Assembly: GCA_002839355.1 (NCBI GenBank)
Contig: PGXW01000027.1
Coordinates: 1 to 47,020, forward strand
From: Spirochaetae bacterium HGW-Spirochaetae-2
Lineage (GTDB): Bacteria > Spirochaetota > Spirochaetia > Sphaerochaetales > Sphaerochaetaceae
Direction of reading: 5' to 3'
Length of the DNA stretch: 47,020 bases
Shown: one piece after another, positions 1-47,020 of the stretch
Layout: each line of letters begins with the position of its first letter
How positions within the stretch are numbered: position 1 is the first letter of the stretch
Notes under the pieces: generated by a model
Told to the model about the DNA's origin: nothing
The model's input: only the letters and a program-made list of their open reading frames with translations
Database searches by the model: none
Position numbers and translations under genes: made by a program

Positions 1-271
1 AGTGCAATTCATCCTTATGGGCATAGAAATCGGGAAAATATCGGTGGCCCCCGATATGGTCCCAATGGATATGGGTAGCGACGGCGATGATTGGTTTGTT
101 CGTTAGTTTCATCACCTCAGCGTGGATATTGCAGATACCCAACCCGGTGTCTATGAGTAGGCTGGAAGCGGTGCCATTGATAAGATAACAATGGGTCTCT
201 TCCCAGTGTCGGTATTCACTGATTATGCATGTATCGGTATCAATCCGATCGATGCTGAACCAATCTTTCAT
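1..271 (-). CDS. MBL-fold metallohydrolase, N-terminal part (runs off the window)
   Basis: This is the first 90 residues of a protein that continues past base 1, so its C-terminus is not visible. The frame starts at an ATG at 271 with GGGAGG just upstream. Near residue 67 it reads THIHWDHIGGH, the HxHxDH zinc-binding signature of the metallo-beta-lactamase fold, and an earlier LLIDTGLG strand-loop is also typical of the family. Family members hydrolyse esters, thioesters, lactams or phosphodiesters, and the substrate cannot be read from this fragment. It is transcribed away from the ectoine locus. A TTGACA hexamer on the minus strand at 319-324 may be its -35 box, but no good -10 follows. Confidence 0.85.
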   Translation of the reverse strand, partial: MKDWFSIDRIDTDTCIISEYRHWEETHCYLINGTASSLLIDTGLGICNIHAEVMKLTNKPIIAVATHIHWDHIGGHRYFPDFYAHKDELH

Positions 272-313
272 AGAGCCTCCCAAAATCCATATAGTTTCAT
301 GGCTGGAACGTAA

Positions 314-510
314 AGGTGTGTCAAGAAAATACCATATTTGGAACCGTGTATGAAAGAGGATGAGCGATATGCTGCGGAGTTGGAGATTGTACCACAGCTT
401 CTCCAGTGGTTTCTCGACTTATCAAGGAAGCACTCAAGAGGAATCTGATAAAACCCCTCGATCCTTCTACCGCACCGAGATACATGAAATACATTCCTTA
501 TTGGGCATAA
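314..510 (+). pseudogene. Possible frameshifted C-terminal gene remnant
   Basis: Read from 314 (after an in-frame TAA at 311) this strand gives protein-like sequence containing KEDERYAAELEIVPQLLQWF, ending at a TGA at 446-448. From about 430 another frame takes over, with LIKPLDPSTAPRYMKYIPYW followed by Ala and TAA at 508-510. The two parts join plausibly as one protein tail with a single frameshift around 425-440. There is no good start or ribosome binding site. I do not recognise the family. It could be the decayed 3' end of a gene whose front has been lost, or coincidence. Confidence 0.3.
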
Positions 511-801
511 ATCAAAAAATACCAAGTTGTAAGATAACAAATGCAAGTTGCCGGCAAGTTAGATGCAATATTTATATTAGAGTTCAATTTCAATTCCCGA
601 GCGAGTACCGGGAATGAATGGTATCTCCCCCTACGTTCCCTGCACTCACTCGGTAATGGACCAATAGTAATTGTTCCGCTACCCTCGTTTCGTTGGGGAA
701 TAAATTTTTGACAAAACTTACGTCATAGCGCAAAATCCAGTATGATATATTAGGTAACTCATTATTGAATCAAAGAATAGTGGTTTTTTTAAATTTTTTT
801 C

Positions 802-830
802 TTGACAGATGAAAAGAGTCCCCCCATAAT
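802..830 (+). promoter_or_regulatory. Sigma-70-type promoter of the iclR-led operon
   Basis: A perfect TTGACA (802-807) is followed after exactly 17 bp by CATAAT (825-830). An A/T-rich tract just upstream (about 782-800) could act as an UP element. Transcription would begin around 836-838, at the first ATG of the IclR gene, which implies a leaderless transcript or a downstream start codon. Confidence 0.65.
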
Positions 831-835
831 AAAGT

Positions 836-1642
836 ATGTTTCAACAAATAAACGAACGTTCAAATAATGAGACATCTTACCAAATGGCAACAACAGTCAT
901 GAAGGCCTTCAATCTTTTGGAATTCATTTCTGCCAACCAGCCGGTCCAAGCCCCAACCATGTGCAAGGGGCTGGGATTGACCCGTGCGAATCTGCACCGG
1001 CTGCTCTATACCTTGACTACCTTGGGGTATATCGAGAAGTCACGCATGGGATACCAGCTGAGTTTGAAGTTGTTCCAGTTGGGCAGTACGGTACCGATAA
1101 AAGAACAACTGCGGGAATCCGCGAAGACACGGATGTACGACCTGGAACGGATTGCCAACGAGAATATCTACCTCACGGTCCTGTACCATGACATGGTCAT
1201 AGCGATAGAAGAGGTGAAGAGCTCGCATACCGTCGTGCTGAATCCGGATGTCACGTACACATACCCGGTGAATTCGTGTGCTTCCGGCAAATTACTGTTG
1301 TCCAGCCTATCGGAGGATGAACTGGATCGTTATGTTGACAATGTGATCTTTATCCAGAAGACACCGAGAACGGTCATGGATAAGGATGAGTTCAAGCGTT
1401 TGGTGCGGGAATCGGCGGAACGTGGATATGCCACGGAAATACTTGAATTCGGGAATCATCTCAATTCCATCGCCGCACCCCTGTACAACCGTGACAATGA
1501 AGTGATAGCGACAATTGCGATTTCGGGACCTTCGATGCGTCTTACGGAAGAACGGATGAAAGAACTGGTCGAGCCGCTCAAGCTTATGGCGCGGCAGATC
1601 TCTGAAAGTATGAGTTACAATAAAAAGACCCCTTCCCGGTAG
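836..1642 (+). CDS. IclR-family transcriptional regulator of the ectoine locus
   Basis: This 268-residue protein has the IclR layout. An N-terminal winged helix-turn-helix (about residues 20-80, VMKAFNLLEFI then TRANLHRLLYTLTTLGYIEK) is followed by a ligand-binding domain (about 95-260) with the family pattern around VNSCASGKLLLSSL and RGYATEILEFGNHLNSIAAP. It lies 30 bp upstream of the aminotransferase with no terminator between, so the two are probably cotranscribed. By position it likely senses ectoine or an intermediate, whereas many known ectoine loci use the GntR/MocR regulator EnuR. The first ATG (836) has no ribosome binding site and sits at the predicted transcript start. Met17 (884) is an alternative start that keeps the whole HTH. 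Confidence 0.9.
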   Translation: MFQQINERSNNETSYQMATTVMKAFNLLEFISANQPVQAPTMCKGLGLTRANLHRLLYTLTTLGYIEKSRMGYQLSLKLFQLGSTVPIKEQLRESAKTRMYDLERIANENIYLTVLYHDMVIAIEEVKSSHTVVLNPDVTYTYPVNSCASGKLLLSSLSEDELDRYVDNVIFIQKTPRTVMDKDEFKRLVRESAERGYATEILEFGNHLNSIAAPLYNRDNEVIATIAISGPSMRLTEERMKELVEPLKLMARQISESMSYNKKTPSR

Positions 1643-1672
1643 AATCGGTGATGTGGGCAAAGGAGAGTTGGT

Positions 1673-3055
1673 ATGAATAATGAAAAGATGTTTGAAGAAA
1701 TGTCAATGCAGGGTGCTCCGAAGATCGTGACTGTTCCCCCAGGACCCAAGTCACAGGCGATCCTGAAGTATCAGGCTGAAAATGAGAGTTCGGCTGTCTC
1801 GTATTCGAAGGGAATGCCCATGGCGTTGGCACGGGGCAAGGGCGCTACCTTGGAAGATGTCGACGGCAATATCTATATCGATATGTTCAGTGGAGCAGGT
1901 GTCATGGCGCTTGGCCACGCGCATCCGGAAGTGCTCAAGGCAGCACACGAACAGATCGACAAGGTTACGCACACCTTGGATATCCCCACCGAAACAAGGG
2001 TGAGGATGGTCGAGACCTTGCGGAAGGTCCTTCCGAAGGAATTGTCCCGAGTATTCTTTGGCGGTCCCACAGGTTCCGATGCGGTGGAACAGGCGATCAA
2101 GTTGGCAAAATACAACACCAAACGCAATGGAATCATTGCTTTTGAAGGGGCCTACCATGGCATGACAGGTGTGTCGCTCGCACTGACAACGGATAGCGGT
2201 CACCGTGACGGTATCGGACAATTGGTTCCCGGTATCCAGTTCATTCCGTATCCATATGCATATCGCAACCCGTTCGGTTGTCCCGATGACATGGTGGATA
2301 TGCAGGCCGCCGATTATCTTGAGCGAATCCTTGAGGATTCCCACTCGGGGTTCTCGCTTCCCGCTGCTGTCATCCTCGAGTCGGTACAGGGCGAGGGTGG
2401 TACGATCATTCCTTCCCCGCGGTTCATGCAGAGGGTCAGGGAGATTACAAAGAAGCATGGAATCATCATGATTTGTGATGAAATCCAGGCAGGTTTGGGC
2501 CGGACCGGAAAAATGTTCGCTTTTGAACACGCCCAAATAGTGCCGGATATAATCACCATGAGCAAGGCCCTCGGTGGTATCGGGTTCCCGATTTCCGCAA
2601 TCGCATACCGTGAGGAACTGGACACATGGCCGGTCGGGAAATCCATAGGAACCTTCCGAGGGAACATGGTCGCATTTGCCGCTGGTGCGACAGCGATCAA
2701 TTGGATGCTCGAGCACAAGATTCCCGAACGTGCGGCCGAAGTTGGCAAGAAGGCGATGGTCCGCATGAAGGAGATCGAGAAGAAGTACGATATCGTCGGA
2801 GAAGTCCGTGGAATCGGTTTGATGATTGCGATCGAAATGGTCGAGGACAAGAAATCGAAGAAGCCGGCTATGGCATTGGCGAAGAAGGTCCGCAAATATG
2901 CGCATCAACGTGGTGTGATGATCGAGGTCGGAGGCCACCACAACAACGTGGCAAGACTGCTTCCTCCGTTGGTGATTCCCGAGAACTATCTCATGAAGGG
3001 TATCGATATCATCGAAGGTGTTATCGCCGATCTTCAAAGCGGAAAACTCGACTAG
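1673..3055 (+). CDS. doeD: Class III PLP aminotransferase, probable diaminobutyrate transaminase (DoeD role)
   Basis: This 460-residue protein has full class III (fold type I) features. GPTGSDAVE (131-139) is the phosphate loop, FEGAYHGMTG follows near 157, CDEIQAGLGRTG carries Asp269 for the PLP ring nitrogen, and MSKALGG carries the Schiff-base lysine, Lys298. AAGGAG lies 9 nt before the ATG. The family uses 4-aminobutyrate, ornithine, diaminobutyrate and similar amines. Next to asd, an N-acetyl deacetylase and two ectoine hydrolases, the best assignment is L-2,4-diaminobutyrate + 2-oxoglutarate (or pyruvate) to L-aspartate 4-semialdehyde + glutamate (or alanine). The class is certain. The substrate is inferred from context. 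Confidence 0.85.
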   Translation: MNNEKMFEEMSMQGAPKIVTVPPGPKSQAILKYQAENESSAVSYSKGMPMALARGKGATLEDVDGNIYIDMFSGAGVMALGHAHPEVLKAAHEQIDKVTHTLDIPTETRVRMVETLRKVLPKELSRVFFGGPTGSDAVEQAIKLAKYNTKRNGIIAFEGAYHGMTGVSLALTTDSGHRDGIGQLVPGIQFIPYPYAYRNPFGCPDDMVDMQAADYLERILEDSHSGFSLPAAVILESVQGEGGTIIPSPRFMQRVREITKKHGIIMICDEIQAGLGRTGKMFAFEHAQIVPDIITMSKALGGIGFPISAIAYREELDTWPVGKSIGTFRGNMVAFAAGATAINWMLEHKIPERAAEVGKKAMVRMKEIEKKYDIVGEVRGIGLMIAIEMVEDKKSKKPAMALAKKVRKYAHQRGVMIEVGGHHNNVARLLPPLVIPENYLMKGIDIIEGVIADLQSGKLD

Positions 3056-3074
3056 TCTGTAGGAGGAATGAATC

Positions 3075-4091
3075 ATGGCAAAGGAATATAGGGTTGCGGT
3101 TGTCGGGGCTCTCGGTGTTGTCGGCACCGAGATGATCTCCACGTTGGAAAGGCGGAATTTTCCCGTTTCGGAACTGGTACCACTGGATATTGCATCCCAG
3201 GCTGGTAAGGAAGTGGTATTCAAAGGCAAGAAATGGGTAACCAAGGAAGCCAAGAAAGGGGCCTTCAAAGGTGTCGATATCGCGATTTTCTCCGCTGGTG
3301 GTGAAGCGAGCAAAGTGTTGGCTCCCATTGCGGTGGAAGAAGGTGCGATCGTCGTGGACAACAGTGCGCAATGGCGTATGGATCCCAATTGTCCGTTGGT
3401 GATTCCAGAAGTGAACCCGCAGGACCTGGATTGGCATAAGGGGATCATCGCGAACCCCAACTGCTCGACTACCCAAATGCTCGTGGCGTTGAAGCCGTTG
3501 CATGAAGCCGCGAAGATAAAGCGCGTGGTGGTTTCGACGTACCAAGCGGTTTCCGGTTCGGGAAAGAAGGCGATCGACGGGTTGCAACTCGAGGCGGAGG
3601 AGATGGTCAAGACCGGAAAGGTCTCCAAACCACAGGCTTACAAGAAACAGATCGCGTTCAACCTGATACCCCATATCGATGTGTTCCAGGAGGGCGGCTA
3701 CACCAAGGAAGAGTACAAGATGATCAACGAGACCAAGAAGATGCTCGACCCGAGTATCGAGGTCACAGCCACCTGTGTCCGTGTACCAGTCTGGTATGGC
3801 CACTCCGAATCTATCAATATCGAGACCGAACGCAAGCTGACACCACAAGAGGCCAAGGAGCTTCTTATGAAGGCCGATGGAATCAAGGTGATCGACGATC
3901 CTTCGAAGGAATTGTATCCGACTCCGATCGAGAGCAATGACGAGGATCTGACGATGGTCGGTAGGATCCGCGAGGACTATACCATTGCGAACGGATTGAA
4001 TTTCTGGTGTGTCTCGAACAATATCCGCAAGGGTGCCGCGTTGAATGCGGTGCAGATAGCGGAGACCCTGATCAAGAGGAAGTTGGTATAA
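3075..4091 (+). CDS. asd: Aspartate-semialdehyde dehydrogenase (phosphorylating)
   Basis: This is a 338-residue Asd of usual length. It has a Rossmann start (VAVVGALGVVGTEM, residues 8-20), the cofactor-site stretch VDNSAQWRM near 94, the catalytic cysteine in NPNCSTTQ (Cys130), STYQAVSGSGKK near 150, and RVPVWYGHSESI with the active-site His region near 240. In biosynthesis it reduces aspartyl phosphate. Here it takes the position normally held by the non-phosphorylating DoeC aldehyde dehydrogenase, directly after the probable diaminobutyrate transaminase. The reverse reaction (aspartate semialdehyde + NADP + Pi to aspartyl phosphate + NADPH) would feed the aspartokinase at 13906. It follows the aminotransferase by 19 bp, and GGAGG precedes the ATG. 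Confidence 0.95.
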   Translation: MAKEYRVAVVGALGVVGTEMISTLERRNFPVSELVPLDIASQAGKEVVFKGKKWVTKEAKKGAFKGVDIAIFSAGGEASKVLAPIAVEEGAIVVDNSAQWRMDPNCPLVIPEVNPQDLDWHKGIIANPNCSTTQMLVALKPLHEAAKIKRVVVSTYQAVSGSGKKAIDGLQLEAEEMVKTGKVSKPQAYKKQIAFNLIPHIDVFQEGGYTKEEYKMINETKKMLDPSIEVTATCVRVPVWYGHSESINIETERKLTPQEAKELLMKADGIKVIDDPSKELYPTPIESNDEDLTMVGRIREDYTIANGLNFWCVSNNIRKGAALNAVQIAETLIKRKLV

Positions 4092-4094
4092 CCC

Positions 4095-5276
4095 ATGTCT
4101 ATCCAAGAAGCTGTCAAATCATATACTGACGAGCTCCTGGCTTTGCGGAGGGATTTCCATGCTCATCCCGAGCTTGGGTTCCAAGAGTTCCGTACGTCCC
4201 GGAAAATCGAGCAATATTTGAAGAGTCTCGGTCTGGAACCTATGAAGGTCTCCACGACCGGGGTGGTTGCCCTGTTGAAAGGTCGTACGGACAATGGTCC
4301 GGTTCTGCTGATGCGTGCCGATATGGACGCGCTCCCTGTGGATGAGCAGACCGGCCTGCCATTTTCTTCAGAACACAACGGTTTGATGCATGCATGTGGG
4401 CACGATGCCCACATGTCGATGCTGCTGACCGCTGCCAGGATATTGACAGAGATGCGCGACTCCTTCGACGGGACGATCAAATTCGTATTTCAGCCAAATG
4501 AAGAGATAGCCGGTGCCCAGGTCATGATCGACGATGGTGTCTTGGAGAATCCGAAAGTCGATGCGGCGATGGGAATCCATATCTGGTCCCCGTTGCCCAG
4601 CGGAACGATCGGTATCAAATCGGGAGCCGTCACCTCCTCGATGGATGTTTTCAAGGTTACCATCAAGGGACGAGGAGGCCATACCGGTTATCCCGACAGC
4701 GCGGTAGATCCGGTTATATGTGCCGCGGCAGTCGTGCAACAGGTGCAGACCATCCAAACCAGGTTGGTAAGTCCGATGAAACCGATTGCACTTATGTTCG
4801 GACGGATTGCCGGCGGGACGAAAAACAATATCATACCCGATACTGTCGAACTTGAAGGAACCATCAGGTACCTGTTCGCGACAAAACCGGGAAGTCCTGA
4901 CAATCCGACCGACAAGTTCAAGAGGATGGTGACCGATATCTGCAACGTATACGGTTGCACCTGCTCGTTCGAATTCAATCATGAGAACGATGCTGTGGTG
5001 AACGACCCGACCATGACAGTGGTCGCATACGATGTTGCCAAGGGCATTGTTGGTGAGACGAATGTCGTGGAGCATGCGTCGATGGCTTGTGAGGATTTCG
5101 CGGCCTTCGGTGACCATGTACCGGCTGTATTCGCATTCATCGGTACTGCCAATGAGACGGTTGGGAGCAATTACCCCCACCACAATCCCAGGTTCACCAT
5201 CGACGAGGGCACATTGCCCATCGGCGTGGAATTTCTTGTGGAGGCCGCTTTGCGGTATTTTGCCGGGAAGCGATAA
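4095..5276 (+). CDS. M20-family amidohydrolase, probable N-acetyl-diaminobutyrate deacetylase (DoeB role)
   Basis: This 393-residue protein belongs to the M20D aminoacylase/amidohydrolase group. Metal ligands are visible: ADMDALP near 75, CGHDAH (Cys101, His103, His106), the NEE pair (Glu136, Glu137), His162 in GIHIWS, and a C-terminal PHHNPRF. A dimerisation lid domain (about 175-290) includes GRGGHTGYP. It begins 3 nt after asd, so the two are translationally linked. Classical DoeB is an AstE/aspartoacylase-type enzyme, and this unrelated M20 enzyme probably does the same step, removing acetate from N-acetyl-2,4-diaminobutyrate released by DoeA. The family is secure. The substrate is inferred from position. 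Confidence 0.85.
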   Translation: MSIQEAVKSYTDELLALRRDFHAHPELGFQEFRTSRKIEQYLKSLGLEPMKVSTTGVVALLKGRTDNGPVLLMRADMDALPVDEQTGLPFSSEHNGLMHACGHDAHMSMLLTAARILTEMRDSFDGTIKFVFQPNEEIAGAQVMIDDGVLENPKVDAAMGIHIWSPLPSGTIGIKSGAVTSSMDVFKVTIKGRGGHTGYPDSAVDPVICAAAVVQQVQTIQTRLVSPMKPIALMFGRIAGGTKNNIIPDTVELEGTIRYLFATKPGSPDNPTDKFKRMVTDICNVYGCTCSFEFNHENDAVVNDPTMTVVAYDVAKGIVGETNVVEHASMACEDFAAFGDHVPAVFAFIGTANETVGSNYPHHNPRFTIDEGTLPIGVEFLVEAALRYFAGKR

Positions 5277-5374
5277 CATACGGACGCGCACCGATGATGA
5301 GGGAGGCTTCATCGTGCAAGCATGATCGAGGAAAATTAAGAATCGGTTGCCATTGATTCGAAGAGTATATGTGG

Positions 5375-5396
5375 AATTGTGTAAGATTATACAATT
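5375..5396. promoter_or_regulatory. 22-bp near-perfect palindrome, candidate operator
   Basis: The half-sites AATTGT and ACAATT flank a centre in which most positions also pair, giving nine matching positions in each 11-nt half. It overlaps a TACAAT -10-like hexamer (5390-5395). It lies between the two halves of the ectoine locus and is a reasonable binding site for the IclR regulator, but no second copy was found to support this. Confidence 0.45.
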
Positions 5397-5450
5397 TTTA
5401 TAGAAAACTATTGCATTGATTGTTGCATGTGTATATTTTTCTCCATTATT

Positions 5451-5505
5451 GCAATGGGTTTGTTGCAGGAATCTTGTAAAACTGCAACAAAATCAACTCC
5501 ATTGC
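5451..5505 (+). promoter_or_regulatory. Long leader hairpin upstream of dctP
   Basis: An outer 7-bp stem (GCAATGG 5451-5457 with CCATTGC 5499-5505) encloses a perfect 10-bp inner stem (TTTGTTGCAG 5459-5468 with CTGCAACAAA 5482-5491) around a 13-nt loop. AAGGAGG follows 3 nt later. There is no U-run, so it is not an ordinary terminator. As DNA it may be a two-part operator, and as RNA a regulatory leader structure. No known riboswitch class was recognised. Confidence 0.5.
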
Positions 5506-5640
5506 CTAAGGAGGAACAATCGGAATAGTGATGTTCGGATACTAGGCAAGCGGTTCGGCGATTCCCAGGAATCGTCTGAGATATGCGAAAACATACGGCA
5601 TGAGGTTATGACCGTATGAGAAATTTTTCAGGAGGTTTAC

Positions 5641-6708
5641 ATGAAAAATCGTATCGTCCTACTAGCGCTGATTCTTGCGCTACTGTTGCCGACCGCAACA
5701 CTGTTTGCACAGGGTCAAAAGGCCGCTTCAGCTGCCAATACCTACAATGTGCGCATGCCGAGTGCTGAAGCCGAAGGCGACTTCATGACTGTCTGGGCAC
5801 GGAATTTTGCCAAGTTCATGAAGGAAAAGACCGACGGTCGTTGGAATATCGAGGTATTCCCGTATGGAACTCTCGGCGAGAACCGCGACATCAACGAGTT
5901 GGCTCAGCTTGGCGTCGTAGAGTTCGTATTCACCGACTATGGGTGGATCAGCTCGTTCGTTCCACAAGCCAACGCACTCGCCTTGCACTATATCTGGCCG
6001 CGGGAGAACCTTCCTGAAGTGTTGGAATGGGTAGTCAAGAATGGCGACTTCATGCCGATGCTGGAAGAAAAGTTCCGTGAGAACGATCTTGTTCCCCTCG
6101 GGATCTATTTCGAAGGTTGGCAGTGGATCACTTCCAAGAAACCGATCAAAGGTCCTGCCGATCTCGTTGGTCTGAAGACCCGTATCATGGGCTCGCAGAT
6201 GCTTACACGTGATTATCTCGCCTATGGCATCGACCCGACTCCAATGGCGTATGGTGAAATCTACAGCGGCTTGCAGACAGGCTTGATCGATGCGCAGAGC
6301 CAGCCGATGTTCGCCAACCACAGCATGGGCTTCTATGAAGTCGCAGACCACTTCGTGCAACTCTGGTGCGAACCGTTCCTGGGAATTCCTTCAGTCAACA
6401 AGGCGTTCTTCGATTCCCTTACAGCCGAAGACCAGGCTCTTATCCGCAACTACTGGCTCGATGTCATCGCCGAATCCGCAGTTTGGATCCAGGGTGTGAA
6501 CGACAATTTGCAGAAGGAAATCGCGAAGGCCAGACCTGTGATCACCTTCACGGAATTCACCGACGCACAGGTCAATGTTCTTCGTGAGATGGCCAGGACC
6601 AAAGTCTATCCGAACTTCCCGGAAGTCGGTGGAAAGGATTCCGCAAAGATGCTTGAGACTCTCCTTGCAGACATGGAGAAGGCAAAAGTCGCTTTGGGAA
6701 TGAAATAA
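5641..6708 (+). CDS. TRAP transporter substrate-binding protein (DctP family), probable ectoine binder
   Basis: This 355-residue periplasmic protein has a signal peptide (about 1-24, ending LFAQG) and a DctP fold. The conserved substrate-carboxylate arginine sits in LKTRIMG (Arg181). Aromatic residues that could stack on a ring are near it (EGWQWITS, Trp160 and Trp162), and an acidic residue lies near the mature N-terminus (SAEAEGDF). That resembles the pattern known from the ectoine binders TeaA and UehA, but specificity here is inferred mainly from the locus. CAGGAGG precedes the ATG. A strong hairpin follows the gene, before dctQ. Confidence 0.9.
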   Translation: MKNRIVLLALILALLLPTATLFAQGQKAASAANTYNVRMPSAEAEGDFMTVWARNFAKFMKEKTDGRWNIEVFPYGTLGENRDINELAQLGVVEFVFTDYGWISSFVPQANALALHYIWPRENLPEVLEWVVKNGDFMPMLEEKFRENDLVPLGIYFEGWQWITSKKPIKGPADLVGLKTRIMGSQMLTRDYLAYGIDPTPMAYGEIYSGLQTGLIDAQSQPMFANHSMGFYEVADHFVQLWCEPFLGIPSVNKAFFDSLTAEDQALIRNYWLDVIAESAVWIQGVNDNLQKEIAKARPVITFTEFTDAQVNVLREMARTKVYPNFPEVGGKDSAKMLETLLADMEKAKVALGMK

Positions 6709-6729
6709 ACTGTTCAAACCGTCATGTTG

Positions 6730-6757
6730 GTTTCCCGGGATTCCATTCCCGGGAAAC
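6730..6757 (+). promoter_or_regulatory. Intercistronic hairpin between dctP and dctQ
   Basis: GTTTCCCGGG (6730-6739) pairs perfectly with CCCGGGAAAC (6748-6757) around an 8-nt loop, followed by a short TTT. Such hairpins after binding-protein genes often protect the upstream message or partly terminate transcription, so that binding protein exceeds membrane subunits. The hexuronate TRAP operon has a matching hairpin at 36373-36399. Confidence 0.65.
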
Positions 6758-6791
6758 TTTGGATGGTTGTCCCCAAAAAAGGTAAGAACCC

Positions 6792-7421
6792 ATGAGTAAA
6801 CCACAAACGGATACGAAAGGTGTCCACAGTACATTGAAGGCAATCGGCAAGTATCTGTCGGTTTTCATCGATAGGTTTGAAGTTACCATTCTTTCTGTGA
6901 GCACAGCGATGCTCGCCATATTGCTGATTGTGAATGTCATTTCCCGGAATGTATACCGAAGCATTTATTTTGCGGAAGAAATCTCCAAACTCTTTATCAT
7001 ATTGATTACTTTTACCGGAACCAGTTACGCGGCACGCAAAGCCCGGCATATCCGAATGGGTGCAGTACTGGAATTGCTTCCCCCAAAAGTGGAAAAAGTG
7101 CTTGTCATCCTGATGAGCTTAATCAGTGCCATAGTCATGCTTGTCCTGTCCTACTACGCATTCAGATATATGAACAACCTTCGGATGAGGGGAACCAAGA
7201 CTGAAGCGTTGGGCGCTCCCTACTGGTATTTCCTTATTATTGCTCCGATTGCCTTGTTCACTGCTGGTATCCAATATATTCGGACAGTATTCAAGAATTT
7301 GCATGAGGCGGATGTCTGGCTTTCACCTGAGCAGCAAAGTGAGTTCGAGGATGAGGCGACCATGATGGCAGCCATCATGGCCGAAGATGCTGCAGAGAAG
7401 GCAGAAAAGGAGAATAAGTAG
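6792..7421 (+). CDS. TRAP transporter small membrane subunit (DctQ family)
   Basis: This 209-residue protein has the four-helix DctQ layout. Hydrophobic segments lie at about 35-60, 72-92, 108-132 and 148-168, the middle ones separated by TSYAARKARHIRMGAVLELLPP, typical of the family. An acidic cytoplasmic tail rich in Glu and Ala (about 180-209) ends the protein. It lies between dctP and dctM, and its stop codon is 1 nt before the dctM ATG, so the two membrane subunits are translationally coupled. It pairs with DctM to take up the substrate bound by the upstream DctP, using an ion gradient. Confidence 0.9.
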   Translation: MSKPQTDTKGVHSTLKAIGKYLSVFIDRFEVTILSVSTAMLAILLIVNVISRNVYRSIYFAEEISKLFIILITFTGTSYAARKARHIRMGAVLELLPPKVEKVLVILMSLISAIVMLVLSYYAFRYMNNLRMRGTKTEALGAPYWYFLIIAPIALFTAGIQYIRTVFKNLHEADVWLSPEQQSEFEDEATMMAAIMAEDAAEKAEKENK

Positions 7422-7422
7422 T

Positions 7423-8700
7423 ATGGGCATAGTAGGATTGGTTATGATAGCGATGCTGCTGCTGGGATTCCCCTTTGTGATTACCCTGATAGCACCGCTT
7501 ATGGTATATTTGGGCGTAGAAATGCCCTTGGTGAACCCGCAGGTCATCATACAACAGATGATAAACGGATTTGCGGCACCTTCGTTGGTTTGTGTGCCGA
7601 TGTTCATCCTTGCCGCAAACATCATGACTTCAGGCAAGGCCGCGAATCGGCTGGTCGAGATGATTAGGGTATTCGTCGGACACATTCCCGGTGGCCTGGC
7701 GATCACCACCAACGCGAGCTGCACATTGTTCGGAGCGGTTTCCGGTTCCACACAAGCAACCGTATCGGCAATCGGTGGGACCATGCGTCCGATGTTGCTC
7801 AAGGCCGGATATTCCAGTTCATTCACCTTGGGACTCATCATCAACGCAAGCGATATCGCGTTGTTGATTCCACCATCGATCGGTTTCATCGTATATGGAG
7901 TCGTCACGAGCACATCGATCGGGAAATTGTTCCTGGCCGGTATCGGACCTGGTGTCTTGATCTTCCTGTTGTTCTCGATCTATGTGTTCTTCTATTCCAA
8001 GGTCAGGAATATCGCCATCTTGGATAAGGCCTCCTGGTCGGAGCGTTGGCAAGCAGTCAAGGACGGCGGGCCTGTGCTTGGATTCCCGATTATCGTTGTG
8101 GGTGGTATCTATGCTGGAATTTTCAGCCCAACCGAAGCAGCTGCCGCCGGTGTCGCCTACGCATTGGTTCTCGAAGGATTGGTGTACAGGACGATGACTT
8201 GGAAAAAGTTGCTTGGAACACTTCTGGATGCTGGTATCGTTACCGGTGTCGTGTTCATTCTGGTTGGATCCGGCCAGGTATTCTCTTGGATGATCAGTTT
8301 TCTTCGTATTCCCCAGCAGATCATGCCTGTAATCATTGGTGTCGATCCGACCCAAATGCAATTGATCATAGTTGTGGTTGTCGCCTATTTCGTGGCATGC
8401 ATGTTCGTAGACCCGATCGTGGCGATCTATGTGCTCAGCCCGATCTTCCAACCGTATGTCGTTTCGACCGGTATCGATCCTGTGTTCCTGGGAGCCCTGA
8501 TCGTGCTCCAGGCAGCCATCGGTTCCGCCACCCCGCCGTTCGGATGCGATATCTTCACCGCCCAGCTGATATTCAGGCGACCGTATTTTGAAGTCATACG
8601 GAAAATCGGTCCGTTTATCGGAATCCTGGTTTTCTCTACGATCCTGATTATCCTGTTTCCCGGAATCGCAACCTGGTTGCCGAATACCGCAGGAATTTGA
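7423..8700 (+). CDS. TRAP transporter large membrane subunit (DctM family)
   Basis: This 425-residue, very hydrophobic protein has about 12 membrane segments. Family patterns are visible: VPMFILAANIMTSGKAANRLVEM near 45, the GAVSGSTQATVSAIGG loop near 105, and ASDIALLIPPSIGFIVYGV near 145. The start is the ATG at 7423, 10 nt after AAGGAG, rather than an in-frame ATG at 7387 inside dctQ. It is the ion-coupled translocation subunit, presumably importing ectoine and hydroxyectoine. The next gene starts 24 nt after its stop. Confidence 0.92.
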   Translation: MGIVGLVMIAMLLLGFPFVITLIAPLMVYLGVEMPLVNPQVIIQQMINGFAAPSLVCVPMFILAANIMTSGKAANRLVEMIRVFVGHIPGGLAITTNASCTLFGAVSGSTQATVSAIGGTMRPMLLKAGYSSSFTLGLIINASDIALLIPPSIGFIVYGVVTSTSIGKLFLAGIGPGVLIFLLFSIYVFFYSKVRNIAILDKASWSERWQAVKDGGPVLGFPIIVVGGIYAGIFSPTEAAAAGVAYALVLEGLVYRTMTWKKLLGTLLDAGIVTGVVFILVGSGQVFSWMISFLRIPQQIMPVIIGVDPTQMQLIIVVVVAYFVACMFVDPIVAIYVLSPIFQPYVVSTGIDPVFLGALIVLQAAIGSATPPFGCDIFTAQLIFRRPYFEVIRKIGPFIGILVFSTILIILFPGIATWLPNTAGI

Positions 8701-8724
8701 CCTGGTTTTTGTGAGGTGTCCAGT

Positions 8725-9462
8725 ATGAAGTATATGGTGAGACCGGGACAGGTGAGTTATGGCGAAGCGATTGGTATCCTGCTATTGGAGAATTTCGCTC
8801 CTTTCATTCCCGGAGATACAGCCAATGCGACCACATACCGGTATCCCGTGCGATTTGAGCGGGTACCGGGACTTTCAGTGGAGCGTATCTTCAACCATGA
8901 TCTCGGAATGTACGATGCTGTGAAGCAAGCTGCCGGGGAGTTGAAACGGGAAGGGGTACGGGCCATTACCGGAGACTGCGGGTTCATGGCGGTATACCAA
9001 CAGCGGTTGGCGGATGAATTGGACCTACCGGTATTCTTGTCCAGTTTGCTCCAGATACCATTCATGAGCCTGCTGGTTGGCAGCAGGAAAACCATCGGGG
9101 TAGTGACAGCCAACAGCAAGGCCCTCATACCCGATGTGTTCTCGTGGGCCGGGGTTGCCCCCGATTTGCAGGCACGGTTGCGTGTGAAGGGATTGGAGGA
9201 TGACCAGCACTTCGTGGATGCGATAATCGATGAGAAGGGTGTGCTGGATAGCGAACTTGTTGAACGGGCGGTTGTCGAGCGAGCTGTCGCATTGCAACGG
9301 GAGAACCCCCAATTGGGCGCTATCCTGCTTGAATGCAGCGTGTTGCCGCCATATGGCGCCGCGGTACAGGAAGCGACCGGTTTGCCGGTGTTCGATTACG
9401 TGACAATGATTGATTATGTACATGACACCGTCGTGAAGCGGCGGTTCGAAGGGTCTATGTAA
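8725..9462 (+). CDS. Asp/Glu/hydantoin racemase-superfamily protein (EutA-like position)
   Basis: This 245-residue protein has two cysteines placed as in the Asp/Glu racemase superfamily: Cys85 in ITGDCGFM and Cys204 in LLECSVLPPYG. The superfamily includes hydantoin and aspartate racemases, maleate isomerase and arylmalonate decarboxylase. EutA of ectoine/hydroxyectoine gene sets is also a member, and this gene occupies the same place before doeA, eutB and eutC. Its exact reaction is unknown; an isomerase or racemase acting on a hydroxyectoine-derived intermediate is plausible. The ATG at 8725 follows GAGGTG by 7 nt; a GTG at 8716 is less likely. Confidence 0.75.
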   Translation: MKYMVRPGQVSYGEAIGILLLENFAPFIPGDTANATTYRYPVRFERVPGLSVERIFNHDLGMYDAVKQAAGELKREGVRAITGDCGFMAVYQQRLADELDLPVFLSSLLQIPFMSLLVGSRKTIGVVTANSKALIPDVFSWAGVAPDLQARLRVKGLEDDQHFVDAIIDEKGVLDSELVERAVVERAVALQRENPQLGAILLECSVLPPYGAAVQEATGLPVFDYVTMIDYVHDTVVKRRFEGSM

Positions 9463-9485
9463 ACGGGAAGGCTAGGAGGTATTTC

Positions 9486-10661
9486 ATGCCGGTATTTACA
9501 AGAAACGAATATTTGGAACGGATTGGAAAAACCAAAAGCATGATGCAGGAGAAGGGGATTGATGTCCTGGTGGTCAGCCACCCGGCTAATCTCAACTATT
9601 TGACCGGATATGACGGTTGGAGTTTCTACGTGCACCAGTGTGTCTTGGTTTCTGTCGATAAAGAGGAGCCGATTTGGATCGGACGTGGTATGGATGCCAA
9701 TGGATGTCGCATCACCAGTTTCCTCAAGAATGAGAACATCTATGAATATGCCGACAACTATGTGCAGTCGTTGGAACGGCATCCGATGCATTTTGTCGCC
9801 GACATAATCAAGAAGTATGGTTGGGCGAACAAGACCATCGGGGTCGAGATGGATCAATTCTATTTTACCGCCCAATCGTATGTCGAACTGCAAAACAGTC
9901 TTCCCCAAGCCAAGTTCGCCAACGGCAACGCATTGGTCAACTGGGTCAGGGTCGTCAAATCACCTGCCGAGCTCGAGATGATGCGCAGGGCAGGGCAAAT
10001 CGCTGTGAAGGTCATGGATGCCGCAAAGACACATATCCGGCCAGGGGTCAGGGAATGTGATGCCGCCTCCAAGATAGTCGAGGCCCAGTATGCCGGAACC
10101 AGCGAATACGGTGGCGACTATCCGGCGATCGTTCCCCTTATGATGGCTGGGGAAGCTACCAAGACGCCCCACCTGACATGGTCGGACAAACCCTTTAAAA
10201 AGGATGAGGCCGTACTTCTTGAGTTGTGTGGAGCCTACAAGCATTACCATGCACCTATCGCCAGGACAATTTTCCTCGGCGAGAATCCTCCCCAGTTGAT
10301 GAAGGATACTGCCAAGGTTGTTATCGACGGTCTGCAAAAGACCCTCGAGTGGATCAAGCCGGGTGTGACCGCCGAAGGAATCGAGGCAAAATGGAGAGAG
10401 GCGATCGCCCACTCGAAGATTGTCAAGGAATCCAGGTTGGGTTACTCGATCGGGGTCAACTATCCACCAGACTGGGGCGAACACACGATCAGTCTCCGTT
10501 CGGGAGACAAGACGGTGATGCAGCCGAATATGGCGATCCATTTGATTCCTGGAATCTGGTATGACGATGTGGGGTTCGAGATCGATGCTTCTATCTATAT
10601 AACGGAGACCGGATACAAGGCGTTCTACGACTATCCGATCGATATCATCTACAATAAGTGA
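9486..10661 (+). CDS. doeA: Ectoine hydrolase DoeA (first copy)
   Basis: This 391-residue protein has the creatinase/prolidase (M24) two-domain layout and DoeA-type signatures: LTGYDGWSFYVHQCV (about 39-53), GGDYPAIVPL near 209, PHLTWSDKPF near 228, and YPPDWGEHTISLR near 327. DoeA opens the ectoine ring, giving N-acetyl-L-2,4-diaminobutyrate. The two Asp metal ligands of M24 peptidases are replaced (LLELCG and YHAPIART where peptidases have LDxG and a Ser-Asp), as in creatinase-like members, so a metal-free mechanism is likely. AGGAGG precedes the ATG. A second, clearly diverged paralogue lies at 12678. Confidence 0.92.
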   Translation: MPVFTRNEYLERIGKTKSMMQEKGIDVLVVSHPANLNYLTGYDGWSFYVHQCVLVSVDKEEPIWIGRGMDANGCRITSFLKNENIYEYADNYVQSLERHPMHFVADIIKKYGWANKTIGVEMDQFYFTAQSYVELQNSLPQAKFANGNALVNWVRVVKSPAELEMMRRAGQIAVKVMDAAKTHIRPGVRECDAASKIVEAQYAGTSEYGGDYPAIVPLMMAGEATKTPHLTWSDKPFKKDEAVLLELCGAYKHYHAPIARTIFLGENPPQLMKDTAKVVIDGLQKTLEWIKPGVTAEGIEAKWREAIAHSKIVKESRLGYSIGVNYPPDWGEHTISLRSGDKTVMQPNMAIHLIPGIWYDDVGFEIDASIYITETGYKAFYDYPIDIIYNK

Positions 10662-10665
10662 CACG

Positions 10666-11664
10666 ATGAAACAGACTAACTTTACTTTGCCTACCATTGC
10701 CGATGTCTGGACCGCCGCCGGGAGAATATACCCGGTGGTGTCCGAGACACCGATTGTCGCGTCCCCGCTTGCGGCAAAGCTCTCGGGAGCAACATCTGTC
10801 GGATTGAAGCTTGAACTGCTGCAACCGACAGGTTCGTTCAAAGTCCGCGGGGCAGCGAATACCATACTGTCGCTTTCCGATGCCGAGAAGGCCCGGGGCG
10901 TGATCACCTTCTCCACTGGCAACCATGGACGTGCAGTCTCCTATGTCGCGCACCAAGTGGGAGTCAAGGCTGTCGTCTGCTTGTCGAAGCGGGTCCCTGC
11001 ATACCGCATCGAGGCGATCAAGGAATTGGGTGGTACTCCAGTAGTCCATGGAGCTTCACAAGATGAAGCGGAAGACCACTATGCAGTGCTCAAGGAGCAG
11101 CAGGGGCTCGTGCCTGTCGTGCCATTCGACGACCCGCGTGTCGTCGCCGGCCAAGGTACCATCTCCTTGGAGATCCTTCGGCAGAATCCTTCGGTCGATA
11201 CGTTGCTCGTTCCACTTTCAGGTGGTGGCCTGCTTTCGGGTATGGCCATGGCGATCAAAGCACTCAAGCCATCCGTGCGTGTGATCGGAATTTCCATCGT
11301 GCGATCACCGGCGATGCTCGAGAGTCTCAAGATCGGTCGGCCTGCGGATATCGAAGAGAAGGATACGCTGGCGGATTCCCTTTTGGGCGGTATCGGTCGG
11401 GAGAACCATGTCACGATGGAATTGGTGAAGCGCCATGTCGATGAACATGTCCTGGTCGATGAACAGGATATCGAGGAGGGCATGCGGTACCTGTTTTATC
11501 AGCATGGGTTGGTTGCCGAAGGTGCCGCTTCGGTGGGATTGGCGGCAATTTTGACCGGTAAGGTCGATGTGCGCGGGTGCAATGTCGTCATGCCGTTGAC
11601 CGGAAGAAATGTCGATATCGCAAGATTTCTTTCTGTAATTGCTAAAGGAGGAGAGACCAGATGA
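10666..11664 (+). CDS. eutB: Hydroxyectoine utilization dehydratase EutB (threonine dehydratase-like)
   Basis: This 332-residue fold-type II PLP enzyme carries the Schiff-base lysine in QPTGSFKVRGA (Lys59), the substrate loop STGNHG (83-88) and the phosphate loop SGGGL (185-189). It lacks the C-terminal ACT regulatory domain of biosynthetic threonine dehydratase, which fits EutB. With EutC it is proposed to turn 5-hydroxyectoine into ectoine by dehydration followed by reduction. It starts 4 nt after doeA, its start context (AAGTGACACG) is weak, and its end overlaps eutC by 4 nt (ATGA). The neighbours make the EutB assignment stronger than a generic serine/threonine dehydratase. Confidence 0.9.
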   Translation: MKQTNFTLPTIADVWTAAGRIYPVVSETPIVASPLAAKLSGATSVGLKLELLQPTGSFKVRGAANTILSLSDAEKARGVITFSTGNHGRAVSYVAHQVGVKAVVCLSKRVPAYRIEAIKELGGTPVVHGASQDEAEDHYAVLKEQQGLVPVVPFDDPRVVAGQGTISLEILRQNPSVDTLLVPLSGGGLLSGMAMAIKALKPSVRVIGISIVRSPAMLESLKIGRPADIEEKDTLADSLLGGIGRENHVTMELVKRHVDEHVLVDEQDIEEGMRYLFYQHGLVAEGAASVGLAAILTGKVDVRGCNVVMPLTGRNVDIARFLSVIAKGGETR

Positions 11665-12659
11665 GTGATGGAATACTCATACTTTCGGAGAAGGAACTCC
11701 GCAAGTTTGTACAATTGGATACGAAAGTCATTGAAAAGGTGGAGTTGGGTTTTGCCCAGCTTGCCGCAGGCAATGCGACTGTTCCCCCTATCATGATGTT
11801 GCCGGTACCTGAGAAGAACGGTGAGGTGGACATAAAGAGCGCATTCATCAAGGGATTGCCGAGCATGGCGATCAAGATCGCCTCCGGGTTTTTCCAGAAT
11901 CCCGATATAGGGTTGCCTTCGCAAAGCGGCCAGATGCTGGTGGTCAGCGCCGAGACAGGCTTCCTGCAGGGGGTGCTGTTGGACAATGGATATTTGACCC
12001 AAGTCCGTACAGCCGCCGCCGGTGCGATCGCCGCCAAGTACCTCGCTCCCGATGGTGTCGACACGGTCGGAGTATTCGGTTGCGGTGTACAGGCCCGATA
12101 CCAGATGGAAGCACTCTCATTGGTGAAACCGTTCAAACGGATAGTCATGTACAGCATAGACACCGAAGCGAGGAAACAGGATTTCGTCAAGGATATGACC
12201 GAACGGTTGGGAGTCGAGGTAGTCAGTGCTAAAAGTGGAGCCGAGTTGGTTGCCCAGTGTGGCATTGTCGTGACCACCACACCTTCCCGCAAAGGGTACT
12301 TTGAGCCGGAATGGGTACATCCCGGTCTCCATATCACCTCCATGGGGAGCGATGCGGAAGACAAACAGGAGCTCAAGGGTGGTGTGTTCGGCAAGGCGGA
12401 TATCATCGCGTGTGATTTGAAGGCACAAAGTTTCCGACTTGGAGAATTGCGTGGGGCCAAGGAGGAAGGATTCGTGACAGAGTTGACTCCAGTGCTCGAG
12501 ATAGGACAGATTATCGGTACCGCAAAGTCAGCCAGGACCAGCGCCGACCAAGTCACCGTATGCGACCTAACGGGTGTTGGCGTACAGGATACCATGATAG
12601 CACTCATGGCCTACGAGATTGCATTGAGGGAAAAAGCCGGGATTGTTGTTCCCCGCTGA
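11661..12659 (+). CDS. eutC: Ectoine utilization protein EutC (ornithine cyclodeaminase family)
   Basis: This 332-residue member of the ornithine cyclodeaminase/mu-crystallin family has a substrate region with Lys72 in AIKIASGFF and Arg116 in QVRTAAAGA, and a Rossmann nucleotide loop VFGCGVQARYQ (138-148). In this family NAD(P)-dependent reduction of cyclic imines is common, which matches the proposed EutC step, reducing the unsaturated EutB product to ectoine. It overlaps eutB by 4 nt, with GGAGGAG upstream of the ATG inside eutB, so the pair is translationally coupled. Confidence 0.9.
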   Translation: MSDGILILSEKELRKFVQLDTKVIEKVELGFAQLAAGNATVPPIMMLPVPEKNGEVDIKSAFIKGLPSMAIKIASGFFQNPDIGLPSQSGQMLVVSAETGFLQGVLLDNGYLTQVRTAAAGAIAAKYLAPDGVDTVGVFGCGVQARYQMEALSLVKPFKRIVMYSIDTEARKQDFVKDMTERLGVEVVSAKSGAELVAQCGIVVTTTPSRKGYFEPEWVHPGLHITSMGSDAEDKQELKGGVFGKADIIACDLKAQSFRLGELRGAKEEGFVTELTPVLEIGQIIGTAKSARTSADQVTVCDLTGVGVQDTMIALMAYEIALREKAGIVVPR

Positions 12660-12677
12660 CCTATAAGGAGTGAAGGT

Positions 12678-13847
12678 ATGAAGAAACTCGTGTTTTCAAC
12701 CGATGAATACAAACGAAGATTGAATCTCGTGAAAGAGCGCATGGACCACCGGGGCATTGAGATGTTGCTGGTGCTGGATCCAAGCCATATGAATTATCTC
12801 ACCGGTTTCGATGGATGGAGCTTTTATGTCCACCAGGGACTGGTGATCGACCTCACCGATCCAACTCCGCAATGGTTTGGACGTGCACAAGATTCCAATG
12901 CCGCACGCATGACCACCTATCTGCCCGACGACCACATCTTCGGATATAAGGATGAATACGTCCAATCCCGATATATGCACACCATGGAGTTTGTCGCCAA
13001 CCTCATGAAAGGTCGCGGCAATACGCTTGCTGTCGAAATGGATGGGTATTGGTTCAATGCGAAAATGTTGCTTACCCTGAATCGCGAACTTCCAAATCTG
13101 AAGATAGTCGATGCCGAAAACCTCGTCGGTTGGGTCAAGACGGTGAAGAGTGCTCCGGAAATAGCCAAGATCCGTGAAGCCGGCAAGATAACCGAAGCCG
13201 CCATGACGCTGGCGATAGACTCGATTGCTGCCGGCGTATGGGAGAAGGAAGTTGCGGCACTGGTCTCAGCGCAGCAGATCAGGGGCACCGACACCTATGG
13301 TGGCGACTCTCCTGCTATCTTTCCGATCATGCCGAGTGCTGAAAGAACTTCGTCCGCACACTTGACATTCGACGCGGATAGGAAGTATCAAAAGGGCGAT
13401 GTGGTTTTGCTCGAACTGGGTTCCGCACGACACCATTACCATGCTCCACTTTCCCGGACGGTTTTTATTGGGGAACCACCAAAGGACTTGCAGCATGTCT
13501 CGGATGTGGTCGTCAATGGTTTGCAGAAAACCTTGGCTGGTATCGGACCGGGGATGATGGCTGAGGAGGTGGAGGCGCTGTGGCGCTCCTGTTTGGTCGG
13601 TACCGGTGTCGAGAAACCTTCACGGGTCGGATATTCTTTCGGGTTGGCATTTGTCCCCGATTGGGGCGAACGCACCGTAAGTCTCCGCCCAGGAGACAAA
13701 TCGGTCCTGAAACCTGGTATGACTATCCACTTCATGCCGGGAATCTGGCTCGATACGTATGGATTCGAATGCAGCGAACCGTTTTTGGTGACTGAAACCG
13801 GATGCGAGAAGTTGATCGAGTATCCCGAGAGATTGTTTGTGAAATAA
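12678..13847 (+). CDS. Ectoine hydrolase DoeA (second copy)
   Basis: This 389-residue protein is a paralogue of the DoeA at 9486. It shares TGFDGWSFYVHQ, GGDSPAIFPI, PDWGERTVSLRPGDKS and the LELG...YHAPLSRTVF pattern, but differs at many positions, for example DSNAARMT where copy one has DANGCRIT. Both copies are intact and inside the same operon. Possible roles are hydrolysis of 5-hydroxyectoine versus ectoine, action on a EutABC intermediate, or a heteromeric enzyme. TAAGGAG lies 10 nt before the ATG. Family membership is clear; what separates the two copies is unknown. Confidence 0.88.
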   Translation: MKKLVFSTDEYKRRLNLVKERMDHRGIEMLLVLDPSHMNYLTGFDGWSFYVHQGLVIDLTDPTPQWFGRAQDSNAARMTTYLPDDHIFGYKDEYVQSRYMHTMEFVANLMKGRGNTLAVEMDGYWFNAKMLLTLNRELPNLKIVDAENLVGWVKTVKSAPEIAKIREAGKITEAAMTLAIDSIAAGVWEKEVAALVSAQQIRGTDTYGGDSPAIFPIMPSAERTSSAHLTFDADRKYQKGDVVLLELGSARHHYHAPLSRTVFIGEPPKDLQHVSDVVVNGLQKTLAGIGPGMMAEEVEALWRSCLVGTGVEKPSRVGYSFGLAFVPDWGERTVSLRPGDKSVLKPGMTIHFMPGIWLDTYGFECSEPFLVTETGCEKLIEYPERLFVK

Positions 13848-13905
13848 AATGTGTCGGCACCCCATGCATGAGGTGGTTGTCGGGGCGAACGCGAAAGAGG
13901 TGACT

Positions 13906-15228
13906 ATGGGAAATACGAAGGAAATCTGGGTTAGCAAATTTGGTGGAACTTCTCTGGCCAACGCCCGACAAATCGGCAAGGTAAAGGATATTGTATTCGC
14001 GGACGAACGGCGAAAAGTTGTTGTCGTATCGGCACCGGGCAAAGAACACAAGGAAGATACGAAAATCACCGATCTGTTGCTCAACTGCCACAAACTGGTG
14101 GAGAAGGGCGAGTCGATCGAGCAGCCGTTCTCCATCATACGCAAACGGATTCTTGAGATTGCACAGACTTTGCAGGTCGGTGTGCATATGGAAGCGGAAC
14201 TTGATGCAATCGCAGAGCGTTTGCCTCAGGAGAAGACAGCCGATTATGCCGGTAGTCGGGGCGAATATCTGAATGCCCTGATGATAGCGGAATTCTTCGA
14301 CGCCACGTTTGTGGATGCCGAGCAAATCATCCGGCTTACCGCAGACGGACGCGTCGACGAGCAGACATATGCAATCGCATCGGAAGTACTGAAGTCGATC
14401 GAAGGCCGTATCGTGATCCCGGGTTTCTATGGACGCGGACCCGACGGAGGAATCCAAACCTTCTCCCGTGGAGGATCGGATATCACCGGAGCAATCGCGG
14501 CTCGGGCAGCGGATGCCGACATCTACGAGAATTGGACCGATGTCTCCGGAATCTATATCGCGGACCCACGGATTGCGCAAAAGGCGGGACCGATAGCTCA
14601 AATCACATACCGCGAGATCCGTGAACTGGCAACCATAGGTGCAAGTGTTTTCCATGAGGATGCGATTGCCCCAGTACGTACAGTCGGTATACCCATCAAT
14701 GTAAAGAATACCAACGATCCGGAAGCTCCGGGCACCATGATTACCGCTGAGAGGGACTCTGCGAAAGCGCATCTGGTGGGAGTTTCGGGGAAAAAGCCGT
14801 ATCGGAAACTGGTTGTCGAGAAATTCATGCTCGATCGCTACCCCGAGACAACCCAAAGCTTGCATGCCCTGATCGCCCGGAAAAAGCTGGTATGCGATGT
14901 GGTGATCGACGCCTTCGATACCATAGTCATGTACCTTTCCTCTGAAATGGACGATACGGAGGCGGTCGCCTTGCAACGAGAGATTATCGGTGCACTCGAT
15001 ATCGATTCCTGTCAGATTTCCGAGCAATTGGTTCTTCTAGGTATTGTGGGCGAGGGCATGGCACGTGAGCCGAAACTATTGGAGACCGTTTGCCGAACAT
15101 TGGGTGCATTGGACATCCACCCGGCGATCGTCTCCGGTAACATGCCCATCAAGATGCTGTTGTCGGTGCCGTTGGGTTCCTATGCGGTAGCAGTGAATGC
15201 CATTGTGGATACTATAGTTTCTGCCTAA
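13906..15228 (+). CDS. Aspartokinase, last gene of the ectoine operon
   Basis: This 440-residue aspartate kinase has KFGGTS (11-16), SRGEYLNALMIAEFF near 120, the FYGRGPDGGIQTFSRGGSD stretch near 183, and C-terminal ACT-type sequence (about 285-440). In biosynthesis it phosphorylates aspartate. In this catabolic operon the reverse, aspartyl phosphate + ADP to aspartate + ATP, would complete ectoine breakdown begun by DoeA and continued by Asd. The alternative is that it supplies aspartyl phosphate for amino-acid synthesis and is here only by chance. The start chosen is the ATG at 13906 after AAAGAGGTG; an upstream ATG at 13849 has no ribosome binding site. A terminator follows at 15250. Confidence 0.93.
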   Translation: MGNTKEIWVSKFGGTSLANARQIGKVKDIVFADERRKVVVVSAPGKEHKEDTKITDLLLNCHKLVEKGESIEQPFSIIRKRILEIAQTLQVGVHMEAELDAIAERLPQEKTADYAGSRGEYLNALMIAEFFDATFVDAEQIIRLTADGRVDEQTYAIASEVLKSIEGRIVIPGFYGRGPDGGIQTFSRGGSDITGAIAARAADADIYENWTDVSGIYIADPRIAQKAGPIAQITYREIRELATIGASVFHEDAIAPVRTVGIPINVKNTNDPEAPGTMITAERDSAKAHLVGVSGKKPYRKLVVEKFMLDRYPETTQSLHALIARKKLVCDVVIDAFDTIVMYLSSEMDDTEAVALQREIIGALDIDSCQISEQLVLLGIVGEGMAREPKLLETVCRTLGALDIHPAIVSGNMPIKMLLSVPLGSYAVAVNAIVDTIVSA

Positions 15229-15249
15229 TTTCAACCGATCGTTTAGCAT

Positions 15250-15287
15250 ACAGCCGTTTGACCACGTCGTGGAGAAACGGCTGTTTT
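15250..15287 (+). terminator. Rho-independent terminator of the ectoine operon
   Basis: ACAGCCGTTT (15250-15259) pairs perfectly with AAACGGCTGT (15275-15284). The inner CCAC and GTGG extend the stem, and a short T-run ends at 15287. It lies 21 nt after the aspartokinase stop and separates this locus from the next gene. Confidence 0.85.
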
Positions 15288-15337
15288 ACTGTACAACCAT
15301 GTGAATATTGGCTATGATGTCACACGGAGGTAGTGCT

Positions 15338-16324
15338 ATGGAACGTTTGGCAACAACATATCTCGGAATGGAATTGAAGAATCCGATAATCGTGGGCAGT
15401 TCACCGCTCACGTCATCACTTGATAAACTGAAGAAATGTGAGGATGCTGGTGCGGGAGCGGTCGTTGTCAAATCGATCTTCGAAGAGCAGATCGACCATG
15501 ATGCGGCTAAGATGATCAGCCAATCCGAGGGATTCGTGGTGCATGCCGATGGCCAGGATTTCCTTGAGGAGGTATCGCGCGACTATTATATCGATGCGTA
15601 CCTGTCGTTGGTGGACAAGGCCACCGAGGCATTGGATATTCCTGTCATTGCCAGTGTTAACTGCCGGACCCGGGGATCTTGGCTCGATTACGTCCAGCGG
15701 TTCGCCGAAGTCGGGGCCGATGCATTGGAATTGAATTATTATACCCTTCCTTCGGATTTCAACAGGTCGGCACAAGACATCGAGGAAGAATACCTGGCTG
15801 TCGTACAAGAGGCCCGCAACCGGTTCAAGCTTCCCTTGTCGGTTAAAATGGGCTCGCAATTCACGGCTCTGGCGAATGTCATCAAGAAGTTCGACACCAT
15901 GGGTGTCGATGGGCTGGTACTGTTCAACCGGTTCTATCAACCCGATATCGATATCGAGAAACTCGCGACCAAATCATCGATCGTCCTGAGCGGACCGAAC
16001 GATTATGCACAGTCATTGCAGTGGACCGCCTTGGTATCCGCTTACCTGAACTGCGATATCTGTGCATCGACCGGTATCCATTCGGGAGAATCGTTGATCA
16101 AATTGCTGCTATCCGGGGCGAAAGCTGTCCAGGTGTGTTCAGCGGTTATGAAAGGGGGGCACAAGGTAATAGGTGATATGTTGCAGACCCTCTCCGCATG
16201 GATGGACCGTCACAATGCCGATTCCTTCGTTGACTTCAGGGGAAAATTGGCCCATAAACGCATGGAAGACCCTTCCCAGTGGGAACGGGCGCAATATATG
16301 AAGTCGCTGAATGTGGAGTTTTAA
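15338..16324 (+). CDS. Dihydroorotate dehydrogenase-like FMN protein
   Basis: This 328-residue TIM-barrel protein resembles class 1 dihydroorotate dehydrogenase. It has LGMELKNPIIVGSSPLTSS at the N-terminus, KSIFEEQI near 45, LSVKMGSQFTALANVIKKF near 167, and a phosphate-binding end with STGIHSGESLIKLLLSGA near 245. The usual substrate-binding Asn/Cys pattern of pyrimidine enzymes is not evident (the equivalent loop reads LNYYTLPSDFN), so true DHOD activity is doubtful. The ATG at 15338 follows GGAGG; an upstream ATG at 15308 lacks one. A weak promoter, TGTACA (15290-15295) with TATGAT (15313-15318), may serve this gene and the two after it. Confidence 0.8.
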   Translation: MERLATTYLGMELKNPIIVGSSPLTSSLDKLKKCEDAGAGAVVVKSIFEEQIDHDAAKMISQSEGFVVHADGQDFLEEVSRDYYIDAYLSLVDKATEALDIPVIASVNCRTRGSWLDYVQRFAEVGADALELNYYTLPSDFNRSAQDIEEEYLAVVQEARNRFKLPLSVKMGSQFTALANVIKKFDTMGVDGLVLFNRFYQPDIDIEKLATKSSIVLSGPNDYAQSLQWTALVSAYLNCDICASTGIHSGESLIKLLLSGAKAVQVCSAVMKGGHKVIGDMLQTLSAWMDRHNADSFVDFRGKLAHKRMEDPSQWERAQYMKSLNVEF

Positions 16325-16329
16325 CCAAT

Positions 16330-17466
16330 ATGGACAAATCCAAGTATAGGGACATTGCCCCCTATGAAGGGCAAGATGTCATAGATGCGGTGAATCGCAT
16401 CCGAGCCTATCCGAAATTCTTGAGCAACATGGCCGAAGTTCTCTACGCTGGAAACATTATCAAGACCAAGTGGAAAAGCCACCAGATGAAAGAGATGATT
16501 CCACCCTTGTTGGATCAGGTCAAATCGTATGACGATTTCCAACGGCTCATCACCGCCGGCGTATTCCTGCCGACAATAGAACGCAACTCGATGTCCTCGT
16601 TCACCTTCAGTGGACAGGAGAATCTTGATCGCCATACCCCCTATCTGTTCATCAGCAACCATCGGGACATTGTACTGGATTGTGCTTTGCTCGATTACGC
16701 GTTGCTGCAAACGGATATGCCGATTTGTGAGATGGCGATTGGTGACAATCTGTTGGTCAACCAATTCACCACCGATATGTTCAAGCTCAACGGTGGGGTA
16801 ACGGTCAAGCGAAACCTCCCGATGCGTGAGCAATACATGGAATCGTTGCGGTTGTCACGCTATTTTGTGGAACTGATCGACGAGGAAAAGAAATCCATCT
16901 GGGTTGCCCAGCGATCGGGCCGTGCGAAGGACGGTATAGACAAGACCAATCCAGCTATCATAAAGATGCTCTACCTTTCCTACAAAGCTTCGGGTATCTC
17001 CTTCAAGGATCTGATCAAACGGTGCCATATCGTACCCATAGCGATCTCCTACCAATACGATCCCAACGATATCAACAAGGGACGGGAAGAGGTATCCAAG
17101 AAACTCCATGGTACGTATACGAAGAAACGGTACGAGGATCTTGTGAACATGTTGCGCGGTCTTCGACGTTTCAAGGGTGATGTACACTTGCATTTTGGAA
17201 AACCGTTGACCGGCGATTACGAGAATGCCGATGAAGTGGCAATGGAAGTGGATCGGCAGATCCATGTCGGGTACAAATTGTGGGATACGAACTACTTGGC
17301 GTATGATCTGCTCCAGGGGCCGACCCGGTTCACACAAAAATACGAATCGTTGAACACCAAGAAGTTCCTCGACCGGTATAAAGGGTTGTCGGAGGACCTT
17401 CGGCGGATCATATTGCGTTCCTACGCCAATCCTGTTGTCATGCAGATGGAAGCCTTGGGAATGTAG
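16330..17466 (+). CDS. Acyltransferase, PlsC/GPAT-like
   Basis: This 378-residue soluble or membrane-associated protein has the acyltransferase motif FISNHRDIVLDCALLD (about 107-122, His111 and Asp113), a later GGVTVKRNLPMREQ (motif II-like) and a WVAQRSGRAKDG segment (motif III-like). Such proteins transfer acyl chains to glycerol-3-phosphate or lysophospholipids. It starts 5 nt after the DHOD-like gene and ends 4 nt before the lipoprotein gene, so the three form a probable operon. The ATG at 16330 was chosen over an in-frame ATG at 16279 inside the upstream gene. Substrate is not determined. Confidence 0.78.
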   Translation: MDKSKYRDIAPYEGQDVIDAVNRIRAYPKFLSNMAEVLYAGNIIKTKWKSHQMKEMIPPLLDQVKSYDDFQRLITAGVFLPTIERNSMSSFTFSGQENLDRHTPYLFISNHRDIVLDCALLDYALLQTDMPICEMAIGDNLLVNQFTTDMFKLNGGVTVKRNLPMREQYMESLRLSRYFVELIDEEKKSIWVAQRSGRAKDGIDKTNPAIIKMLYLSYKASGISFKDLIKRCHIVPIAISYQYDPNDINKGREEVSKKLHGTYTKKRYEDLVNMLRGLRRFKGDVHLHFGKPLTGDYENADEVAMEVDRQIHVGYKLWDTNYLAYDLLQGPTRFTQKYESLNTKKFLDRYKGLSEDLRRIILRSYANPVVMQMEALGM

Positions 17467-17470
17467 CGAT

Positions 17471-18190
17471 ATGCGACCAGAAAGGAAACTGCTTTGTTGT
17501 ATGGTATTGCTGTCGGCGGTTTTGCTTGTCCTGGTCGCGGGGTGTTCCCGGGATGAATTCTCCGTAACGAATGTCTCCATGATTCCCTTGGTTGTCGCAA
17601 CCCATGGAGACAGTGTGCGTTCCACCCTTTCGGAAGGCTACATGTTGGCCATTTCCGCTGGACCACTCGCTTCAGAGGACCAGTACCAGGTTTCGGTGAA
17701 ATCTCCGAGTGGATCCTATTCGTGGGAATTTTTCGCCCAACCGATGGACGTGGGGGGAGCAATGCTCTTGGGCAAGTCCGATCTGCTGTATCCTCCCGAC
17801 ATCCCCTTGGAATCGGGAACATGGCAGGTGGAAGTGTTTCTGTCCGATGGCCGGCGCTTTGTTGAGGTGTTGCAATTCGCACGCTCGGAGGATTTGTTCG
17901 CACCGGCGAGTATGGAAATAGCGTCCATGAGGCCAGCAGAATGGGCAACCGATGGCAACGGCCACCAGATGCTGTATGGTGTCGACCCCGATTCGGGCAA
18001 AAACTGGACCTACGCATTCTACGATTCGGCTGGAATCCTGCTTCATACCCTGGAATCCGCATCGATGGAAAATTCCGATAGCAAGCTCTCCGATACTGGA
18101 ATTCGGGAAAAGACTGCCAGTATCATTGCCTCCCGGTTCGACGCAACTTCGGGATTGTACCACGTGGTAAGAACACTGTTCATCACATGA
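17471..18190 (+). CDS. Predicted lipoprotein of unknown function
   Basis: This 239-residue protein has a lipoprotein signal: a positively charged start (MRPERK), a hydrophobic stretch and the lipobox LVAGC near residue 22, followed by SRDE. The rest is soluble and beta-rich with no domain I recognise. It probably sits in a membrane facing the periplasm or outside. It follows the acyltransferase by 4 nt. An in-frame ATG at 17435 would hide the signal peptide, so the ATG at 17471 is preferred. The last 8 nt overlap the 3' end of mutL on the other strand. Confidence 0.75.
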   Translation: MRPERKLLCCMVLLSAVLLVLVAGCSRDEFSVTNVSMIPLVVATHGDSVRSTLSEGYMLAISAGPLASEDQYQVSVKSPSGSYSWEFFAQPMDVGGAMLLGKSDLLYPPDIPLESGTWQVEVFLSDGRRFVEVLQFARSEDLFAPASMEIASMRPAEWATDGNGHQMLYGVDPDSGKNWTYAFYDSAGILLHTLESASMENSDSKLSDTGIREKTASIIASRFDATSGLYHVVRTLFIT

Positions 18191-19994
18191 TACGGCCGAC
18201 AGCTCTCCAAAGATGGTCCTTGGTGATCTCCACGACAAAGGTCCGTCCATGGGGACATACCGGATGTTCCAATTCAAATACCTTGCGAATCAAGGCTTCG
18301 GCCGTCGACGAATCTATGTTATCGCCATCCTTGATCGCCGCATGGCATGCTATGGTCGCGTAGAGCCGCTTTTCAAGCTCGGCCATGTCACCACCAGATT
18401 GTGAACCGATGAATTCGACCACCGCACTCTCAATCGATTTCCACGATGCGGGGATGGAAGACAACTCCCACTCCAAATCGCCGCTTTTTTGCAAGTCCAA
18501 GCCATATTCGGCATACCAAGCACCATGGTTGGACAAGAAGTCATCGACAGACCGCTCCACCTCGAAACGAAGGGGCACCATAAGCCGTTGGATTCCTCCT
18601 TGCTTGCGAATCTGGTCATAGAGAATCCGTTCATGCGCCGCATGCTGGTCTATCAGAAACACAGAATCTCCCTTTTGTACCACCAGGAAAAGCTCGAAGA
18701 TTTGACCGATATATTGGAACTCCGAATGGTCCGCACCTTGTTGGTCGATAGAAGGTGAAATCTGCTGATCTTGTGGGTCCAAGGGCTTTTTCTCCAAGAT
18801 TTCCTTGGCGCGCTGGAACCACTGCGGATCGGTGGGTTTCCGGGCCGAGGATACATAGGGTTGTTGTCCGGATGATCCCGATTTCTTGGCATTTTCGCGA
18901 TATCCGAATATCGGCTCCTCGGCGGTTCCTAAAGTTTGGGAGATATCGAATGTGCCCTGATTCTCCTGCCTGGCATCGAGGGAGAGGCGGGGGATCGATT
19001 TTCTGATCTGTTGACGGATCATTACCACGACCTGATGGTGGATCTCCGCCTTGTTCCGCAATTTTACCTCACGTTTTGCGGGATGGATGTTGAAATCGAC
19101 CAATTCGGGGTCGACGGTGACAAAGAGGTAGCAATAGGGGAATGCCCCTCCGGGCAACATTTCCCCATACCCGTAGGTGATCGCCTGGACGAGTGCGTAT
19201 TCCTCTATTGGTCGCCGGTTGACGTATATCTTTATGTGGGAGCGGTCGGTCCTATAACAAGCAGGTGTCGTTGCGACTGCATAGAGACTGAAGCGACTGG
19301 CAGTATCCGAGGTTTCGGTGGTTTCGGACGGAACAAGATGCTTATCGTTGGCAAGTGCATCGAGGATCCGTTGCTTGGGATTCGTGGCAGGCAAATCAAG
19401 TTTCAACGCTTCTCCATCGTAGAACTGGAAAGAAATCTCGGGAAAGGCCATAGCCTTCTCAACTATGGTATTGCGGCACATAGTGGATTCGGTCGCCGGT
19501 CGCTTGAGGAACAGCCTCCGTGCGGGTATAGCTGCAAACAGATGGGCCACTTCGATCCGGGTTCCGCTATTCGGACCTCCCGGAACCACCTCGGATTCCC
19601 TGCCGTTGTCCACCACAATCGTTGCTCCGGTACTGCCTGCGCGTGTGCTGGAAATGGTAACCCTGGCACTTGCGGCGATACTGTACAAGGCTTCGCCTCG
19701 AAATCCCATGGTGCCGAGGGAGTACAGGTCTTCCAGTGTGGTGACTTTGCTTGTCGCATGCGAGCGGCAACACAAAGGCAGATCTTCCGATACAATTCCT
19801 ACTCCGTCATCCACAACGGTTATCTTTTCTATACCACCTTCCTCTATCTGCACAACGATGGAGGATGCTTTCGCGTCGACAGCATTGTCTATAAGCTCAC
19901 GGACAACCGAAGAAGGACGATCTATCACTTCCCCTGCGGCTATGCGTTGGGCGACCAAGGGGTCCAAAATATGAATCTTTTGAGGCGTGTCCAT
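18183..19994 (-). CDS. mutL: DNA mismatch repair protein MutL
   Basis: This 603-residue MutL has the N-terminal GHKL ATPase: RIAAGEVIDRPSSVVRELI, DDGVGI and MGFRGEAL. The C-terminal domain has the nuclease metal site DQHAAHE, plus ACHAAIKDGD and CPHGRTF. It is therefore the endonuclease-active type that nicks DNA itself, as in organisms without MutH. A variable linker (about 340-420) joins the halves. The ATG at 19994 is preferred; the longer frame begins with a TTG at 20009, inside the T-tract of the upstream gene's terminator. Neither start has a clear ribosome binding site. Its 3' end overlaps the lipoprotein gene by 8 nt. Confidence 0.95.
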   Translation of the reverse strand: MDTPQKIHILDPLVAQRIAAGEVIDRPSSVVRELIDNAVDAKASSIVVQIEEGGIEKITVVDDGVGIVSEDLPLCCRSHATSKVTTLEDLYSLGTMGFRGEALYSIAASARVTISSTRAGSTGATIVVDNGRESEVVPGGPNSGTRIEVAHLFAAIPARRLFLKRPATESTMCRNTIVEKAMAFPEISFQFYDGEALKLDLPATNPKQRILDALANDKHLVPSETTETSDTASRFSLYAVATTPACYRTDRSHIKIYVNRRPIEEYALVQAITYGYGEMLPGGAFPYCYLFVTVDPELVDFNIHPAKREVKLRNKAEIHHQVVVMIRQQIRKSIPRLSLDARQENQGTFDISQTLGTAEEPIFGYRENAKKSGSSGQQPYVSSARKPTDPQWFQRAKEILEKKPLDPQDQQISPSIDQQGADHSEFQYIGQIFELFLVVQKGDSVFLIDQHAAHERILYDQIRKQGGIQRLMVPLRFEVERSVDDFLSNHGAWYAEYGLDLQKSGDLEWELSSIPASWKSIESAVVEFIGSQSGGDMAELEKRLYATIACHAAIKDGDNIDSSTAEALIRKVFELEHPVCPHGRTFVVEITKDHLWRAVGRIM

Positions 19995-20007
19995 ATGGTA
20001 TCGTATC

Positions 20008-20039
20008 AAAAAAGACCGTCCCCCACCAGAGGGACGGTC
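20008..20039 (-). terminator. Rho-independent terminator between the large surface protein and mutL
   Basis: On the minus strand GACCGTCCC (20039-20031) pairs with GGGACGGTC (20022-20014) around an 8-nt loop, followed by six T (20013-20008). It ends the transcript of the large surface-protein gene 23 nt after its stop codon and lies directly in front of mutL. Confidence 0.9.
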
Positions 20040-20061
20040 GCATGTCGCGGTACTACGATTA

Positions 20062-23000
20062 CTAGAACAGGTTGATATCTACGCCAAGTGTCAATGCGGG
20101 GCTTGTGGCCACGACGCTCTGTCCATTCCATGAACCGGCATCGGGTGCAAGTTCTGCCAGCGTCGAGAGAGTCGCATTGAACGTCATCGGACCTTGGGTC
20201 ACACCGATCGTGGCGTGTATCGCACTGTCGTTGTCGACAAGGAAATTCTTTGCCCGTGTGACGATCGAATCCGAGGAATCGGAAAGGAACGTCGAGAATG
20301 CCGATGCGAAACCACGCCGGGTATAAGCAAGCGAAAGGTCGAACCAGGACAAGTCCAAGGAGCCTTTCACTGTCAACAGGTCGTTGTCGGTATCGGGAGC
20401 CAGACTTGCAGACAATGGAAGCAGGTAGGCTCCTTCCAATCCAAAGGAATCCTTCGTCCAGGAAGTCGATCCACTGATGGTGAAGGACCTCGGGGCGGAG
20501 CCGACGCCAGTCCAAGCCGAATCGAGTGTTGTCAACAATGAACCCGGATTGGTGGAGCGTTCCCGAATAAACAGCGGGTTGAACATACCGTACGAAAGTG
20601 CTCCCTTTTGCATGGATGCGTCGAGTCCCAATGTGAACGCACCAGTTTGCAAACCAACGCCACCGTGGAATAGATAGTTGTTGAAGTTGGATAGGAACGA
20701 CCCGCCTGGGGTATAGAACATCTGCTCGAAATATTCATCGGAATCGAGTCCGACCATGGTTGCGAATGAGCCGGTGATCTCCACCGACAGGTTTTCCTTG
20801 TCAACCAACGGCAAGACAGTATCGATTGTCGGGAACAGGTCGACCCGGTTCATCGTGTTTCGCACATCGATGTGTCCGATTGTCGAAATTCCGAATTCTC
20901 CACCATAATTCTTGAATGGAGCGATCCCGAAGCGCATACCGAAAAGCTGCAAGTCGGTGAGGTTGTTCGCGAACACATCTATATCGAATCGCTTCGTGTC
21001 GAATTTCGCGGTGAGGGCAAGTATATCTTGCAGTGTACTGTCGGTTCTGGTTGAAATACCCCGGACCATCGGTCCCATGGTGATTTCCTGATCACCGTTG
21101 ATGGCGAGACTGAATCTATCACCCTCGGATCCTATGGTGACATGGTCGACAAGACTCAACAGATCTGTGGCCGAATCGAAAACCCTGCCCAGGGTGCTGG
21201 TATATTCGCTTCCGAAACTGAAGGGTGATTCGTCATGTGAATAAAGGGTCATATCCTGCAGCCCCAGAGCTAATGTGGGCCCGAATCCTACCGAGAAGGA
21301 GTCACCCTTTGTGAAACTGATGGTTGGCTTGACGGTAAGGTAATCCTTGTCGGCCGCTCCCAGCACAAATGCTCTCGTATAGGCTGAACTGATGTCCCCA
21401 CTCACCGAGAATGCCTGTTTTGTATCTGGCGAACCATTGAAAACCGATCGTGCGGTCCTCGGGTCGGAGGCTTGGGCCAAAGCCTGTTTTCCTACTGTCA
21501 CACTTGCGCCCAGATTGAATCTGGGAACATAGGAGGTGGGTGATGCCTTTGCCATGGCCAGATCGGCTTGAATACCGAACAACCCATTTCGATACCGCAA
21601 GGCTATGTACGGTTGGGCATTCTTTTCCAGACCGGATTCACCCTTGATCAAGGCTTTGGTATTTGTCAGGAATCCCGAGAATCCACCCGAGAAATCGAAA
21701 AGGTTGCTGAAGGCAGTGAGGAATCCCACCCGTCTGAAACCGGCTGCGGCTTCGAAGTGCATACCCGAATAGGTGGCTTCGACAGAAAGTGTATCACCCA
21801 ACACGGACGAGTCCGCCTGCAGGGGAATGATTCGAGACAAGTCTTGGGCAATCGGCACGTACCACGAACCGGATAGTCCGAGTTTTTCTCCCCGATATCC
21901 CGCTTCCGCACCCAGGATATAATAGATGCCCACATTGGATTCTAGCATCTGTTCGCCCGAATAGTTGGTTTGGTTGAAGGAACCGAACGAGACGACCGGA
22001 TCGTTGGTATTGTTTTGCACAGCCCCGGCAAACCGGAAATCCCATTGCAAGGTCCGGATATCGATGCCACCGGCGAACATGAAGTTCGGCAATATGTCGG
22101 ATAGTTCGCTTCCGGTATCGTTATATACAGTATCGAACGAGAAGTTGTCCAAATCCAATTTCGTGGTCAAACCGATGAACGATTCGACACGGAGCCTGCG
22201 CTCGTTCTTGATTGTCCATGCGAAATCGAAAGTGGGGTAGGCTGCCATTTGTCCGCTGCTGTCGGCGACAACCAGCGAGGAGAGTCCCAGTGATATCCTG
22301 GGGGAAAGTGCATAGGAGATTCTCGCTCCACCGGATTGTGCATTTCCAGCCAACCAGTCGCTCAGATAGAGGTCGTCCGCATAGAGTTCCAATCCCAAGC
22401 TTCCCAACTGGGCAGTGCCGTACAGTCCAAGTCTCTCTTCATAGGGACCCGAGGCAACACCGAGTCTATTTACCAGCAGGCGTTTGCCGAATGCTATCGG
22501 AGTACTGTCGTCCGCGAGAATATAGAGTCCATCGCCGGCCTGTCCATACCGGATATAGTCGAGGAACCTCATGGCGGTACTGGCCAAGGCTGCCGTTCCC
22601 GATTCATCGCGCACATTCCACAGCGTATATGTCGAGGGGGAGAACCAGCTGCCGTCGGTGAGGAAGAATGCCTGCAGTCCTATGGCGAACGCATTGTGGT
22701 TGAAGAAAGGATTGATCGATATGCCGACCATCGGATTGTCCGTTCCCCCCAATCCGTCACGTGATACGGTGAAGGTCGTCGAGACACCCCAATCGGATGA
22801 GTCGGGTGGTGCGGCGGAAGGTCCACCGACTATACCCAACGGTTGTTTGATCGCAAGTGGATCGTCTACAGCTTCCGGTGTCGCTTCTGTCGATTCGGTG
22901 GGGACAACGGCGGTTTCGACCGGCTGGACGACCTGGGTCATTACCGGTGCGGCAACAGTATCGGAAGCAGGGGCTGCCGGTTCCTTCTTTTCGCCAAGGG

Positions 23001-24831
23001 CAGCGAGTCGTGCATCCTGGGAATCGATGTATGCTGCTACAGTCGGATCTTCAGGTACAAAGGAGATTCCATATTGTGCGGCGATGGCGCTTTCCTGGGG
23101 ATTGTCCACATCCTCGACAGCAATCCGGGTAGCATACATGCTATCAACCTGATTGTCGCTGACATGTATCTGGACAATTCCGACACTGGACAATTTGCCA
23201 CCGGCATTCACGATCATGGTCGTGCCGACAATGCGGCCTCCGGCGGGAGTCATGGCCGATTCGCCATCTACTATCAGGTCTATTCCTTCGATCGTTCGGG
23301 CGATATCCGAACTGGAGATTTCTTGTGTAGCGTCGATATTGCCAAGTAGGATGACGAAATCCGCCTGTGCGGACACTTCATCGACCAAAGCCTGGGCATT
23401 GTCCACGATGGTATCGTTGAGATAGGTGATACCTTCGATACCCGCGTGCGGCACACTCAATCCTATCACTGCAACGTGATATCCCTTGAGATCGAAGATC
23501 CCGTAGGGTTCGAATAGAGCATTGCCTTCGGTATCGAAGATATTCGCAGCCAAGACCTTCATGTTGGAGAACTCGGAGGCGGCTTTCGCGGCTTCCTTAA
23601 GGCGTTCGATTCCAAATGCATAATCAGCCGGACCAGGTGCGATCGCATCGTAGCCAAGCATATCAAGGAGCACCGCGACAGTCTCACCCGCAAAAGCGTC
23701 GGCAATAGGAGAGCCGCTGGTTGTGTTTCCGGCATCCAGAACCAGGTTGCGGTCGGACAATTCACGCCCCCAACCAAGCAATGTCGCCAGTCGTGCGTAC
23801 CCGATACCGTCTCCGGCAACCTGGCCATAGGCATCGTTCGTATGGACAACATACACATCGAACGAATTCGGAAGCGTCTGTCGGGTATGGATTGCGGTTG
23901 GAGCGGGAAGATCTTTCGGTTCGGTCCTGTCCGGTTCCTGTTCGGCCGCAATGGTGACCGTGAGGGACAATCCTTCGGACGGGATCTTGTCCACGACTAT
24001 CTCCTTGGCCTTCAGTTCTTTTTCCCCCTCCCTGGTCAACGGAACGGTTACAGTGGTACCTGGACCCGGTCCAACAGGAGCCGATGGTGTCACCGGTTCG
24101 GGTGTAGCCGGTTTTACGGGAGCTTCGACCACCGCTGTCTCGACAACCGGGAAAAGGGGCTCGGGGGCCTTGAAGGTCAAACCATCGGAAACACTGGCAC
24201 TGGGAATCGCCCGTGCGCTGGATTTGTCGGGGTTGATTGAAAGAGTCTCATACGTTTGGAGGGAGACTTGCTTCGCGTTGAGGAACGGATCGGCAAGATT
24301 CAAGTAGGTGAATGGAGGGATATCGGTTATCTGTCTGGTAATGGTGTTCAGAACCTTCACCTCTCCGCCGAGGGAAAACACCAATTCGGCGAAGTCGGAT
24401 GTGACAAAAAGCTCGCCGGGACCCTTGAGTCGATAGATACCGACTGGAGTAGATACCTCGAGTTCTCCGGAAAATGGGGAATTCATGAGGAACGAAGCTG
24501 AACCGGCAACCAGATAATAGGATGGATTGCTGGATACCGTTGCTCCCACCGTCAATATCGATTCGCGTTGCAGGACGATGGTGGAATACGGTCCCTTGAT
24601 TGTGACGGGTTCCTGACCGGAGAGGATGATCCATCCCTCCTTCAACGCGGCTGGGGGATCCGTTTGTGGAACGTAGACTCCCTTTTCGTTGAATTGGAAG
24701 AAGTCCCAATCCACACCATTCGCCACATGGAGATATGAGGTACTTGAAGTTCCCGATGGAGTTGTCGTCGCAGCACTTGCGTGGCTCAGCGCCAACAACA
24801 GCATCAATATTGCAAACATCACTCTTTTCAT
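20062..24831 (-). CDS. Large surface protein: FecR-like domain, degenerate 5'-nucleotidase domain, duplicated outer-membrane barrel module
   Basis: This 1589-residue exported protein starts with a signal peptide (1-20). A FecR-like beta domain follows (about 21-197), then a Pro/Val/Glu-rich linker (207-267), a 5'-nucleotidase/metallophosphatase-like domain (about 325-562), another linker, and a beta-rich region (about 682-1589) ending in GVDINLF, a C-terminal Phe typical of outer-membrane barrels. The phosphatase domain has lost its metal and catalytic residues: NDAYG where enzymes have NDxHG, DAGN for DAGD, GPADYAFG for GNHEFDxG, and VDGESAM for the GGHSH loop. The barrel region is two homologous modules (about 682-1117 and 1137-1589). 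The ATG at 24831 follows AAGAGG; an ATG at 24855 adds 8 residues. Function is unknown, perhaps ligand binding or surface structure. Confidence 0.82.
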   Translation of the reverse strand: MKRVMFAILMLLLALSHASAATTTPSGTSSTSYLHVANGVDWDFFQFNEKGVYVPQTDPPAALKEGWIILSGQEPVTIKGPYSTIVLQRESILTVGATVSSNPSYYLVAGSASFLMNSPFSGELEVSTPVGIYRLKGPGELFVTSDFAELVFSLGGEVKVLNTITRQITDIPPFTYLNLADPFLNAKQVSLQTYETLSINPDKSSARAIPSASVSDGLTFKAPEPLFPVVETAVVEAPVKPATPEPVTPSAPVGPGPGTTVTVPLTREGEKELKAKEIVVDKIPSEGLSLTVTIAAEQEPDRTEPKDLPAPTAIHTRQTLPNSFDVYVVHTNDAYGQVAGDGIGYARLATLLGWGRELSDRNLVLDAGNTTSGSPIADAFAGETVAVLLDMLGYDAIAPGPADYAFGIERLKEAAKAASEFSNMKVLAANIFDTEGNALFEPYGIFDLKGYHVAVIGLSVPHAGIEGITYLNDTIVDNAQALVDEVSAQADFVILLGNIDATQEISSSDIARTIEGIDLIVDGESAMTPAGGRIVGTTMIVNAGGKLSSVGIVQIHVSDNQVDSMYATRIAVEDVDNPQESAIAAQYGISFVPEDPTVAAYIDSQDARLAALGEKKEPAAPASDTVAAPVMTQVVQPVETAVVPTESTEATPEAVDDPLAIKQPLGIVGGPSAAPPDSSDWGVSTTFTVSRDGLGGTDNPMVGISINPFFNHNAFAIGLQAFFLTDGSWFSPSTYTLWNVRDESGTAALASTAMRFLDYIRYGQAGDGLYILADDSTPIAFGKRLLVNRLGVASGPYEERLGLYGTAQLGSLGLELYADDLYLSDWLAGNAQSGGARISYALSPRISLGLSSLVVADSSGQMAAYPTFDFAWTIKNERRLRVESFIGLTTKLDLDNFSFDTVYNDTGSELSDILPNFMFAGGIDIRTLQWDFRFAGAVQNNTNDPVVSFGSFNQTNYSGEQMLESNVGIYYILGAEAGYRGEKLGLSGSWYVPIAQDLSRIIPLQADSSVLGDTLSVEATYSGMHFEAAAGFRRVGFLTAFSNLFDFSGGFSGFLTNTKALIKGESGLEKNAQPYIALRYRNGLFGIQADLAMAKASPTSYVPRFNLGASVTVGKQALAQASDPRTARSVFNGSPDTKQAFSVSGDISSAYTRAFVLGAADKDYLTVKPTISFTKGDSFSVGFGPTLALGLQDMTLYSHDESPFSFGSEYTSTLGRVFDSATDLLSLVDHVTIGSEGDRFSLAINGDQEITMGPMVRGISTRTDSTLQDILALTAKFDTKRFDIDVFANNLTDLQLFGMRFGIAPFKNYGGEFGISTIGHIDVRNTMNRVDLFPTIDTVLPLVDKENLSVEITGSFATMVGLDSDEYFEQMFYTPGGSFLSNFNNYLFHGGVGLQTGAFTLGLDASMQKGALSYGMFNPLFIRERSTNPGSLLTTLDSAWTGVGSAPRSFTISGSTSWTKDSFGLEGAYLLPLSASLAPDTDNDLLTVKGSLDLSWFDLSLAYTRRGFASAFSTFLSDSSDSIVTRAKNFLVDNDSAIHATIGVTQGPMTFNATLSTLAELAPDAGSWNGQSVVATSPALTLGVDINLF

Positions 24832-24900
24832 GTGCGCCATCCTCTTCATTTTCATGCTTCTACATTACTCCAAATCACGATTGACCGCAACTGTGTTCGA

Positions 24901-25698
24901 CTATTCCAAGGGTTCGGAATCCTCGTTTTCCCTTGGAATCCGGTACTCGAATTGATGGGCATTGTAGATATGTTCCCGCATATCCCTATCAAGATGGGCC
25001 AAGTCCCGTACGATAGGTTTCAGGCGGGAACGGATATTCGTCTGGTCGTGGGGGCACACCGGTTTCACCGAAGGCAACCGATACACTTCGTTCAGCCGTC
25101 TGGTAGTCTGCTCATGCACTTCGATCATCGGGCGGATAATGTGGAGCTTGCCACCGAAGAACTCCTGGACTGGAAGCATGGTTGAGAACTTCGCACGGCT
25201 GGTCAGGTTCAGCAGTGTGGTCTCCACCAGATCGTCGAGGTGATGTCCCATCGCGATAAGCTTGCACCCATGCTGCGAGGCATATTCGAAGAGTATCCTT
25301 CTCCGATTCCTGGAGCAGAGGTAGCAGTTGAACTCGCCCTTGAAACTGTCGGGATATTGTGCTTCGTCCAGGATTGTCAGCGGAATGCCCAGTGCAGCGA
25401 AATACTCGACCAATTTTTCCCGGGACTGAAAGTCGATCGGGTGTTCGATCCAGTTGATCATCACCGCCTGCATCGAGTAGGTGATCGGCAGCCATTTCAG
25501 GCGTATGGAGAGTGCAAGTGCCAAGGCAAGGGAATCCTTGCCTCCCGATACGCTCAGCAGGACAGAATCGTCCGCTTTGATCATTCCGTGTCTATTGATG
25601 GCCTTTCCCGTCAACTTGATGAAGCGCATCACCCATGGGGGGATGTCTCCGGCGAGCAATTCCCTCCAATCGTGCGCTTGGTCGTGTGTGTCATCCAT
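24901..25698 (-). CDS. TtcA-like tRNA 2-thiolation PP-loop ATPase
   Basis: This 265-residue protein belongs to the TtcA/TilS PP-loop family. The ATP-binding SGGKDS is at 51-56. A CYLC pair (Cys125, Cys128) and a later VCPHDQ cysteine match the three-cysteine iron-sulfur site of the TtcA group. GHHLDDLVET near 172 is also typical. TtcA makes 2-thiocytidine at tRNA position 32; related proteins thiolate other positions, so the target is not certain. It overlaps the upstream HD-domain gene by 8 nt, suggesting translational coupling. Confidence 0.85.
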   Translation of the reverse strand: MDDTHDQAHDWRELLAGDIPPWVMRFIKLTGKAINRHGMIKADDSVLLSVSGGKDSLALALALSIRLKWLPITYSMQAVMINWIEHPIDFQSREKLVEYFAALGIPLTILDEAQYPDSFKGEFNCYLCSRNRRRILFEYASQHGCKLIAMGHHLDDLVETTLLNLTSRAKFSTMLPVQEFFGGKLHIIRPMIEVHEQTTRRLNEVYRLPSVKPVCPHDQTNIRSRLKPIVRDLAHLDRDMREHIYNAHQFEYRIPRENEDSEPLE

Positions 25699-27001
25699 GG
25701 TGTTGTTCCAACTGTTCTGTCAGCGCAAGGAGCGCGTGGTTTGGTTCGATATGGTCCGGCAGGTACAATCGAATTTTCCTCAAGCTTGCGGTGAACGCCT
25801 TGACCACTTGGGGACTGAACAACTCGTCGACCTCCGAAAATGACCGTATCGATGCGTCTTGCAATACGATGGGAATATCCGATTCGAAGGAGAGGTCTTC
25901 GGGAATGTCGACGATGACTTCGTGTTCGGCGATGTCGGGGTAGCGCATTGCCAGCGATGCATGGACCGATTGTTCCAGCAGTTCCCTTTCCTCCGGTTCG
26001 CGATATATCCGTTGATGGTACGTGTGGTCGGCAAGGAACGGGACTGTCGCAAGGGGTACCAGCAGGTCGTTGTTCCTGACACGTGCGAACAACGTGCTCG
26101 CCTCGGAATCCCCGAAGCGGGAGAACAGGACGGCGAACGACTCGTCGTCGAGGTCGTAGAGGTCCGACTCGGCGAACAGACCGTCGCGCATGGCCAGATG
26201 GACAGCCTTTTTTATCATTGCTGTGGCACCACGGGTCGTTGGATGCCAATATACATTCCGATACATGGAATATTTGGCGAACAGCAGGTGTTCCACCGAC
26301 CCGATCGCATCCAGGGGGATCGCCAATACGTTCCGTCCGGTCACGAACAGGTGTCGGATGATGTACGAGGCGTCCTGCATGCCATACGGTATTCCGCAGA
26401 ACAACGCGTCCCGACTTAGATAATCGAGCTTGTCAGGATCCAAGGTACCCGAAAGGATTGTCCTGAAGAAACGGATCTCATCGTCGTCGCAGGGAAGCGT
26501 CGGGTCTATGATTTGGCAGACTGCATCCACCGAGGTTCCCAATTGTTTCTCTATGATAGAGCGCAACCCCGAATGGTTGGCGATCATTTCCGCTCCAAGC
26601 GATTCGTGTTCCCGCGAGACCACATCCTTGAGTGCATGGGCGTAGGGGAAATGGCCAAGATCATGCAGCATGGCGGCAGCCAGGATCGCTTGGATTCCCG
26701 CTTGGGTAAAAAATGCCTCGCGGTCGGTCTTCGACAAATCGGTTAAAAGCGAGAGAACAATCAACCGTGTCGCGTGGAAGACGCCGAGGCTATGGTCGAG
26801 CCTGGTATGGACTGCCCCCGGGTACAACAGATGGGCCGGCCCCAATTGTTTTATCCGACTGAGTTTCTGCATAGGTTCACTCGAGAACAGATTCTTGAAA
26901 CCGGTGGACAAGGGAATATCCCTCCACAACGGATCGCGGATACTTTGGGTAAAATCTCCGGTCAATCGGACAATCTGGCTTTTCGTTGCATGTTCTCTCA
27001 T
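25691..27001 (-). CDS. HD-domain phosphohydrolase (dNTPase-like)
   Basis: This 436-residue protein has the metal-binding HD signature: HTRLDHSLGVFHAT (His near 80) and AAMLHDLGHFPYAHALKD (His-Asp near 118), then LDPDKLDYLSRD near 210 with the further Asp. This order matches the SAMHD1/dGTPase-related HD hydrolases that act on dNTPs or other nucleotides; the substrate here is unknown. The ATG at 27001 is used. A GTG at 27055 would add 18 residues but would overlap the divergent promoter. It forms a two-gene unit with the TtcA-like gene. Confidence 0.85.
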   Translation of the reverse strand: MREHATKSQIVRLTGDFTQSIRDPLWRDIPLSTGFKNLFSSEPMQKLSRIKQLGPAHLLYPGAVHTRLDHSLGVFHATRLIVLSLLTDLSKTDREAFFTQAGIQAILAAAMLHDLGHFPYAHALKDVVSREHESLGAEMIANHSGLRSIIEKQLGTSVDAVCQIIDPTLPCDDDEIRFFRTILSGTLDPDKLDYLSRDALFCGIPYGMQDASYIIRHLFVTGRNVLAIPLDAIGSVEHLLFAKYSMYRNVYWHPTTRGATAMIKKAVHLAMRDGLFAESDLYDLDDESFAVLFSRFGDSEASTLFARVRNNDLLVPLATVPFLADHTYHQRIYREPEERELLEQSVHASLAMRYPDIAEHEVIVDIPEDLSFESDIPIVLQDASIRSFSEVDELFSPQVVKAFTASLRKIRLYLPDHIEPNHALLALTEQLEQHHG

Positions 27002-27081
27002 TGGTGCAATGGTATAGAAACCGTCTTGGGTTGTCCAGCCAGTGTTTGACAACACCGGACATTCCGGTACATCATGTGCCT

Positions 27082-27537
27082 ATGCGTAGGAACTTGGTTT
27101 TTATCTGCCTCCTGTGTCTCCAATTGTTTCTGGCGGGCCTCTTCGCGGCACCCACCGTTGCGGGAGCCTTGTCCGGATTACCGTGGCACGGCCAACTTCC
27201 GTACGATTCCACCCTTGGCCAGGTTTCCGACCCGGCGTATCCGGTGCATCCCGTGATCTGGCGTTCCTATGAAGCTTTTTCCGATTTCTATGGTCCCCTT
27301 TGGTACGAAAAGCACGTACATCCCGAGTCCCGCTTCATTCTGAACAAGATGTACGATGCGTTGCTTGCCGGCGTCTTGCCGGCAACGGTGTCACTCGGAA
27401 CTCCGTCGATTGGGAAGGACCAGGTGTCCATTGCGGTGAAATTGCATGGACAAGGACAAGACGAGTCCACCTTGAGTGTGGTCTGGGTCCTCGGATCCGG
27501 GGGAAGGTGGATGATCGGGTCCATTTCTTCTCGTTGA
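27082..27537 (+). CDS. Small exported protein of unknown function
   Basis: This 151-residue protein has a signal peptide (MRRNLVFICLLCLQLFLAGL, then FAAPTVAGA). The mature part of about 125 residues has no recognised domain but contains a WHGQLPYD motif and a glycine-rich end near WVLGSGGRW. A TTGACA at 27046-27051 is followed by CATCAT at 27070-27075 (18-bp spacing), so transcription would begin at about the ATG and the transcript may be nearly leaderless. No ribosome binding site is visible. Longer in-frame starts upstream would remove the signal peptide from the N-terminus. Confidence 0.65.
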   Translation: MRRNLVFICLLCLQLFLAGLFAAPTVAGALSGLPWHGQLPYDSTLGQVSDPAYPVHPVIWRSYEAFSDFYGPLWYEKHVHPESRFILNKMYDALLAGVLPATVSLGTPSIGKDQVSIAVKLHGQGQDESTLSVVWVLGSGGRWMIGSISSR

Positions 27538-27577
27538 AGTCACGCTGAAATACAGCTGATATCTGGTGGGAAGGCAC

Positions 27578-27606
27578 TTGACAGTGTTGCTTTTCACCGG
27601 TATAGT
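27578..27606 (+). promoter_or_regulatory. Promoter of the CAU tRNA gene
   Basis: TTGACA (27578-27583) and TATAGT (27601-27606) are separated by exactly 17 bp, and the tRNA begins 31 nt after the -10 box. This is close to the sigma-70 consensus and typical of a strong stable-RNA promoter. The tRNA-Lys gene at 43907 has a promoter of the same design. Confidence 0.8.
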
Positions 27607-27636
27607 GGCGCCTGTCGTGTTGAAAAACCGATGTAC

Positions 27637-27709
27637 GGCGGCGTAGCTCAGTTGGTAGAGCAAACGGCTCATATCCGTTCGGTCAGGGGTCCAAGTCCCT
27701 TCGCCGCTA
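27637..27709 (+). tRNA. tRNA with CAU anticodon, probably elongator tRNA-Met
   Basis: This 73-nt cloverleaf has an acceptor stem GGCGGCG with CGCCGCT (a G-U first pair) and discriminator A27709. The D-stem is GCTC/GAGC and the anticodon stem AACGG/CCGTT with loop CTCATAT. The anticodon CAT lies at 27670-27672. The anticodon stem lacks the three G-C pairs of initiator tRNA, so it is elongator Met or, less likely, Ile decoded through lysidine. The T-loop reads TCCAAGT: position 55 is C rather than the nearly universal T (pseudouridine 55). CCA is not encoded. The gene has its own promoter and terminator. Confidence 0.92.
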
Positions 27710-27713
27710 TATG

Positions 27714-27767
27714 AACGCTTCTTTTTCCCACGTCCTTACGGATACGGGGTAAAGGAAGCGTTTTTTT
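27714..27767 (+). terminator. Terminator after the CAU tRNA
   Basis: AACGCTTC (27714-27721) pairs with GAAGCGTT (27755-27762), the pairing continues partly inward, and a run of seven T (27761-27767) follows. No gene is visible in the 111 bp between this site and the membrane-protein gene. Confidence 0.85.
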
Positions 27768-27878
27768 CGTTCCAAGGTCGAATCTTGCACCTACTGGAAT
27801 AGTCCGATCTTTGGAGAAGGACACTATTCATCGCAGCTTCTTATTGCAAAACTTTACGAACACCGCTACTCTTGGACC

Positions 27879-28655
27879 ATGACAGGTTTCTTTATCAAAA
27901 AGGCATTTTTCGATGGGTGGGACAACCTTATCTCTCTGGTTGTGCTCAATTTGGGTTATTTAGTGGTGTTGCTGACATTGTACGGCAGCCTTGAAGTGCT
28001 CACCGTATCGGTATTCGGAGGTGTCGCGTTGTTGGCAATCGCACTTGCCCTGCATTCGTTGTATATGGGTGCCGTATCATCCCAGACAAAGGAATACGCT
28101 TGGTACAGCCGTCCTGGGTTTGCCGCCTTCAAGGACAGTTTCAAGTCCATCTGGCGCCATGCCATCCTCCATTTCATTATCCAAGCCCTATTGGTAACCA
28201 TCCTGTTTTTTGTCATTCCCTTCTACCTCTCCTATACATCGCTGATCGCCTTTGCAATCGCAGTGTTGGTCTTCTGGGTTGCCTTGGCCTTCATGTTGGC
28301 CATGATGTACTACTACCCTTTGGCGATCCAAATGCCGGACGACAAACCGTTGAAGACACTGAAGAAATCACTCATGGTGGTCGCCGATAACCTGTTCTTC
28401 TCGCTGTTTTTCGGCATCTACCATATCTTCAACCTAGTGTTGACCATTTTGTTCGCAACCATCATTCCGGGTGTCGCGGGAATACAGCTCTCACGCCAGG
28501 TCGCCACCAAACTCCTCATGTTCAAATACGATTACCTCGAGGAACATCCCGAGGTGACCCGCAAGGACATTCCGTGGGAAGAATTGCTCTTCGATGAACA
28601 GGAAAAGGTGGGGAAGCGCACCTTGCGTGGCATGATTTTTCCGTGGAAGGATTGA
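27879..28655 (+). CDS. Multi-pass membrane protein of unknown function
   Basis: This 258-residue protein has about six hydrophobic segments (roughly 14-36, 43-62, 95-117, 119-148, 170-190 and 190-205) and a charged cytoplasmic tail with EEHPEVTRKDIPWEELL. It begins like membrane proteins of the DUF624 type (FFIKKAFFDGWDNL), but I cannot name a family with confidence. No clear ribosome binding site precedes the ATG. It ends 2 nt before the CYTH gene, so the two are likely cotranscribed. Confidence 0.7.
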   Translation: MTGFFIKKAFFDGWDNLISLVVLNLGYLVVLLTLYGSLEVLTVSVFGGVALLAIALALHSLYMGAVSSQTKEYAWYSRPGFAAFKDSFKSIWRHAILHFIIQALLVTILFFVIPFYLSYTSLIAFAIAVLVFWVALAFMLAMMYYYPLAIQMPDDKPLKTLKKSLMVVADNLFFSLFFGIYHIFNLVLTILFATIIPGVAGIQLSRQVATKLLMFKYDYLEEHPEVTRKDIPWEELLFDEQEKVGKRTLRGMIFPWKD

Positions 28656-28657
28656 CC

Positions 28658-29212
28658 ATGGTGCGTGAGATTGAATGCAAGGTATCCTTGGCGTACTCAG
28701 AAATCGCGGAAATGGCGCGTCGCATTGGACTCGTGTTGCCCGACGCCATACGCACAAGCATTAGCAAGGACGATATCTATTACACCAGGCAAGCGGAGCA
28801 CAAGGCATTGTTTCGCCTGCGTCGTGAAGAGAACGGCATCACTATTACCCGCAAGGAGAAGGAAGAACGCAACGATGGCGTTGAGGTGAACCACGAGATC
28901 GAATTCTCTTCGCCGGTGGACGATTACCAAGCGCTCAGACAGTTTTTCGCTTCCCTCGCATACGTGCCGCTTATCGAAAAACGAAAACATGGAACAGCCT
29001 GGGTTCGTGGAACATTGACAGTCGAGTTGGTGGAGGTCGATGGGTTGGGGTGGTTCCTCGAGATGGAGCGACTGTTGCCTGACGATGCTTCGGACACTGC
29101 GGTCGAACAGGCTCTGCTTGGATTGGCCGAATTGCGGGAACATTTGGATATTGCCACATATCCCTTGGAATCCCGTTACTATATCGATATGCTACAAGCA
29201 TTGGGAACATGA
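28658..29212 (+). CDS. CYTH-domain protein (class IV adenylate cyclase/triphosphatase fold)
   Basis: This 184-residue protein starts with VREIECKV, the ExExK signature of the CYTH superfamily, and continues with YYTRQAEHKALFRLRRE and ITITRKEKE (basic tunnel residues), EVNHEIEF, KRKHGTAWVRG and VELVEVDGLGWFLEME. These are the alternating acidic and basic strands of the triphosphate tunnel. The fold handles triphosphates such as inorganic PPPi, thiamine triphosphate or ATP (cyclase). The activity cannot be told from sequence alone. AAGGA precedes the ATG at 28658. Confidence 0.85.
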   Translation: MVREIECKVSLAYSEIAEMARRIGLVLPDAIRTSISKDDIYYTRQAEHKALFRLRREENGITITRKEKEERNDGVEVNHEIEFSSPVDDYQALRQFFASLAYVPLIEKRKHGTAWVRGTLTVELVEVDGLGWFLEMERLLPDDASDTAVEQALLGLAELREHLDIATYPLESRYYIDMLQALGT

Positions 29213-29221
29213 GGAGTACAC

Positions 29222-29497
29222 ATGGAATTTCGCGCAAGCCATATTCTGGTCAAGGACAAGAGACTCGCTGACGATTTGCTCAAACGGATAAAGGGTGGAG
29301 CTGACTTTTCGGCCATAGCCCGTGATTTCTCGACGTGTCCGAGCAAAAGCAAGGGCGGGGATCTCGGGTGGTTCGGTGAAGGTGCAATGGTTCCGGCATT
29401 TGAGCAGGCGGTCAAGCGCATGTCGGTCGGCTCAATCAGCCCGGTCGTGCCGACCCAATTCGGTTTCCATATCATCAAGAAGACCGGTAGCCGCTGA
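29222..29497 (+). CDS. Parvulin-type peptidyl-prolyl isomerase
   Basis: This 91-residue protein is a single free-standing parvulin (PpiC/rotamase) domain with no signal peptide. Hallmarks are ASHILVKDK at the start, FSAIARDFSTCPSKSKGGDLGWFGEGAMVPAFEQAV in the centre and TQFGFHIIK at the end. It catalyses cis-trans isomerisation of peptide bonds before proline, probably in the cytoplasm. GAGGAG lies 5 nt upstream of the ATG. It ends 3 nt before the convergent btuD stop. Confidence 0.93.
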   Translation: MEFRASHILVKDKRLADDLLKRIKGGADFSAIARDFSTCPSKSKGGDLGWFGEGAMVPAFEQAVKRMSVGSISPVVPTQFGFHIIKKTGSR

Positions 29498-29500
29498 GAA

Positions 29501-30286
29501 TTATCTCCAGTGGGGCAGGATTATCGGGGGCAAGTGCCCCTCCCGTTGGATGATATCTACGGCAACCTGGTACACCTCTTCGATACGTTCCTTCGTCAGG
29601 ACCTCATGGGCAGGTCCCTCGGCGACAATCTCCCCAGCACGCATCATGATAACCAGATCGCTGAACGCACTGACTGCATTCAAGTCGTGGAGCACACAGA
29701 TGACTGTGGCGACCTTCTGGTCCACCAGATGTCGGAGCAAGGTGAGTATTTCCCGTTGGTTGTGAACATCGAGATGGCTGACCGGCTCGTCGAGGAGTAT
29801 GACATGTGATTGTTGGGCCAAGGCACGGGCAATCAACATGCGTTGGTATTCACCGCCGGAGAGTTCGGTGGCCAATCGGTCGGCGACATGCGACAACTCC
29901 ATCGCTAGTAGCGATTGCATGATCAGCGTGTGGTCCTCGGGTGACAGTACAGCCAATCTGCCGCCGTGGGAATACCGTCCCATCGCAACGCAATCATAGA
30001 CCGTGAAATCGTATTCCAGTCGGCTCTGTTGTGGAACATAGCTGATATGTCTCGCCAAATCCTTCTGGTGGTAATCGTGGAGGTCTCCTTGTGGCAATAC
30101 AATGGATCCACGGGGTGAGGGCAGGATTCGCAACAAGTGTCGCAACAAGGTCGTCTTGCCCGATCCGTTCGGTCCTATGATCGATATGAAGGCCCCTGAT
30201 GGAAATTCCGTGTGCAACTTGTTGAAGAGCAGCTTGTTCCTGTATGCCCAGGTGAGATTCCTGATGGTACCTACGGCTTCATGCAT
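29501..30286 (-). CDS. btuD: Cobalamin ABC transporter ATP-binding protein BtuD
   Basis: This 261-residue ATPase of the FepC/BtuD group has Walker A GPNGSGKTT near 38, the signature LSGGEYQRMLIARAL near 140, Walker B VILLDEPVSHLD near 160 and the switch histidine in CVLHDLN. The reading frame stays open far upstream, but homology and the ATG at 30286 fix the start. Its ATG overlaps the btuC stop by 1 nt (TGATG). It powers uptake through BtuC. The upstream cobalamin riboswitch supports corrinoid rather than iron-siderophore specificity. Confidence 0.93.
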   Translation of the reverse strand: MHEAVGTIRNLTWAYRNKLLFNKLHTEFPSGAFISIIGPNGSGKTTLLRHLLRILPSPRGSIVLPQGDLHDYHQKDLARHISYVPQQSRLEYDFTVYDCVAMGRYSHGGRLAVLSPEDHTLIMQSLLAMELSHVADRLATELSGGEYQRMLIARALAQQSHVILLDEPVSHLDVHNQREILTLLRHLVDQKVATVICVLHDLNAVSAFSDLVIMMRAGEIVAEGPAHEVLTKERIEEVYQVAVDIIQREGHLPPIILPHWR

Positions 30287-31314
30287 CAGCGGTTCTCCTT
30301 GCGGTGGTTCGCCAACAGTATGATGAACAGGGGAGCCCCTGCCAGTGCAGTGACGATACCCACCGGCAGTTCTGATGCCCCGAGGACCGTGCGGGCCAAG
30401 GTGTCCGCCCCGACCATCATGAGCGCCCCACCCACTGTCGAGAAGAGCATGAGGGGCTTGTGTCGTGGGCCAGTGACCAACCGCATGATATGGGGAACCA
30501 TGAGTCCGACGAATCCGATTATTCCGCAGAATGCCACTGTCACCGATGTGGCGAGTGTCGACAGGATCAACAACAGCAGACGGACCGATTTCACCGAAAC
30601 GCCGATCGAAAGCGCGGAAGCCTCGTCCAGCAGTAGGATATCCAACTCCCGGGTAAGGAACATGATCGGTACGATTCCCAATGTCGCGGTTGCTCCCATG
30701 ATACCGAGCTTTGACCAGGAGGCTGTTCCAAAACTTCCCAACGTCCATTGCATGATGCTTTGCAGCTGGGTTCGGTTCAAATACATGAACAGGGTCATGA
30801 GCGCGGACAACAGGAAATTCAGCGCGATCCCGGTAAGCAGCAATGTCGTGGGCGATCTGCGCACACCGCCCGAAAGGACCATGATCACCAGTGCGGTACC
30901 TGCTGCCCCCAAAAAAGCCACGACCGGCACTTGCCACATGCCTGTGGCACCGCCCACAACACCGAGAAAGGCGGCGAACGCAACACCGAAAGCCGCCCCG
31001 CTGGAGATTCCCAATACGTACGGGTCTGCCATGGGATTGCGGAACAAGGCTTGGTAGACCATTCCCGATACCGCGAGCACCACACCGGCAACCATGGCGG
31101 AGAGGATTCGTGGCAACCGCAATTGCCAGATTATCCTATGTTGTGCCTGGGTGAAGGTAGTGGACATGTTGTTCGAAGGCCCCGCACCCACTATGGCTAC
31201 AGTCTGTCGGACCGAAATGCCGGCAGGTCCCAATGTGAGCGCCGAGAGGGTAACCGCAACGAGCAGGATGACAAGAGCGACCCCGATGATTGGCAAATAG
31301 TGCTTCTGTACCAT
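30286..31314 (-). CDS. btuC: Cobalamin ABC transporter permease BtuC
   Basis: This 342-residue FecCD/BtuC-family permease has about ten membrane helices. Family patterns visible include RLPRILSAMVAGVVLAVSG near 65, NPMADPYVLGISSGAAFG near 93, and GFVGLMVPHIMRL with PVGIVTALAGAPLF near the C-terminus. The start used is the ATG at 31314, 5 nt after GAGG; a GTG at 31320 overlaps the btuF stop. It lies 2 nt after btuF and overlaps btuD, a tight three-gene operon. Confidence 0.93.
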   Translation of the reverse strand: MVQKHYLPIIGVALVILLVAVTLSALTLGPAGISVRQTVAIVGAGPSNNMSTTFTQAQHRIIWQLRLPRILSAMVAGVVLAVSGMVYQALFRNPMADPYVLGISSGAAFGVAFAAFLGVVGGATGMWQVPVVAFLGAAGTALVIMVLSGGVRRSPTTLLLTGIALNFLLSALMTLFMYLNRTQLQSIMQWTLGSFGTASWSKLGIMGATATLGIVPIMFLTRELDILLLDEASALSIGVSVKSVRLLLLILSTLATSVTVAFCGIIGFVGLMVPHIMRLVTGPRHKPLMLFSTVGGALMMVGADTLARTVLGASELPVGIVTALAGAPLFIILLANHRKENR

Positions 31315-31316
31315 TG

Positions 31317-32249
31317 TCACCTCAGTATGTCGACAATCTTTTGTGCCAATTGCTGTACGGCTTCTGCGCTGCGGGGACCTTGCCGCTCCATGAGATTGCT
31401 GTCTATGGTGATGATCCTATCCCGTTTCACCGCCGTGAGCGACGAATAGGACGGGTGGTTGACGAATTCCTTCTTGGTCTGCTCGAAGGTCGAACCCCAC
31501 ATGGGAGGGAGAATGATGATATCGGGATCGTTTGCCAAAATCAATTCCAACTGGTAACTCCAATTGACCGCATGCTCGGCAATATTGACCGCTCCGGCGG
31601 AAACGATGATGTCATGGATGAAAGTGTCTCCTGTCGCGGTGAAGTCGCCCCATTCGCCAAAACCCGCAACGTAGTACACAGTCGGAAGAGCTCCGGGACT
31701 CCGTTTCGCCACGACCGCTTCCAACGTCTGCTGCAGGGCAAGGACAATTTCACGGGCCCGGGCTTCGGTTCCTGTAATCTCCCCAACCTGTTCGATAATG
31801 CGGAAGGTTCCCTCCATGGTACCCGGTTCGTCGATGAACGCGACAGGAATTCCTGCCGTTTCGATGGCGTCGATTGTCTGTGATTGCCCCAGATTGCTGA
31901 TAATCACGAGGTCGGGTGCGGCGGAAACGATTTTCTCGATACTGGGAGTGAACAGGTCCCCCATGGATTCGATATGCTGTGTCTCCGAGGGGTAATCGCA
32001 ATAGTCCGTACGTCCCACAAGCCGTTCACCGATTCCAAGAGCAAACAAGGTTTCGGTTATGTTGGGGCTAAGCGAAATGATCCTGTCGGGATACCGGGGA
32101 AGCGAAACCGTGACACCCCGAGAATCCACTATCGAGACCACGTTTTGGCCAAGGGGGGCATATTCGGCTTGTCCGATTGCTCCCAACGGTAGCAGGATAG
32201 TGAAAACCAGGAGGATTGCCAGTATCGGTCGGGTTCGAATGTTTGCCAT
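31317..32249 (-). CDS. btuF: Cobalamin-binding periplasmic protein BtuF
   Basis: This 310-residue helical-backbone binding protein has a signal peptide (about 1-26, ANIRTRPILAILLVF...GAIGQA) and the fold markers DRIISLSPNITETLFALGIGERLVGRTDYC, IVSAAPDLVIIS and DPDIIILPP. The ATG at 32249 has AAGGAG 7 nt upstream; longer frames run through the riboswitch and are rejected. It delivers cobalamin or a related corrinoid to BtuCD. Expression should be off when cobalamin binds the leader riboswitch. Confidence 0.9.
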   Translation of the reverse strand: MANIRTRPILAILLVFTILLPLGAIGQAEYAPLGQNVVSIVDSRGVTVSLPRYPDRIISLSPNITETLFALGIGERLVGRTDYCDYPSETQHIESMGDLFTPSIEKIVSAAPDLVIISNLGQSQTIDAIETAGIPVAFIDEPGTMEGTFRIIEQVGEITGTEARAREIVLALQQTLEAVVAKRSPGALPTVYYVAGFGEWGDFTATGDTFIHDIIVSAGAVNIAEHAVNWSYQLELILANDPDIIILPPMWGSTFEQTKKEFVNHPSYSSLTAVKRDRIITIDSNLMERQGPRSAEAVQQLAQKIVDILR

Positions 32250-32334
32250 GCCCGTGCTCCTTAAGCTGTATTGGGCATGATACTGCATACCCGACCTATT
32301 CTCCGTAGGTCCGATCCGAATGATCGACAGGTTC

Positions 32335-32505
32335 ACGGGCGGCAGGTCTCCTGACTTGGAGGAATACGTAACGACACCTTCCCGGAGCATGCTCCAGTGG
32401 TTGCCTTCCGGCAGCCGTTCTTACCTCATTACAGTGGCGGGACCGTACGGGACTTTCACCCGTTTCCCTCTTGGCGGATGGCTTGGAACCACCCGAACCG
32501 CTCGT
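32335..32505 (-). ncRNA. Cobalamin riboswitch upstream of btuFCD
   Basis: Read on the minus strand, this leader has the conserved cobalamin-aptamer elements in order: AAGAGGGAA (about 32475-32467), GGTGAAAGTCCCG near 32460, the core GCCACTGTAAT near 32435, a GCCGGAAGGC arm near 32410, the arm around CACTGGAGCATGCTCC, and the 3' element AAGTCAGGAGACCTGCC (about 32357-32341). The btuF ribosome binding site lies about 80 nt downstream. Its outer limits are approximate. The remaining parts of the 303-bp gap between btuF and the SDR gene show nothing else. Confidence 0.93.
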
Positions 32506-32552
32506 ATGGCCATGGTATGCATAGACAGCTTCGGTGTCAAGCTCAACAACGA

Positions 32553-33383
32553 TTAGACGCCACTATAGGCAAGAAAACCGCCATCGACCGGCAAGACGAT
32601 TCCGGTGACGAATCCGGACACCTCGGCATCGATCAGAAACAGGACGCCGCCGAGCAGTTCCTTCGGCTCTCCGAACCTGCCCATTGGTGTTCCTGCGATA
32701 ATCTTGTGCGAGCGTGCGGTATGGTTGCCATCCTTGTCGAACAACAGGTTCCGGTTCTGGGCTGTGCTGAAGAATCCGGGAGCGATCGCATTCACCCGAA
32801 TGCCTTCCTTGGCGAAGTGTACGGCCAGCCATTCGGTCAGGTTGTTTATGGCAGCTTTCGCTCCCGCATAGCCAAGTACTTTCGTCATCGGATGATACGA
32901 CGCCATGGACGAGACATTGAGGATGCTGCATCCACTTCGGCCCAGCATGTCGCGTGCGAATTCCTTGGTCGGCAACAACGTTCCCGTGAAGTTCAACTTG
33001 AACACGGCATCGATATGTTCCTCATCCAACTCGAAGAATGTGCGTTGCCCTTCCACCGCCTCGGTTTGCTCGAAATACTCGACAGTGGTATTGGCCCTAT
33101 CCATATTGCCGCCGGCTCCATTTATCAGGATGTCGCAGGGTCCCAAATCCCTTTGTATCCGTTCATGCACATCCTTCAGTCCCGCGACATCCAGGACGTT
33201 CACCGGGTAGGGAAGGGCAATACCACCTTCCTTTGCAATTTCGGTGGCCAAACGTTCGATCTTATCGGCGCTCCTGTTCAACAGGGCGACCTTGCCGCCG
33301 GCTTGTGCCACGGCACGTGCGAATTCGCTGCACAACACACCACCGGCTCCGGTGATGACGACTACCTTGTCCTTGATTCCCAT
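32553..33383 (-). CDS. SDR-family oxidoreductase, probable fructuronate reductase
   Basis: This 276-residue short-chain dehydrogenase has the nucleotide loop VITGAGGVLCSEFA (9-22), NGAGG near 88, the catalytic Ser region NVSSMASYH and YAGAKAA, and a C-terminal PVDGGFLAYSGV. The VLCS form of the glycine loop is typical of SDR-type D-mannonate oxidoreductases. As the last gene of the uxuA operon it most likely reduces fructuronate to mannonate, the substrate of UxuA. AAGGA precedes the ATG. Substrate is inferred from family and context. Confidence 0.82.
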   Translation of the reverse strand: MGIKDKVVVITGAGGVLCSEFARAVAQAGGKVALLNRSADKIERLATEIAKEGGIALPYPVNVLDVAGLKDVHERIQRDLGPCDILINGAGGNMDRANTTVEYFEQTEAVEGQRTFFELDEEHIDAVFKLNFTGTLLPTKEFARDMLGRSGCSILNVSSMASYHPMTKVLGYAGAKAAINNLTEWLAVHFAKEGIRVNAIAPGFFSTAQNRNLLFDKDGNHTARSHKIIAGTPMGRFGEPKELLGGVLFLIDAEVSGFVTGIVLPVDGGFLAYSGV

Positions 33384-33405
33384 AGTATGTTCCTTTTTAT
33401 TGTAG

Positions 33406-34482
33406 TTATCGGATATCCTGTGCCTTTTCTTGTGCTTCCACAGCCAATTCGATCGCCCTGAAGACCAACTGTTGGTCCATGGCTGTTTCCGTGCGGTCCA
33501 GGCAATCGCGGATGAATTTCCCGAAGAAGGGGAACCCGGCTTTGCCTGCTACACAGTCGTGGTACTCCCCCTCGTGGTTCACCAGGTACACATGGTCTCC
33601 CTCGGAATCCCGTGCGATATCGATATATTTGCGCAATTCTATGTATCCGTCCGTTCCCAGGATGATTGTTCGACCATCGCCCCAGGTGCCCAGGCCATTG
33701 GGTGTGAACCAGTCGACACGAAAATACCCTGCGCAACCGGTATCGGTGGTCAGGTTCGCATCACCGAAATCACTGAAATCGGGAAAATCGGGGTGGTTGT
33801 AGTTTGCGATCCTGCTTGCGGTGATCCGGGCATCGTTCGATCCGCTGAATGCGAGGATCTGCTCGATCTGATGGCAACCGATATCAACCAGGATCCCACC
33901 ATAGCGGGACCGGTCGAAGAACCATGGTGGACGGGTTGTGATCGCAGCGCGATGCGGCCCCCATCCCATTACCTGGACTACTCTTCCAATCGCGTCCTGC
34001 CGTACCAGTTCCATGGCACGGGTGGCGGCTTCGACGTGTAGCCGTTCACTATAGTAGACACCGAACTTCCTTCCGGTCTCCTCGACAGCTTTCCGTGCCT
34101 CGGCAATCTGTGCAAATGTGGTGCAGGGTGGTTTGTCCGCGAAAAAATCCTTTCCGTTCCGCATCGCCCGGAGACCCAATGGAGTCCTGTCGGCAGGAAC
34201 CGAAGCACTGGCAACCAACTTGATCCCGGTATGTTCCAGGATCTCATCCTCGCTCCGGCAAACCCGTGCGTCGGGGAAGGACAGGCGGAATTTCGCAATC
34301 TTCTGTGGATCGGGATCATAGACATAATCTATACCGGCACCCGCTTCCATAAGTCCGTTGCACATGCCGAAGATATGTCCATGGTCCAGCCCGATAACGC
34401 CAACCGGAAATTCGCCAGGGGCGCATACCGGATCACTTTTTCCTTTGGGAGCGTAGTTTTGTCCGTCAGCTTTCTTCTGCAT
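33406..34482 (-). CDS. Gfo/Idh/MocA-family oxidoreductase in the hexuronate operon
   Basis: This 358-residue protein has an N-terminal Rossmann domain after a polar 25-residue extension (VGVIGLDHGHIFGM), the DKPPCTT motif near 122 (the EKP motif with Asp for Glu), and a C-terminal substrate domain with GGILVDIGCHQIEQILAF. Family members oxidise or reduce sugars and inositols with NAD(P). The substrate is unknown, but a sugar acid or a substituted uronate is likely from the operon. AGGAGG lies 6 nt before the ATG. Confidence 0.85.
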   Translation of the reverse strand: MQKKADGQNYAPKGKSDPVCAPGEFPVGVIGLDHGHIFGMCNGLMEAGAGIDYVYDPDPQKIAKFRLSFPDARVCRSEDEILEHTGIKLVASASVPADRTPLGLRAMRNGKDFFADKPPCTTFAQIAEARKAVEETGRKFGVYYSERLHVEAATRAMELVRQDAIGRVVQVMGWGPHRAAITTRPPWFFDRSRYGGILVDIGCHQIEQILAFSGSNDARITASRIANYNHPDFPDFSDFGDANLTTDTGCAGYFRVDWFTPNGLGTWGDGRTIILGTDGYIELRKYIDIARDSEGDHVYLVNHEGEYHDCVAGKAGFPFFGKFIRDCLDRTETAMDQQLVFRAIELAVEAQEKAQDIR

Positions 34483-34503
34483 GGAATCCTCCTGTCCACA
34501 ATG

Positions 34504-35784
34504 TTAAAAAATCAGGTTCGTCACTCCGGTCGCCAACCAAGGCAGGAACAAAATGGATACGGTGACGATTATCTCAACTAGGAAGAACGGCATCAAGGCC
34601 TTGGTGCTCTTTTCCAAGGAAATATTGGCGATCGAACAACTGATGAACAGGAACGTGCCGACCGGAGGGGTAATCGCACCGAGTTGCATGGTGATGACCA
34701 TGAGGACACCGAAATGGATCGGTTCGAATCCCAGTGCGGTCCCGGCGGCGAGCATCGCGGTGGCGAACATGGCGATCAAGACTGTCGGGTCGAGGAACAG
34801 TCCGAGAATGAGCAGCACCAGCATGAGGAACAAGGATGCGATATACGGATTTCCGAATGTGTTGACGGCGAGGTTGATGATTTCGTTTTGGAAATTCAAT
34901 CTGACCAGCACATTGGAGAGTACTCCCGCCGCGGCGATGGTGATCATGACCATCGCAGTGGTGGCTGCCGAGTCCATGATGATTTTCGGCAACTTCTTGA
35001 GCGTGAGCTTTTTCGAGATGAAAAAACCGTAGACCAGGCCATACAGCGCCGCTGCGATTCCCGATTCTGTCGGTGTGAATACTCCCGCAACAATTCCAAC
35101 GATAATGATCAGGGGCATGATCAATGCTCCGATCGACCGTTTGAACTCGTGGAGGAAATTCCTGAAGCTGAACTTCGGTGTGGGAATGTCGTATTTTCTG
35201 ATTCGATAATAGATGGCATTCACCGCCATGAGTCCCAGTCCGATGATAAGGCCTGGCAACAACCCTCCGAGGAACAGCTTCGCCACCGAGAGCTCGGTGT
35301 AGTACGAGTACATGATCATGGCGATGCTCGGGGGAATGATCGGTCCGATCATGGACGACGATGCGGTGACCGCGACGGCATAGTCGGCGTCGTAGCCCTG
35401 CTTGGTCATCGATGGGATCATCACAGAACCGATGGCCGAGGCATCGGCTGCGCCACTACCCTGGATGCCGGCGAAAAATATGGAGGCGGCGATATTCACG
35501 TGGGCGAGACCGCCCTTGAATTGTCCGACGATCGAATTCGCGAACGAAACGATGCGGTCGGTTATCTTGGCCTCCATCATGATATTCCCGGCAAAAATGA
35601 AGAACGGAATCGCCATGAGCGCGAACGAGTCGATGCTTCCGAACAACTTGATGATGACAACGGAGAACGGAATGTCCAGTGCGAAGATAAAGACCACCGA
35701 GGTGATGATTGTTGCCATGAAAATGGGAAATCCCAGTAGGATGAAAAGGATGAGTACGAGAAAAACCAGTGCGACATTCAACAT
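34504..35784 (-). CDS. TRAP transporter large membrane subunit (DctM family), hexuronate operon
   Basis: This 426-residue protein has about 12 membrane helices and DctM signatures: IPFFIFAGNIMMEAKITDRIV near 55, FAGIQGSGAADASAIGSVMIP near 103 and SSSMIGPIIPPSIAMIMYS near 140. AAGGAG precedes the ATG, which lies 1 nt after the dctQ stop. It is the ion-coupled channel of a second TRAP system, here linked with uxuA and therefore probably importing a hexuronate. Confidence 0.92.
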   Translation of the reverse strand: MLNVALVFLVLILFILLGFPIFMATIITSVVFIFALDIPFSVVIIKLFGSIDSFALMAIPFFIFAGNIMMEAKITDRIVSFANSIVGQFKGGLAHVNIAASIFFAGIQGSGAADASAIGSVMIPSMTKQGYDADYAVAVTASSSMIGPIIPPSIAMIMYSYYTELSVAKLFLGGLLPGLIIGLGLMAVNAIYYRIRKYDIPTPKFSFRNFLHEFKRSIGALIMPLIIIVGIVAGVFTPTESGIAAALYGLVYGFFISKKLTLKKLPKIIMDSAATTAMVMITIAAAGVLSNVLVRLNFQNEIINLAVNTFGNPYIASLFLMLVLLILGLFLDPTVLIAMFATAMLAAGTALGFEPIHFGVLMVITMQLGAITPPVGTFLFISCSIANISLEKSTKALMPFFLVEIIVTVSILFLPWLATGVTNLIF

Positions 35785-35785
35785 A

Positions 35786-36349
35786 TCAGTTCACTCCTTG
35801 CACATTGTCATCTTTCAGGAACGCAGGAATATCCTCGTCGGTTATTTCGGCACCGATTTCCTTCTTGCGTGAGAACGGGTGTTCTCCGAATACCAGGGTC
35901 AACACATAGTCGAACAGCAGGTATGCGCATCCGATGGGTATGGCTGCGTAGAACCAGGCGATCGAAATCGATATGTTCTGCAACATGGCATTGCGGTTGG
36001 CGATTGTGCGTAGTGTCCCGTGGTAGATGATGAGCACCAAAGCGGCGATGACAATGATGGTTGCCAGTCGCTTGATGAGGTCTATCTGCTTGGATTTGAA
36101 CAATTTCCTAATGAGAAAATCCATGCTCAGGTGGGTGTTTTCCTTGGCACCCAAACTGGCGGCGAGGAACACCATCCATATATTGAGCAGACGCATGATC
36201 TCATCACCCCAAGGGAAGGGTTTCAGTTCCGCAGGTGTAAAATACCGGAGGATTATCTGAACTGTTCCAAGACTGATGATGACCGAGAGAATCGCGATGA
36301 TTCCCACCGTCCGCATCCTATCCAATGTCTTGTAGATTTTTCGTAACAT
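35786..36349 (-). CDS. TRAP transporter small membrane subunit (DctQ family), hexuronate operon
   Basis: This 187-residue protein has four hydrophobic segments (about 14-34, 48-65, 88-108 and 130-150) and the family segment FPWGDEIMRLLNIWMVFLAASLGAKE leading into LSMDFL. The ATG at 36349 follows GAGGAG by 6 nt; the longer frame starts with a TTG. The stop lies 1 nt before dctM. A 12-bp hairpin separates it from dctP. Confidence 0.88.
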   Translation of the reverse strand: MLRKIYKTLDRMRTVGIIAILSVIISLGTVQIILRYFTPAELKPFPWGDEIMRLLNIWMVFLAASLGAKENTHLSMDFLIRKLFKSKQIDLIKRLATIIVIAALVLIIYHGTLRTIANRNAMLQNISISIAWFYAAIPIGCAYLLFDYVLTLVFGEHPFSRKKEIGAEITDEDIPAFLKDDNVQGVN

Positions 36350-36372
36350 GCATGGCTCCTCATGGTGCAAGA

Positions 36373-36399
36373 CGATTCCCCATGAGCCATGGGGAATCG
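36373..36399 (-). promoter_or_regulatory. Intercistronic hairpin between dctP and dctQ, hexuronate operon
   Basis: CGATTCCCCATG (36373-36384) is perfectly complementary to CATGGGGAATCG (36388-36399) around a 3-nt loop. It sits in the 73-bp gap between the binding-protein gene and dctQ, the same position as the hairpin at 6730-6757. There is no U-run, so message protection or processing is more likely than full termination. Confidence 0.7.
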
Positions 36400-36422
36400 A
36401 AATGCTGTCAATAGTCTAACGA

Positions 36423-37415
36423 TTAGTCGATAGCGGTCATCTTGTCAATGAAACCTGCCCAGTTGGCTCCCTTCGCGCGATATTCGGCGAGCATCGGGGA
36501 CGCAGCCTTGACGAAAGCTTCGGGATCGCGTGGAGTTGTCACAACCAAACCTTCGGCAACCATCTTGTCCAAGGCTGCCGTCTGGTCGGCCTGGTCGATT
36601 TCCGCTTGGTATGCGGCTGCCTTGTCGGCGCAATCGAGCACGATGGCACGGAGATCCTCGGGGAGGCTTTCCAGCCAGTCGGTGTTGAAGAAGTAGTAGA
36701 CGGCGGCGGTGATGTGGTTCGTGACAGCCATATACTTGGCGACTTCGTGGAACCGCATGGAATAGATCATGCTTGGAGATGCTTCCATACCATCGATGAC
36801 ACCGGTGGATATCGCGTTGTAGATTTCATTCCAGTCCGTGGTCGTGCCGGAGGCACCGAGTCTGTTGAACATGGAGATGTAGACGGCATTGGGTCCACGC
36901 ATCTTCAATCCCTTGAGGTCGGAGAGCTGGTTGATGGGTTTGTTGGTAAGCATATGGCGTGATCCCATGGATTGGCCTGCGGCGGCTGTGAAGCCGTGGG
37001 GCTGGACCAGTCTCGAGACTTCATTTTCCAAACCTTTCAGCACACGGAGATAGTGGTTGTTGTCCTTGAACAGGTACGGGAACTCGAACATCATGAGTTC
37101 GGGAACCCATACGCCCGGGCCGGTACCAGGAGCGGCGACAACCATTTCCAAAGAACCGGTTTGTGCCATTTCGACCTGTTCGCGCTGACTTCCCAATTCA
37201 CTACCGTAGTTTGCGGTAGCCTTGATCCGGCCATCGGCCTCTTTGTTCACCAGCTCGACGAAGTAGGTGAGTGCCTTGCCGACAGTTCCACCCGGTGCCA
37301 AGTTGGTGGATGTCCGAAGATTGTATACCTTGGTTTCCGCCGATCCTTGGGCGAAGAGCGACAATGTACCTACGAGGCACAGGAGCATGAGAGCGACAAT
37401 TACCTTCTTATGCAT
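36423..37415 (-). CDS. TRAP transporter substrate-binding protein (DctP family), hexuronate operon
   Basis: This 330-residue periplasmic protein has a signal peptide (about 1-23, ending SLFAQG) and a DctP fold, with the conserved arginine in LKGLKMRGPNAV near 170 and the family stretch STGVIDGMEASP near 205. The ATG at 37415 follows AGGAAGG; a longer open frame that overlaps uxuA is rejected. By operon context it should bind glucuronate, galacturonate or a similar uronic acid. It lies 77 nt after uxuA. Confidence 0.9.
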   Translation of the reverse strand: MHKKVIVALMLLCLVGTLSLFAQGSAETKVYNLRTSTNLAPGGTVGKALTYFVELVNKEADGRIKATANYGSELGSQREQVEMAQTGSLEMVVAAPGTGPGVWVPELMMFEFPYLFKDNNHYLRVLKGLENEVSRLVQPHGFTAAAGQSMGSRHMLTNKPINQLSDLKGLKMRGPNAVYISMFNRLGASGTTTDWNEIYNAISTGVIDGMEASPSMIYSMRFHEVAKYMAVTNHITAAVYYFFNTDWLESLPEDLRAIVLDCADKAAAYQAEIDQADQTAALDKMVAEGLVVTTPRDPEAFVKAASPMLAEYRAKGANWAGFIDKMTAID

Positions 37416-37492
37416 GAGAACCTTCCTTTTCCACTTTGGATTTGTTCCAACAGTGGCTATGATTTTCTCGGGTTTCACTTTCGGATACCCTT

Positions 37493-38560
37493 TCATTCCG
37501 TAGTTCGGGACAATGCATCCCATAGGCCCCACAGATATTGTGTGCCGAGTGCACGGTCGTAGAGCCCGTAGCCGGGCAGGGCGACTTCATTCCAAATGGC
37601 ACGTCCATGGTCCGGTCGCATGATACCGGAGAATCCGATGTCGCCGAACGCCTCCATGATACCCACCATGTCCAATGAACCATCTGCCGCGTAATGTGCC
37701 GCTTCCTCGAATATCCCCTCGGCGGTATGCCGCAGGTTGCGCACATGTGCGAATGCAATCTTGCCGCCCAATGAACGGATGATGCCTGGAAGATCGTTTT
37801 TAGGATTGCTTCCGAGCGAACCGGTACACAACGCGACACAATTGTGGGGACTGTCCACTGCTTGGGTGATCCGTAGCAGGTCCCCACCATTCTTTACGAT
37901 GCGGGGCAGACCGAAGACCGACCAGGGCGGATCGTCCGGATGTATGGCCATGGTTATGCCGTAGTGCTCACAGGTCGGAAGAATTGCCTTGAGGAAATAG
38001 ACGAGGTTCTCGAACAGGCTCCCGGTGGTCACCGATTGGTATATCCCGAACAGTTCGCGGATACCTCCCAACCGTTCGGGTTCCCAACCGGGGAGGAGGA
38101 AGTTGTTGGATTTCTTTCCCATTTGTGCAAGCATCTCTTCGGGGTGCAATGCATCCAACAGTTTCTGGTCGTAGGCAAGCACTGTGGCGCCATCTTCCCG
38201 GACTTTCGCCAGGTCGGTCCGGGTCCAGTCGAACACCGGCATGAAGTTGTAGCAGACCAGGTCGATACCGACAGACCCCAAGCTCTTCAAGGTATTGATA
38301 TACCGCTCGATATACATGTCTTTGTCCGCGGTTCCCGCTTTGATGGAATCGTGGATGTTCACACTTTCGATACCGAGCAATTCGAGGCCTTCGGCTTCGA
38401 TCGTGTTCTTCAGGTCGACGATTCGTTCGCGTGGCCAATCGATGCCCGCGGCAAGGTCGGGGAGTGTGGAGACGACACCAGACACTCCGGGAATTTGACG
38501 GATGGAATGCAGGTCTACGCTGTCAAACGATGGTCCGAACCACCGCAATGCCATTTTCAT
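37493..38560 (-). CDS. uxuA: Mannonate dehydratase UxuA
   Basis: This 355-residue TIM-barrel enzyme is of typical UxuA length. It starts MKMALRWFG and has GIESVNIHDSIK near 80, CYNFMPVFDWTRTDL near 120, AIHPDDPPWSVFGLPRIV near 220 and FAHVRN near 288; the His and Asp residues in these are the metal and substrate ligands of the family. It dehydrates D-mannonate to 2-keto-3-deoxygluconate. GAGGGGAG precedes the ATG. It is the first gene of a six-gene minus-strand operon controlled by the operator at 38600-38628. Confidence 0.95.
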   Translation of the reverse strand: MKMALRWFGPSFDSVDLHSIRQIPGVSGVVSTLPDLAAGIDWPRERIVDLKNTIEAEGLELLGIESVNIHDSIKAGTADKDMYIERYINTLKSLGSVGIDLVCYNFMPVFDWTRTDLAKVREDGATVLAYDQKLLDALHPEEMLAQMGKKSNNFLLPGWEPERLGGIRELFGIYQSVTTGSLFENLVYFLKAILPTCEHYGITMAIHPDDPPWSVFGLPRIVKNGGDLLRITQAVDSPHNCVALCTGSLGSNPKNDLPGIIRSLGGKIAFAHVRNLRHTAEGIFEEAAHYAADGSLDMVGIMEAFGDIGFSGIMRPDHGRAIWNEVALPGYGLYDRALGTQYLWGLWDALSRTTE

Positions 38561-38599
38561 TTCGATACTCCCCTCGTATACATGATAGGTGTCTTCTGT

Positions 38600-38628
38600 A
38601 GACTAGCATACTAGTATACCATTTGCAA
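38600..38628 (-). promoter_or_regulatory. uxuA operon promoter with GntR operator in the spacer
   Basis: On the minus strand TTGCAA (38628-38623) and TAGTCT (38605-38600) are 17 bp apart. The palindrome ATACTAGTAT (38608-38617) lies in the spacer, so a bound regulator would block RNA polymerase. The 15-bp string CATACTAGTATACCA recurs exactly at 40620-40634, where promoter spacing is also 17 bp. Confidence 0.75.
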
Positions 38629-38695
38629 GAATTATTTTCCTGCATCCTCCAGACTCGTCTCCGGAAGGTCGCACTTGTAGGCAAAAGGATTTCAA

Positions 38696-38740
38696 TTGAC
38701 AGAAATTGTGTGGCGATGATAGTACTATGCTAGTATACTA
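38696..38740 (+). promoter_or_regulatory. gntR promoter with downstream operator
   Basis: TTGACA (38696-38701) with GATAGT (38718-38723, 16 bp apart) forms the promoter. Directly after it lies ATGCTAGTAT (38727-38736), continuing as TAGTATACTA (38731-38740), a variant of the operator found at the two other sites. The location over the transcription start suggests self-repression by the regulator. Confidence 0.65.
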
Positions 38741-38747
38741 AGAAAAG

Positions 38748-39398
38748 ATTTGTGCACGTGATTATGCCTATCGGGTAATCCGATACAATATCTTGGAATT
38801 GTTCTTGGCCCCTGGGACTTCCGTTTCCGAAAAATCCCTGTGCGACCAATTGCTGATAAGCCGGACCCCTGTACGTGAAGCATTGTTGGATCTTTCCCGA
38901 CAACGTCTTGTGGATATCGTTCCCCAGCGTGGCACCACCGTTTCCTTGATCGACCCGAAGATGGTGGAGGAAGGGCATTTCCTGAGAGCCTTGGTGGAAG
39001 TCGAAGTCGTGCGGCAAGTATGTCGTCTGATCGATGACAAGGCTTTCCACCAACTCGAGTCCAATGTGATGATGCAGGAATACCACGCGGGGCACAACGC
39101 GCTCGACGAGTTCATACATCTGGACAACGAATTCCATCGGTTGCTGTTCAAGATTTGCGATAGGGAAGCGACATACGGTATTGTCGCCGATTTCCAGGCC
39201 CACTTCGACCGGGAGCGCAAGCTCAGTCTCCAATTCGTCTCGATCGCCGACCTGGTGAAAGACCACAAGGCGGTTCTGGAGGGAATCCGGGAAAGTGATG
39301 GCGAAAAAGCCGCCGCAAACATGCAGCGGCATTTGGATCATGTGTTGATCGACCAAAAACTGTTGATCAGCCGGTTTCCACAGTATTTCGCATCCTGA
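38748..39398 (+). CDS. GntR-family (FCD) regulator of the hexuronate genes, probable non-standard start codon
   Basis: The protein has an N-terminal winged helix (SVSEKSLCDQLLISRTPVRE, then VDIVPQRGTTVS) and an FCD ligand domain with metal-type histidines (LDNEFHRLLF, DHKAVL, QRHLDHV). In-frame homology-like sequence, YAYRVIRYNILELFLAPGTS, begins upstream of the only standard start codon, a TTG at 38793 that would cut off the first helix. Between the in-frame TAA at 38739 and that TTG there is no ATG or GTG, but there is an ATT at 38748, used here. An ATG at 38727 is in frame but blocked by the TAA. It probably represses uxuA, the Gfo/Idh gene and itself. Confidence 0.8.
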   Translation: MCARDYAYRVIRYNILELFLAPGTSVSEKSLCDQLLISRTPVREALLDLSRQRLVDIVPQRGTTVSLIDPKMVEEGHFLRALVEVEVVRQVCRLIDDKAFHQLESNVMMQEYHAGHNALDEFIHLDNEFHRLLFKICDREATYGIVADFQAHFDRERKLSLQFVSIADLVKDHKAVLEGIRESDGEKAAANMQRHLDHVLIDQKLLISRFPQYFAS

Positions 39399-39419
39399 AC
39401 CCAGCGGTTTGTACCCTGT

Positions 39420-40583
39420 CTATCGGACGGCATCCTTTCCCAACGTTATTTCCGAGGTGGCGAAATTTTCAACACTCCGTTTCTTTTCATGGAAATGTGG
39501 CATGAAGGAGACAAGCCCTTCCCGTGTATACAGGGGATCGTCTTTGCCGATAGGCAACCTGACCGTAGTTTTTGTCACGGACGCCTTGTAGACCGCCATG
39601 ATGAGTTCCATGGTGTTGCGTCCTTGCGGACCATCGATCAACAGTGGCTCCTCACCACGGATCGCGGCCAGAAAATTCTTCACTTGTCCCACATGCCGTT
39701 CCGCTTCGAGTGAGGGTAACTGTCCATAGACCGAATCGAGTCTTGCGGCCGTTTCGGCATCATCCTCGGGGAAACCGTTCTCCAAGGCTTTCGATGCGGC
39801 GACGTTCCATGGAGCCGACAACCGTGCCTGTTCCGTCTGGAAAACTAGTTCCTGGCCTTCGTCGTGCGCGACTATCGATGCGGTCATTTGGGCCAACATG
39901 CCAGGGTAGCTGAAAATCGCGATGGCAAGATCCTCGCATTCGGAATTGTCATGCCCGACATTGGCCATGACGGCGGTGACTTCTTGTGGCATACCGAGCA
40001 TCCATTGCATCAGGTCCAACTGGTGCACCGCATGGCTGGTCGTGCATCCGCCGCATTCCTTTTCCCATGTTCCCCGCCACCACAAGTCGTAATAATTCTG
40101 GCCTCTCCACCACAACGAATTGATAGTCGCGTGCAACACGTTTCCTGCCACTTTCGAGTCCAACATGGTTTTCAAACGCATCATGGGGGTGCGGAACCGG
40201 TTCTGTGCAACTGGTGAGAACACGACGTTGTTGCGCTGCGAAGCTTCGATCATGGCATCGCATTCGGCCAACGAGGGTGCCATGGGTTTTTCGACCAGGA
40301 CATGTTTCTTGGCATCCATCGAGGCAATCGAGACTTCGGCATGCACACTCGGAGGCAAGCATATGGACACCACCTGGATATCGGTTCTTTTGAGCATCTC
40401 ATGGTAGTCGGCATATACATCCACCTCCAATCCCATCTCCGAGGCGAGGGCTTTGGCTTTTTCAGGATATATGTCGCACAACGCACGGATGGAACACGAT
40501 TCCGAGAACGTCTGGTAGGCGATAATGTGTGATTTTGCGATAGCTCCAGTGCCGACAATGGCTATACCTATGGTAGTTTCCAT
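39420..40583 (-). CDS. Gfo/Idh/MocA-family oxidoreductase, GntR-regulated
   Basis: This 387-residue dehydrogenase has GIAIVGTGAIAKSHI (about 6-20), the VEKPMAPSLAECD motif near 97 carrying the conserved Lys, and a C-terminal domain with GGCTTSHAVHQLDLMQWMLG near 180 (the His-x3-Asp catalytic pattern). It has its own promoter with an operator identical to that of uxuA, so it belongs to the hexuronate regulon although it is separate from the operon. The substrate is unknown. GAAGGAG precedes the ATG. Its 3' end faces gntR across 21 bp. Confidence 0.88.
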   Translation of the reverse strand: METTIGIAIVGTGAIAKSHIIAYQTFSESCSIRALCDIYPEKAKALASEMGLEVDVYADYHEMLKRTDIQVVSICLPPSVHAEVSIASMDAKKHVLVEKPMAPSLAECDAMIEASQRNNVVFSPVAQNRFRTPMMRLKTMLDSKVAGNVLHATINSLWWRGQNYYDLWWRGTWEKECGGCTTSHAVHQLDLMQWMLGMPQEVTAVMANVGHDNSECEDLAIAIFSYPGMLAQMTASIVAHDEGQELVFQTEQARLSAPWNVAASKALENGFPEDDAETAARLDSVYGQLPSLEAERHVGQVKNFLAAIRGEEPLLIDGPQGRNTMELIMAVYKASVTKTTVRLPIGKDDPLYTREGLVSFMPHFHEKKRSVENFATSEITLGKDAVR

Positions 40584-40612
40584 GATTTCTCCTTCCCTTG
40601 TATGGTGTCTCT

Positions 40613-40641
40613 AGTCTAACATACTAGTATACCAAAAGCAA
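40613..40641 (-). promoter_or_regulatory. Promoter and GntR operator of the second Gfo/Idh/MocA gene
   Basis: On the minus strand TTGCTT (40641-40636) and TAGACT (40618-40613) are 17 bp apart, with the perfect palindrome ATACTAGTAT at 40621-40630 in the spacer. Layout and 15 bp of sequence match the uxuA promoter, which supports one shared regulator. Confidence 0.75.
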
Positions 40642-40719
40642 ACGGTTCCTTTCCGATCACTTCGGATTGTACCGCCTCCACTCGCTGATGTCGACTTGAA
40701 TCGGTTTTCAAGACTTTCG

Positions 40720-40748
40720 TGGCAACTCCTTCCATATGGTGGTACAAT
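40720..40748 (+). promoter_or_regulatory. Tentative promoter of the ankyrin gene
   Basis: TACAAT (40743-40748) is a good -10 box. TGGCAA (40720-40725), 17 bp upstream, is a weak -35. The ankyrin start codon is 25 nt downstream. Confidence 0.45.
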
Positions 40749-40772
40749 GGAAGAACTGGAGGAGTTTTGCTT

Positions 40773-41756
40773 ATGGACCGGTCCGAGACATTTGCCAGAT
40801 TGTGCGTCTTGGCGTGCGACGCAACCGATGGAAGAGATTTGGAAAAACTATTCACCAAGGTTCGCGATATAGATGATGTGGATGAGGAGGGCAAGCGCCC
40901 CCTCTGGTATGCGGCAATGGACAACCCTTCCATTGACGTGGTGAAGACACTCCTTGCGGCACAAGCCCGGGTGAATTTCGAGCTGGTGCAGCAGGCCACG
41001 ATCCACAATCCTAATCCTGAAGTCGCTATGCTGTTGTTCTCTAGACTGGAGCCGGTAAGCCAAGAGCAGCTCAACCTGTTGTTCCTTTTGGCGGCTGCGG
41101 CCAATACCCACGATGTATTGGTGAAATTCTATTGTTCGAAGGGAGCAGACCCGAACACCACGATGCCAATGGACCTGTACCCGGAACCACAGTCGGACCA
41201 CGATGACTTTATCGATAGCGATGAGGTGTGGTGGGACGACGACCAATCGGTGGAGCAGAATGCGTTGGTGGTGGCGATGTACGAGAATCCCGAGCCGGTT
41301 GAAATGGTTCGGGCTCTCTTGGATCTGGGAGTGTCTCCGAATGCGGTCGATACGGAAGGGTTTCCTGTACTGATCCACGCGTTGGACAACAAGGAACTGG
41401 TGCGCGCCCTGGTAACCGGTGGAGCGGATATCGACATGTACGATTGCAACGGAATGACAGCGCTGATGCATGCCTGTGCGGCCGACAACAACGATGTGGT
41501 CATGACCCTTCTCGAATTGCATGCCGACGTCACCTTGAAGTCATCCAATTCGGAGACCGCCTTGCATTTCGCCTTGGGGTGTCATCTGTATGAGAATGCT
41601 GTCGTTATCAAGGCCTTGATAGCGGCGGGCTGCGATGTGAACCAACGCGATGGTGACGGGCTTCTCCCGCTCGATCTTGCACGGATCAACTACTGTTCCC
41701 AGGAGATCATTTCGATCCTTGAGCAAGCCGGAGCGGTAATGGGCGATGTTTCTTGA
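40773..41756 (+). CDS. Ankyrin-repeat protein
   Basis: This 327-residue soluble protein without signal peptide is built of ankyrin-like helices. Clear repeats include GKRPLWYAAMDNPSIDVVKTLL (about 40-61), LVVAMYENPEPVEMVRALLDLG, NGMTALMHACAADNNDVVMTLLE, and SETALHFALG followed by NAVVIKALIAAGCDVNQRD. An acidic insertion (about 140-170, DHDDFIDSDEVWWDDD) interrupts the array. Ankyrin proteins bind other proteins; the partner is unknown. GGAGGAG lies 8 nt before the ATG at 40773, so the in-frame ATG at 40719 is not used. Confidence 0.85.
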   Translation: MDRSETFARLCVLACDATDGRDLEKLFTKVRDIDDVDEEGKRPLWYAAMDNPSIDVVKTLLAAQARVNFELVQQATIHNPNPEVAMLLFSRLEPVSQEQLNLLFLLAAAANTHDVLVKFYCSKGADPNTTMPMDLYPEPQSDHDDFIDSDEVWWDDDQSVEQNALVVAMYENPEPVEMVRALLDLGVSPNAVDTEGFPVLIHALDNKELVRALVTGGADIDMYDCNGMTALMHACAADNNDVVMTLLELHADVTLKSSNSETALHFALGCHLYENAVVIKALIAAGCDVNQRDGDGLLPLDLARINYCSQEIISILEQAGAVMGDVS

Positions 41757-41787
41757 CGTAACCGGCCCAATCTTCTAGGATTTGCCC

Positions 41788-42246
41788 ATGCAAAAGACAC
41801 TGGTTGTTTTCACAGATGGTGGTTGTTCGGGAAATCCCGGACCGGGTGGATGGGCTTTCGTAATCACGGAAGGTGGCATGGAGGTCGTTGCGAAAAGTGG
41901 CGGCGATGTGCAGACGACGAACAATCGTATGGAATTGACTGCAGTCATAGAAGCATTACGCCATATCCTGGCTCAACCTGGCGAAGTCGCATCCGTTCAG
42001 ATCAATACCGATTCCCAATATGTGAAGAATGGTATTACCCAGTGGATCCACAATTGGAAACGCAACGGATGGAGGACCGCCTCCAAAGACCCGGTGAAAA
42101 ACAAGGAATATTGGATTGCATTGGATGAGCTCTCTGCCAAGGTGCCGATCCAGTGGCAGTGGGTGAAAGGTCATGCCGGTATCGAGCTCAACGAACGATG
42201 CGACGCGCTGGTCCGCCAGGAAATGGATGCAATCCTGCATAGATAA
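41788..42246 (+). CDS. rnhA: Ribonuclease HI
   Basis: This 152-residue enzyme has all four catalytic carboxylates in order: Asp in VVFTDGGCSGNPGPGG (residue 10), Glu in NNRMELTAVIEAL (near 48), Asp in INTDSQYV (near 72) and Asp near the end in ERCDALVR, plus the KGHAG histidine loop. The basic protrusion (NWKRNGWRTASKDPVKNKE) that grips hybrids is present. It degrades RNA in RNA-DNA hybrids. The ATG at 41788 has TAGGA 8 nt upstream; a TTG two codons earlier is unlikely. Confidence 0.96.
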   Translation: MQKTLVVFTDGGCSGNPGPGGWAFVITEGGMEVVAKSGGDVQTTNNRMELTAVIEALRHILAQPGEVASVQINTDSQYVKNGITQWIHNWKRNGWRTASKDPVKNKEYWIALDELSAKVPIQWQWVKGHAGIELNERCDALVRQEMDAILHR

Positions 42247-42369
42247 CGGTTTCCACAATTCGATCCTGTCCCAGCGAATGTGCCGGCCAGTTCGCGGTTC
42301 GGTGTTTATCGACCCTATTTGAAGCAAAATAGATTCGCGTGCAGTTCTTCAGGTAACGGAGGAATTGGT

Positions 42370-43854
42370 ATGCGCATCCATAGTTTCATGAGTAAAGGTT
42401 TCGCTGGGGATTGTATTGTGGTCGAGGCCGATTTGAGGAAAGGCTTCCCCGGATTCGATATTGTCGGCCTGCCCGATGGAGCAATCAGGGAGTCCAAGGA
42501 GCGGGTCAGGAGCGCCATGCGCAATACCGGGTTCGGGATTCCCCGGGAACGGGTATTGATAAATCTTGCTCCGGCAGGCATGCATAAGAGTGGATCGCAC
42601 CTTGATCTGGCCATCGCATTGGCGATAATCATCACGCAGAAAATGGCAGAAGGAACTATTCCCCTACTGAACGCTATTCCAATCATGGTTGTGGGTGAAC
42701 TCGGTTTGGATGGAAGCGTAATCGGCGTGCAGAATGTCCAAGGTGCGTTGGTTGCCGCACAGGCACGGGGATGCAGGTTATGTGTGATTCCCGACCAAGG
42801 AATCTCGACCGGGGAATATGCGGTGGCATGTGTGCGGACATTGTCGGCAGCGGTTGCCACAGTGCAGGAATTTCTTTGTTCCAACGATGTGCAATACGGG
42901 GAGGTTAGCCATAGTCCATACCAAGAAATTCGTGGGAATGATCCGTTCGCCATCGTCGAAGGATTGTCGGGTGTACGCAAGTCGTTGGAGATAGCAGCTG
43001 TCGGGGGACACCAGTTGTTGCTTTTCGGGCCTCCGGGGGCAGGTAAAACGCTTGCCGCTTCCTGCTTGCCACAGGTACTCGCTCCCCCCGACCTGGCCAT
43101 GCAGTTGGAGATTTCACGTTGCCGATCTGTTCTCGGGGAATCAGGTGAATTGGTTGGTTCCCGACCTTTCAGGGTGCTGTCACAAACTTGTTCACGTGAC
43201 GACTTTCCCAGGGAAGCCGCGTTGTGTCATGGCGGAATCATGATTGTGGATGAGATCGCCTCCTTGGGTAAAGGTATGCTCAATTGGTTGAGGGAGACCC
43301 ATGACCAGAAGAAGGTTCGCCTCCGGCTTGATCGGACGTTGTCCGAATTCCCCGCTGATTTTCAGATGGTTGCGACAATGAATGCCTGTCCGTGTGGCCA
43401 ACTGGGATTTGAGGATGGGCGTTGCTCCTGTTCTCCAGTGGCAATCGCCCGGTTTTGGAATCGTCTTGGTGCCGGATTGCTGGATAGGTTCGATATTCGG
43501 TTTCCGGTGGACAGCATCGGCGAGAATCCATTGGAGGCCTTGGATTTCGATGTGGACGCCGCATACGACCGGCAACGCAAACGGTATGCCAATGTTTTCC
43601 CTGTGATTCGCCGCAACGCGGATCTCCTGTTCCGTACCGACGCCAGAAGTGGATTCCTTCCGAATCCCATGGTAGGATTGGTGAAGGAAATCACCCGTGG
43701 AAGCCTCGGGTATAGGGGTATCCTGTCGGTGTGTACCATGGCGAGGACGATTGCCGATTTGCAGGATAGGGAAGAAGTTACCGAAGAACAAATTGCGTAT
43801 GCGATCGGCCTCAGGAGATACGGCTCCCATGATTTCTATTGGCGCAGTTCCTGA
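42370..43854 (+). CDS. comM: ComM/YifB-family Mg-chelatase-like AAA+ ATPase
   Basis: This 494-residue protein has the ComM layout. An N-terminal domain (GFPGFDIVGLPDGAIRESKERVRSA, then NLAPAGMHKSGSHLDLAIAL) is followed by an AAA+ core with Walker A FGPPGAGKT near 222 and Walker B-like GGIMIVDEI near 290. The cysteine cluster NACPCGQLG and later CSCSP follow near 340, then RFWNRLGAGLLDRFDI. ComM acts as a hexameric helicase promoting branch migration during uptake or recombination of DNA. The ATG at 42370 follows GGAGG by 8 nt; a frame from 42280 is rejected. No other feature lies in the 123 bp after rnhA. Confidence 0.93.
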   Translation: MRIHSFMSKGFAGDCIVVEADLRKGFPGFDIVGLPDGAIRESKERVRSAMRNTGFGIPRERVLINLAPAGMHKSGSHLDLAIALAIIITQKMAEGTIPLLNAIPIMVVGELGLDGSVIGVQNVQGALVAAQARGCRLCVIPDQGISTGEYAVACVRTLSAAVATVQEFLCSNDVQYGEVSHSPYQEIRGNDPFAIVEGLSGVRKSLEIAAVGGHQLLLFGPPGAGKTLAASCLPQVLAPPDLAMQLEISRCRSVLGESGELVGSRPFRVLSQTCSRDDFPREAALCHGGIMIVDEIASLGKGMLNWLRETHDQKKVRLRLDRTLSEFPADFQMVATMNACPCGQLGFEDGRCSCSPVAIARFWNRLGAGLLDRFDIRFPVDSIGENPLEALDFDVDAAYDRQRKRYANVFPVIRRNADLLFRTDARSGFLPNPMVGLVKEITRGSLGYRGILSVCTMARTIADLQDREEVTEEQIAYAIGLRRYGSHDFYWRSS

Positions 43855-43861
43855 AGTCGTG

Positions 43862-43890
43862 TTGACACTTTGGGAACATCTTGATACTAT
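43862..43890 (+). promoter_or_regulatory. Promoter of tRNA-Lys
   Basis: TTGACA (43862-43867) and TACTAT (43885-43890) are exactly 17 bp apart, starting 8 nt after the comM stop. The tRNA begins 17 nt after the -10 box. Confidence 0.75.
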
Positions 43891-43906
43891 CCAACTCGTT
43901 CGCCGC

Positions 43907-43979
43907 GGGCCACTAGCTCAGCTGGTAGAGCAACGCCCTTTTAAGGCGTGGGTCACTGGTTCGAATCCAGTGTGGCTCA
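43907..43979 (+). tRNA. tRNA-Lys (UUU)
   Basis: This 73-nt cloverleaf has an acceptor stem GGGCCAC with GTGGCTC, discriminator A43979, D-stem GCTC/GAGC, anticodon stem ACGCC/GGCGT with loop CTTTTAA, and anticodon TTT at 43940-43942. The T-loop TTCGAAT is standard, unlike that of the CAU tRNA at 27637. CCA is not encoded. The stop codon of mutM on the other strand covers its last three bases. Confidence 0.96.
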
Positions 43980-44837
43980 ACGAACCGACTCCTTGCATTG
44001 CAGGGAGTTTTTTTTTCGTTTTTGGCAATTGGGGCAAAAATGGGTCGACCGCTGTCCGACAACTATCCGTTCAATCTTCGTTGAGCACCGGGGACAGGGT
44101 AGGTCGGTTCTTCTAAAAACATGCAGATTGGTACCGTTCGAGCCTGTTCTTCCTCCAGAGGCAAAATTTCCCTCGCCATCACCCAACGATGTTCCACGAC
44201 TCTCGATGCCTTGGTTCAACGCGAACCGTATGGCATGCAGGAGGGCCGAGGCCTCGTCCCGACTCAAATCCGCTCCTGTCCTGCAGGGATGCAGTCCGGC
44301 TATGAAGAGGCTCTCGTCAGCATAGATATTTCCGATTCCAGCGATAAAGGATTGGTCCAGCAGGATGGACTTCAACCGTCCGCGCCTGCGATGCAACCGT
44401 TCATAAAACATTGTCTCGGTAAATTCTGCCGATAGTGGTTCGGGTCCCAACCGGTCCGTGACCACCGCTGGATTTCGCGTCAGGAGCATCCTGCCGAATT
44501 TTCTCGGATCATGGAAGACCAGCTCGGAGGATGCGAATCTCAGTATGATCCGATCGTGTATATCTGGTGGCGAATTACGTTTCCTGACTGACAGTGAACC
44601 AGACATGCGCAGGTGGATGAGCAGGCTCTGCCTATCATCCAGGTGGATATGGATATACTTCCCCCGGCGATCGATGTGTTCAATACTACGGTGGGTGAGA
44701 CCAGCATAAAAATCATCGACTCCCATGGATCCGATACTGCGCTCCCAAAGGACGGAAACCTCTTCGATGGGTACTCCGACAACGTTGTGTGAACGCAAAT
44801 CGCGGCAAACAGTCTCGACTTCAGGTAATTCCGGCAT
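43977..44837 (-). CDS. mutM: Formamidopyrimidine-DNA glycosylase MutM (Fpg)
   Basis: This 286-residue Fpg has the N-terminal catalytic MPELPEVETV (Pro2, Glu3), the lysine in RRGKYIHIHL near 59, HLRMSGSL, FHDPRKFGRM, the helix-two-turn-helix SFIAGIGNIYADESLF and a C-terminal zinc finger (CPRC, then CPNC). It removes oxidised purines such as 8-oxoguanine. The last dozen residues (KKNSLQCKESVR) lie beyond the zinc finger and are encoded antisense to the tRNA-Lys terminator; the stop overlaps the tRNA by 3 nt. The usual end would be soon after the zinc finger. AAGGAG precedes the ATG. Confidence 0.95.
   Translation of the reverse strand: MPELPEVETVCRDLRSHNVVGVPIEEVSVLWERSIGSMGVDDFYAGLTHRSIEHIDRRGKYIHIHLDDRQSLLIHLRMSGSLSVRKRNSPPDIHDRIILRFASSELVFHDPRKFGRMLLTRNPAVVTDRLGPEPLSAEFTETMFYERLHRRRGRLKSILLDQSFIAGIGNIYADESLFIAGLHPCRTGADLSRDEASALLHAIRFALNQGIESRGTSLGDGEGNFASGGRTGSNGTNLHVFRRTDLPCPRCSTKIERIVVGQRSTHFCPNCQKRKKNSLQCKESVR
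43988..44016 (+). terminator. Terminator of tRNA-Lys, inside the 3' end of mutM
   Basis: ACTCCTTGC (43988-43996) pairs with GCAGGGAGT (44000-44008), with one G-U pair, followed by nine T (44008-44016). The sequence is also coding on the other strand, where it gives the last residues of MutM. Confidence 0.88.
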
Positions 44838-44951
44838 TCCCTGCTCCTTTCTCACTTATCGGTATAGTGGCATGGCAAAGCGGAAAAAATCCAGTATCTT
44901 ATCAATTGAACCTTTGTGTGATTTCTGTTTACATGGAGGGGAGGTGATCGC

Positions 44952-45371
44952 ATGGAAACAGACTATGTTGGAATAGCCAATGGATTGCGCGCGAAGGGCT
45001 ACAATTGTGCCCAAGCCGTGGTGTGCGCTTTTGTCGACCGATTGTCCTTGGACGAATTGGCGCTATACAAGCTTGCCGAGGGTTTCGGTGGCGGAATGGG
45101 TAGGCCAGATGGGCTGTGTGGCGCCATCAGTGGCGGTGTCATGGTCCTCTCCTCGTTGCATAGTGGAGGAAATCCGGCTGAATCGACAAAACTGGCGACT
45201 TACGCACTGGTGCAGGAATTGTACAACCGGTTCGTAGAGAAGAATGGAAGCAGTGTTTGCACGACCTTGCGAGGACTAGATACGGGAATCGAGTTGCGTT
45301 CTTGCCTGGGCTGTATTGAAGATGCCGTGATCATAACCAATGAAATCTTAAGGAGAGAAGAAGCGAGATGA
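44952..45371 (+). CDS. C_GCAxxG_C_C family putative redox protein
   Basis: This 139-residue protein carries the spaced motifs of this family: a cysteine in GYNCAQAVVCAF (near 19), GLCGAISGGVMVLSSL (the GCAxxG-type element, near 56), SVCTTLRG and ELRSCLGCIEDA. The conserved cysteines suggest a redox or metal-binding role, and several family members act with oxidoreductases. It overlaps the alcohol dehydrogenase by 4 nt (ATGA), a strong sign of joint function. GGAGG lies upstream of the ATG. The substrate is unknown. Confidence 0.85.
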   Translation: METDYVGIANGLRAKGYNCAQAVVCAFVDRLSLDELALYKLAEGFGGGMGRPDGLCGAISGGVMVLSSLHSGGNPAESTKLATYALVQELYNRFVEKNGSSVCTTLRGLDTGIELRSCLGCIEDAVIITNEILRREEAR

Positions 45372-46546
45372 AGAATTTTACCTACTACACCCCGACAAAA
45401 GTGATTTTCGGAAAAGATGCGGAAAACCAAGTCGGATCAACAGTATCCGCAGCAGGGTATCGGAAAGTCATGGTCCATTTTGGGGGCGGCAGTGTGAAGA
45501 GGAGCGGTTTGCTGGGTATTGTCACCGCAAGTCTCGCCGAAGCTGGAATTTCCTATGTCGAATTTGGAGGAGTAGAACCGAATCCAAAAATTTCCCTGGT
45601 TCGGGAGGGAATAGCTCTTGCGAAAAGGGAAGCGATCGACATGATCGTCGCTGTCGGTGGCGGTAGTGTGATCGATTCGGCAAAGAGCATCTGTCTCGGT
45701 CTCGCCCATGGTCTCGATCCCTGGGATATGATAGAAAACGGAACGGTTCCCACCAAGCGCTTTCCACTGGCTGTGGTGTTGACCATCTCTGCTGCCGGAA
45801 GCGAAATGAGCAACTCGCATGTCATCAGCAATCCCGAGAAGCATTTGAAGCGTCCTTTGAACAGTGATATGCTGCGCCCGGACTTTTCATTCCAAAACCC
45901 CGACTATACCATGTCGGTCAACCCGTACCAGACTGCATGTGGAATCGTTGATACGATGATGCACACAATGGAGCGGTACTACACACCCGATACCGACAAC
46001 GACCTCACCGACCGTATTTCGGAAGGTATCCTGGTCGCTGTCAAGAACGCCGGGAAAGTAACGATGGAAAATCCACAGGATTATGAGGCACGGGCGACTC
46101 TCATGTGGGCTTCCAGTGTCTCTCACAATGGTTTGACCGCTTGTGGCAAGGCCCCCACATTCCCGGCGCATAAGATTGAACATGATGTGTCCGGTCTCCA
46201 CGATGAGGTTTCCCACGGAGCTGGTCTGGCTGTCATTTTCCCTGCTTGGGCGCGCTATGTATACAAACATGATGTTCGGAAGTTTGCCCAAGGAGCAGAG
46301 AGGATCTGGGGTGTCGAAATGGACTACGACCATCCCGAACGGACTGCAGAGCAAGGGATTGTCGCCATGAGGGAATACTTCAAGAGTCTCGGAATGCCTG
46401 TGACCATGAAAGAGTTGGGGATTGACCCCTCCGAATACCAGACACTCGCCGATATGACTACATCCGGCAATACAAAACCCTTGCCTTCCTATGTGGCCTT
46501 GGGAAGCGAAGAGATTGTCGAAATCTTCAAATTGGCTTCCGAATAG
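45368..46546 (+). CDS. Iron-containing alcohol dehydrogenase (BDH/YqhD type)
   Basis: This 392-residue group III alcohol dehydrogenase has the nucleotide site VAVGGGSVIDSAKSI near 96 and the metal ligands Asp and His in GIVDTMMHTME near 197, then His in AHKIEHDVSGLHDEVSHGAGLAV (two histidines near 270-285). It is closest in pattern to NADPH-dependent butanol/aldehyde reductases, which reduce aldehydes during fermentation or detoxification. The ATG overlaps the upstream gene by 4 nt, and AAGGAGAGAAG supplies the ribosome binding site. Confidence 0.92.
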   Translation: MKNFTYYTPTKVIFGKDAENQVGSTVSAAGYRKVMVHFGGGSVKRSGLLGIVTASLAEAGISYVEFGGVEPNPKISLVREGIALAKREAIDMIVAVGGGSVIDSAKSICLGLAHGLDPWDMIENGTVPTKRFPLAVVLTISAAGSEMSNSHVISNPEKHLKRPLNSDMLRPDFSFQNPDYTMSVNPYQTACGIVDTMMHTMERYYTPDTDNDLTDRISEGILVAVKNAGKVTMENPQDYEARATLMWASSVSHNGLTACGKAPTFPAHKIEHDVSGLHDEVSHGAGLAVIFPAWARYVYKHDVRKFAQGAERIWGVEMDYDHPERTAEQGIVAMREYFKSLGMPVTMKELGIDPSEYQTLADMTTSGNTKPLPSYVALGSEEIVEIFKLASE

Positions 46547-46552
46547 TAGTCG

Positions 46553-46587
46553 CAAACGCCAAGGCTTGCCAGGGCGCAAGCCGTTTG
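46553..46587. terminator. Hairpin between convergent genes, possible bidirectional terminator
   Basis: GGCTTGC (46563-46569) pairs with GCAAGCC (46576-46582), and outer CAAAC (46553-46557) pairs with GTTTG (46583-46587). It lies exactly between the convergent stop codons. T-runs are poor on both sides, so termination efficiency is uncertain. Confidence 0.5.
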
Positions 46588-46590
46588 TGA

Positions 46591-47020
46591 TCAGTTTCGC
46601 AACGTGAAGCGTACAGGAAAGAGCAGGGTGACCGCGATAGGCTTGCCTTCGATTGAAGCTGGGGCAACCTGCATTCCCTGGAACGCCGCCTGAGCGGCTT
46701 CACCGAAGCCGTATCCCGGATCATCGACGATCCAAATGTCCTCGACATCTCCTGAAGCCGAGATGAATAGACGCAAGACAACGACTCCCTCCTTTCCCTG
46801 GCGCTTCGCCAGGGGAGGGTATATGATTCGCTTCGCCAGAAGTGTGCTGTCGAATATCGGGCCGACAGTTGTGCTTTCGAGCGGATAATATCCACCTATC
46901 GGTTCGGGTCGCACAATCGGCTCGGGTCGCACAATCGGTTCGGGTCGCACAATCGGTTCGGGTCGCACAATCGGTTCGGGTCGCACAATCGGTTCGGGTC
47001 GCACAATCGGTTCGGGTCGC
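46591..47020 (-). CDS. TonB-like C-terminal protein with proline-rich repeat, 5' end missing
   Basis: The visible 143 residues end in a TonB C-terminal-type domain (about the last 90 residues: YPPLAKRQGKEGVVVLRLFI, SASGDVEDIWIVDDPGYGFGEAA, then VTLLFPVRFTLRN). Before it lies a repeated hexapeptide RPEPIV, six full copies plus part of a seventh that runs off the window. Proline-rich repeats are the usual periplasm-spanning arm of TonB, which passes energy from the inner membrane to outer-membrane receptors. The membrane anchor and start codon are beyond base 47020. It could energise an outer-membrane receptor for corrinoids or sugars, but nothing links it to one here. Confidence 0.85.
   Translation of the reverse strand, partial: RPEPIVRPEPIVRPEPIVRPEPIVRPEPIVRPEPIVRPEPIGGYYPLESTTVGPIFDSTLLAKRIIYPPLAKRQGKEGVVVLRLFISASGDVEDIWIVDDPGYGFGEAAQAAFQGMQVAPASIEGKPIAVTLLFPVRFTLRN
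46901..47020. repeat. 18-bp tandem repeat in the TonB-like gene
   Basis: The unit GGTTCGGGTCGCACAATC occurs in six complete copies from 46901 to 47008, with one base change in the second copy, then 12 bp of another up to the window edge. Each unit encodes RPEPIV on the minus strand, so copy-number change would keep the frame. Confidence 0.95.

Follow-up and report, generated by a model that had tools for sequence, protein, structure and literature searches.

Gene context and domain architecture

The window, i.e., the whole stretch of 47,020 nucleotides that was analysed, carries on its reverse strand a gene of 1597 codons (20062..24855) whose open reading frame has two plausible starts, ATG 24855 and ATG 24831. 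The second, which was the start used in the earlier note, is preceded by AGAGG at good spacing, and its Shine-Dalgarno spacing is the better of the two. The genome is that of a Sphaerochaetaceae-like spirochaete, with HGW-Spirochaetae-4 as the closest named record (92%). On the same strand, the gene lies between two conserved neighbours, a TtcA-like gene upstream (24901..25698) and mutL downstream (18183..20009), and a strong terminator-like hairpin of 11 pairs followed by a T-run (20014..20039, reverse strand) is located just past the stop codon, before mutL. A small lipoprotein-like ORF (..VLVAGCSRDEF..; 17435-18190 of the window) is flanked by an acyltransferase-like gene and mutL, and short lipoprotein ORFs of a similar kind adjoin mutL in relatives, e.g., L118 3184-3654 and L133 115-720.

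The encoded protein, called the window protein below, begins with the signal peptide MKMKRMAHMKRVMFAILMLLLALSHASA (24769..24855, reverse strand), read from the sequence as a hydrophobic stretch, and continues with a FecR-like domain, a 5'-nucleotidase domain and two C-terminal modules, M1 and M2. The nucleotidase domain is preceded by linker 1 (residues 226-325; 23881..24180, reverse strand), which is rich in Pro, Ala, Val and Glu and faster evolving (dN 0.079), and is followed by linker 2 (residues 621-680; 22816..22995, reverse strand; dN 0.17). The counterpart in the sister genome is 92% identical, and the comparison of the two gave dN/dS values of 0.086 for the N-terminal domain, 0.105 for the nucleotidase domain, 0.055 for M1, 0.093 for M2 and 0.16-0.19 for the linkers. 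All domains are under purifying selection, and the 92% conservation at a dN/dS of 0.05-0.11 per domain shows that this is a real and functional gene.

The FecR-like domain occupies residues 40-225 (24181..24738, reverse strand) and was assigned by hhalign to the N-termini of distant relatives, the gene B proteins described below. The name FecR-like, already given in the earlier note, is borne out by homology to these FecR-containing N-termini (93.5%, E 2.4e-7), which themselves exceed the PF04773 cut-off (46 and 37 bits vs 24). The window protein gave no PF04773 match in Pfam even at E 10, so that the gathering score was not reached; FecR was matched weakly in 2 of 12 close homologues (best E 0.0025), and the N-domain profile found nothing credible in the PDB. 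Unlike the FecR proteins of PF04773, which include LipL45 and Lsa33 of Leptospira, the window N-terminus thus stays below the cut-off, and it is not set in an anti-sigma or lipoprotein context.

A 5'-nucleotidase domain without its active site

Residues 326-620 (22996..23880, reverse strand) were identified by profile, fold and residue alignment as a catalytically dead 5'-nucleotidase (metallophosphatase) domain. The profile matched 5'-nucleotidase models of the UshA/CD73 type (1ush, E 5e-15), and Foldseek, run on a model built from three sequences (pLDDT 59), gave UshA and CD73 as its top PDB matches (1hp1, E 2.9e-13); the overall fold is kept, as the earlier note had supposed. The UshA-type reference positions are the metal ligands D41, H43, D84, N116, H217, H252 and Q/H254 and the catalytic pair H117/D120. 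Alignment to UshA and to intact paralogues showed that D41 (D341 in the window protein) alone is kept, while eight of the nine positions are replaced: in UshA numbering, H43 by Y343, D84 by N377, N116 by P409, H117 by A410, D120 by A413 and H217 by N506, and the GHxH motif, which contributes the remaining two positions, reads GESA, with E and A in their place. The metal site is therefore not intact, and the description of a domain lacking nearly every metal or catalytic residue was accurate apart from a single surviving Asp.

The window domain thus shares its sequence profile and fold with UshA and CD73, but it has lost the active site, is fused to the FecR-like domain and the predicted barrels, and is not followed by 5_nucleotid_C, a domain for which Pfam gave no match in the window protein and which was found only in a lipoprotein paralogue. 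Across genera the dead domain retains 43-62% identity, and the purifying selection acting on it (dN/dS 0.10) argues that it is functional.

Duplicated C-terminal modules

Modules M1 (residues 681-1126; 21478..22815, reverse strand) and M2 (residues 1127-1597; 20065..21477, reverse strand; ending in ...GVDINLF), of about 450 residues each, are both predicted beta-barrels. They are homologous according to BLASTP (E 5e-6) and to profile-profile comparison with hhalign (probability 99.9, E 9.5e-34, 412 columns), and both motif pairs by which the duplication had first been noticed fall in shared alignment columns. The protein ends in Phe, as had been observed (...LTLGVDINLF), and a C-terminal aromatic residue is found in M2, in nearly all single-module gene A relatives and in most gene A/B proteins.

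Other features also point to the outer membrane. Alternating hydrophobicity, expressed as z against shuffled profiles, reached 4.9 for M1, 4.5 for M2 and 4.8 for gene A, compared with -1.6 for the nucleotidase control; sequence analysis found no transmembrane helix in M1, M2 or gene A; and the signal peptide, the C-terminal aromatic residue and the missing helix are together those expected of outer-membrane barrels. Two of the 15 gene A members gave weak matches to OMP_b-brl. AlphaFold prediction of M1 from a four-row alignment (both modules of the window protein and of L009) reached a pLDDT of only 27 and was discarded, and the M1, M2 and gene A profiles found nothing credible in the PDB. A PDB match to WhiA (E 0.075) and Pfam matches to DUF4347, Cas1 and YaiO, each in a single member, were judged to be due to chance.

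There is good sequence evidence that M1 and M2 would be outer-membrane beta-barrels, and most likely two barrels rather than one split barrel, since relatives with one module, gene A and single-barrel gene B, are complete proteins in themselves. Outer-membrane proteins that contain more than one barrel domain have reportedly been described (Solan et al. 2021); the window protein likewise combines two homologous barrel-like modules in a single chain, as judged here from sequence.

A phylum-wide gene pair

The earlier note had called for a profile search for the module elsewhere, and the combined M1/M2 profile found matches in 108 of the 393 sampled Spirochaetota genomes. The related gene A profile matched in 134 of the 393, in 93 of 167 genera, usually as two adjacent matches. 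The underlying two-gene unit consists of gene A, for a barrel-like protein of about 450 aa, and gene B, which joins FecR to a module of about 430 aa, arranged in Sphaerochaetaceae in the order HD-TtcA-[A]-B-mutL; many distant families also have the unit next to mutL. The window protein has the traits of gene B, namely module homology, an N-terminal FecR-like domain and a place beside mutL. Profiles of gene A and of distant gene B are clearly homologous (hhalign 100%, E 3.5e-54), and the module is covered by no Pfam family and no PDB chain. No relatives of the window protein were found in the viral contigs scanned. In several distant spirochaetes, gene A has upstream of it a gene for a protein of about 1600 aa without a Pfam match (L100 205-5094, L102 126-5009), which may belong to the same unit.

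In the maximum-likelihood tree of the modules, every gene B module from Sphaerochaetaceae, including M1 and M2, falls into one clade separate from gene A (support 100), and the M2 copies cluster away from M1 and the single-barrel proteins. This topology rules out the origin of M1 and M2 by fusion of gene A with gene B and indicates a barrel duplication inside gene B near the base of Sphaerochaetaceae, with later loss of M2, e.g., in g17. Gene A is absent from the window's genome and genus. It accompanies a single-barrel gene B in genera g12, g13, g14 and g17, and double-barrel gene B without gene A occurs in g1, g2, g6, g9, g11, g16 and g20. A strict mutual exclusion of gene A and M2 was rejected, as g18 has both and g5, g7 and g21 have a single barrel without gene A.

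The architecture of gene B varies further among relatives. In genus g2 (L134), FecR and the double barrel lie on separate ORFs. In G080 (L124 2995-8440), gene B is split into an ORF with the N-terminus and three dead domains and a barrel ORF overlapping it by 17 bases, which is either a frameshift or a true split. The gene B of g7 (L118 5482-9270, L119 714-4541) has a middle region of about 600 residues between FecR and the barrel, which profile search showed to be unrelated to the nucleotidase domain. The nucleotidase insertion is present in g1, g5, g6, g9, g13, g16 and g20 and absent in g7, g12, g14, g17 and g18.

By these comparisons the window protein is a Sphaerochaetaceae variant of an uncharacterised, phylum-wide family of predicted FecR-barrel proteins. 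The domain set singled out in the earlier note is indeed unusual, but it is not unique: it is a local variant of this family, and its dead nucleotidase part is a shared module that also occurs in a lipoprotein nucleotidase.

Comparison with ImpL63 and the question of location

The one named relative is ImpL63 of Leptospira (NCBIfam NF047543), which hhalign places in one superfamily with gene A (98.3%, E 1e-14) and with distant gene B (96.6%, E 7e-10); a nucleotidase control did not match. The module profile also matched an ImpL63-type ORF in G319. The direct comparison of M1 and M2 with ImpL63 by hhalign was not significant (0.2-2.6%), and the link runs via gene A/B. The window protein likewise gave no match to NF047543, for which the curated cut-off is 1000 bits. 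ImpL63 shares the aromatic C-terminus of the gene A/B family; unlike gene B, it has one module and neither a FecR nor a nucleotidase domain.

ImpL63 has been used as an inner-membrane marker, being Triton X-114-insoluble and not surface-biotinylated (PMC2698987, PMC2780356), and this label is the main conflict with an outer-membrane placement. Together with the poor structure prediction of M1, it would fit modules that are beta-rich periplasmic or inner-membrane-associated domains instead of barrels. We consider such a reading unlikely, given the signal peptide and the amphipathic alternating strands without a transmembrane helix, the C-terminal aromatic signature and the weak OMP_b-brl matches. 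Moreover, detergent insolubility does not exclude outer-membrane barrels: OmpL36 and OmpL37, both predicted leptospiral outer-membrane proteins, were also largely Triton insoluble in the same literature.

Origin and amplification of the dead domains

The dead domain of the window protein is most closely related to that of a Sphaerochaetaceae lipoprotein, which has the same replacement pattern (DAGN, GPADF, LGNI, DGKGAM). In contrast to the window protein, this lipoprotein has a lipobox, a live nucleotidase domain and 5_nucleotid_C, and carries no FecR and no barrels. In relatives it contains one to three dead domains followed by one live nucleotidase, whose metal site is intact (NDVHG, DAGD, GNHDF, GHxH), and the 5_nucleotid_C domain; the window's own genome also encodes such a dead-plus-live lipoprotein, split over contigs.

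In the tree of nucleotidase domains, the window's dead domain groups with lipoprotein dead domains of related genera, and the barrel-protein copy of L052 nests inside the lipoprotein dead domains (support 86), while the dead domains of genus g17 arise from among the live domains of that genus (support 100). The signatures differ accordingly: NSGS, QAVQL and NGSA in g17, DAGN, GPADY and GESA in the window lineage, and ATGN, SNV and ASEE in g13. As the tree is midpoint-rooted and several deep nodes have moderate supports, the safe reading is that dead nucleotidase domains arose at least twice independently, with differing replacement residues. The classes "live" and "part" were set by a crude motif filter, and on residue check all domains filtered as "part" had an intact or near-intact metal site. 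In G077, one lipoprotein-type protein (L140 2497-5334) has two copies, both with near-intact metal sites and one with GEH instead of GNH, which may show inactivation at an early stage.

Two or three dead domains stand in tandem in the lipoprotein nucleotidases at L136 1856-6676, L137 2138-5977 and L138 2119-6066, which come from complete or near-complete genomes. The tandem copies of L136 and L137 share 99.9-100% DNA identity over 870 nt in a unit of about 1 kb (complete genomes), those of L138 share 99.4%, and the three dead copies of the L124 gene B protein share 96-98%. Judging from the sequences, the 99.4-100% identity in L136, L137 and L138 is the mark of a recent amplification or gene conversion. 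Contigs of several relatives break within dead-domain genes, as expected for near-identical repeats, and the single dead copy in the window could therefore be a collapsed array. Periscope proteins, which are length-variable surface adhesins with near-identical tandem repeats (PMC8201768), similarly place tandem folded domains of high identity between an anchor and a functional end; their folds are others, whereas the repeat here is a pseudoenzyme, seen in tandem in relatives and as one copy in the window gene.

Proposed function

A domain that precedes an outer-membrane barrel in the chain normally lies in the periplasm. Since both the FecR-like and the dead nucleotidase domain precede M1 and M2, they should face the periplasm. 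We propose, at about even chances, that the window protein is a two-barrel outer-membrane member of the gene B family with a non-catalytic periplasmic arm used as a spacer or for docking. Its ancestor would have been a gene B protein with a signal peptide, a periplasmic FecR-like domain and a C-terminal barrel. Within Sphaerochaetaceae, the barrel module was duplicated in tandem to give M1 and M2, and a 5'-nucleotidase domain was inserted that should be unable to bind metal or to cleave. After export, M1 and M2 would sit in the outer membrane as a linked pair of barrels, with the FecR-like and dead domains suspended in the periplasm on Pro/Ala linkers. There, the dead domain may act as a rigid spacer, as a docking module or as both.

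A spacer or docking role is suggested by a pseudoenzyme that was repeatedly reinvented, is under selection, and separates an anchor from a working part in differing copy numbers; the binding or structural role suggested in the earlier note agrees with it. As a spacer, the domain would keep the barrels a fixed distance away from a partner in the periplasm, which fits the one to three near-identical dead copies before the live head of the lipoprotein and the gene B protein that has three. A pure spacer would not need replacement residues that are conserved and lineage-specific, and this counts against the option. As a docking module, it would contact the related dead-plus-live nucleotidase lipoprotein, a proposed contact that is attractive because the lipoprotein carries the same module. 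A wider generalisation, possible although doubtful, is that in Sphaerochaetaceae the 5'-nucleotidase domain has repeatedly become a dead, recently amplified and length-variable spacer of the diderm envelope, placed in the lipoprotein before the live nucleotidase and in the FecR-barrel protein between the FecR-like anchor and a two-barrel outer-membrane protein.

The dead domain might instead be a ligand sensor that binds a nucleotide or nucleoside uncleaved, so as to gate the barrels or load them in the manner of a porin-attached periplasmic binding domain. Its selected sequence and the fold it shares with the nucleotide-handling UshA and CD73 would suit such a role. However, UshA-type enzymes bind the nucleoside mainly by the C-terminal 5_nucleotid_C domain, which Pfam places in the lipoprotein only, and the metal/phosphate site is destroyed, which makes a sensor quite unlikely.

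The earlier note spoke of a surface protein, possibly a novel adhesin, secretion or receptor device. The FecR-like and nucleotidase domains would then be displayed outside, contacting surfaces or other cells. The near-identical tandem repeats of relatives resemble those of length-variable surface proteins (PMC8201768), and related Leptospira FecR proteins, e.g., Lsa33 (a weak match), are annotated as surface adhesins. Nevertheless, the domains occupy the normal periplasmic position, so that the barrel loops alone would be exposed; there is no sign of two-partner or autotransporter secretion, and the core family is a conserved cassette found mostly in non-pathogenic spirochaetes. We regard display at the surface as very unlikely, and the suggested device narrows to a lineage-specific elaboration of a spirochaete envelope family. 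That the dead domain is a neutral leftover of domain shuffling, as its absence from many relatives of the gene B family might imply, is already disfavoured and extremely improbable in view of its dN/dS, its identity across genera, its conserved replacement residues and its repeated independent origin.

Barrel proteins with periplasmic domains and pseudoenzymes are both already known kinds of protein. The locus brings to light an envelope gene pair that spans the phylum, lacks a Pfam family and a solved structure, and has a single named relative, whose location is disputed; the gene A/B pair thus marks a gap in what is known of the spirochaete outer membrane. The locus also presents a pseudoenzyme that has arisen recurrently from one domain family and was then amplified in near-identical tandem, and these recurrent dead nucleotidase domains make the use of dead enzyme domains directly testable.
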